Shown here: positions 1-32,744 of the stretch, piece after piece
Numbering within the stretch: the first letter of the stretch is position 1
Layout of the letters: every line of letters starts with the position of its first letter
Origin: an uncultured Lachnoclostridium sp.
GTDB lineage: Bacteria; Bacillota; Clostridia; Lachnospirales; Lachnospiraceae
Length of the DNA: 32,744 nucleotides
Reading direction: 5' to 3'
NCBI GenBank assembly: GCA_947369165.1
Contig: CANBKJ010000031.1
Location: forward strand, 1 to 32,744
The notes under the pieces: generated by a model
What the model was told of the DNA's origin: nothing
The model's database searches: none
Seen by the model: only the letters and a program-made list of their open reading frames with translations
Made by a program: the position numbers and the translations under genes

Positions 1-705
1 TCAGAAATTATTATAGATTCTCCTCCTAAAAAAAGTTTTTATGTAGCAAAATTTCTAAATTATGCTTATCAAGAAACAACAATCAATTTGATATTGGATT
101 TATTTTTGGATGAATGGGAACTTTTAGGAAAATTATATCATCTTGCTTTTGGAAAGCATTTTGACTATAACGAAAAACTTTTAGTAGAACTTGTTAATAG
201 AAATAATTCTTTTTGGAGAGAGATTACACAAAAACTTCATGGTAATATACATAGAACATCATATGAGCATAAAGTATTTGAAAATATTTGGGAGATGGAT
301 AATTATCAGGAACTAATTCAAATTGCATATGAGAATATGTTGGGCGACTACTTTGGGTTTATGGTAGAAGATGAGAGGGCAGCGATTTTCGCTAATAGCA
401 AAGAAACTTCAGAATTTATAAAGGAGCGAAAAAAAGAATGGATAAAAGACTATATCGAAAAAAATATTGGAAATAGCAACAACCTCAAAATGATTTTTAG
501 TGTTATTGCAACATTTTTTGCATCAGACAGAATAGAGTTTTTGTTGGAATTGATGAATCATACAAAAGATATTAAGGTATTTAAGTCTATACCTTTGTTT
601 GCGAGTTCTTCATCTTGGAGTGGTAGTGAAGTGCCCCTTATTGAAAAAAAGATTGATTTTTTAAGCGATTTAATTACATCTTTTAAAGGGGCAAATTTTA
701 TTTAG
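1..705 (+). CDS. C-terminal part of an unrecognised accessory protein (5' end outside the window)
   Basis: The reading frame is open from the first base, so only the last 234 or so residues are present and the start lies to the left; the TTG at 88 is not needed as a start. I do not recognise the family. The visible part is rich in Lys, Glu, Phe and Ile and looks wholly helical, with no membrane segment or catalytic motif that I can name. Base use is much more AT-rich than the chromosomal genes further right, which fits a horizontally acquired cargo gene. It ends 20 bases before xis and shares its strand, so it sits at the integrase end of the element. It could be the helical C-terminal part of a large accessory (for example defence-type) protein, but that is a guess. 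Confidence 0.6.
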
Positions 706-725
706 CCATAAGGAGGTGCAATCTT

Positions 726-938
726 ATGGCAGGCAGAGAAATTACAGAAATTCCATTATGGAAAAAATACACATTGAGCGTAGAAGAAGCCTCAAAATAT
801 TTCCGTATCGGTCAGGCAAAGCTGCGCAGGCTTATCAATGAAAATGAGGAGGCTGACTTTATTCTGTGGAATGGGAACCGACCGCAGATAAAAAGAAAGC
901 AGTTTGAAGAATTTATTGACAAATTAAATGTAATATAG
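726..938 (+). CDS. xis: Tn916-type excisionase
   Basis: This 70-residue protein is the recombination directionality factor of a Tn916-like element: it binds the element ends and steers the integrase towards excision. The sequence follows the Tn916 Xis pattern closely: an [18 protein letters not shown] start, then [10 protein letters not shown], then [18 protein letters not shown], a winged-helix fold with the conserved NGNR turn. Length is the family's usual size. A strong ribosome site, AAGGAGGTG, lies at 709-717, eight bases before the ATG. It is followed 79 bases later by the integrase remnant, the standard xis-int order at the right end of such elements. The gene looks intact although its partner is broken. 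Confidence 0.93.
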
Positions 939-1017
939 GCATGGCGCAAAGAGTTTTAGTGCGGTATATTATTCTTATATCGTATTAGGGCTCTTTTTTA
1001 TGAAAGGGGCAGATACT

Positions 1018-2042
1018 ATGGCAGCAAAAAGAAAAGACAGCAGAGGCAGGGTTTTAAGAAAAGGGGAAGGACAGCGCAGTGACGGGCATTATATGTTCCG
1101 CTATACAGATTTATGCGCAACCGGAAATTTGCTAATATGCAGATTCAGGCAGTCAGGAAGACACATATCCTGGACTGTTATCAGGAAATGCTGGAGGACG
1201 GTGTAGGAGATGGAAGCATTACTTTAATGCACAAAGTTTTATCCGCTATGTTTAACCACGCATTATCTGAAGATTATATCCGCAGGAATTATGCCCATGG
1301 CTGTACAAAGGAACTTGGCATTTACAACAACAAAAGGGATGCACTTACACAGGCGCAGCAGGCAGAATTTTTGAAATTTATCAGGGAAAGCAAAGAATAC
1401 AGCCCTTATTACTGGATGTTTGAATTTTTCTTTGGGACGGGTGCGAGATGTGGGGAAACCATCGGTTTGACGTGGAAAAATGTGGATTTTAAGAATAAAT
1501 TCGTAAAGATAGACCATCAACTGCTTTATGAGCTGGATGAGGAGGGAAAGCGTAGATTCCAAATCTGTCCTCCAAAGACAATCAAAGGAATCCGTAAAAT
1601 TCCGCTGACAGAAAAGGCAGTACATGCCCTAAGAAAGCAGAAAGAGTATATGCTGAAACATGGGGTGATAGACAACCATACCGTAGATGGGCACAGTGGT
1701 TTTGTATTTTTAACGAAGAAATTCCAGTTGTGGAGTGTGGTACAGCTCGACATCATTCTTCATAAGATTGTGTATGATTACAATAGCATTGAGGTTGCGG
1801 CTGGCATACTGGAGGACAGGGAACCGGAATTACTGCCTAATATCACTGCACATATCCTGCGGCATACCGCCTGTACCAGAATGGCAGAGTCAGGAATGGA
1901 CCAGAGGACGTTGCAGGAGATTATGGGGCACAGCAACCTTGCAATTACCATGAAGGTGTACAACCATGTGGATGACAAACGTATGCGGGATGAGATTGAG
2001 AAATTTGATGAGAAGCGGAGCAGGGACAGCCGGGCGTCTTAA
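1018..2042 (+). pseudogene. int: Tn916-type tyrosine integrase, broken by internal deletion and frame change
   Basis: The first 31 codons from the ATG at 1018 (ribosome site GAAAGGGG at 1002-1009) encode the start of a Tn916-type Int arm-binding domain (RKDSRGRVLRKGEGQRSDG then HYMFRYTD). At about 1110 the sequence jumps, in another frame, into the core-binding domain (FANMQIQAVRKTHILDCYQ). About 60 residues that normally lie between are missing. The second frame (ATG at 1113, to 2042) keeps a complete catalytic domain: Arg in GTGARCGE, Lys in PPKTIKG, HxLRH in HILRHT, GHSN, and the nucleophile Tyr in MKVYNHV. A 309-residue product could be made from 1113 and might keep strand-transfer chemistry, but without arm-site binding the element is probably immobile. 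A sequencing or assembly error is less likely because a whole block is lost. Confidence 0.85.
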
Positions 2043-2052
2043 CCCGGCTTAT

Positions 2053-2107
2053 CGTACACAAATCCGTACACAAAAAATGTAACAAATTTACACAATTTTT
2101 ACACTAA
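2053..2107 (+). repeat. Row of TACAC-type direct repeats, candidate Int arm sites at the element end
   Basis: Just after the int stop, CGTACACAAA occurs at 2053-2062 and again at 2065-2074. Related TTTACACAA and TTTACACTA copies follow at about 2088-2096 and 2099-2107, with a weaker TGTAACAAA between them. Core TACAC positions 2055, 2067, 2089 and 2100 are spaced by roughly one or two helical turns in one orientation. Tn916-family integrases bind direct repeats just inside each end through their N-terminal domain, so this is the expected place for them. The exact element boundary cannot be fixed without an empty site. Confidence 0.5.
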
Positions 2108-2230
2108 ATGAATGAAAAAATATAAGATTTTATGAGAAGATAAGCACTTAAATCATTTCTGGAACATCTTAGAAATCCAGTATTTGCAAGGCTTTAACAA
2201 CTTTTGCAAAGAAATTCCAACCCTCTGAAT

Positions 2231-2256
2231 CTTACAAAACCGTAAGCCTCTGTAAG
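2231..2256. promoter_or_regulatory. Inverted repeat upstream of the ABC transporter operon, candidate operator
   Basis: CTTACA at 2231-2236 is mirrored by TGTAAG at 2251-2256, and an inner GTAAG lies at 2242-2246. The site is 65 bases before the transporter ATPase start. BceR-type response regulators bind inverted repeats in this position, so it may be the operator of the transporter. No matching -35/-10 pair is clear nearby, so the call is tentative. Confidence 0.3.
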
Positions 2257-2320
2257 AAAATTCGATGGAAAAATCTCATCATTTGCGGTATGCTCTGACT
2301 ATAGAAAGGAGCGATACACA

Positions 2321-3085
2321 ATGAGCACAATATTAAAACTTGAAAACGTAGAAAAATATTATGGAAACACTTCCAATCTCACAAAGGCGGTAGATCAGAT
2401 ATCCTTCGAGGTGGAGATGGGAGAATTTGTAGGCATCATGGGAGCCAGCGGTTCAGGAAAGACCACTCTGCTGAACTGCATCTCCACGATCGATAAAGTG
2501 ACCAGTGGCAGGATTTATGTGGAAGGAAAGGATATCACCACGATAAAAGGAAATGCCCTGAACCGTTTTCGGAGGGAAAAGCTTGGATTTATCTTTCAGG
2601 AATTTAATCTTTTAAATACGCTGACGGCATATGAAAACATTGCCCTGCCGCTGTCTATTCAAAATATGGCGCCATTAAAGATCGACGCTAAGATTAACGA
2701 GATTTCGGAGATACTTGGCATTAGTGATGTGATAAAAAAATATCCCTATCAGATGAGTGGAGGACAGAAGCAGAGGGTTGCGGCAGCGCGTGCTCTGATC
2801 ACTGACCCGGCGATGGTGCTGGCAGATGAGCCTACGGGGGCACTGGATTCCAGATCAGCCAGGAGCCTTCTGGAGAGTATGGAGGGGATGAACCAGAATT
2901 ACGATGCCACTATTCTCATGGTGACACACGATGCATTTGCGGCGAGCTTTGCCACACGGGTCATCTTTTTAAAAGACGGGCAGATCTTTAATGAGGTGAG
3001 AAAGGGATCGGATACGAGAAAAGAATTTTTTGATAAGATAATGGACGTTGTTACGCTGATGGGTGGTGATCTTAATGATTTTTAA
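2321..3085 (+). CDS. ABC transporter ATP-binding protein, BceA type
   Basis: This 254-residue protein is the nucleotide-binding subunit of a peptide-antibiotic sensing and detoxification transporter of the MacB/BceA group. Visible motifs are Walker A GASGSGKT (residues 41-48), the Q-loop in FIFQEFNLL, the signature SGGQKQR, Walker B VLADEPTGALD and the H-loop VTHD. The length is typical for BceA. A ribosome site AAAGGAG precedes the ATG by a few bases. The 3' end overlaps the permease start, so the two are translated as one unit. BceAB modules are usually controlled by a neighbouring BceRS pair; none is present in the window, and the integrative element ends about 200 bases upstream. Substrate cannot be told from sequence. 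Confidence 0.93.
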   Translation: MSTILKLENVEKYYGNTSNLTKAVDQISFEVEMGEFVGIMGASGSGKTTLLNCISTIDKVTSGRIYVEGKDITTIKGNALNRFRREKLGFIFQEFNLLNTLTAYENIALPLSIQNMAPLKIDAKINEISEILGISDVIKKYPYQMSGGQKQRVAAARALITDPAMVLADEPTGALDSRSARSLLESMEGMNQNYDATILMVTHDAFAASFATRVIFLKDGQIFNEVRKGSDTRKEFFDKIMDVVTLMGGDLNDF

Positions 3086-5063
3086 ACTGGCTTTTCGGAA
3101 TATGAAAAAAAGCATGTCGGACTATGCTGTATATTTCGTGACACTTATCATAGGTATTTCCGTGTTTTACGTATTTAATGCTATCTCAGACCAGACGGTA
3201 GTGACGAAAATATTTAAAAATGGATATGATATTATCGATTTGATGCGAACCACCCTTTCGACGGCGAGCGTGATCGTGTCGGTGGTACTGGCGTTTCTTA
3301 TCGTGTATGCCAGCAGTTTTCTCATGAAACGGAGGAAGAAAGAGTTTGGAATCTATATGCTCCTTGGCATGGGAAAGAAGAAAATAGCAGGTATTCTCAT
3401 GGCGGAGACTGTGATCATCGGGGTACTTTCCCTACTGGCTGGAATGGGAGCAGGTATTCTTTTATCCCAGGGGATGAGTATGCTGGTAGCAAAACTTTTT
3501 GAGGCGGATATGTCACAGTTTACCTTTGATGTGTCATGGGAAGCTCTTGGAAAGACCGTAATTTATTTTCTGATTATGTATGCACTGGTACTTTTGCTGG
3601 ATCTATTCGTAGTGGGCAAATCACGGCTGATTAATCTTTTAAATGCAGAGAAGAAGTCAGAAAAAAATATTGCCAAGAATCCATGGATCTGTCTGGTTGT
3701 ATTTGTAGCAGCGGCAGTGGTGCTTGGTCATGCGTACTGGATGGTGACGGCAAATGCTGAGCAGCTGACGGAGCAGAGTCAGGTATTGATGCAGATTGTA
3801 AAAGGAATCATAGCTACCTTTTTGATTTTCTGGTCGCTGTCTGGCCTTTTGATTTTTTTGTCAAAGATCAGAAAAAAGAGTTATCTGAGGGGGATCAATG
3901 CCTTTACGACAAAGGAGATCAGCAGCCGGGTAAATACAAACGTTTTTGCGGGGAGCATTATCTGTCTCCTGTTGTTTATAACAATTTGCATATTTTCCAC
4001 AAGTTTTTCGATTAACAAATCCATGAATGACAACCTCAAAACCCTTGTGCCGGCAGATGTAAATCTTATGTATACGTATGATCAGGGCCTTCCTTATGAC
4101 AGTGGAAAGCAGACCATTACCGAAAAACTACAGAACCAGGGAATAGATAGAAATTTGTTTAAAGATGTGGTAGAACTCACAGGTTTTGCTTACTATAGAT
4201 GGGATGAAAAGGAGAAAACGGGTAATGTTGACGGAGAAAATATCTTTGCAAATTCTGGTGTGATAAAACTAAGCGATTACAATAAAGTGGCGGAGCTTTA
4301 TGGACTAAAGCAGCACACACTGGCAGCGGATGAATATCTGGTAGTTTCAAATTATGATTATACACTGAAAATGTATAATGAACAATTTCTGCAAAAGGGC
4401 CATGTGATTCATCTGGGAGGAAGGGAATATCATCCCAAATATAAAGAGTGCCAGGATGGTTTTCTGGAGATGTCATCAAACCGTTCTGAGTTAGGTTTTA
4501 CCGTTGTTCCAGATGATATTCCGGCGGACGAAAATCTTCATCCGGAACGTATTTATTATATTGCGAATTATGATACAAGTAAAAAAAGTGTGGAGGAGAT
4601 GGATCAGCTCCTGAATAACAAAAAGATTCAGAAAAATATCTATGTATCTACCAGAACGGAGATACATCAGAGGAGTATCGGGCTTACCGCTCTGATCGTT
4701 TTTCTGGGCCTGTATCTGGGCATTATCTTTGTCCTTGCAAGTTTTGCCCTGCTCTCGCTCAAGGAACTGTCACAGGCAGCGGACAGTCGGGAGAAATATC
4801 GGATCTTACGCAGGATCGGAGTGGATGAGAGGATGATTCGCCACTCGCTGTTTCGGCAGAACTTGATCTTTTTCAGTACACCTCTTCTCCTTGCCATCAT
4901 ACATTCTATCTTTGGCATTCAGGTGAGCATATATATAATGGAGATATTTGGTAAAACAGGTCTGCTTTTTTCCATTGTAGCTACGTCGGTTGTACTTCTA
5001 GCAATCTATATCATTTATTTTACGATCACTTACCGCTGCAGCCGAAAAATTATAAATGAATAA
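3075..5063 (+). CDS. ABC transporter permease, BceB type (FtsX-like)
   Basis: This is the membrane subunit that pairs with the preceding ATPase. I chose the ATG at 3075 (MIFKLAFRNMKKSMSDY), which matches the usual BceB start, over the GTG at 3063; it overlaps the ATPase stop by 11 bases and gives 662 residues, the normal size. The layout is BceB-like: one N-terminal helix, FtsX-type helix bundles, a large extracellular domain of roughly 200 residues (about residues 310-530, the ligand-sensing part in known BceB proteins), then three C-terminal helices. It probably confers resistance to bacitracin-like, lantibiotic or defensin peptides that bind lipid II-cycle intermediates; that role comes from the family, not from a residue seen here. 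Confidence 0.9.
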   Translation: MIFKLAFRNMKKSMSDYAVYFVTLIIGISVFYVFNAISDQTVVTKIFKNGYDIIDLMRTTLSTASVIVSVVLAFLIVYASSFLMKRRKKEFGIYMLLGMGKKKIAGILMAETVIIGVLSLLAGMGAGILLSQGMSMLVAKLFEADMSQFTFDVSWEALGKTVIYFLIMYALVLLLDLFVVGKSRLINLLNAEKKSEKNIAKNPWICLVVFVAAAVVLGHAYWMVTANAEQLTEQSQVLMQIVKGIIATFLIFWSLSGLLIFLSKIRKKSYLRGINAFTTKEISSRVNTNVFAGSIICLLLFITICIFSTSFSINKSMNDNLKTLVPADVNLMYTYDQGLPYDSGKQTITEKLQNQGIDRNLFKDVVELTGFAYYRWDEKEKTGNVDGENIFANSGVIKLSDYNKVAELYGLKQHTLAADEYLVVSNYDYTLKMYNEQFLQKGHVIHLGGREYHPKYKECQDGFLEMSSNRSELGFTVVPDDIPADENLHPERIYYIANYDTSKKSVEEMDQLLNNKKIQKNIYVSTRTEIHQRSIGLTALIVFLGLYLGIIFVLASFALLSLKELSQAADSREKYRILRRIGVDERMIRHSLFRQNLIFFSTPLLLAIIHSIFGIQVSIYIMEIFGKTGLLFSIVATSVVLLAIYIIYFTITYRCSRKIINE

Positions 5064-5081
5064 AAAAATACAAACAAGTGT

Positions 5082-5110
5082 TTGATATTTCCGAACATAT
5101 GTGTTATAAT
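5082..5110 (+). promoter_or_regulatory. Sigma-A promoter with an embedded LexA-like box
   Basis: TTGATA (5082-5087), a 17-base spacer and TATAAT (5105-5110) form a near-perfect vegetative promoter for the radical SAM gene. The spacer holds CGAACATATGTGTT (5092-5105), which fits the Gram-positive LexA/DinR consensus CGAACRNRYGTTYC at 12 of 14 positions and ends on the -10 element. A repressor bound here would block RNA polymerase. This suggests SOS control of a DNA-repair-type operon. CCGAACA at 5091-5097 and TGTTCGG at 5124-5130 also form a wider inverted repeat. Confidence 0.6.
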
Positions 5111-5140
5111 AATATAAAACAGGTGTTCGGAGGTGGGACA

Positions 5141-6781
5141 ATGGAACTGACAGCGGATATTTTTTCAAAATTAGAGATCCTTTCGGACGCGGCGAAGTAT
5201 GATGTGGCATGTACTTCCAGCGGTTCCAGCCGCAGAGGAGTTAAGGGGTCCATGGGTAATGCTGTGGCTGCGGGACTCTGTCACTGCTTCTCTGCGGACG
5301 GAAGGTGTATCTCACTGTTAAAGATACTACTGACAAATGAATGTGTATATGACTGCAAATACTGTCTGAACCGTCTCTCCAATGACGTGCCCCGCGCTTC
5401 CTTTACCCCAGAGGAGGTAGCGGAACTCACCATTTCTTTTTATCGGCGAAATTATATCGAGGGCTTATTTTTGAGTTCTGGTATACGAAAGAACCCGGAT
5501 TTTACCATGGAGCAGATCTATCAGGCGGTGCATCTTCTGCGGGTTCAATACCGATTTAACGGATATATCCATGTCAAGGCCATTCCGGGGGCGGATCCCC
5601 TGCTGATCGAGAAGACGGGATGGCTGGTAGACAGAATGAGCGCGAATCTGGAACTGCCCACAGCAGATGGCTTGAGGTCACTGGCACCTCAGAAATCCAG
5701 GAAGACCATACTGACTCCTATGCGTCAGATTCAGATGGGGCGACGGGAGAGCCGGCTGCTGCTGGGAGGCAGCAGTGTGCCGGAACTGCCGGGAACTGGG
5801 GCAGGTGTACCAGGAACCGGAAAAAGTTTTTCACAGCGGGAAGCCCTGTCGGGAGATACCAGTGGGAAGCCAGGAGTGGGACAAAACTTAAGAGATGGTA
5901 GAAAAAGTTTTGCACAGCGGGAAGCCCTGTCGCAGGTAAATCAGAGTTTTGCCCTGCAGGAATTTCATCCGGATGCCAGTGGGAAGCCAGGAGTGGGACA
6001 AAACGAAAGAGACGATAAGAAAAGCTTTGCACAGTCAGAGGCCCTGCCGCAGGTAAATCAGAGTTTTGCCCTGCAGGAATTTCATCCGGATGCCAGTTTT
6101 GTGCCGGCGGGACAGAGCACGCAGATGATCGTGGGGGCGTCGGGAGAGAGCGACTATGAGATTGTACACATGGCGGAGGCGATGTACCGGAAGTTTGATC
6201 TAAAACGAGTTTTTTATTCAGCATTTGTCAATACAACGAAAGATCCGACGCTGCCGGAGGGAAGAGAAGGGCCGCCACTGCTTCGGGAGCACCGGCTCTA
6301 TCAGGCAGATTTCTTAATGAGGTTTTACCAGTTCCGGGCAGAAGAGATCATTTCAGCAGAAAATCCTTTTTTAAATGTTCATCTGGACCCGAAATGCAAC
6401 TGGGCGCTGAATCATTTGGAGTTTTTTCCGGTGGAGGTACAGACAGCGGATTACCATACGCTGCTTCGTATACCGGGAGTGGGCGTCAAATCAGCCAGGC
6501 GTATTATGGCGGCTAGACGGCTTGGAAGTGTGGATTACCAGGCGTTGAAAAAGTTTGGAGTGGTATTAAAACGGGCGATGTATTTTATCACCTGTGGCGG
6601 GAAGACGATGGTTCCCCTGCGCATGAACGAGGGCTTTATTTTGACTAATCTGTTGGGACTTAGAGAGAGGCTTCCGGCATCTGTCACTGGGGAAAATCGG
6701 TTTGAACAGATGTCACTTCTGGATCTGTATCCTGGTGCTGTGACAACCCCAGGAACACAGGAGGTGGGGAGATATGGATGA
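5141..6781 (+). CDS. Radical SAM protein of the UDG-linked DNA modification/repair type, with repeat insertion
   Basis: This belongs to the radical SAM family that occurs next to a DUF4130/uracil-DNA-glycosylase-like partner and is annotated as a putative DNA modification/repair protein. The ATG at 5141 follows CGGAGGTGG; upstream in-frame codons cover the promoter and are not used. The 4Fe-4S ligands are Cys68, Cys72 and Cys75 (CVYDCKYC). The C-terminal third has a helix-hairpin-helix DNA-binding motif (IPGVGVKSARRIM, from about residue 444). At 546 residues it is about 115 longer than I would expect. The excess is a repetitive block at residues 228-319, built of SFAQREALS/SFALQEFHPDAS/GKPGVGQ units and placed just before the conserved FVPAGQSTQMI strand. 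The frame stays open and flanking motifs are intact, so the protein is probably made. Confidence 0.88.
   Translation: MELTADIFSKLEILSDAAKYDVACTSSGSSRRGVKGSMGNAVAAGLCHCFSADGRCISLLKILLTNECVYDCKYCLNRLSNDVPRASFTPEEVAELTISFYRRNYIEGLFLSSGIRKNPDFTMEQIYQAVHLLRVQYRFNGYIHVKAIPGADPLLIEKTGWLVDRMSANLELPTADGLRSLAPQKSRKTILTPMRQIQMGRRESRLLLGGSSVPELPGTGAGVPGTGKSFSQREALSGDTSGKPGVGQNLRDGRKSFAQREALSQVNQSFALQEFHPDASGKPGVGQNERDDKKSFAQSEALPQVNQSFALQEFHPDASFVPAGQSTQMIVGASGESDYEIVHMAEAMYRKFDLKRVFYSAFVNTTKDPTLPEGREGPPLLREHRLYQADFLMRFYQFRAEEIISAENPFLNVHLDPKCNWALNHLEFFPVEVQTADYHTLLRIPGVGVKSARRIMAARRLGSVDYQALKKFGVVLKRAMYFITCGGKTMVPLRMNEGFILTNLLGLRERLPASVTGENRFEQMSLLDLYPGAVTTPGTQEVGRYG
5822..6097 (+). repeat. In-frame tandem repeats inside the radical SAM gene
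   Basis: Three copies start with codons for Lys-Ser-Phe at 5822, 5903 and 6020. Copy 2 (5903-6019, 117 bases) is complete, copy 1 (81 bases) lacks the middle part, and copy 3 (6020-6097) lacks the end and runs straight into conserved protein sequence. Within a unit, SFAQREALS and SFALQEFHPD look like diverged half-repeats, so the unit may itself have arisen by duplication. All lengths are multiples of three. CATCCGGATG and CTGCAG within the unit are DNA palindromes, and copy 2 has GTTTTG and CAAAAC near its ends. Confidence 0.85.
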
Positions 6782-7550
6782 GACATGGATCTATCTTTGC
6801 GATGATTCCCTGGATGGGATATTTACCGCGGTGTACCAGGCTTATAAGGAACGTCATCCTCACGCTTCCAACCGCATTCAGATCAGCGACAGGATGTACC
6901 ATCAGGAACTGTTTGCCAGATATATTCCGGTGGAGACCGACTATGAACGGGCAGAGAAGGTGGCAAGTACCCTGCGCAATAAGGCATCTGTCCCGGTCTA
7001 TGAATGGTTAAAAAAATGTTCTGTCTCTTATGATCCAGGAAAGGCGGATGGGATTTACCGCGGGATTATTCTGGCGCTGTACATGGGAGGGAAGGTAATG
7101 GATCACTTAACCCGGCCAGAGGTTCAATATCTGATGGAGCTGGAGCGCCATATTCTCAATGAGATACAGCATGAACTCCAGTTTCTCCGGTTTGAGGAAT
7201 TGGAAAACGGAGTTTTGTTTGGGAAAATCAATCCCAAGAATGCCGTCCTTCCTTATATGGCCGAGCATTTTGCAGATCGCTTTTCTGGAGAAAATTGGGT
7301 GATCGCCGATACGGTTCATCGGATGGTGCTCATCCACGAGAGCGGAAAGGGGTGCTCCCTGGCAGAGATATCGGACGTGGACTTAGAAGCATTGGAATTA
7401 AATGTCTCAGCCAGCGAAGAATTGTGGCAGAGACTGTGGAAGCGATTTGTGGACACCATCGCCATCAAGGAGAGGATCAATCCCAGACTGCAGATGCAGA
7501 TGCTTCCAAAACGGTTCCGAAAATACATGAAGGAAATGCAGGAACCTTAA
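6774..7550 (+). CDS. DUF4130 protein, partner of the radical SAM repair protein
   Basis: This 258-residue protein matches the 'probable DNA metabolism' family (DUF4130) that is encoded beside this radical SAM family; in many genomes it is fused to a uracil-DNA glycosylase-like domain, which is absent here. Recognisable pieces are the start TWIYLCDDSLDGIFTAVY, the middle GKVMDHLTRPEVQYLMELER, a PKNAVLPYMAEHFADRF segment and the end NPRLQMQMLPKRFRKYM. It overlaps the upstream gene by eight bases, so the two are one operon and are probably translationally coupled. The biochemical activity of the family is not established. Expression should follow the LexA-boxed promoter at 5082. Confidence 0.85.
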   Translation: MDETWIYLCDDSLDGIFTAVYQAYKERHPHASNRIQISDRMYHQELFARYIPVETDYERAEKVASTLRNKASVPVYEWLKKCSVSYDPGKADGIYRGIILALYMGGKVMDHLTRPEVQYLMELERHILNEIQHELQFLRFEELENGVLFGKINPKNAVLPYMAEHFADRFSGENWVIADTVHRMVLIHESGKGCSLAEISDVDLEALELNVSASEELWQRLWKRFVDTIAIKERINPRLQMQMLPKRFRKYMKEMQEP

Positions 7551-7633
7551 TGTATTGTATCAGGGATTTCCATAATTGGCCAGTGTCATTACACTGGTTT
7601 AAAAAAGGACTTGGGGGAAATATATTATTATTG

Positions 7634-7665
7634 AAAAGAAGAGTACAGATTCGTACTCTTCTTTT
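7634..7665 (+). terminator. Rho-independent terminator after the repair operon
   Basis: AAAAGAAGAGTAC (7634-7646) and GTACTCTTCTTTT (7653-7665) form a perfect 13-bp stem with a six-base loop. The T-rich end on one strand and A-rich start on the other would let it work in both directions. It closes the radical SAM/DUF4130 operon, about 85 bases after the last stop. Confidence 0.8.
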
Positions 7666-7745
7666 GTCTTTAAGTAAGTTCTAAATTATAGTACAGGTCT
7701 CATATCTTTCAGTATGGTTTTTCTCAACCGTCTACAAGGTGCTGG

Positions 7746-7786
7746 TTGAAAAAATTACCATTATGTGGTATATTTACCATAAAGTG
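7746..7786 (+). promoter_or_regulatory. Sigma-A promoter with direct-repeat operator for the ibrAB-like pair
   Basis: TTGAAA (7746-7751), a 17-base spacer and TATATT (7769-7774) make a vegetative promoter. Two direct repeats, TTACCATTATGTG (7755-7767) and TTACCATAAAGTG (7774-7786), identical at 11 of 13 positions and offset by 19 bases, flank and touch the -10. This arrangement fits a regulator bound as two units on one face of the helix; the ParB-like product downstream is one possible binder. Immediately upstream, an imperfect hairpin (about 7716-7753, arms ending in CAACC and GGTTG) overlaps the -35. Confidence 0.55.
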
Positions 7787-7824
7787 ACATAGGACAATAA
7801 ATACTAGAAGATGGGGGTAGGCAT

Positions 7825-9147
7825 ATGATACGTTCTTATGTTGGAAAAAATGTATTTGACGCTTTGCAGGAGCGGTTAAAGTTTATTTTTGAAGAATTTG
7901 ACAATATATATGTTTCATTTTCGGGAGGAAAAGACAGCGGGCTTCTTTTAAATCTTGTGCTGGATTATCAGAAGAAGTATGCGCCGGAGAAGAAGATCGG
8001 TGTGTTTCATCAGGATTTTGAAGCGCAGTACACGGTGACCACAGAATATATTGAGCGGACCTTTAAGCGCATTGAGAAGGACGTGGAGCCGTACTGGGTA
8101 TGTCTTCCCATGGCGACGCGGACTGCCCTGAGTAGTTATGAAATGTTCTGGTATCCCTGGGATGATAAGAAGCAGGAGGCTTGGGTGCGTCCGATGCCAA
8201 AGTATGATTATGTGCTAAATCTAAAAAATAACCCAATGACTACTTATAAGTACCGGATGCACCAGGAGGATCTGGCAAAGCAGTTTGGCAGGTGGTACAG
8301 CCTGTCCCATGAGGGAAAAAAGACGGTGTGTCTGCTGGGCATGCGTGCGGATGAGTCCATGCAGAGGTACAGTGGCTTTCTCAATAAAAAATATGGGTAT
8401 CAGGACGAGTGCTGGATCAGCAGGCAATTCAAGGATGTATGGTGTGCCTCGCCTATTTATGACTGGTCCACCAGCGACGTCTGGCATGCCAATTATGTAT
8501 TCAATTATGATTATAACCATCTCTATGATCTGTACTATATGGCGGGGTTGAGCGCTTCCCAGATGAGGGTGGCCTCACCCTTTAACGACTACTCGAAGGA
8601 CAGCTTGAACCTGTACCGGGTGATTGATCCTGAGATCTGGGCCAAGCTGATCGGCCGGGTCCAGGGGGCCAACTTCGCATGTATCTATGGAAGGAGCAAG
8701 GCGATGGGCTACCGCAATGTGACACTTCCCGAAGGGCATACATGGGAATCCTATACAAAATTTCTGTTGGACACACTGCCGGTTCGCCTTAGAAATAATT
8801 ATGTAAAAAAGTTTAACACTTCCATTAAGTTCTGGCATAACACAGGAGGAGGTTTGGATGAGGAGACGATCGAAGAGCTTTTGGCCCATGGTTATAAGAT
8901 CCGGCGCAATGGAGTCTCGAATTACACTCTGAATAAGAAATCCAGGGTTGTCTTTGAGGGAAGGATTCCCGATCATACGGATGATATCAAATCCACGAAA
9001 GACATACCCAGCTGGAAAAGAATGTGTTACTGCATTTTAAAAAATGACCACATCTGCCGGTTTATGGGATTCGGCCTGACCCGACAGCAACAAAAGCGTA
9101 TTGACATAATCAAGATGAAATATAAGAACGTGAAAGAACTAGGATGA
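7825..9147 (+). CDS. ibrA: IbrA-like PAPS-reductase-family protein (DUF3440)
   Basis: This 440-residue protein belongs to the PP-loop ATPase superfamily, in the branch of PAPS reductases and DndC. The PP-loop SGGKDSG is at residues 33-39. The C-terminal part, with CYCILKNDHIC and GFGLTRQQQKR, is the DUF3440 extension found in IbrA, named as a co-activator of prophage gene expression in Escherichia coli. The real chemistry is unknown; PP-loop enzymes adenylylate a substrate, often before sulfur transfer, and DndC does this on DNA. The next gene, 17 bases downstream, encodes the ParB-like partner IbrB, and the pair has its own promoter. There is no sulfate assimilation gene near it, so a role in cysteine synthesis is unlikely. 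Confidence 0.87.
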   Translation: MIRSYVGKNVFDALQERLKFIFEEFDNIYVSFSGGKDSGLLLNLVLDYQKKYAPEKKIGVFHQDFEAQYTVTTEYIERTFKRIEKDVEPYWVCLPMATRTALSSYEMFWYPWDDKKQEAWVRPMPKYDYVLNLKNNPMTTYKYRMHQEDLAKQFGRWYSLSHEGKKTVCLLGMRADESMQRYSGFLNKKYGYQDECWISRQFKDVWCASPIYDWSTSDVWHANYVFNYDYNHLYDLYYMAGLSASQMRVASPFNDYSKDSLNLYRVIDPEIWAKLIGRVQGANFACIYGRSKAMGYRNVTLPEGHTWESYTKFLLDTLPVRLRNNYVKKFNTSIKFWHNTGGGLDEETIEELLAHGYKIRRNGVSNYTLNKKSRVVFEGRIPDHTDDIKSTKDIPSWKRMCYCILKNDHICRFMGFGLTRQQQKRIDIIKMKYKNVKELG

Positions 9148-9164
9148 AAAGAGGGAAATAACAA

Positions 9165-9695
9165 ATGGCATACAAAAGTCCGGTTTACAATGTGATATCT
9201 GTACCAGTGGAAAAGGTAAAGCCCAATACATATAACCCCAACGCAGTGGCACCGCCGGAGATGAAACTCCTATATGAAAGTATAAAAGAGGATGGCTACA
9301 CGATGCCCATCGTGTGCTATTATTCCAAAGAAAAAGATATATACGTGATTGTGGACGGATTCCACCGCTATCGTATCATGATGGAATTCCCGGATATCTA
9401 CGAACGGGAAAAGGGAATGATTCCGGTATCGGTGATTGACAAACCCATTGACCACCGGATGGCGAGCACCATCCGTCACAACCGCGCCAGAGGAAGTCAC
9501 AATGTGGACCTTATGAGTAATATCGTCAAAGAACTTCATGAAATTGGACGGTCCGATGCCTGGATCAGCAGGCATTTGGGCATGGATCGGGACGAAATAC
9601 TGAGACTAAAGCAGATCACCGGCCTCTCGGCGCTGTTTCGTGATGTAAAATTTGGTCAGGCATGGCGTCCGGAGGATGAAGAAGAGATGGAGTAG
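9165..9695 (+). CDS. ibrB: IbrB-like ParB/Srx-superfamily protein
   Basis: This 176-residue protein has the ParB N-terminal nucleotide-binding fold: the start VEKVKPNTYNPN, the nucleotide-binding motif DGFHRYR (residues 64-70, ParB box GxHR type), and RHNRARGSHN (104-113), followed by a small helical domain (SDAWISRHLGMDRDEILRLKQ) that resembles the ParB helix-turn-helix. It lacks a dimerisation tail and is too short for a chromosome-partition ParB. The constant pairing with an IbrA-type PP-loop protein identifies it as IbrB-like. ParB-fold proteins use CTP, ATP or ADP, so the pair may act jointly on a nucleotide or nucleic acid substrate; this is inference. The ribosome site GAGGGAA lies at 9151-9157. 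Confidence 0.85.
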   Translation: MAYKSPVYNVISVPVEKVKPNTYNPNAVAPPEMKLLYESIKEDGYTMPIVCYYSKEKDIYVIVDGFHRYRIMMEFPDIYEREKGMIPVSVIDKPIDHRMASTIRHNRARGSHNVDLMSNIVKELHEIGRSDAWISRHLGMDRDEILRLKQITGLSALFRDVKFGQAWRPEDEEEME

Positions 9696-9822
9696 TAACA
9701 TCTTTACAAAAACTTATATAATAAATCAATTTAAAAAAAATACTTTTGGGACAAAATTCGTATATTCTATGTAAATTCTGGTAATGCTATGGGAAAATTA
9801 AGTTTGCAAGGAGGATTCCAAC

Positions 9823-10437
9823 ATGGCAGTAGAATTTAAGAACAGCGAGACAAAGGACAATTTGATGCGTGCATTTGCCGGTGAAAGCCAGGCGAGAAAC
9901 CGTTATACGTTCGCAGCACAGAAGGCGCAGGAGCAGAATCAGCAGGTTATCTCCATGGCATTTCTTTTTACCGCAGAGCAGGAAAAAGAACATGCAGAAA
10001 TTTTTTATCATCATCTGAAAGAACTCTCTGGAGAGACGATTCATGTAGATGGAGGTTATCCAGTGGATATTTCAGAGGACCTGAGCCAGCTTTTGAGAAT
10101 GGCGCAGCATAATGAATACGAAGAGCATGACGACGTATATAAAAAATTCGGTGAAAAAGCGATGGAGGAAGGATTTACGAAAGTGGCAAATTCCTTCCGG
10201 ATGATCGCAGAGATCGAGAAAGTCCACGGTGACCGTTTTGGACGGTTCGCAGAATACCTGGAGCAGAATAAGCTCTATGTATCCGATGTTAAGGCGGGCT
10301 GGATGTGTCTGAACTGCGGTTACATTTTTGAGGGTGAAAAAGTGCCGGAAAAATGTCCAGTGTGTGACCATGACAAAGGATACTTTATCCGGGTAAGTCT
10401 CTCCCCATTTACTGACGGCCAGAAGGCATGGGCATAG
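9823..10437 (+). CDS. rbr: Rubrerythrin
   Basis: Rubrerythrin reduces hydrogen peroxide to water in the cytoplasm of anaerobes through a non-haem di-iron centre fed by a rubredoxin-like iron site. The 204 residues show both parts: an N-terminal four-helix bundle with the paired Glu/His ligand motifs (FAGESQARNRY, AEQEKEHAEIF, NEYEEHDD and IAEIEKVHGDRF), then a C-terminal FeCys4 domain with CLNC and CPVC. Length and order are those of classical Rbr. An excellent ribosome site, AAGGAGG, lies 8 bases before the ATG at 9823. The flavoprotein reductase gene follows 15 bases later, in line with an oxidative stress operon in which the reductase could supply electrons. Confidence 0.96.
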   Translation: MAVEFKNSETKDNLMRAFAGESQARNRYTFAAQKAQEQNQQVISMAFLFTAEQEKEHAEIFYHHLKELSGETIHVDGGYPVDISEDLSQLLRMAQHNEYEEHDDVYKKFGEKAMEEGFTKVANSFRMIAEIEKVHGDRFGRFAEYLEQNKLYVSDVKAGWMCLNCGYIFEGEKVPEKCPVCDHDKGYFIRVSLSPFTDGQKAWA

Positions 10438-10452
10438 GGGAGCAGACAGGAA

Positions 10453-11355
10453 ATGTATGATATTATTGTGGTCGGTGCCGGGACTGCGGGGCTTTCTGCG
10501 GCGGTGTACGGGGCGAGAGCTGGGAAACGTGTGCTTGTTCTGGAGCAGAAAAACGCAGGCGGTCAGATCGTGAACTCACCAGAGGTTGATAATTATCCAG
10601 GCATCAAGCATATCTCTGGATTTGAATTTATACAGGGACTGCAGGAGCAGGCAGAGGAAGCTGGGGCTCAGTTTCAGTATGCTCCTGCGGAAGCCATCCG
10701 GTGTGATGGAGAAAAAAAGCTGGTGAGATGTGGCGATGAGGAGTTGGTATGCAATTCAATCATCCTGGCCACCGGCAGGGTATACCGGAAGCTTGGACTG
10801 GAGCAGGAAGAGCACTTGACAGGAAAAGGAGTTTCCTACTGTGCTGTATGTGACGGCGCATTTTTCCGGGGGAAGGACACGGCGGTGGTGGGAGGTGGCA
10901 ACACGGCGTTGGAGGATGCTCTCTATCTTTCTGAGATTTGCCGAAAGGTCTGGTTGATTCACCGCAGAGACCGTTTTCGGGGAGAAAATGCCATGGTAAA
11001 CAAGCTGCTTCAGACAAAAAATGTAGAATTTATTCTTGATAGTGTGGTAACAGAATTGAGGGGGAAAGAGCAGCTGTCAAGCATTATCGTTAAAAACAGA
11101 GTTTCAGGGATAGTCAATGAAATGACCGTCAATGGCTTGTTTGTGGCGGTGGGACAAATACCAGAAAACGAACGATTCCAGGATGTGGTGGAATTGGATT
11201 CCAATGGTTATATAAAGGCGGATGAGAGCTGCCGTACCAGTGTGCCAGGAATATATGCAGCAGGGGATTGCCGCACGAAACAAGTTCATCAATTGGTGAC
11301 AGCAGCGGCAGACGGCGCGGTGGCTGCCCTGGCTGCCTGCGAGCAGACGGAATAA
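10453..11355 (+). CDS. trxB: Thioredoxin reductase (or close FAD-dependent disulfide reductase)
   Basis: This 300-residue flavoprotein carries the low-molecular-weight thioredoxin reductase pattern: an FAD Rossmann motif GAGTAGLSAA (residues 8-17), the redox disulfide Cys130-Ala-Val-Cys133 followed by Asp, the NADPH-binding motif GGGNTALED, and the C-terminal FAD motif YAAGDCR. It would pass electrons from NADPH (or ferredoxin in some clostridial enzymes) to thioredoxin or a similar carrier. Length is slightly short but normal for Clostridia. It lies 15 bases after rbr with a weak ribosome site, so it is probably co-transcribed with it. No thioredoxin gene is nearby, so the partner is not shown. 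Confidence 0.9.
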   Translation: MYDIIVVGAGTAGLSAAVYGARAGKRVLVLEQKNAGGQIVNSPEVDNYPGIKHISGFEFIQGLQEQAEEAGAQFQYAPAEAIRCDGEKKLVRCGDEELVCNSIILATGRVYRKLGLEQEEHLTGKGVSYCAVCDGAFFRGKDTAVVGGGNTALEDALYLSEICRKVWLIHRRDRFRGENAMVNKLLQTKNVEFILDSVVTELRGKEQLSSIIVKNRVSGIVNEMTVNGLFVAVGQIPENERFQDVVELDSNGYIKADESCRTSVPGIYAAGDCRTKQVHQLVTAAADGAVAALAACEQTE

Positions 11356-11375
11356 AAAAGTACCTTTCATTTTGC

Positions 11376-11404
11376 GAATAAATCCCCATCTTTTCCACAT
11401 ACTA
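11376..11404 (+). promoter_or_regulatory. Sigma-G-type promoter for spoVT
   Basis: GAATA (11376-11380) and CATACTA (11398-11404), 17 bases apart, match the forespore sigma-G consensus (GHATR and CATWHTA). The start point would give a leader of about 60 bases before spoVT. In Bacillus subtilis spoVT is itself a sigma-G gene, so site and function agree. Confidence 0.65.
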
Positions 11405-11473
11405 ACTCCATAGCAATGATTTGGAAAGCAAATCTTTGTAACAACAAGAAAATGGCTATGGAGGAAAAAATAT

Positions 11474-12019
11474 ATGAAAGCAACAGGAATTGTGCGTCGG
11501 ATCGACGAACTTGGACGAATCGTGATACCAAAAGAAATACGAAGGACATTGAGAATCCGTGAAGGGGATCCTTTGGAGATATTCACCAACCACGAGGGAG
11601 GGATCATTCTCAAAAAATATTCCCCTATTGGAGAACTGGGAGAGCTGGCTAAAGAATATGTAGAGTCTGTGGCAAATGTAGCCAAATGTACAGTCTGCGT
11701 GGCTGACAGGGATCAGATCGTAGCGGCAGCCGGTCCGGACAAGAAAAATTATTCCGGAAAAGATATTCATAAAGAATTGAAGCAGTGCATAGATGAGCGG
11801 ACCAATATATTATCTTCAAACAAAAAGGAATCCCGCTGCAGGATAACAGAGGATGGGGAAACTGAGGTGAACCAGGCAGTGGGAACCATTGTATCAGAGG
11901 GAGATGCCATCGGCGCGGTGATTCTGGTCTCCGGGGATGATAAATCTAAATTTGGAGAGTTTGAAGAGAAAATGGCATTGTGTGGTGCAAACTTTCTGGG
12001 CAGACAGATGGAAAGCTAG
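11474..12019 (+). CDS. spoVT: Stage V sporulation transcription regulator SpoVT
   Basis: SpoVT is the forespore regulator that adjusts sigma-G-dependent genes late in sporulation. The first 50 residues are an AbrB-type swapped-hairpin DNA-binding domain (ATGIVRRIDELGRIVIPKEI and LRIREGDPLEIF). Residues from about 55 to 178 form the GAF-like domain that separates SpoVT from plain AbrB, including the ending GAVILVSGDDKSKFGEFEEK. The length, 181 residues, is typical. GGAGG at 11459-11463 is the ribosome site. A sigma-G promoter lies upstream. The position in front of hup and the yabO-ftsH cluster matches the B. subtilis order. Confidence 0.95.
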   Translation: MKATGIVRRIDELGRIVIPKEIRRTLRIREGDPLEIFTNHEGGIILKKYSPIGELGELAKEYVESVANVAKCTVCVADRDQIVAAAGPDKKNYSGKDIHKELKQCIDERTNILSSNKKESRCRITEDGETEVNQAVGTIVSEGDAIGAVILVSGDDKSKFGEFEEKMALCGANFLGRQMES

Positions 12020-12092
12020 TCTAATGACGGTACCAAATAGAACCAATAGAGCTAAAATCTTGGCTTTAAAATGCCAAAAACTGCAAAAAACC

Positions 12093-12121
12093 TTGACAAA
12101 TGGCTGAAAAAAGGTTATAAA
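12093..12121 (+). promoter_or_regulatory. Sigma-A promoter for hup
   Basis: TTGACA (12093-12098), a 17-base spacer and TATAAA (12116-12121) form a strong vegetative promoter 72 bases before the HU start. A strong promoter suits an abundant nucleoid protein. Confidence 0.8.
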
Positions 12122-12193
12122 TATGTTTAGTAGGTTTACAGGGATTGTAGGTTTACGAAAAAATAATGTAAAATCACGAGGAGGATATATTCC

Positions 12194-12469
12194 ATGAACA
12201 AGACAGAATTAGTTGCGGCTATTGCTGATCAGGCAGAATTGTCAAAGAAAGATGCTGAGAAAGCATTAAAAGCATTTGTTGACGTTATTACGGATGAATT
12301 GAAGAAGGGTGAAAAGATTCAGCTTGTTGGATTCGGTTCTTTTGAAGTAACTGAGAGAGCAGCAAGAGAGGGAATCAACCCACTTACGAAGAAGCCGATG
12401 AGCATTCCTGCATCTAAGGCTCCGAAATTCAAAGCTGGTAAAGCATTGAAGGATGCTGTTAACGCATAA
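12194..12469 (+). CDS. hup: DNA-binding protein HU
   Basis: HU is the abundant histone-like protein that bends and compacts DNA as a dimer. The 91 residues run from MNKTELVAAIADQAELSKKD, through the conserved GFGSFEV turn, to the flexible beta-arm region with the intercalating proline (REGINPLTKKPMSIPAS), and end in PKFKAGKALKDAV. This is a standard full-length HU. Its codons are plainer and less GC-rich than the flanking genes, as expected for a highly expressed gene. AGGAGG (12179-12184) is the ribosome site. It has its own promoter and its own terminator, so it is a single-gene unit within the cluster. Confidence 0.97.
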   Translation: MNKTELVAAIADQAELSKKDAEKALKAFVDVITDELKKGEKIQLVGFGSFEVTERAAREGINPLTKKPMSIPASKAPKFKAGKALKDAVNA

Positions 12470-12505
12470 TTAAGCGTTTTTATGGGATTTTGAATTGTTA
12501 AATAT

Positions 12506-12542
12506 AACGTCGATTCTGGATGCTGTCAGGATCGACGTTTTT
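12506..12542 (+). terminator. Terminator of hup
   Basis: AACGTCGAT (12506-12514) pairs with ATCGACGTT (12531-12539), and the stem continues through a T-G pair and CTG/CAG around an eight-base loop. A run of T residues ends at 12542. It is a strong intrinsic terminator. Confidence 0.88.
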
Positions 12543-12568
12543 GTATATGTGAAACAGAATGGAGATTA

Positions 12569-12717
12569 GTGTGAAAAATCACGCTGATGCCAAAGAACTA
12601 AAGTTCTTGGATTTTTCACACGGCTATTTGCTTCTGAGCGAAAGCAAATAGCTTTGTTCCGACACGAGAAACTCTTCGAGCTTTCTCGTGCGGTTCTTCG
12701 CGATAAATCGCTCAGAA
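12569..12717 (+). ncRNA. Structured multi-hairpin leader upstream of rqcP
   Basis: Four hairpins stand in series. I: GTGTGAAAAATC (12569-12580) with GATTTTTCACAC (12610-12621), holding an inner AAGAACT/AGTTCTT hairpin. II: GCTATTTGCTT (12623-12633) with AAGCAAATAGC (12642-12652). III: CACGAGAAA (12663-12671) with TTTCTCGTG (12682-12690). IV: GCGAT/ATCGC (12700-12711). The eight-base loop of hairpin II, CTGAGCGA (12634-12641), is exactly complementary to TCGCTCAG at 12708-12715, right before the ribosome site AATGAGG of rqcP. An RNA of this shape could form a pseudoknot or alternate folds that expose or hide the ribosome site. No coding potential is convincing here. A DNA-level palindromic repeat element is the main alternative. 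Confidence 0.6.
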
Positions 12718-12728
12718 ATGAGGATAAT

Positions 12729-12968
12729 ATGAGATTAGACAAATATTTAAAAGTATCCAGATTAATTAAGAGGAGACCGGTGGCCAATGAGGCGTGTGAT
12801 GCCGGGCGAATCCTGGTAAATGATAAGGTGGCAAAAGCCTCCCTTAATGTAAAACCGGGTGATGTTATTGAGATACAGTTTGGAAATAAGAATACGAAGG
12901 TGGAAGTGCTAAGTATTGAAGAAACCTACAAAAAAGACGAGGCAAAGGAACTGTACCGCTACCTGTAG
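12729..12968 (+). CDS. rqcP: S4-domain RNA-binding protein RqcP (YabO/HslR type)
   Basis: This 79-residue protein is a single S4 RNA-binding domain: MRLDKYLKVSRLIKRR, then a DAGRILVNDKVAKAS block and VKPGDVIEIQFGNK. It is the YabO/Hsp15 type; the B. subtilis protein, RqcP, works with RqcH on the 50S subunit in C-terminal alanine tailing of stalled nascent chains. The start is the ATG at 12729 behind AATGAGG (12717-12723); an in-frame upstream extension runs through the leader hairpins and is not credible. It sits between hup and yabP as in Bacillus. The 5' leader is unusually structured, so translation may be regulated. Confidence 0.92.
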   Translation: MRLDKYLKVSRLIKRRPVANEACDAGRILVNDKVAKASLNVKPGDVIEIQFGNKNTKVEVLSIEETYKKDEAKELYRYL

Positions 12969-12993
12969 GCAGAACTGGACAAATTAACGATCT

Positions 12994-13023
12994 GTCATAT
13001 CTGCCCAAGCTGCCGCATATATT
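12994..13023 (+). promoter_or_regulatory. Sigma-E-type promoter for yabP-yabQ
   Basis: GTCATAT (12994-13000) and CATATATT (13016-13023), 15 bases apart, fit the mother-cell sigma-E consensus (GTCATATT-like -35; CATAYANT -10). The predicted transcript starts about 20 bases before the yabP start codon. B. subtilis yabP and yabQ are sigma-E genes. Confidence 0.6.
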
Positions 13024-13052
13024 ATGTTAAATGGATTTTTGAGGTGGGCAAA

Positions 13053-13376
13053 TTGCAGGATTCCCAGAAAAGCAGATACAACCAGTATGCGGAGACGAGG
13101 AATGAGGGGCTGACGGGAAGGCAGGATGTAAACATGTTCGACCGCAGGAAAGCAGCGGTGTCTGGCGTGAAGGAGGTAATCTCCTTTGACAGCAATGAGA
13201 TCCTGCTTGAAACCACCAGGGGAATGCTTTCATTTCGTGGAGAGGATCTTCATGTCAAGCGGTTGACCCTGGAAAAGGGTGAGGTGGATCTGGAGGGAAA
13301 TATCTGTGAGTTAAAATATTCAGATACCCATTCTGTGAAGGATGCCGGCTCATTTTTTGGAAAGCTGTTTAAATAA
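13053..13376 (+). CDS. yabP: Sporulation protein YabP
   Basis: YabP is a mother-cell protein tied to spore cortex/coat assembly; its biochemical role is not known. The core DRRKAAVSGVKEVISFDSNE, then LLETTRGMLSFRGEDLHVKRL and LTLEKGEVDLEGNICELKY, matches the YabP/YqfC family. I place the start at TTG 13053 because GAGGTGGG (13041-13048) lies four bases before it; the GTG at 13044 is inside that ribosome site. This gives 107 residues. A sigma-E promoter stands directly upstream. The stop codon overlaps the yabQ ATG by one base, so the pair is coupled. Confidence 0.88.
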   Translation: MQDSQKSRYNQYAETRNEGLTGRQDVNMFDRRKAAVSGVKEVISFDSNEILLETTRGMLSFRGEDLHVKRLTLEKGEVDLEGNICELKYSDTHSVKDAGSFFGKLFK

Positions 13377-13765
13377 TGGATGAGATAAAAAGTCAGGTTA
13401 TTTTTCTTCTGGGATCCTTTATAAGCGGCGTGGCGGTGATGCTTGCCTATGAGATCATTAATATTATACGGGGACTGTTCCGGCCGGGGATCGTGGGCAA
13501 ATTGTTTCTGGACGTGATGTTTTTTACAGTTAGTGGAATATGTGTATTCCAGATGATCTTTCTGTGCAATAACGGAACGATCCGGAGCTTTTTTATCTTT
13601 GCTTTCGGGGCGGGGGCGATCCTGTTTCGGAAAACCTTTGGAACTAAGATATCCAACGTTTGCGTGAGGGCCGTCCAAAAGACATTCCGGCTGCTTACCC
13701 GTCCCCTTATATTTCTTTGTAATCAATTCACAAAAATTATAAAAAAAAGAGAAAAAAGCTCTTGA
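13376..13765 (+). CDS. yabQ: Spore cortex biosynthesis protein YabQ
   Basis: YabQ is a polytopic membrane protein of the outer forespore membrane needed for cortex formation. The 129 residues hold three or four hydrophobic segments (from about residue 7, VIFLLGSFISGVAVMLAYEI, then around 45-62 and 70-85) with the family-type segment IINIIRGLFRP after the first helix. The C-terminal tail is basic (RPLIFLCNQFTKIIKKREK). The start overlaps the yabP stop as TAATG, so expression should follow the sigma-E promoter. The last bases overlap the -35 of the divIC promoter. Confidence 0.87.
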   Translation: MDEIKSQVIFLLGSFISGVAVMLAYEIINIIRGLFRPGIVGKLFLDVMFFTVSGICVFQMIFLCNNGTIRSFFIFAFGAGAILFRKTFGTKISNVCVRAVQKTFRLLTRPLIFLCNQFTKIIKKREKSS

Positions 13766-13790
13766 TATTTGCTAAAAAACGCATTATAAT
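13762..13790 (+). promoter_or_regulatory. Sigma-A promoter for divIC
   Basis: TTGATA (13762-13767), a 17-base spacer and TATAAT (13785-13790) form a near-consensus vegetative promoter. It separates growth-phase expression of the division gene from the sporulation-only yabPQ unit. The -35 overlaps the yabQ stop codon. Confidence 0.8.
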
Positions 13791-13827
13791 ATCAATTACA
13801 CAGCAGTCTACAGCTATAGAAAACTAA

Positions 13828-13853
13828 GCGAAGGGGAAACAGGCTTCCCCCGC
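13828..13853 (+). promoter_or_regulatory. Hairpin directly before the divIC ribosome site
   Basis: GGGGAA (13833-13838) and TTCCCC (13845-13850) form a six-bp stem around ACAGGC, extended by GCG (13828-13830) and CGC (13851-13853) with two unpaired A residues. AGAAATGAGG, the ribosome site, follows at once. It resembles the layout before rqcP and before the glycosyltransferase at 24436. Confidence 0.5.
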
Positions 13854-13869
13854 AGAAATGAGGAAATAT

Positions 13870-14157
13870 ATGAGAAGAAGAAGGCGAAGAAACCGCACTG
13901 GGCTTTTTCTGGTGATGACGGTGGTTCTGCTGTTTTGCGCTACCCTTGGGATTCATAGTATTTCTTTGAAGGCGAACTGTCTTGAGCTGCAAAAACAGAA
14001 ACAGGAACTGCAGCAGAAAAAAGACGAGCTTCAAAAGGAAAAGAAGTCCATTCAGGAGCAGAAGGCGTACATGCAGACAGATGAATACATAGAGAACGCG
14101 GCCAGGGAAAAATTTGGTCTCGTATATGATGATGAGATAATTTTCAAAGCAGAGTGA
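13870..14157 (+). CDS. divIC: Septum formation initiator, DivIC/FtsB family
   Basis: DivIC/FtsB is a bitopic member of the divisome that forms a coiled coil with FtsL in the periplasmic-side space. The protein has a short Arg-rich cytoplasmic start (RRRRRRNR), one membrane helix (LFLVMTVVLLFCATLGIH), a Gln/Lys/Glu coiled coil from about residue 36 to 70, and the family ending ENAAREKFGLVYDDEIIF. I place the start at ATG 13870, seven bases after AATGAGG; the ATG at 13858 lies within that ribosome site. This gives 95 residues, the usual size. It has its own sigma-A promoter. Confidence 0.92.
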   Translation: MRRRRRRNRTGLFLVMTVVLLFCATLGIHSISLKANCLELQKQKQELQQKKDELQKEKKSIQEQKAYMQTDEYIENAAREKFGLVYDDEIIFKAE

Positions 14158-14161
14158 GAAT

Positions 14162-14228
14162 CGTGTCGAAAAGTTTTTTTGGCATGATTCTTTTTTTGAC
14201 AAAATTTGATACCCACTTTGTCTATACT
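14162..14228 (+). promoter_or_regulatory. Spo0A-activated promoter of spoIIE with 21-bp spacer
   Basis: TTGACA (14196-14201) and TATACT (14223-14228) are good sigma-A elements but stand 21 bases apart. The same odd spacing is known for spoIIE and spoIIG of B. subtilis, where Spo0A~P makes the promoter work. Two Spo0A-box candidates are present: CGTGTCGAA (14162-14170) upstream, and TTTGACAAA (14195-14203) overlapping the -35, one base off the TTTGTCRAA consensus. Confidence 0.72.
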
Positions 14229-14321
14229 TATTTGTACTACAAGTGTAATTTGTTGAGGCGGGGCGCGGGCAGCAGTTGGTTATGCCGCTGCTTTGGGAAG
14301 CGTCTCAGAATGGAGGAAATG

Positions 14322-16628
14322 ATGATACAAGGTGCGGTTTCAAAAAAAAGGTGGATATTACAGGCGGTGTTGGGATTTATGCTTGGGCGGGTGTGGATGT
14401 TTTCCATCAATCCCTTTGCCCCCGCCTATCTGTGTGCGGCAGGAGTCTACCCTGGCAGTCGGATGCTGGTGATGGTATCGGTCCTGGGAGGTGTGTTGAC
14501 TCAGGCGAGAGGGTTGAACTTTCTGCAGTATACCTTTCTAATTTTGTTGACTGGGTTTGTGCAGTATGTCATGCGGCGGATCGATGGCAAGGAGGGGAGT
14601 GTCCTTGCGGTGGCGTGCGTCAGCGGAATACTAAATTTTATTCTTGGATTTACTACAGGAGTAGTAAATAATAATACAATGGAAGCGGTCTGGCTGAGTC
14701 TGTTGGAAAGCATATGTATCGTTGCCATGGCAAATGTATTTCAGTGGGGAGTGCGATTCTTATTATATGAGGACTGGGCAAAGATTCTTGGAAATGAGGA
14801 GATGATCAGCCTCATTTCTTTGGCGGCCCTGGCTGTTTATGGAATGCCCCGGACTTTTGAGGGGGTGTACTCCTTTATTGAGACACTCAGCTATCTTCTT
14901 GTGTTGTTTGTGGGATACCGTTATGGTGCGGCGCCGGGAGCGATGGCAGGTGCGGCCGGGGGCATCCTGGCGGCGGCTTCCGGCAGTGGAATGGTTCTGG
15001 TGGGGGTATACTGTCTCCTTGGAATCGGCGTGGGAATTTTCCGGGAGATCGGGCGTATTATGAGTACCGTGGCATTTCTTGTGATGGGAATCATTATGGC
15101 ATATGTCATAAGAAATGAGGTGCTGGGAATCGTTGAGTTGCGGGGAATGGTCTCCGCGGCGATCATTTTTCTATCCATCCCAGGTTCCTTCATTCGGACT
15201 ATTGAAAACGATCTGACGAAAGATCAGGAAAATCCTTTTGCCAAGGAGGATCTGAGAACCCTTGCCAATTATAAGATCGACGGGTTCGCCACGGCATTTA
15301 AACGGCTGGCAAAATCCTTCAGTGACTTTACGGAAAAGGAACGGCAGATATCCGGTGATGAGATCCAGGAGATTTTCGACGACCTGTCTGGTAAAGTATG
15401 CCGGCAGTGTGTGAACTGTCACTACTGTTGGGAGACGAATTATGAAGAGACCTATGAGAACATAAAAAACATTCTTGCGGCGGCAAGTGAACAGGGCGTG
15501 GTGGAAGAAGAGAACATCAGTGAGAAATTTTTAAACCGCTGCCTGAGACTGGATGAATACATCGAAAAGATCAATGAGCGTATGGCGGTGGCCAGGATGA
15601 ACCTGAGCTGGCGCAATAAAATGGCAGAGAGCCGGGAGGCGATGGCAGGTCAGATGATGGAGATCGCCGAGGCACTGAAAGAATTTACAATGGAGCTGAA
15701 CCAGACGACAGAGGTGCCGGTGGAGACGAAGAAAAAAGTTCTCTTTTCCCTGCGAAGTCTGGGGATCCGGGTGAAAAATCTGTCTTTTAAAACCGACCGA
15801 AAAGGGAATCTGGAGATCTGTTTTGTGGCGAAGGCCAGGGGAAATGCCTGTATCACAAAGAAAGATGTGTGTGTGGCGCTGGAGCATGCGTTGGATCAGC
15901 GGATGTGTCCCGGCAGGTACATGAGAAATGTTATCCCAAAAGAGTACGAGGCAGTTTCCTTTGTGCGGGATATGAATTATAAGACGCTCACTGGTCTTGC
16001 CAGAGTGGCGAAAAGCGGTGAGACAGTATCTGGCGATAATTTCTCCTTTATGGAGCTCTCCACTGGGGAGCTGGTTATGGTGCTCTCGGACGGGATGGGC
16101 AGTGGAAGCCGGGCATGCCAGGACAGTGAAAATCTGGTAGAGGTACTGGAGAGTCTTATCGAGGCAGGATTCCGCAAAGAATCGGCGATTCGTCTCATGA
16201 ATACGTTATTTGTCATGTCTTATGAGGGAAAAAAGTTTACAACCCTTGACATGACAGCGATAGACCTTTATAGTGGAGAATGTGAGACGGTTAAAAATGG
16301 CGCGGCTGCCACATTTATCAAACGCTCCGAGGGTGTGGAGACTATTTTTGCCAAAACCCTTCCCATGGGCATCGATATGGAGGCGGCGCCGGAATCTACC
16401 CGGACAAGCCTGAATGATGGCGATATGGTGGTTATGGTATCGGACGGTATCATCGATGCATTTCCGGGAGAGGACAAAGAATTTTATGTGGAAAACATAC
16501 TGGAGAATATAGACAGCAACAATCCGTCAGAGGTGGCAAATGGCGTGCTGATGCAGGCACTTGCCAGAAATGCCAGGGAGGCATCGGATGACATGAGCGT
16601 GCTGGTGGCAGGAATATGGAAAAAATGA
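14322..16628 (+). CDS. spoIIE: Stage II sporulation protein E, PP2C serine phosphatase
   Basis: SpoIIE dephosphorylates SpoIIAA to release sigma-F in the forespore and also localises to the polar septum. The protein has an N-terminal region with about ten membrane helices (to about residue 290), a central cytoplasmic region with the Cys cluster CRQCVNCHYC, and a C-terminal PP2C domain (about 555-766) with the metal-site motif DGMGSGSRA, then TTLDMTAIDLYSG, VMVSDGIIDAF and SDDMSVLV. The first start codons of the open frame (14154 on) overlap divIC and the promoter; GGAGG at 14312-14316 supports ATG 14322 (or 14319), giving 768 residues, slightly shorter than the Bacillus protein. It is followed 13 bases later by tilS. 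Confidence 0.95.
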   Translation: MIQGAVSKKRWILQAVLGFMLGRVWMFSINPFAPAYLCAAGVYPGSRMLVMVSVLGGVLTQARGLNFLQYTFLILLTGFVQYVMRRIDGKEGSVLAVACVSGILNFILGFTTGVVNNNTMEAVWLSLLESICIVAMANVFQWGVRFLLYEDWAKILGNEEMISLISLAALAVYGMPRTFEGVYSFIETLSYLLVLFVGYRYGAAPGAMAGAAGGILAAASGSGMVLVGVYCLLGIGVGIFREIGRIMSTVAFLVMGIIMAYVIRNEVLGIVELRGMVSAAIIFLSIPGSFIRTIENDLTKDQENPFAKEDLRTLANYKIDGFATAFKRLAKSFSDFTEKERQISGDEIQEIFDDLSGKVCRQCVNCHYCWETNYEETYENIKNILAAASEQGVVEEENISEKFLNRCLRLDEYIEKINERMAVARMNLSWRNKMAESREAMAGQMMEIAEALKEFTMELNQTTEVPVETKKKVLFSLRSLGIRVKNLSFKTDRKGNLEICFVAKARGNACITKKDVCVALEHALDQRMCPGRYMRNVIPKEYEAVSFVRDMNYKTLTGLARVAKSGETVSGDNFSFMELSTGELVMVLSDGMGSGSRACQDSENLVEVLESLIEAGFRKESAIRLMNTLFVMSYEGKKFTTLDMTAIDLYSGECETVKNGAAATFIKRSEGVETIFAKTLPMGIDMEAAPESTRTSLNDGDMVVMVSDGIIDAFPGEDKEFYVENILENIDSNNPSEVANGVLMQALARNAREASDDMSVLVAGIWKK

Positions 16629-16641
16629 ATGGAGAACAATA

Positions 16642-18033
16642 GTGTTTAAGGATAAAGTACTAAAGTACAACAAACGGAATAAACTTTTTCATAGAGGGGA
16701 CCGGATCGTAGTGGGAGTATCCGGAGGCAAGGATTCAGTCTGCCTGCTGGATGTATTGGATCGGTGCCGGGAGGAGTTTGAATTGACACTGCTGGTGGTT
16801 CATGTCAACCATGGGATTCGCGGCGAGGCGGCAGACAGGGATGAACAATTCGTAAAGGATATGGCAGCAGACCGGGGACTGGAATGTTACAGTGAGCGTG
16901 TGAATGTCCGTGAGGCTGCCAAAGAGCGGAAAATGACAGAGGAGGAGGCAGGGCGTTTTCTCCGGTATCAGATCATGCGTCATGTGTGCATGGAAAAGAG
17001 TTTTGATAAGATCGCCGTGGCGCACCATCAGGATGACGTGGCGGAGACTGTACTTTTTCAAATGTTTCGCGGAAGCGGTCCCAGAGGGTTGTCAGGGATT
17101 CATCCCAAGCGGGAGTATGTGATTCGCCCGATCTTATTTGCGGAGGGACGGGAGATTGAAGAATATGTGCGGGAGAACAAACTGGCATACTGCGAGGATC
17201 AGACCAATTATTCTGAGGAGTATTCCAGAAATAAATTGCGGCTTCGGGTATTTCCTTATGTTGAACGGGAAATAAATAACAGAGCGAAGGCACATGTGGC
17301 AAAGGCTGCACAGAAAATTGCCCTCCAGAATGCATATGTTGAGAGGCAGGCGAAAAAAGAGTATATGCGGGTGGTGCATGCGGACCAGGGGCAGTATTAT
17401 TATAATTGTGATGAATTTGACCGGTTGGATCTCGTCATACAGATCGAGATCATCCGCCTCGTGTTGAAAAATTTTCGGGAATCGGTAAAGGATATCAGCG
17501 AAACCCATTATAAAAAATTGATTGCTATGTCCAGAATGGAGGTGGGCAAACAGGTCAGTCTGCCGGGAAAAGTATGTGTTGAGCGGAGGTATGGATGTGT
17601 CTGGTACCGAAATATAACTGATCAGAACGGAGAAATGTTTTATCAGAAATGCCAGCTTCCCTATGAAGGACTGGTGAAAATCCGAAAAGACAGAATGCGA
17701 ATTGCTATGGATGTGGTTCCCAGAAGGAAACTACCGGAAGAAATTCCAGAAAAAGACTATACGAAATGGTTGGATTATGATAAAATAAAAGGTGACTTAT
17801 GCCTTAGGAACCCAAAAGAGGGTGACTATTTTATCATGGATGCAGCGGGAAACCGAAAAAAGCTTTCCCGATATTATATTGATAAAAAAATTCCTGCGTC
17901 AGAAAGAGCAAAAGAGATTGTGCTGGCTGAAGAAAATCATGTGATCTGGGCAGTTCCGGGACGGATCAGTAATGCATATAAAGTTACTAAAGAGACCAGA
18001 TTAGTTCTAGTGGTTGTGCTGGCATGGGGATGA
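16642..18033 (+). CDS. tilS: tRNA(Ile)-lysidine synthase
   Basis: TilS attaches lysine to C34 of the CAU-anticodon tRNA-Ile, changing it from Met to Ile decoding; it is essential. The 463 residues begin with a GTG start behind GGAGA. The N-terminal PP-loop SGGKDS is at residues 27-32, followed by the family signatures VVHVNHGIRGEAADRDE and AHHQDDVAETVLFQMFRGSG, and RNKLRLRVFP. The C-terminal part has the tRNA-binding TilS-C domain (LRNPKEGDYF and KKLSRYYIDKKIPASER). The 3' end is 13 bases before hpt. The gene order tilS-hpt-ftsH is conserved across Firmicutes. Confidence 0.96.
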   Translation: MFKDKVLKYNKRNKLFHRGDRIVVGVSGGKDSVCLLDVLDRCREEFELTLLVVHVNHGIRGEAADRDEQFVKDMAADRGLECYSERVNVREAAKERKMTEEEAGRFLRYQIMRHVCMEKSFDKIAVAHHQDDVAETVLFQMFRGSGPRGLSGIHPKREYVIRPILFAEGREIEEYVRENKLAYCEDQTNYSEEYSRNKLRLRVFPYVEREINNRAKAHVAKAAQKIALQNAYVERQAKKEYMRVVHADQGQYYYNCDEFDRLDLVIQIEIIRLVLKNFRESVKDISETHYKKLIAMSRMEVGKQVSLPGKVCVERRYGCVWYRNITDQNGEMFYQKCQLPYEGLVKIRKDRMRIAMDVVPRRKLPEEIPEKDYTKWLDYDKIKGDLCLRNPKEGDYFIMDAAGNRKKLSRYYIDKKIPASERAKEIVLAEENHVIWAVPGRISNAYKVTKETRLVLVVVLAWG

Positions 18034-18046
18034 TAAGGAGAGAACG

Positions 18047-18580
18047 ATGAAAGAAGAAGTAAATGTATTATTCAAAGAAGAACAGCTTATGTCAAAGATC
18101 CGGGAGATCGCAGATCAAATCAACCGGGATTATGAAGGAAAGGAAGTATATCTGCTCTGTATCCTGAAGGGCAGTGTATATTTCACCTGTGAACTTTCCA
18201 AATATATAAAAGTTCCTGTAAAGCTTGGATTTTTAAGTGTGTCCAGCTACGGGGACGGAATGACCAGTTCCGGGGCAGTGGAGTTGAGCAATGATGTAGA
18301 CCTGGATGTAAAGGGGAAAAACGTTATCGTGGTGGAAGACATTGTGGACAGCGGAAGAACCCTCGCATTTTTGCTTCATATGCTTGCAAAACGTAAACCG
18401 GAAAGCCTGCGGCTGTGTACACTTCTTGACAAACCGGGAAGCCGTGTGACAGAAGTGGCAGTGGATTATGTGGGATTTGAAGTCCCGGACGTTTTTGTTG
18501 TTGGGTTTGGGATGGATTATGCGCAGAAATATAGGAATCTGCCATATATCGGTGAACTGGTCTTTAAGGAGGGCAAATAA
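18047..18580 (+). CDS. hpt: Hypoxanthine phosphoribosyltransferase
   Basis: Hpt salvages hypoxanthine (and guanine) by joining it to PRPP to form IMP or GMP. The 177-residue protein has the PRPP-binding loop VIVVEDIVDSGRT, the flexible-loop region SVSSYGDGMTSSG and the base-binding end VDYVGFEVPDVFVVGFGMDY. AAGGAG (18035-18040) fixes the ATG at 18047; the earlier in-frame ATG at 18014 lies inside tilS. The stop overlaps the ftsH ATG by one base (TAATG), giving tight coupling. In B. subtilis TilS and Hpt form a complex that affects ftsH transcription; whether that applies here is unknown. Confidence 0.95.
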   Translation: MKEEVNVLFKEEQLMSKIREIADQINRDYEGKEVYLLCILKGSVYFTCELSKYIKVPVKLGFLSVSSYGDGMTSSGAVELSNDVDLDVKGKNVIVVEDIVDSGRTLAFLLHMLAKRKPESLRLCTLLDKPGSRVTEVAVDYVGFEVPDVFVVGFGMDYAQKYRNLPYIGELVFKEGK

Positions 18581-20418
18581 TGAAGACATTTAAGGGCTAT
18601 GGCTTTTTTGTGCTGATGCTTCTGGTACTGGCGTTAGTATTTATCGCCAATGAATATTTTATAAATACAAACAGGGACAATTATTCGGTGACACAGTTTA
18701 AACAGGACATCATGGAGGAAAAGATCCAGAGTGTGGAAGTGAGACAAAATGCGGAGGTCCCTACAGGCGAATTGACCGCTAAGTACTCCAATGGTGAAAA
18801 ACGGGTCTATGTATCGGACGTCAACCAGATCCTGCAGTTTCTTGATGAGAAAAACTTCACCCATGTGAGGGTGGGGGATGTGGCGAGGACTCCGTGGTAT
18901 CTGGAAGTTCTGCCATATATCATCGGAGTAGTGTTGATTCTGCTGCTGTTTAGCATGATGTCCTCCAATGCCAACGGAGGCGGTGGCGGCGGAAAGATGA
19001 TGAATTTTGGCAAGAGCCGTGCCAAACTTACGATGCCGGACGATAAGGTGAAAACCTTTCAGGATGTGGCAGGTCTGGTGGAGGAAAAAGAACAGTTGGA
19101 GGAGATCGTAGATTTTCTTTCAGCTCCTGGAAAATATACAAAGCTTGGTGCCAGGATTCCTAAGGGAGTTATTATGGTAGGACCTCCGGGTACAGGAAAA
19201 ACTTTGCTGGCAAAGGCGGTTGCCGGAGAAGCAGGTGTTCCTTTTTTCAGCATTTCCGGTTCTGACTTTGTGGAAATGTTTGTAGGTGTGGGTGCCTCCA
19301 GAGTACGTGACCTCTTTGCAGAGGCAAAGAAAAATGCACCATGTATCGTATTTATTGATGAGATTGACGCTGTGGCGAGACGCCGGGGCAGCGGCCTGGG
19401 CGGCGGTCATGACGAGAGAGAGCAGACTCTGAACCAGATGCTGGTGGAGATGGATGGTTTCGGTATCAATGAGGGAATCATCGTTATGGCAGCCACAAAC
19501 CGTGTAGATATACTTGATCCGGCGATCCTGCGACCGGGAAGATTTGACCGGAAGATCACAGTGGGCAGGCCGGACGTGCGGGGAAGGGAAGAGATCCTGA
19601 AGGTTCACGCAAAGGATAAACCGCTGTCCGATGACGTAAACCTGGAAGACATCGCCAGAACTACGGCAGGTTTTGTGGGGGCTGACCTGGAAAATCTTCT
19701 GAATGAGGCAGCGATCGCGGCGGCCAGGGATAACCGGGTATTTATTGTAGAAGAAGACATCAAGAAATCCTTTATTAAGGTAGGCATCGGAGCGGAGAAA
19801 AGAAGCAAGGTTATCTCCGACAAAGATAAACGGATCACTGCCTATCATGAAGCGGGGCATGCGATCCTGTTTCATCTCCTGCCAGATGTGGGGCCGGTAT
19901 ATACCGTTTCCATTATTCCTACCGGCCAGGGAGCTGCAGGGTACACGATGCCGTTGCCGGAGAAGGATGAGCTGCATTTGACGAAGGGCAAGATGCTTCA
20001 GGACATCACCGTATGTCTTGGAGGACGGATCGCAGAAAGCATTGCCTTTGATGATGTGACAACCGGCGCTGTCCAGGATATCAAGCAGGCGACAGAAGCG
20101 GCCAGGGATATGGTTACCCGTTATGGATTCTCAGAGGAACTGGGAATGATAAATTACGATACCTCGGACGATGAAGTGTTTATAGGAAGGGATATCGCCC
20201 ACACGAAGACCTTTAGTGAGGGCACTGCAGAGATCATTGACAGAGAGGTTAAAAAGATCATTAACAGCTGTCATGAGAAAGCAACCAGCATTTTAAAAGC
20301 AAATCAGGATATTCTAGACCGGCTGGCTAAACTCCTGATCGAAAAAGAGAGGATTACCAGAGATGAGTTTGAATTGCTGTTTGAGCAAAATGACGATGAA
20401 ACCGTGGAAAATGCTTAA
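18580..20418 (+). CDS. ftsH: ATP-dependent zinc metalloprotease FtsH
   Basis: FtsH is the hexameric membrane AAA+ protease that removes misfolded membrane proteins and several regulators. The 612 residues hold an N-terminal helix (residues 8-26), an extracytoplasmic loop, a second helix (about 111-128), a Gly-rich stretch, the AAA domain with Walker A GPPGTGKT (201-208), Walker [12 protein letters not shown] and the second-region-of-homology Arg finger ([13 protein letters not shown]), and the protease domain with zinc motif HEAGH (423-427). The length is typical. It ends the spoIIE-tilS-hpt-ftsH run; its start overlaps the hpt stop by one base. Confidence 0.98.
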
Positions 20419-20507
20419 GCGATTGTGCAGGTTCTCAAAAGAGGAGAAATGATTGGGCAAAACTCACAAATTATTTTATGAAATTTATCAATGTTTGTGC
20501 ACACTTA

Positions 20508-20540
20508 TTTACGATAAGGTGATATACTTCTTATCGTAAA
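20508..20540 (+). promoter_or_regulatory. Inverted repeat enclosing a -10 sequence, candidate operator of the glycosidase gene
   Basis: TTTACGATAAG (20508-20518) and CTTATCGTAAA (20530-20540) are perfect 11-base arms around an 11-base centre that contains TATACT (20523-20528). No T-run follows, so it is unlikely to be a terminator. A repressor of the sugar-responsive kind (LacI-like or similar) bound here would cover the -10. TGTGCACA at 20497-20504 is a second palindrome just upstream. No well-spaced -35 is seen. Confidence 0.5.
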
Positions 20541-20598
20541 CCCCAATACATTATATAGTTTTTGCTACACCCCATAAGTAACAAAAATACCTTCTCCC

Positions 20599-20629
20599 AA
20601 AAGGACAGCCGACGTGAAGCTGTCCTTTT
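20599..20629 (+). terminator. Terminator-like hairpin between ftsH and the glycosidase
   Basis: AAAAGGACAGC (20599-20609) and GCTGTCCTTTT (20619-20629) form an 11-bp stem with a short T-run. It can end ftsH transcription. Since it lies after the putative promoter at 20523, it could also act as an attenuator in the glycosidase leader. Confidence 0.6.
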
Positions 20630-20664
20630 GACTATTTGGAATCATAATAATGAGGAGTATGACT

Positions 20665-22722
20665 ATGAAAACAGGAAAATTAATTCGGGAAGCAATATTT
20701 AGTTCAGGCACGGAACAGTATGTCTCACCGATGGAACCTGGGATCAATGAGCAGGTAGTGATTCGTTGCCGCACAGGAAAAGATAATGCGGATATGGTAT
20801 ATCTTGTGACAGAGAACGGGAAGATCCAGATGGAAAAAGAGAACTCTGGAGAGCTGTTTGATTATTACAAAACTACGGTACAGCTGGGTACAGAAAGTTT
20901 TGGGTACTGTTTTCTTGTCCAGCGGGGGGAGGAAAAGGTTTATTTTACGAAGAAAGGCGACGTGGATCAGCCGGAGCAGAGATTTTACTATCGTATTTTT
21001 CCAGGTTACAAGACGCCTGACTGGGCAAAGGGTGCGGTGTTTTATCAGATCTATGTGGACCGCTTTAACAACGGAGACCGCACCAACGATGTGGTGAATG
21101 ATGAGTATTCTTACATCGGTGAGCATGTAAAAGGAGTGTCAAACTGGAGCAAATATCCCGCGTCTATGGGGGTGCGGGAATTTTATGGCGGAGATCTTCA
21201 GGGAGTTTTGGATAAGCTGGATTACCTTCAGGATTTAGGCGTGGAGGTACTCTACCTGAATCCTATCTTTGTCTCTCCATCCAACCACAAATACGATACA
21301 CAGGACTATGATTATATCGATCCCCATTTTACTGTTATTCAGGAGGATGGCGGAGAGACTCTGGAAGAAGGGGATCATGACAATACCCATGCTTCCAAAT
21401 ATATAAAGCGCGTTGTGGACAAAAAGAATCTGGAGGCGTCCAATAAGTTTTTTGCCTATTTTATGGAAAAAGTACACGAGCGTGGAATGAAGGTCATTCT
21501 GGATGGTGTGTTTAACCATTGCGGATCCTTTAATAAATGGATTGACAGAGAGGGAATTTATGAGATGGATGCTTCCTATAAAAAAGGAGCATTTATAGAA
21601 GAGAAAAGTCCATATCATGATTTTTTCAAATTTTTTCCGGACGGAACCTGGCCCCGTAATACCCATTATGATGGCTGGTGGGGGCATGACACTCTGCCGA
21701 AACTGAATTATGAAGATTCGGATAAACTTTATGAATATATTATGCGCATTGCGAGAAAATGGGTATCTGCGCCTTATAATGTGGATGGATGGCGCCTGGA
21801 TGTGGCGGCGGATCTGGGACACTCCCAGGAATTTAACCACAAGTTCTGGCGGGATTTCCGAAAAAACGTGAAAGAAGCAAATCCAGAAGCGATCATACTG
21901 GCGGAGCATTATGGAGATCCTTCCTCCTGGCTGGAGGGAGATCAATGGGATACCGTGATGAACTACGATGCGTTTATGGAGCCGGTGAGCTGGTTTTTGA
22001 CCGGTATGGAGAAACACAGCGATGTCAGCCGTCCCGACTTAAAAGGAAACAGTGACCTGTTTTTTGCCCGTATGACAGAGTTTTCAGCGAGATTCAGCAT
22101 GCAGTCTCTTATGGTGGCGATGAATGAGTTATCCAATCACGATCATTCCCGGTTTTTGACGAGGACTAACGGGCGTGTTGGAAGAACGGCATCAGCCGGA
22201 CCGGAATCGGCGAATTATGGTGTGCGTAAAGCCGCCATGATGGCAGCGGTGGTTATTCAGATGACCTGGCTGGGGGCCCCTACTGTATATTATGGTGATG
22301 AAGCAGGTGTCCGCGGCTGGACTGATCCGGATAACCGACGGACCTATCCATGGGGTAAAGAGGATCATGAATTAATTCTTTTTCATAAGGAAGCTATCCG
22401 CATCCACAGGGACTATGCTGCATTCCGTTCCGGTGGGCTGATCTACCTTCTCAATGAGAGAAACCTGATTGGATATGGCCGCTTCGATGAGAAAGATAAA
22501 GCATTTGTGCTGGTGCAGGCGGGCGGTGAGAGACGCCAGGTAGAAGTGCCGGTATGGCGCCTGGAGATGCATGACGGGGAGACAATGGCGTCCATGCTCT
22601 ACAGCGACAACTCAGGATTTGACGTTAAGGCGAGAATCTATGTGGTAAAAGATGGGAAAGTAACCATAGATCTGGAGCCGGACGCGTCAATCATCGTGAA
22701 ATCTGTGGAACGGGGGTATTGA
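20665..22722 (+). CDS. GH13 alpha-glycosidase (neopullulanase/cyclomaltodextrinase type)
   Basis: This cytoplasmic enzyme hydrolyses alpha-1,4 (and some alpha-1,6) glucosidic bonds in maltodextrins, cyclodextrins or pullulan fragments. It has a CBM34-like N-terminal domain (about residues 1-120), a TIM barrel with the four GH13 regions, and a C-terminal beta domain. Region I is DGVFNH (from 280), region II GWRLDVAAD with nucleophile Asp379, region III LAEHYGD with acid/base Glu414, region IV ELSNHD with Asp493. There is no signal peptide. GAGGAG at 20652-20657 supports ATG 20665 over the ATGs at 20650 and 20659, giving 685 residues. It stands alone between terminator-like hairpins, and the inverted repeat upstream suggests local control. 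The exact substrate cannot be read from sequence. Confidence 0.92.
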   Translation: MKTGKLIREAIFSSGTEQYVSPMEPGINEQVVIRCRTGKDNADMVYLVTENGKIQMEKENSGELFDYYKTTVQLGTESFGYCFLVQRGEEKVYFTKKGDVDQPEQRFYYRIFPGYKTPDWAKGAVFYQIYVDRFNNGDRTNDVVNDEYSYIGEHVKGVSNWSKYPASMGVREFYGGDLQGVLDKLDYLQDLGVEVLYLNPIFVSPSNHKYDTQDYDYIDPHFTVIQEDGGETLEEGDHDNTHASKYIKRVVDKKNLEASNKFFAYFMEKVHERGMKVILDGVFNHCGSFNKWIDREGIYEMDASYKKGAFIEEKSPYHDFFKFFPDGTWPRNTHYDGWWGHDTLPKLNYEDSDKLYEYIMRIARKWVSAPYNVDGWRLDVAADLGHSQEFNHKFWRDFRKNVKEANPEAIILAEHYGDPSSWLEGDQWDTVMNYDAFMEPVSWFLTGMEKHSDVSRPDLKGNSDLFFARMTEFSARFSMQSLMVAMNELSNHDHSRFLTRTNGRVGRTASAGPESANYGVRKAAMMAAVVIQMTWLGAPTVYYGDEAGVRGWTDPDNRRTYPWGKEDHELILFHKEAIRIHRDYAAFRSGGLIYLLNERNLIGYGRFDEKDKAFVLVQAGGERRQVEVPVWRLEMHDGETMASMLYSDNSGFDVKARIYVVKDGKVTIDLEPDASIIVKSVERGY

Positions 22723-22792
22723 CCGCATATGGGAGAGATAAGTAGAATTTTGTGTTGGAACTATCAGACTAATTTAATATTTTAGTTTTAAG

Positions 22793-22836
22793 AAGGTATT
22801 CTTCAAGTCATTATTGGCTTGGAGGGTACCTTTTTT
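22793..22836 (+). terminator. Terminator of the alpha-glycosidase gene
   Basis: AAGGTA (22793-22798) pairs with TACCTT (22827-22832), with an inner stem of CTTCAAG and CTTGGAG using G-U pairs. T residues run from 22831 to 22836. The site is 70 bases after the stop codon. Confidence 0.75.
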
Positions 22837-22943
22837 GTTATAAAAAACTATCTCAATGACAAAAATAGTACTATATCTAAAAAGCTACAGTATATATTTA
22901 GCATACCTGCAGGTAAAATGAATTCGCAACGGGGGAAAACAAA

Positions 22944-23552
22944 ATGAAAAAGAGAATCACTAAATTATTCATATTTTTAAGTTTAGCCATATGCTGCACT
23001 GGCTGTGGTTCGCTCCGATGGGATTGATAAGTTATCAAGTGGACAAGCTTGGAAGAAAGTACTGCTCTGTTTTGGGAGATGCGGGAGATGTTTTAATTTA
23101 TTCGATCAGTGATGAGGGAACATTTCGCAATATTGATATCAAAGAGATCGATTCTCTCTCAATCAATGATAATAAGACTTTAGTGAAATTTGACATAATA
23201 AATGATTCCATATTAGCACTGTTATATGGGGAGGAGGATAGTGAAAATGAGAAATGTAATATATTTTTCTTTAACCCTTTTACGGAAGAATGTACTAAAA
23301 TGGGAACCACGATCTCTTCCGATATAATATTCGATGAAAAAGGAAATTACTACAATTTGTCGAATTCACAGCAATATATTCAGTGCTTTTCCATAGATGA
23401 ATAATAAAAAAGATAGTGCGTTTAAAGACAACCCAATAGTAGCTTTTCCTGGGTGGTTAAAAGTGAATGGTGACGACTTAGATTTCTATGTGCAAACTTA
23501 TAAGACAAATGATGGTAATGAAACAGAATGGGTACATTACTATGAAAATTGA
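22944..23552 (+). pseudogene. Broken lipoprotein gene with two frame changes
   Basis: An ATG at 22944, behind GGGGGAAAA, encodes a clear lipoprotein signal peptide ending in ICCTGC|GS, with the lipobox Cys about residue 21, but this frame stops at about 23026. The body continues in another frame (SYQVDKLGRKYCSVLGDAG, open to the stop at 23404). The last part is again in the first frame (23397-23552: DNPIVAFPGWLKVNGDDLDF to the end WVHYYEN). The three parts join into one secreted lipoprotein of about 200 residues. I do not recognise the family; short beta-rich repeats like DVLIYSISDEGTF suggest part of a propeller. The gene is somewhat more AT-rich than its neighbours. It is probably dead, unless the two sites are sequence errors. 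Confidence 0.72.
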
Positions 23553-23565
23553 AAAATACATAAAG

Positions 23566-23611
23566 AGGGGCATCTGCATGGGGGATATGAATCTCTCGTG
23601 CAGATGCCCCT
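23566..23611 (-). terminator. Terminator of the minus-strand gene at 23630
   Basis: AGGGGCATCTGCA (23566-23578) and TGCAGATGCCCCT (23599-23611) form a 13-bp stem. Read on the minus strand it is followed by a T-rich stretch, so it most likely ends the gene at 23630-24235 and may also stop the pseudogene transcript. Confidence 0.65.
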
Positions 23612-23629
23612 AAACGAATATGTTGTTTA

Positions 23630-24235
23630 TTATTCCTCTGTCTTTGGAGTGGAAAGGCCATCCCGCCAGTCTTCCATTTTCTTTGTAGCCGCGTCAATGG
23701 TTTTCTGACAGATATCTGGAAGTTTGCCTCCCCATGCTTTGGCTGCCTGGTCAAAACCTTTTTTGATTGCAGCGATCATTTTATCTGCCTTGGAAGCATC
23801 CCCGCCGCTAAGAGCCTGAGCCATGGAAACCAGACGGTCGCTGGTCTGCTCGATACCCCAGTAACCATCATCGGCAATGTCCTTTTGTGCCTGAGCTACC
23901 GTACTTGGGTCCACGCTGATTCTTCCGCTTTTGACATCCTCAAATAGCTGTGAAAGCTTGGTGTATTTGTTTGCCTGCTTGCTCAGAAGCTGATTTACCA
24001 GATTCTGCAGCTGCTGATTTTTGGTATTCAGCTCACCTTTCATCTTCTTTGCAATACTGGAATAATCTTTTACTTTTGAACCGGCGCTCTCCGTAGCTTT
24101 AGATGGTTCATAAACAACACCTGCATCTTTAGAAGAAACAGATTCGCTCTTTGTTTTGTCTGCAGCCTTTGTGGTTTTACTAGATACCGGACTGTAGGCT
24201 GTGGACTGAGAATTAGAAATTCCGTTAACACTCAT
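23630..24235 (-). CDS. Uncharacterised protein with helical C-terminal domain, possibly motility-linked
   Basis: I know proteins of this look from Lachnospiraceae but no function for them. The 201 residues start with a Ser/Thr/Lys-rich, probably disordered region (to about 75), then a helical part with KMKGELNTKNQQLQNLVNQL and the well-conserved-looking core DIADDGYWGIEQTSDRLVSMAQ, LSGGDASKADKMIAAIKKGF and AWGGKLPDICQKTIDAA. No signal peptide or membrane helix is present. Such a Ser/Thr-rich start is also seen in exported flagellar-type proteins. Its ribosome site is AAGGAGGGG on the minus strand (24243-24251). The promoter candidate at 24289-24315 reads as a sigma-D (flagellar) site. The gene is divergent from a glycosyltransferase. 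Confidence 0.8.
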   Translation of the reverse strand: MSVNGISNSQSTAYSPVSSKTTKAADKTKSESVSSKDAGVVYEPSKATESAGSKVKDYSSIAKKMKGELNTKNQQLQNLVNQLLSKQANKYTKLSQLFEDVKSGRISVDPSTVAQAQKDIADDGYWGIEQTSDRLVSMAQALSGGDASKADKMIAAIKKGFDQAAKAWGGKLPDICQKTIDAATKKMEDWRDGLSTPKTEE

Positions 24236-24288
24236 TTTATTCCCCTCCTTGGTTTTAATTTACGGACATAAATCCTTATCTAGTATAT

Positions 24289-24315
24289 ATATCGGACCAA
24301 ATATTTAAAACTTAA
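24289..24315 (-). promoter_or_regulatory. Sigma-D (sigma-28)-type promoter for the minus-strand gene
   Basis: On the minus strand, TTAA (complement of 24312-24315), 15 bases and TCCGATAT (complement of 24289-24296) match the flagellar sigma consensus TAAA-N15-GCCGATAT with one mismatch in each element. The start would lie about 30-40 bases before the ribosome site. Confidence 0.5.
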
Positions 24316-24363
24316 CCTTGAGATTCAAAGAAATTAGAGGTAAGATAAAGACAGAAAAAAGAG

Positions 24364-24421
24364 GGGAAAAATTTTTCCCTCTACAAGTTTGTGTGCGCAC
24401 GCCCAAACTTGTGTGATGCGC
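24364..24421 (+). promoter_or_regulatory. Palindrome and hairpin leader before the glycosyltransferase
   Basis: GGGAAAAATTTTTCCC (24364-24379) is a perfect 16-base palindrome. It is followed by a hairpin ACAAGTTTG (24383-24391) / CAAACTTGT (24404-24412) whose loop holds the palindrome GTGCGCAC. TGCGC at 24417-24421 is complementary to GCGCA in that loop and lies just before the ribosome site AATGAGG (24424-24430). The design recalls the rqcP leader: a hairpin whose loop can pair with the bases next to the ribosome site. Confidence 0.5.
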
Positions 24422-24435
24422 GAATGAGGTAAGAT

Positions 24436-25623
24436 ATGATAAAGAAAATTATACTATTTACAAAGGGGATTGAGACCCTGTGGTTTTTCTCCGAACAGAT
24501 GGGAAAGACTTTTGAACTGCTGGGATATGAAGTGTTTTACTTTGACCAGTGCAAAGAGTACCGGAGTCTAAGCGATCTGATCTGGTTTTGTGAGCCTGGG
24601 GTGACGGCCGCGATCAGTTTCAATTTTGATGGCTGTGCTGGGGAAGATTATTTTATTGATTCGGAGGGCGTGTCATTTTTTGATGCCAGGGATGTGCTGT
24701 TTATCAATATTGTGGTGGATCATCCATTTTATTATCATAAGTTTCTTCCTTATCTGCCTAAGAAATATATACAGATTTCGATTGACAGGGAACACGAAGC
24801 CTATCTCAGACGTTTTTTCCCGGAGATGCGCCGGGGACCTTTTATGCCGCTGGGAGGAACGAGTCTGTGGGAAAATGGGAAATTCCCTGGATTTGATGAC
24901 AGAAAATATGATATTGTGTTTACGGGGAATTATAATCCGCCAACGATATTTCATGAGGCGATTCATCGCCATGGAGACGAATATGCAGAGTTTTATTATG
25001 ATATCATCCATGATCTGATTCGTCATCCCTGGAAGTCGATGGATGCCACGATCATGGAACATCTGAACCGGGATGTGGAGGATATTGATGAAAAGGGGCT
25101 GAAAGAGACTATGCCCAATATGATCTTTATCGATCTGTATGTACGTCACTATTTTCGCGGCGAAGTGGTGAAGACATTGGTGGATCATGGTTTTCGGGTA
25201 CATTGCTTTGGATCGGGCTGGGATCAGCTGGATTGCCACCATCCAGAAAATATTGTAAACGGCAATGTACTGGATTCCCTGGGGTGTCTCCAGCAGATCA
25301 GCCGCAGCCGGTTATCTCTGAATGTTATGCCCTGGTTTAAAGACGGAGCTCACGACCGGGTATTTAATTCTATGCTGAATGGAGCAGTCAGTCTCAGCGA
25401 CAGTTCCCGCTATATGGATGAAATACTTGAGGACGGAAGACACTTCGTCCGGTATGATCTGGCAAAACTGGAAGAGCTTCCGGAGAAAGCTGAGCAGACC
25501 CTGGCAGACAAAGAGGGATGGGAATATTTGGTAGAACAAGGATACCGCATGGCGAATAGAGGGCATACATGGGCACACAGGGCGCGGTTTCTCCATTCAG
25601 AAATTCTTTGCAAGATACCATAA
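24436..25623 (+). CDS. Glycosyltransferase, CgeB/group 1-like
   Basis: This 395-residue protein has the two-domain look of GT-B glycosyltransferases, with the C-terminal part of the 'glycosyl transferases group 1' (PF13524, CgeB) type: FRVHCFGSGWDQLDC, then QISRSRLSLNVMPWFKDGAH, DRVFNSMLNGAVSLSD and the ending GRHFVRYDL. The N-terminal half (IILFTKGIETLWFFSEQM, later DARDVLFINIVVDHPFYYH) is the acceptor-side Rossmann-like domain. There is no membrane segment. It probably moves a sugar from a nucleotide donor to a surface, spore or flagellar acceptor; the neighbouring sigma-D-like promoter makes flagellin a candidate. The ATG at 24436 follows AATGAGG. The substrate is not shown by sequence. 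Confidence 0.82.
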   Translation: MIKKIILFTKGIETLWFFSEQMGKTFELLGYEVFYFDQCKEYRSLSDLIWFCEPGVTAAISFNFDGCAGEDYFIDSEGVSFFDARDVLFINIVVDHPFYYHKFLPYLPKKYIQISIDREHEAYLRRFFPEMRRGPFMPLGGTSLWENGKFPGFDDRKYDIVFTGNYNPPTIFHEAIHRHGDEYAEFYYDIIHDLIRHPWKSMDATIMEHLNRDVEDIDEKGLKETMPNMIFIDLYVRHYFRGEVVKTLVDHGFRVHCFGSGWDQLDCHHPENIVNGNVLDSLGCLQQISRSRLSLNVMPWFKDGAHDRVFNSMLNGAVSLSDSSRYMDEILEDGRHFVRYDLAKLEELPEKAEQTLADKEGWEYLVEQGYRMANRGHTWAHRARFLHSEILCKIP

Positions 25624-25636
25624 ACTATGTTAAAAT
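25608..25636 (+). promoter_or_regulatory. Possible sigma-A promoter for the penicillin-binding protein
   Basis: TTGCAA (25608-25613) and TAAAAT (25631-25636) stand 17 bases apart, 52 bases before the pbp start. The -35 overlaps the end of the glycosyltransferase gene. Both elements are imperfect. Confidence 0.4.
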
Positions 25637-25687
25637 AAGTGCTGGCGGACTAAAAATAAGTAATTTAGTATTTGATGGGAGGCTGTT

Positions 25688-28039
25688 ATGGCTAAGAATA
25701 AAGTAAAAAAGAAAAAGCAGAGAAAGCATCCGAAGTTCTGGCTTGGCTTTAAAATATTTATTTTGCTGTTCCTAGTCGCTCTACTTGTAGCAGGAATTAT
25801 ATTTTATGTGATGTACGGGAGGGATATTTTTGCCGCACAGGATCAGGCGATCCAGCTGGTGAAAAACTCCACACTGGAAACCTTTCGCAGCTCCGAAACG
25901 TCCATCGCCTATAATTCCAAGGGAAAGCAGATCGCTGTGCTCAAGGGGGATAAGGATTCCTATTATCTTCCAATTGATGAGATTCCTGAGTACGTGCAGG
26001 ATGCCTTTGTTGTGACAGAGGATAAGAAGTTTTATTCCCACAATGGAATCGATGCGGAGGGAATTATCCGGGCCGTGTGGGTTCAGATCCAGAATAAGGG
26101 CGAGATAAGCCAGGGAGCCAGTACGATCACCCAGCAGCTGGCAAGAGGTATTTTCCTGACTACGGAAAAAACCTATGAGAGAAAGATCAAAGAAATATTT
26201 ATAGCTATGGAGCTGGAAAAGAAATATAATAAACGTCAGATTTTCGAGTTTTATCTGAACAATATTTATTTTTCTAATGGCTACTACGGTATAGAAGCGG
26301 CGGCAAAAGGGTATTTCAGTGCCAGCTGCAAAGAGCTGAGTCTGTCCCAGCTCTGTTTCCTCTGTGCGATTCCGAATAACCCGACACTTTATGATCCGGT
26401 GGAGCGCATGGAAAATACGCTAAAGAGGCGTGATCGAATCCTTAAACAGATGTTAGAGGATAAGGCGATTACCCAGGCAGAATATGATCTGGCAGTGGAT
26501 GAAAAGATAAAGCTTAACATCACCGAACCAGTAAAACGAAATTTTATACAGACCTTTGTGACCTATTGTTCTACCAGAAAGCTGATGGAATTGAACGGAT
26601 TTAAGTTCCGAAATGGATTTGAGTCTAAAAAAGAAGAAGAGGCATACAAAGAGGAATACAACGACGCTTATGCGTCGGCGCAAAAACAGCTTTTGAACAA
26701 TGGATACCGGATTTATACATCCATTGACTTGAAAAAACAGAAAGCTCTGCAGCAGGCGATTAATACGAATCTGGCTGGTTTTACCGAGAAGGGGACAAAT
26801 GGCATATATAAGATGCAGGGCGCCGGCGTTTGTATTGATAATAAGACTGGTAGAGTCGTGGCAGTAGTGGGAGGAAGGAGCCAGAAGACCAGTGGTTATA
26901 CCTTGAACCGTGCCTATCAGTCATACCGGCAGCCGGGCAGCAGCATTAAGCCTGTGCTTGTGTATACGCCTTCTCTGGAGAGGGACTATACGCCTGATTC
27001 CATAGTGGATGACCATAAATTCGAAGGAGGTCCTTCCAATTCCAACGGAAAGTATCACGGACGTGTTACCCTGCGGTATGCAGTGGAGCAGTCATTGAAT
27101 ACCATTGCCTGGCAGCTCTTTGAGGAGTTGACGCCGGAAATAGGGCTTGAGTATCTACTGAATATGAATTTTTCCAAGATTGTGAAGAATGATTATTTCA
27201 GCGCCTCATCCTTAGGTGGTCTGACCTATGGGTGCAGTCCGCTGGAGATGGCATCGGCTTATGCGACCATTGAGAATGATGGGAAGTACCGTGAGCCCAC
27301 TTGTATTGTAAAGATACTGGATTCAGACGGAAATACCATATTGGATGATGATGTGGACGAAAAATACATCTATGATGCCCATGCGGCGAATACGATGGTG
27401 GATATACTAAAAGGTGTTCTCGTGAGAGGCACTGGCTCGGCACTTTCACTGGATAATGGAATGACTGCTGCAGGTAAGACAGGAACTACCAATGATAAAA
27501 AGGATGGCTGGTTCTGCGGTTTTACACCATATTTTACTACAGCAGTATGGGTGGGATGTGATAACCCTGTCTCGATTCCGGATCTGTATGGTGCAACCTA
27601 TCCGGGACGTACATGGAAGACATTTATGAATGAGATCCACAAGGACCTGGAACCGAAAGAGTTTGCCTACGAGAACCGGGACGACTGGAAAAATAAAACC
27701 TCTTCGGATCAAAAACCGGATTATCAGCCGGATCCCGATGATAAAAAGAAAGATAAGGACGACGAGGCGGATGAAAAGAAGCAGAAACCGAAGAAGACGA
27801 AAAAGCCGAAAGTGACGAAAACTCCTGAAGAGGATGATGATATACCGCTGCCTGAAGAAGAGGATCCCCAGCCGCCTGTCACCGATCCAAATGGAGGGGG
27901 CATACAGGACAGTGGGAATCAGGGAGCAGATCCGGGAGCGAATCCAGGAGATGGTACAGGAAACTCATCCAATGACGATACCAGTTATTCTCCGGATGAT
28001 ACCACCTTTAAAGATGAAAATGGGGTAGTACAACCATAG
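25688..28039 (+). CDS. Class A penicillin-binding protein (transglycosylase/transpeptidase)
   Basis: This bifunctional enzyme polymerises lipid II into glycan strands and cross-links them outside the membrane. The 783 residues begin with a Lys-rich cytoplasmic tail (KKKKQRKHPK) and one membrane helix (about 19-44). The GT51 domain follows with catalytic Glu111 in TEDKKFYSHNGID and the GASTITQQLARG motif. The transpeptidase domain has SSIK with catalytic Ser418, the SLN motif in EQSLNTIAW, and KTGT (597-600). The last 120 or so residues are a low-complexity tail, first Lys/Asp/Glu/Pro-rich, then Gly/Asn/Asp/Pro-rich, common in Firmicutes PBP1 proteins. GGAGG at 25678-25682 is the ribosome site. 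It ends convergent with prs. Confidence 0.95.
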   Translation: MAKNKVKKKKQRKHPKFWLGFKIFILLFLVALLVAGIIFYVMYGRDIFAAQDQAIQLVKNSTLETFRSSETSIAYNSKGKQIAVLKGDKDSYYLPIDEIPEYVQDAFVVTEDKKFYSHNGIDAEGIIRAVWVQIQNKGEISQGASTITQQLARGIFLTTEKTYERKIKEIFIAMELEKKYNKRQIFEFYLNNIYFSNGYYGIEAAAKGYFSASCKELSLSQLCFLCAIPNNPTLYDPVERMENTLKRRDRILKQMLEDKAITQAEYDLAVDEKIKLNITEPVKRNFIQTFVTYCSTRKLMELNGFKFRNGFESKKEEEAYKEEYNDAYASAQKQLLNNGYRIYTSIDLKKQKALQQAINTNLAGFTEKGTNGIYKMQGAGVCIDNKTGRVVAVVGGRSQKTSGYTLNRAYQSYRQPGSSIKPVLVYTPSLERDYTPDSIVDDHKFEGGPSNSNGKYHGRVTLRYAVEQSLNTIAWQLFEELTPEIGLEYLLNMNFSKIVKNDYFSASSLGGLTYGCSPLEMASAYATIENDGKYREPTCIVKILDSDGNTILDDDVDEKYIYDAHAANTMVDILKGVLVRGTGSALSLDNGMTAAGKTGTTNDKKDGWFCGFTPYFTTAVWVGCDNPVSIPDLYGATYPGRTWKTFMNEIHKDLEPKEFAYENRDDWKNKTSSDQKPDYQPDPDDKKKDKDDEADEKKQKPKKTKKPKVTKTPEEDDDIPLPEEEDPQPPVTDPNGGGIQDSGNQGADPGANPGDGTGNSSNDDTSYSPDDTTFKDENGVVQP

Positions 28040-28056
28040 TTCAAGTAGTTGATTTA

Positions 28057-28111
28057 AAAAAACGGCGTCGCCCTTCGCTCATGATTAAGGCGTAGGGCGA
28101 CGCCGTTTTTT
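28057..28111. terminator. Bidirectional terminator between pbp and prs
   Basis: AAAAAACGGCGTCGCCCT (28057-28074) and its exact complement (28094-28111) form an 18-bp stem with A-run on one side and T-run on the other. It lies between two converging genes and can end both transcripts. Confidence 0.93.
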
Positions 28112-28158
28112 GCATTTACCAAATGGTGCCGTTTGACTGGTTTATTGGCGTCATTTAG

Positions 28159-29328
28159 TTATCTATTCTTTTCGTAATTTTTCAGAATCTTCTGTATCCG
28201 TTCTGATGGATCCAAAAGACCTGCGATGGAAGCGTCATGGTTCAGTGTGTTGATGAGAAGGGCGATATATTTGCTCATATCCACGTTGATGTAGTACTCT
28301 TTTTTCAAAAGTTCTTCTGGCTGGTAAACCAGATTAGTGGTCATAAGACGGTAGATCAGTCCGCTGTTAAAAGCTTTGTCAAATTTCTCAAGGCCATTGG
28401 TGAAAAGCCCGAAAGTTGAGGCTACAAAGATACGATTTGCTTTGCGGCGCTTTAATTCGGTAGCGACATCGATCATGCTTTCGCCGGAGGAGATCATGTC
28501 ATCTATGACAACTACATCTTTTCCCTCAACATCCGATCCAAGAAATTCATGAGCCACAATGGGATTTCTTCCCTCCACAATTTTCGTATAATCGCGGCGT
28601 TTATAGAACATTCCCATGTCTACACCAGCGACGCCGGCAAAGTAAATAGCTCGTCCTGTGGCGCCCTCATCCGGACTGATGATCATCATATTTTTCGGAT
28701 TCATTTTAATATCCGGTACATTTTTCAGCATTGCCTTGATAAATTGGTACGTGGGCTGTACTGTCTCAAAAGTATTCAGAGGAATCGCATTCTGAACGCG
28801 GGGATCGTGGGCATCAAAGGTAATAATGCTGTCTACTCCCATATTAACAAGCTCCTGGAGTGCCAGAGCGCAGTCCAGAGATTCTCTGGAACTTCTCTTG
28901 TGCTGGCGGCTTTCATACATAAATGGCATGATAACGGTGATACGTCTTGCCTTGCCGCTGACTGCCGCGATCATTCTTTTGAGATCCTGGTAGTGATCAT
29001 CCGGCGACATCCGGTTGATCTGACCACATAGCTTGTAAGTGAGGCTGTAGTTGCATACATCCACCAGGATGTATAAGTCCTTGCCCCTGACGGATTCATT
29101 GAGAATACCCTTTGCCTCCCCGGAACCAAAACGTGGGCAGGAAGCATCCAACAGGTAGGAATCCTTTTTGTAGCTGGCAAAGTGAATGGATTCTTCGTCA
29201 TTTTCACTTCTGGTACGCCAGGAAGAAATGTAGTGGTCAACCTTCTTGCCGATTTCCCGGCTGCTCTCCAATGCAATGATTCCCAGATCTCCATAGGGGA
29301 TGATGTCTGCAAAATTGTTCGAACTCAT
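28159..29328 (-). CDS. prs: Ribose-phosphate pyrophosphokinase, long divergent form
   Basis: Prs makes PRPP from ribose 5-phosphate and ATP, the precursor for nucleotides, histidine and tryptophan. Recognisable parts are the PRPP-binding loop VVVIDDMISSGESMID, the ITFDAHDPRVQNAIP segment that corresponds to the metal/ATP-site region, YESRQHKRSSRES and SPDEGATGRAIYFA. At 389 residues it is about 70 longer than the classical enzyme, with extra sequence near the N-terminus; this long form is known to me from Lachnospiraceae. A minus-strand ribosome site GGAGGAGA sets the ATG at 29328; the TTG at 29343 is within that site's neighbourhood and not needed. It lies 63 bases after dnaC and is probably in the same transcript. 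Confidence 0.9.
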   Translation of the reverse strand: MSSNNFADIIPYGDLGIIALESSREIGKKVDHYISSWRTRSENDEESIHFASYKKDSYLLDASCPRFGSGEAKGILNESVRGKDLYILVDVCNYSLTYKLCGQINRMSPDDHYQDLKRMIAAVSGKARRITVIMPFMYESRQHKRSSRESLDCALALQELVNMGVDSIITFDAHDPRVQNAIPLNTFETVQPTYQFIKAMLKNVPDIKMNPKNMMIISPDEGATGRAIYFAGVAGVDMGMFYKRRDYTKIVEGRNPIVAHEFLGSDVEGKDVVVIDDMISSGESMIDVATELKRRKANRIFVASTFGLFTNGLEKFDKAFNSGLIYRLMTTNLVYQPEELLKKEYYINVDMSKYIALLINTLNHDASIAGLLDPSERIQKILKNYEKNR

Positions 29329-29391
29329 GAATGTCTCCTCCAAAATGTATTGTATTATTTATGTACTAATGCTTTAATGGCAATAGCAGAT

Positions 29392-30393
29392 CTATGAATG
29401 CCTGGCGGTAATCGCCTTTTTGAGACGGATGTCGTCTCCAGTCAGTTTCAGCAGGGTGTAGCTGCTGGTTATCCTTGAGAAGATTCGCTCGCTGTACTGT
29501 TCCCTGAGATCATCAAAAGAAAGATTCGTAGAGATGATCGTAGATCTCTTATGGGTCAAGCGGGTATCAATCACCTGATAGAGCTGTGAAGAGGTGAAAC
29601 CGTTGTTCAACTCTGTTCCAAGATCGTCTATGATCAGAAGATCGCAATCAAGAATGTAGGATACGGTAGCGCTTTTCTCCGCAGAACTTAGATCTTTATC
29701 AAATTTGTTCTTCTCTAAAATATCAAATAGGCCGAGAGAAGTCAAGTACACAACGGTATGAGAGTGTTGCAAAGCCTCTCCAGCGATACAGTGTGTCAGA
29801 AAAGTTTTTCCGACACCGGTGTTTCCATATAACAAAAGGTTGTCATGGGTCTGATCAAAATTCTTGCTGAAAAACAGGGCAGTTTCGTGTATTCTGCGAA
29901 TATTATCCCGGGGTGTCATTCCGGTAGAGTCTTCTATATAATCATCTGGATAGTATTCTTCATTAAAGTGAGAAAAATTCTCAGTTTTAAAAACATCTTG
30001 TAGGTTGGATTGTTCATAGAGATACGAGACGATCCGTCTGCGGAAACAGTGGCATTTTTCATCGCCGATATATCCGGTATCCCGGCAGTCCAGACAATTA
30101 TAGATTGGCTGCAGGTAGTTTTCCGGATAGCCATGCTGTGAGAGAAGTACAGCTTTTTTTTTAGAAATAGTTTTAATGTCACGATTTAGGCTGGATGTTC
30201 CCATTTTGCCTCCATCCAGCGCCAGCCTTACGGCGTTGACAGACAGTTCAGAGATCCGGCGGTCCAGCTCTGCAATTTCCGGAATTCTGGTATGAATCTC
30301 TTTCTGCCGCTCCAGAAGAAGACGGCTGTTCCGTAACTGGGTTTCATTGTATTCCGAATAGATGGAATTAAATTGTTCGTTTAATAGCTGCAT
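29392..30393 (-). CDS. dnaC: DnaC/DnaI-type helicase loader, AAA+ ATPase
   Basis: This protein loads the replicative helicase during initiation or restart. The N-terminal part is a coiled-coil region (FNSIYSEYNETQLRNSRLLL onward) with a Cys cluster (CLDCRDTGY and CHC) that may bind zinc, as in DnaI. The C-terminal AAA+ domain has Walker A LLYGNTGVGKTFLT, Walker B LLIIDDLGTE, and the sensor/Arg-finger region RIFSRITSSYTLLKL typical of DnaC/IstB-like loaders. I place the start at ATG 30393, after a minus-strand GGAGA; the GTG at 30414 would give seven more residues. It follows dnaD by about 93 bases on the same strand. IstB of an insertion sequence is excluded by length and by the DnaD neighbour. 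Confidence 0.9.
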   Translation of the reverse strand: MQLLNEQFNSIYSEYNETQLRNSRLLLERQKEIHTRIPEIAELDRRISELSVNAVRLALDGGKMGTSSLNRDIKTISKKKAVLLSQHGYPENYLQPIYNCLDCRDTGYIGDEKCHCFRRRIVSYLYEQSNLQDVFKTENFSHFNEEYYPDDYIEDSTGMTPRDNIRRIHETALFFSKNFDQTHDNLLLYGNTGVGKTFLTHCIAGEALQHSHTVVYLTSLGLFDILEKNKFDKDLSSAEKSATVSYILDCDLLIIDDLGTELNNGFTSSQLYQVIDTRLTHKRSTIISTNLSFDDLREQYSERIFSRITSSYTLLKLTGDDIRLKKAITARHS

Positions 30394-30486
30394 AGCATAT
30401 TTTTCTCCAATCACACAGGATTTATGTTGCTGTCGACAAAGAAATTACATTTGTTCTGGGATAGCCGATACTTTAAGATGCAAGTA

Positions 30487-31677
30487 TTACTGGTTCAGCA
30501 ACTGTTTTTCAAGATCAGCATATTCCTTTTGGGAATAATCCCTCTGTGGAAAATTCTGGAATTTATTCTTTGCCGCTGTAGAAGTCCGGTTATTGTTTTG
30601 GGCAGTAATCGTTTTTTGTCTGAAGTATGATTTATCACAGTCATCAATATCTTTTAAACAGGTCACACCTTTTTGATGCCAGTCTTCCAGTATTTTAGAA
30701 GTGTAGTTCAGATTTGTGTCTCCTGACTGCAGAACTGTGCGGCTGCATGCCTCTTCAATAACAGAATCTGAAAAATGGTAATCTTCCCATTTGTCTATAA
30801 TACGTTTTTCAGCGGGAGCCAGGGTGCGCCGGATTCCCAAAGCGCTTGACACGAGTTTATATGTACCGTTGAAGGAAGAAGCTTCTTCCAGCGCTTCTTT
30901 AGCTGTATGTATCCCCTTTTTTGCCCAGTCCAGGGCAATGGCTTCAAGGTAAGCGGTCTTACTCTTTCCCCGTGACAATGCAGTCTCGTATAATGTGATC
31001 ACAAGTTCGGAAGAAAAACCGAGATCTGACATGAGATAGAGAACCAGCTGCATATGTGCATCACCCATGGTAGTGCCCAGCAGGGCTTCTACCATACTCA
31101 GGCAGGCATCGATTTCTTCGTCTTTTTTTAATGCCTCTGCCTGAAGAGGAGAATAGGTATGGCGTTTGGGAAGTTCTGGCTCGGAAGTATATTTTAAGTC
31201 TGATTCGGACGTGTGTTGAAAGTCTGGCTGGGAAACTGGTTGAAATTCCGGTTCGTAAATACGTTCTGGATACGTATCTTTCGCGGTTGCTGTCTCCTGT
31301 TCTGCCTTACTCTCTGGCTGTCTGTCAGGGATCGAATTCTTAGTTGAAGCAGGTTTAACGACATGTCTGACAAAGTTGTCATTCTCTGGAAAGGGGAGAA
31401 GGCAGATGCCATCAGGTTGTCCATCTTTTACCGAAATGGATAAAAGCCCTTGTTTTTCCCAATAATGTAATGCGCGCAGGATATCCGCCTCTGTATAGGA
31501 GAGCATATCCGCCATGCTTTCGATGGTCAGTACAGTTGTGCCGGAGCTCATCTGTCTTAGCAGATACAGATACACTTTCACGAAACTGCCATTCGCGTGG
31601 GGCATATATTCATCGATAAACCGATTCGGAACCTGTGTGCTGCATTCTAAAAAATGATTTGTTAATGTTACCCCCAT
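30487..31677 (-). CDS. dnaD: DnaD-domain replication protein
   Basis: DnaD-type proteins remodel origin DNA and help recruit the helicase loader in Firmicutes. The protein has an N-terminal winged-helix part (FIDEYMPHANGSFVKVYLYL, IESMADMLSYTEADILRALH), a long charged linker rich in Glu/Pro/Ser (about 125-190), and two DnaD/DnaB C-terminal type helical domains (the first around MQLVLYLMSDLGFSSELVIT; the second around EKRIIDKWEDYHFSDSVIEE), followed by a QKEYADLEKQ tail. Two start codons fit the strong AGGAGG: GTG 31686 (too near) and ATG 31677 (slightly far); I chose the ATG, giving 396 residues. It is the first gene of dnaD-dnaC-prs. Confidence 0.9.
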   Translation of the reverse strand: MGVTLTNHFLECSTQVPNRFIDEYMPHANGSFVKVYLYLLRQMSSGTTVLTIESMADMLSYTEADILRALHYWEKQGLLSISVKDGQPDGICLLPFPENDNFVRHVVKPASTKNSIPDRQPESKAEQETATAKDTYPERIYEPEFQPVSQPDFQHTSESDLKYTSEPELPKRHTYSPLQAEALKKDEEIDACLSMVEALLGTTMGDAHMQLVLYLMSDLGFSSELVITLYETALSRGKSKTAYLEAIALDWAKKGIHTAKEALEEASSFNGTYKLVSSALGIRRTLAPAEKRIIDKWEDYHFSDSVIEEACSRTVLQSGDTNLNYTSKILEDWHQKGVTCLKDIDDCDKSYFRQKTITAQNNNRTSTAAKNKFQNFPQRDYSQKEYADLEKQLLNQ

Positions 31678-31710
31678 GTTCTGCACTGCCTCCTAAAATT
31701 TATGAAATGT

Positions 31711-31728
31711 AAGTTAACTGCAAGTTAA
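31711..31728. repeat. Two AAGTTAA direct repeats in the dnaD leader
   Basis: AAGTTAA occurs at 31711-31717 and 31722-31728, eleven bases apart, between the dnaD promoter and its ribosome site. One helical turn of spacing would suit a regulator bound twice on one face. No family can be assigned. Confidence 0.3.
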
Positions 31729-31757
31729 TTGTGACAAATACTTGCTTTGCACTCTAG

Positions 31758-31786
31758 ATAATACCCTAATTTTTTAAATCTGTAAA
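31758..31786 (-). promoter_or_regulatory. Sigma-A promoter for dnaD-dnaC
   Basis: On the minus strand TTTACA (complement of 31781-31786), a 17-base spacer and TATTAT (complement of 31758-31763) make a good vegetative promoter about 80 bases before dnaD. The DnaA-box array starts 38 bases upstream of its -35. Confidence 0.65.
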
Positions 31787-31823
31787 TAGGCAAAAAAATG
31801 TACTTTTTCAGTAGAACAAAAGC

Positions 31824-31850
31824 TGTGGATAATGTGGATAGTGTGGATAA
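31824..31850. promoter_or_regulatory. Three abutting DnaA boxes upstream of dnaD
   Basis: TGTGGATAA (31824-31832), TGTGGATAG (31833-31841) and TGTGGATAA (31842-31850) follow each other without a gap. The first and third are exact complements of the DnaA box TTATCCACA, and the middle one differs at its last base. A fourth exact copy is at 31939-31947. The array is placed to let DnaA control the dnaD-dnaC promoter, or to hold DnaA away from the origin. Confidence 0.75.
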
Positions 31851-31903
31851 GCGCTTTGGGGAATATTTGGGGATTGTCGCGAAACTTGTCGAATTCCTCA
31901 TAA

Positions 31904-32744
31904 ATCCAGGCTTTCCAAGATTATCCGAATTTTTATTATGTGGATAAAACCGGGCTTATTGAAGAGCTGATGCGGACTCCAAGTACGAAAGTTACTCTGA
32001 TCACTCGTCCCAGACGTTTTGGAAAAACGCTTGGAATGAGCATGATGGCCGAGTTTTTTGATATCCGAAAAAACAGCGGCGCATTGTTTAGGGGGGCTGT
32101 CTGTTTCTGAGAATCAAGAGCTTTGTAAGAACTGGATGAACCAGTACCCCACTGTTTTTGTTTCTTACACATCAAAAACAGCCTTTTTAAACTGCCAGAA
32201 ATGTTGTCCGCACACTATGGCAGACCTGTTATCCTTCTCATTGACGAGTACGACATTCCTCTGGCAAAGGCAGGCGCCAACGGCTACTACAAAGAAATGT
32301 TAAGTACAATCCAGAGCGTTATGTCCGCTCTGAAAGATAATCCGGCCCTCAATTTTGCCGTTATGACGGATGTCTCCAGATTGTAAAAGAAAGCATTTTT
32401 GCCGGCGCCAATAATTTTGTATCCGATACGATCTCTAATTCAAGGCTGGACGAGTATTTCGGGTTTATGCAGAATGACGTGGACAAACTCCTGCAGGATA
32501 CCGGACTTACCAGCCATACAGATGAGATCAGGCACTGGTATGACGGATACTATTCCGGCAGATATGATATCTACTGCCCGTGGGATGTGATGAACCATGT
32601 GAAAAATCTGCTTCTCAATCCTACTGCTTTGCCAGCCAGCTTTTGGGAACACACCAGCCATAATGATATCATTTATCAGTTTCTCAGCGCGACCGGGGCT
32701 GACGTCAATGAGAAATTTGAAGCGCTGCTTTCCGGGGGCTACAT
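31904..32744 (+). pseudogene. Decayed AAA-ATPase-like/PD-(D/E)XK gene, runs off the right edge
   Basis: Joined across frames, this is the AAA-ATPase-like family (PF09820) whose members end in a PD-(D/E)XK nuclease domain and are multi-copy in gut Clostridia and Bacteroidetes. Pieces in order: NFYYVDKTGLIEELM and RPRRFGKTLGMSM (Walker A) in frame 2 from 31904; a shift at the G run near 32090-32095; LSVSENQELCKNWMNQYP; a missing block of about 70 codons at about 32180; LSAHYGRPVILLIDEYDIPL (Walker B) to AVMTD, stopping at 32386; then after a one-base loss near 32367 an open frame from 32371 to the edge (SRLDEYFGFMQNDVDKL, HWYDGYYSGRYDIYCPWDV). The start codon region is also lost, since a stop lies at 31901. 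With three disruptions it is certainly non-functional. Confidence 0.88.

What the first reader, a model, noticed from the sequence alone, without database searches (positions are those of the whole stretch)
12569..12723. Four-hairpin leader whose loop matches the bases before the rqcP ribosome site
Between the hup terminator and rqcP lie four stable stems of 12, 11, 9 and 5 bp. The eight-base loop of the second is perfectly complementary to TCGCTCAG, which abuts AATGAGG. Such a loop-to-ribosome-site match is the mark of an RNA switch or a feedback site. RqcP is an RNA-binding ribosome quality-control factor, so autoregulation or sensing of translation state is an attractive idea.
Basis: partly seen in the sequence, partly recalled or inferred. 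Interest (0 to 1): 0.78.

Follow-up and report, generated by a model that had tools for sequence, protein, structure and literature searches.

The report
Mobile structured leader rebuilding ribosome sites
A roughly 155-base stretch that folds into hairpins and a pseudoknot is one copy of a mobile element found in many bacteria of one family, where it usually sits between a gene's ribosome-binding site and its start codon and brings a replacement ribosome-binding site with it.

Summary
It is one copy of a large dispersed family of short mobile elements in Lachnospiraceae: P1, P2 (loop pairs with bases just before the SD), usually P3, the pseudoknot strand, an SD, then a start codon. Covariation is strong (23 of 35 pairs change on both sides, 0 of 500 shuffles). 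The loop/pre-SD helix is at least 8 bp in 91% of 131 parsed copies, 2% with shuffled loops. Of 105 copies chosen by P1-P2 sequence alone, 89 are followed by SD, ATG and an ORF, against 8.75% at random places. Of 30 rqcP loci examined in the genus only the window's has it; sister species show empty sites. It lands 3' of the gene's own SD, mostly after TA, and its new SD follows element subtype, not target. No match in Rfam, phages, plasmids or viral contigs. Y1 transposase, reverse transcriptase and IS110 transposase were not found in the genome with most matches, so the mobiliser is unknown. Any effect on translation is inferred.

The parts
   Evidence: ORF list
12506..12539 (+). intrinsic terminator after hup
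   Evidence: stem of 14 pairs then T-rich tail
12561..12564 (+). left Shine-Dalgarno (GGAG), inherited from the rqcP site before insertion
   Evidence: four close sisters have agaATGGAGGATNANATG with no element; left SD-like word in 127 of 139 copies against 20.7% control
12569..12723 (+). the mobile element; right edge uncertain within about 12723-12726 because the spacer is shared with the target
   Evidence: covariance model match 12555-12731, 155.1 bits; empty sites
12569..12621 (+). P1 hairpin, arms 12569-12580 and 12610-12621, with an inner hairpin 12593-12608 that other copies lack
   Evidence: two-sided changes at 7 of 12 P1 pairs
12571..12651 (+). possible leader ORF (GTG, 26 codons, stop TAG inside the P2 3' arm), 6 nt after the left SD
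   Evidence: translation; NTG at this place in 123 of 132 parsed copies
12622..12653 (+). P2 hairpin, arms 12622-12633 and 12642-12653, loop 12634-12641
12632..12641 (+). pseudoknot 5' strand (P2 loop plus top of stem), TTCTGAGCGA
   Evidence: I5; covariation
12659..12693 (+). P3 hairpin with one bulged A (12662)
   Evidence: two-sided changes at 8 of 8 counted P3 pairs
12700..12711 (+). P4 hairpin GCGA-TAAA-TCGC, shares 12708-12711 with the pseudoknot strand, so the two compete
   Evidence: at least 4 bp in 38% of 137 copies against 8% cross-pairing (at least 3 bp: 92% against 67%)
12708..12717 (+). pseudoknot 3' strand TCGCTCAGAA, 2 nt before the SD
12720..12723 (+). right Shine-Dalgarno (GAGG), supplied by the element
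   Evidence: right SD goes with element subtype: GAGG in 38 of 45 CTCA-type, GGAG in 59 of 80 CTCC-type copies, while left SD words do not split this way
12729..12968 (+). rqcP (S4-domain protein, 79 aa)

Best explanation
A short (about 130-180 nt), non-coding or nearly so, mobile element of Lachnospiraceae that inserts just 3' of an A, usually TA, most often between a gene's Shine-Dalgarno site and its start codon and pointing at that gene. Its 3' end carries a new SD, so the gene keeps a correctly spaced ribosome site after the insertion. As RNA it folds into P1, P2 and usually P3, and the P2 loop pairs with the bases immediately before the new SD. Shown by calls: dispersed copies linked to gene starts, empty sites in sister species, native left SD and element-borne right SD, covarying stems and pseudoknot. 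Inferred: the pseudoknot holds the pre-SD strand so that the SD and start stay open, making insertion tolerable; P4 offers an alternative state. Not known: the enzyme that moves it, and whether host genes gain any regulation from it.
For: Copies: 33 of 39 genomes of the genus match the model at E<=0.001, 61 of 397 sampled genomes of the family at E<=1e-5. In a class-wide sample 4 of 391 match: the window's own genome, two others of the family, and one outside it that is weak, 37.7 bits. Gene link: 120 of 139 copies are followed by a start codon and an ORF of 60 codons or more, or running off the locus, against 94 of 968 control sites. Copies chosen only by P1-P2 sequence: 89 of 105 against 105 of 1200 random places. 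In 1,025,214 bases of genome G024: 26 of 30 copies. Mobility: of 30 rqcP loci only the window's has a leader match. Empty sites in sister genomes for gatC, two further G036 genes and a carbohydrate kinase gene, and for a chorismate mutase gene whose first 240 nt are identical in empty G001 and filled G026. One gene (L189) holds the standard subtype in G036 and a compact subtype in G027, and neither in four others. Covariation. Strand: G-T 24 against A-C 8 among non-Watson-Crick cells. Architecture scan: 115 sites against 3 in block-shuffled sequence (most of those loci had been fetched because they hold an element). Edges: base before P1 is A in 133 of 139, preceded by T in 115 of 139.
Against: No mobilising enzyme or autonomous copy was found; in about half of G024 the model gave no split copy. 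Junctions are not uniform: some copies show a duplication of about 8-12 nt covering the SD (G026 chorismate mutase; G036 gatC), others little more than A or TA on each side (G036 L188), and in the window the left spacer (GGAGATTA) differs from the sister natives shown. 19 of 139 copies have no long ORF after them and only 8 of those 19 have a left SD word, so SD targeting is not absolute. The simple SD-hiding hairpin (CUC-/-GAG) is not supported by covariation. Predicted SD opening by the pseudoknot is modest over 139 copies (mean unpaired 0.25 to 0.35), and in the window the last two SD bases stay paired with coding sequence either way. For the pseudoknot helix alone, two of the five measures (pairs with a two-sided change; pair types) are not unusual against shuffles (68 and 126 of 500).
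Confidence: 0.8

Rival explanations
1. A cis-acting RNA switch or autoregulatory site for rqcP: RqcP or a signal binds the leader and toggles the pseudoknot and the SD.
For: Pseudoknot next to the SD with compensatory changes; a competing hairpin P4 that shares a strand.
Against: Only 1 of 30 rqcP loci examined in the genus has it; the same element precedes genes with no shared theme that I could see; empty sites at rqcP in close sisters.
Confidence: 0.04
2. A general RNA regulator that spread by copying: the element is mobile, and it also gives the genes it precedes a shared response (for example to ribosome supply, temperature or a metabolite).
For: Structure conserved over many genera, including the competing P4 and pseudoknot pairings; conserved place relative to the SD.
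Against: Structure could equally be kept for mobility or just for keeping the SD open; targets look unrelated; presence differs between sister species.
Confidence: 0.25
3. The fold matters at the single-stranded DNA level: hairpins and pseudoknot are recognised by the mobilising enzyme, as in HUH transposons or folded integron sites, with no role in the RNA.
For: Asymmetric ends without terminal inverted repeats; strand-specific wobble pairs fit single-stranded DNA as well as RNA.
Against: Y1 HUH transposase was not found in 7 of the 9 genomes with 20 or more model matches and is present in three genomes with none (G014, G018, G038); the pseudoknot strand abuts the SD, which a purely DNA role does not need.
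Confidence: 0.25
4. Leader-peptide device: the native SD now starts a short ORF at the element's NTG AAA AAT, whose translation opens P1/P2 or couples to the downstream gene.
For: NTG after the left SD in 123 of 132 parsed copies; frame 0 runs open to the gene start in 58 of 132 against 4 and 7 for the other frames.
Against: Copies are related, so the frame count is not independent; many copies, the window's included, stop well inside the element; compensatory changes in P1 remove the start codon in some copies, e.g. L132.
Confidence: 0.12
5. Intron-like or bypassed element: it is removed or skipped at the RNA level, restoring the native SD-to-ATG spacing.
For: Empty sites mean removal would restore the native leader; GUGUG at the 5' edge.
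Against: No Rfam intron or ribozyme match at gathering score in the window or in seven loci; the element brings its own SD, so removal is not needed; the 5' edge varies (CTGTG, GTATG, CCGCT).
Confidence: 0.03

Closest known systems
Small interspersed repeats and MITEs of bacteria (BOX, RUP, RU-1 to RU-3; ERIC recalled; PMC3049150 and PMC2759123 seen as search listing and start of abstract only)
   Same: Short, non-autonomous, many scattered copies, presence/absence between relatives.
   Different: Most copies point at a gene start and lie between SD and start codon, own SD at the 3' end, a covarying pseudoknot, no terminal inverted repeats, no partner transposase found.
Pseudoknot riboswitches acting at the SD (preQ1, SAM-V, SAM/SAH; PMC11625349, PMC6061858 and PMC7367207 seen as search listing and start of abstract)
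   Same: A pseudoknot close to the SD of the downstream gene (role at the SD partly recalled); compact.
   Different: Mobile, not tied to one pathway, no ligand suggested by the genes seen, the SD lies just outside the pseudoknot helix.
IStrons and mobile introns (PMC4227781 and PMC3073962, search listing and start of abstract)
   Same: Mobile element with an RNA part that softens the cost of insertion.
   Different: No ribozyme or transposase found here; cost is softened by carrying an SD rather than by splicing (inferred).
HEARO / IscB omega RNA (recalled; PMC9755519 seen only as search listing and start of abstract)
   Same: Structured RNA spread in many copies, reported beside start-codon-like sequence (recalled, not checked).
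   Different: No Rfam match; the copies are too short to hold a nuclease gene, and neighbours were not scanned for one.
REP/RAYT and IS200/IS605 elements (recalled)
   Same: Hairpins near the ends, short motif 5' of the insertion, orientation set by the motif.
   Different: Y1 transposase family PF01797 not found in 7 of the 9 genomes with 20 or more model matches.

Membership tests
rqcP-linked riboswitch or autoregulatory leader | Conserved upstream of orthologues of the regulated gene | tested here: not met
   1 of 30 rqcP loci examined in the genus has the leader; 6 further rqcP matches were not given as loci
rqcP-linked riboswitch or autoregulatory leader | Conserved secondary structure with compensatory changes, placed to affect the SD | tested here: met
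   (over copies at unrelated genes, not over rqcP orthologues)
rqcP-linked riboswitch or autoregulatory leader | Binds a ligand or the gene product | not testable with these tools
   needs a binding assay
MITE / non-autonomous DNA transposon | Multiple dispersed copies with empty orthologous sites | tested here: met
MITE / non-autonomous DNA transposon | Terminal inverted repeats | tested here: not met
   first 25 nt against reverse complement of last 25 nt in 139 copies: longest shared word 3.6 on average against 4.0 with shuffled ends; 3.6 of 15 in-register identities against 3.5
MITE / non-autonomous DNA transposon | Fixed-length target-site duplication | tested here: inconclusive
   A (usually TA) before P1 and mostly TA before the start; longer duplications in some copies only
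MITE / non-autonomous DNA transposon | Autonomous relative with a transposase sharing the ends | tested here: inconclusive
   no split copy in 1,025,214 bases of G024; no other genome was examined for this
REP/RAYT or IS200/IS605-derived element | Y1 (HUH) transposase in genomes where it multiplies | tested here: not met
   PF01797 in 10 of 39 genomes; not found in 7 of 9 genomes with 20 or more matches
Retroelement / group II intron derivative | Reverse transcriptase in genomes where it multiplies | tested here: not met
   PF00078 not found in G003, G024 and G033; the six other genomes with 20 or more matches do have one
Group I or II intron | Match to the catalytic core | tested here: not met
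   no Rfam family at gathering score in the window or in 7 loci
IS110 with bridge RNA | IS110-type transposase in genomes where it multiplies | tested here: not met
   PF02371 not found in G003, G016, G024, G028 and G032; found in the other four genomes with 20 or more matches
HEARO / omega RNA | Match to the Rfam model | tested here: not met
   no Rfam family at gathering score
HEARO / omega RNA | IscB-type nuclease gene nearby | not tested
   neighbouring genes were not scanned for it

The most novel reading that the evidence does not exclude
A new class of mobile element that hops from ribosome-binding site to ribosome-binding site: the target is the SD and its spacer, the element ends in a copy of that same motif, and the pseudoknotted fold is what the (still unknown, apparently non-Y1, non-RT, non-IS110) machinery and the ribosome both act on. 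Each insertion swaps a gene's native ribosome site for a folded, possibly bistable one, so the family rewires translation of up to tens of genes per genome in a lineage-specific way.
Probability: 0.3. Interest if true: 0.9.

Novelty: new variant of a known kind. Interest (0 to 1): 0.76.

Why it matters
Lachnospiraceae are among the main bacteria of the mammalian gut and rumen (recalled). If right, many of their genes start translation from a ribosome site donated by a mobile RNA-shaped element rather than by the gene itself, and which genes differ between sister species. That would be a new route by which translation rates evolve, a source of wrong leader and start annotations, and a natural set of replicate experiments: the same folded leader placed before unrelated genes, with the empty site kept in a sister species. 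It would also point to an unrecognised way of moving DNA that is aimed at, or tolerated best at, gene starts.

Tried and rejected
Rfam: no family at gathering score in the window or in seven loci with element copies; weak matches around the site (McaS, sR55, a viral 3' UTR) are below their gathering scores and were set aside as chance.

Mobiliser: Y1 transposase, reverse transcriptase and IS110 transposase families were counted across the 39 genomes; by eye none tracks the number of element matches, but no correlation was computed. No copy in viral contigs with two exact patterns, nor by blastn with the window's copy in phages or plasmids.

Target-site duplication: a first comparison of left and right flanks gave only a modest excess of identity (runs of 9 or more in 21% of 132 own pairs against 8.6% of cross pairs); the empty sites and the subtype-linked right SD explain this in part.

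SD-hiding hairpin: my idea that CUCC/CUCA pairs with the SD failed the covariation test as aligned; it is not claimed.

Leader peptide: looked attractive in the G024 type, where one frame runs to the gene, but many other copies stop early.

Counting cautions: the model also scores the P1 palindrome on the opposite strand. In one search, 20 of 50 matches were such echoes (18 of P1 only, 2 longer ones overlapping a copy), so per-genome match numbers (583 in all over 39 genomes, my sum) are too high as copy numbers. In some searches only 7 candidates per genome were scored, so those tallies are low. Rows dropped: 8 of 139 copies without a parsed P2; 7 of 139 without a parsed start; 2 of 139; 15 of 120 too near an end. 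The 139 copies are the strong matches among the 144 loci given, picked from the best-scoring listed places. R1 was trained with the ATG at its end, so leans towards starts; one search was run to avoid that. In one search one copy (L100) is counted twice. Six of the 36 rqcP matches were not returned as loci and were not looked at.

Literature: searches listed nothing that I recognised as describing this element; no paper was opened, only listings and starts of abstracts were seen, and most subscription journals are not in the library.

Full report
What was checked. The window's 12569-12723 holds the stems as described, with the loop match 10 bases long rather than 8 (TTCTGAGCGA 12632-12641 against TCGCTCAGAA 12708-12717). 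The fold is far below shuffled energy (z -5.6). P4 is 4 bp and shares its 3' strand with the pseudoknot.

It is repeated. A DNA search of the window's own genome gave five copies, the window's included. A covariance model R1 built from 13 copies gave 12 matches there at E<=0.01, one of them a reverse-strand echo of P1. The other four strong copies lie before a flavin reductase gene, a HAD phosphatase gene, argS and a gene for a 216-residue protein without a Pfam match. Of the six weak matches, L100, L101 and L103 are a compact subtype without P3, before a peptidase M50 gene, panD and ispD (from 100-residue pieces); their loops and pre-SD strands differ in sequence from the window's yet are complementary (read; L100 and L101 also found by the scan). 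L102 (mreC-like by recall; no Pfam match to the piece given) does not clearly keep the pairing, L098 is a truncated form with P3 and SD, and L099 is degenerate.

Spread. In the genus 27 of 39 genomes match by DNA and 33 of 39 by the model. In the family 61 of 397 sampled genomes match, from 56 of 334 genera. In a class sample 4 of 391 match: the window's own, two others of this family, and one outside it, weak at 37.7 bits. No match in viral contigs, phages or plasmids.

It is mobile. Of 30 rqcP loci examined in the genus only the window's has the leader; weak matches in three other loci lie elsewhere. Four sisters with 97-100% identical RqcP (G022, G023, G027, G036) keep the hup terminator followed by an empty leader ending AATGGAGGAT(A/C)A(T/G)ATG or nearly so. 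Further sites: gatC is filled in G036 and empty in the five others shown; the L188 gene likewise; a carbohydrate kinase gene is filled in G022 and G036 and empty in five others. The L189 gene is filled in G036, empty in G000, G015, G016 and G023, and in G027 holds a different, compact-type element after its own SD, that is, two subtypes at one gene in two species. A chorismate mutase gene is filled in G026 and empty in G001, with 240 of 240 identical bases downstream. Two genes (L137, L139) had no comparable locus to judge, and a HAD phosphatase gene was filled in all shown. In the second set most orthologues were too diverged in their leaders to read a junction. Tandem copies occur: in G024 (L154) the left flank of one copy is the right end of another subtype, and two matches in G031 C8 overlap by 19 nt at the shared SD.

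Where it lands. The base before P1 is A in 133 of 139 copies, preceded by T in 115. The left flank holds an SD-like word in 127 of 139 against 20.7% in control stretches. The right SD follows element subtype, not target: GAGG in 38 of 45 CTCA-type copies, GGAG in 59 of 80 CTCC-type copies. So the gene's own SD is left behind and the element supplies the new one. Junctions vary: some copies show a duplication of about 8-12 nt over the SD, others little more than A or TA on both sides, and the window's own left spacer differs from the sister natives shown. I read this as insertion within a short stretch that donor and target share; the exact chemistry is open. There are no terminal inverted repeats. 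19 of 139 copies do not open a long ORF, and these also tend to lack the left SD (8 of 19 have it against 114 of 120), so part of the SD link may be selection rather than aim.

Link to genes. 120 of 139 copies open an ORF against 9.7% of control sites (94 of 968). With copies chosen by P1-P2 sequence alone, 89 of 105 against 105 of 1200. In about half of genome G024, 26 of 30 (22 of 25 strong and 4 of 5 weak copies).

Structure. On 34 copies, 28 of them from other genera of the family and 6 from the window's genus, 96.4% of cells pair, 23 of 35 pairs change on both sides, and 113 cells change on both sides against 26 in shuffles; sliding the partner drops pairing to 30-49%. The pseudoknot alone pairs in 94% of cells, with 21 two-sided changes against 6.6 in shuffles, though two other measures, the number of pairs with such a change and the number of pair types, were reached by 68 and 126 of 500 shuffles. 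Copy by copy the helix is at least 8 bp in 91% of 131. An architecture scan of 284 held loci, most of them fetched because they carry an element, finds 115 sites against 3 in shuffled sequence, 6 of the 115 with a P2 of another sequence. Wobble pairs favour G-T over A-C, 24 to 8, so the sense strand is the one that folds, as RNA or single-stranded DNA. P4, which competes with the pseudoknot, has at least 4 bp in 38% of 137 copies against 8% cross-paired; the two can be read as alternative states.

How it most likely works. Shown: a dispersed structured element inserted after a native SD and carrying a new SD. Inferred: by pairing the bases before the SD with the P2 loop, the element keeps its SD from being buried, so that an insertion in a leader is tolerated. 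Folding calculations agree only weakly: in the window the first two SD bases go from 0.25-0.32 to 0.92-0.93 unpaired, but the last two stay paired with coding sequence either way; an empty leader gives 0.40-0.58; over 139 copies the mean goes from 0.25 to 0.35. A simple SD-hiding hairpin is not supported. Whether genes gain regulation is unknown; the unrelated gene set argues against one pathway.

What moves it. Y1 transposase, reverse transcriptase and IS110 transposase were each counted over the 39 genomes; G024, with the most matches and 98% complete, shows none of the three. No split or autonomous copy in the half of G024 examined. The mobiliser remains open.

Standing. No Rfam family and nothing recognised in eight literature searches of an open-licence library. 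I file it as a new variant of the small interspersed mobile repeats, because dispersed folded repeats are known; what is new is the place between SD and start codon, the replacement SD and the covarying pseudoknot. The stronger reading, a class of its own that hops between ribosome sites by an unknown mechanism, is not excluded.

Noticed in passing
L059, L061, L062, L063 upstream of rqcP: Other palindromic repeat families (for example GACGCGTCAGG-type and CCTAACGGACAGCGAGGACAC-type blocks, some in tandem) fill the hup-rqcP gap in other species of the genus, so this gap holds several kinds of repeats.
   Followed up: no
L048 upstream of rqcP: A short hairpin GTCTTACTCCCTTCGGTCGTAAGAC occurs twice in the leader, apparently another dispersed repeat.
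   Followed up: no
L027 near 1507; L310, L316, L322: Deletion forms: only the first bases of the element, or P1 plus a stub, remain before the start, with the right SD kept.
   Followed up: partly
L100, L101, L103, L305 and the G027 leader in L362: A compact subtype without P3 and with different P2 and pseudoknot sequences; in the own genome before peptidase M50, panD and ispD genes, in G027 at a gene that carries the standard subtype in G036.
   Followed up: partly
L002, L003, L007: Some copies carry an extra hairpin TAGCGAACATAGTTCGCTTTAGC between P1 and P2, and others (the window's too) an apical hairpin in P1; both look like secondary insertions into the element.
   Followed up: no
many copies in G024-type genomes; window 12654-12968: Frames run from inside the element into the gene (a 40-odd-codon frame MKNHTDMLIFHTAICAGASQIATDGRRELDVLVATPSLRSGMEV... 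in G024-type copies; a TTG at 12654 in frame with rqcP here), which could yield wrong N-terminal extensions in annotation.
   Followed up: partly
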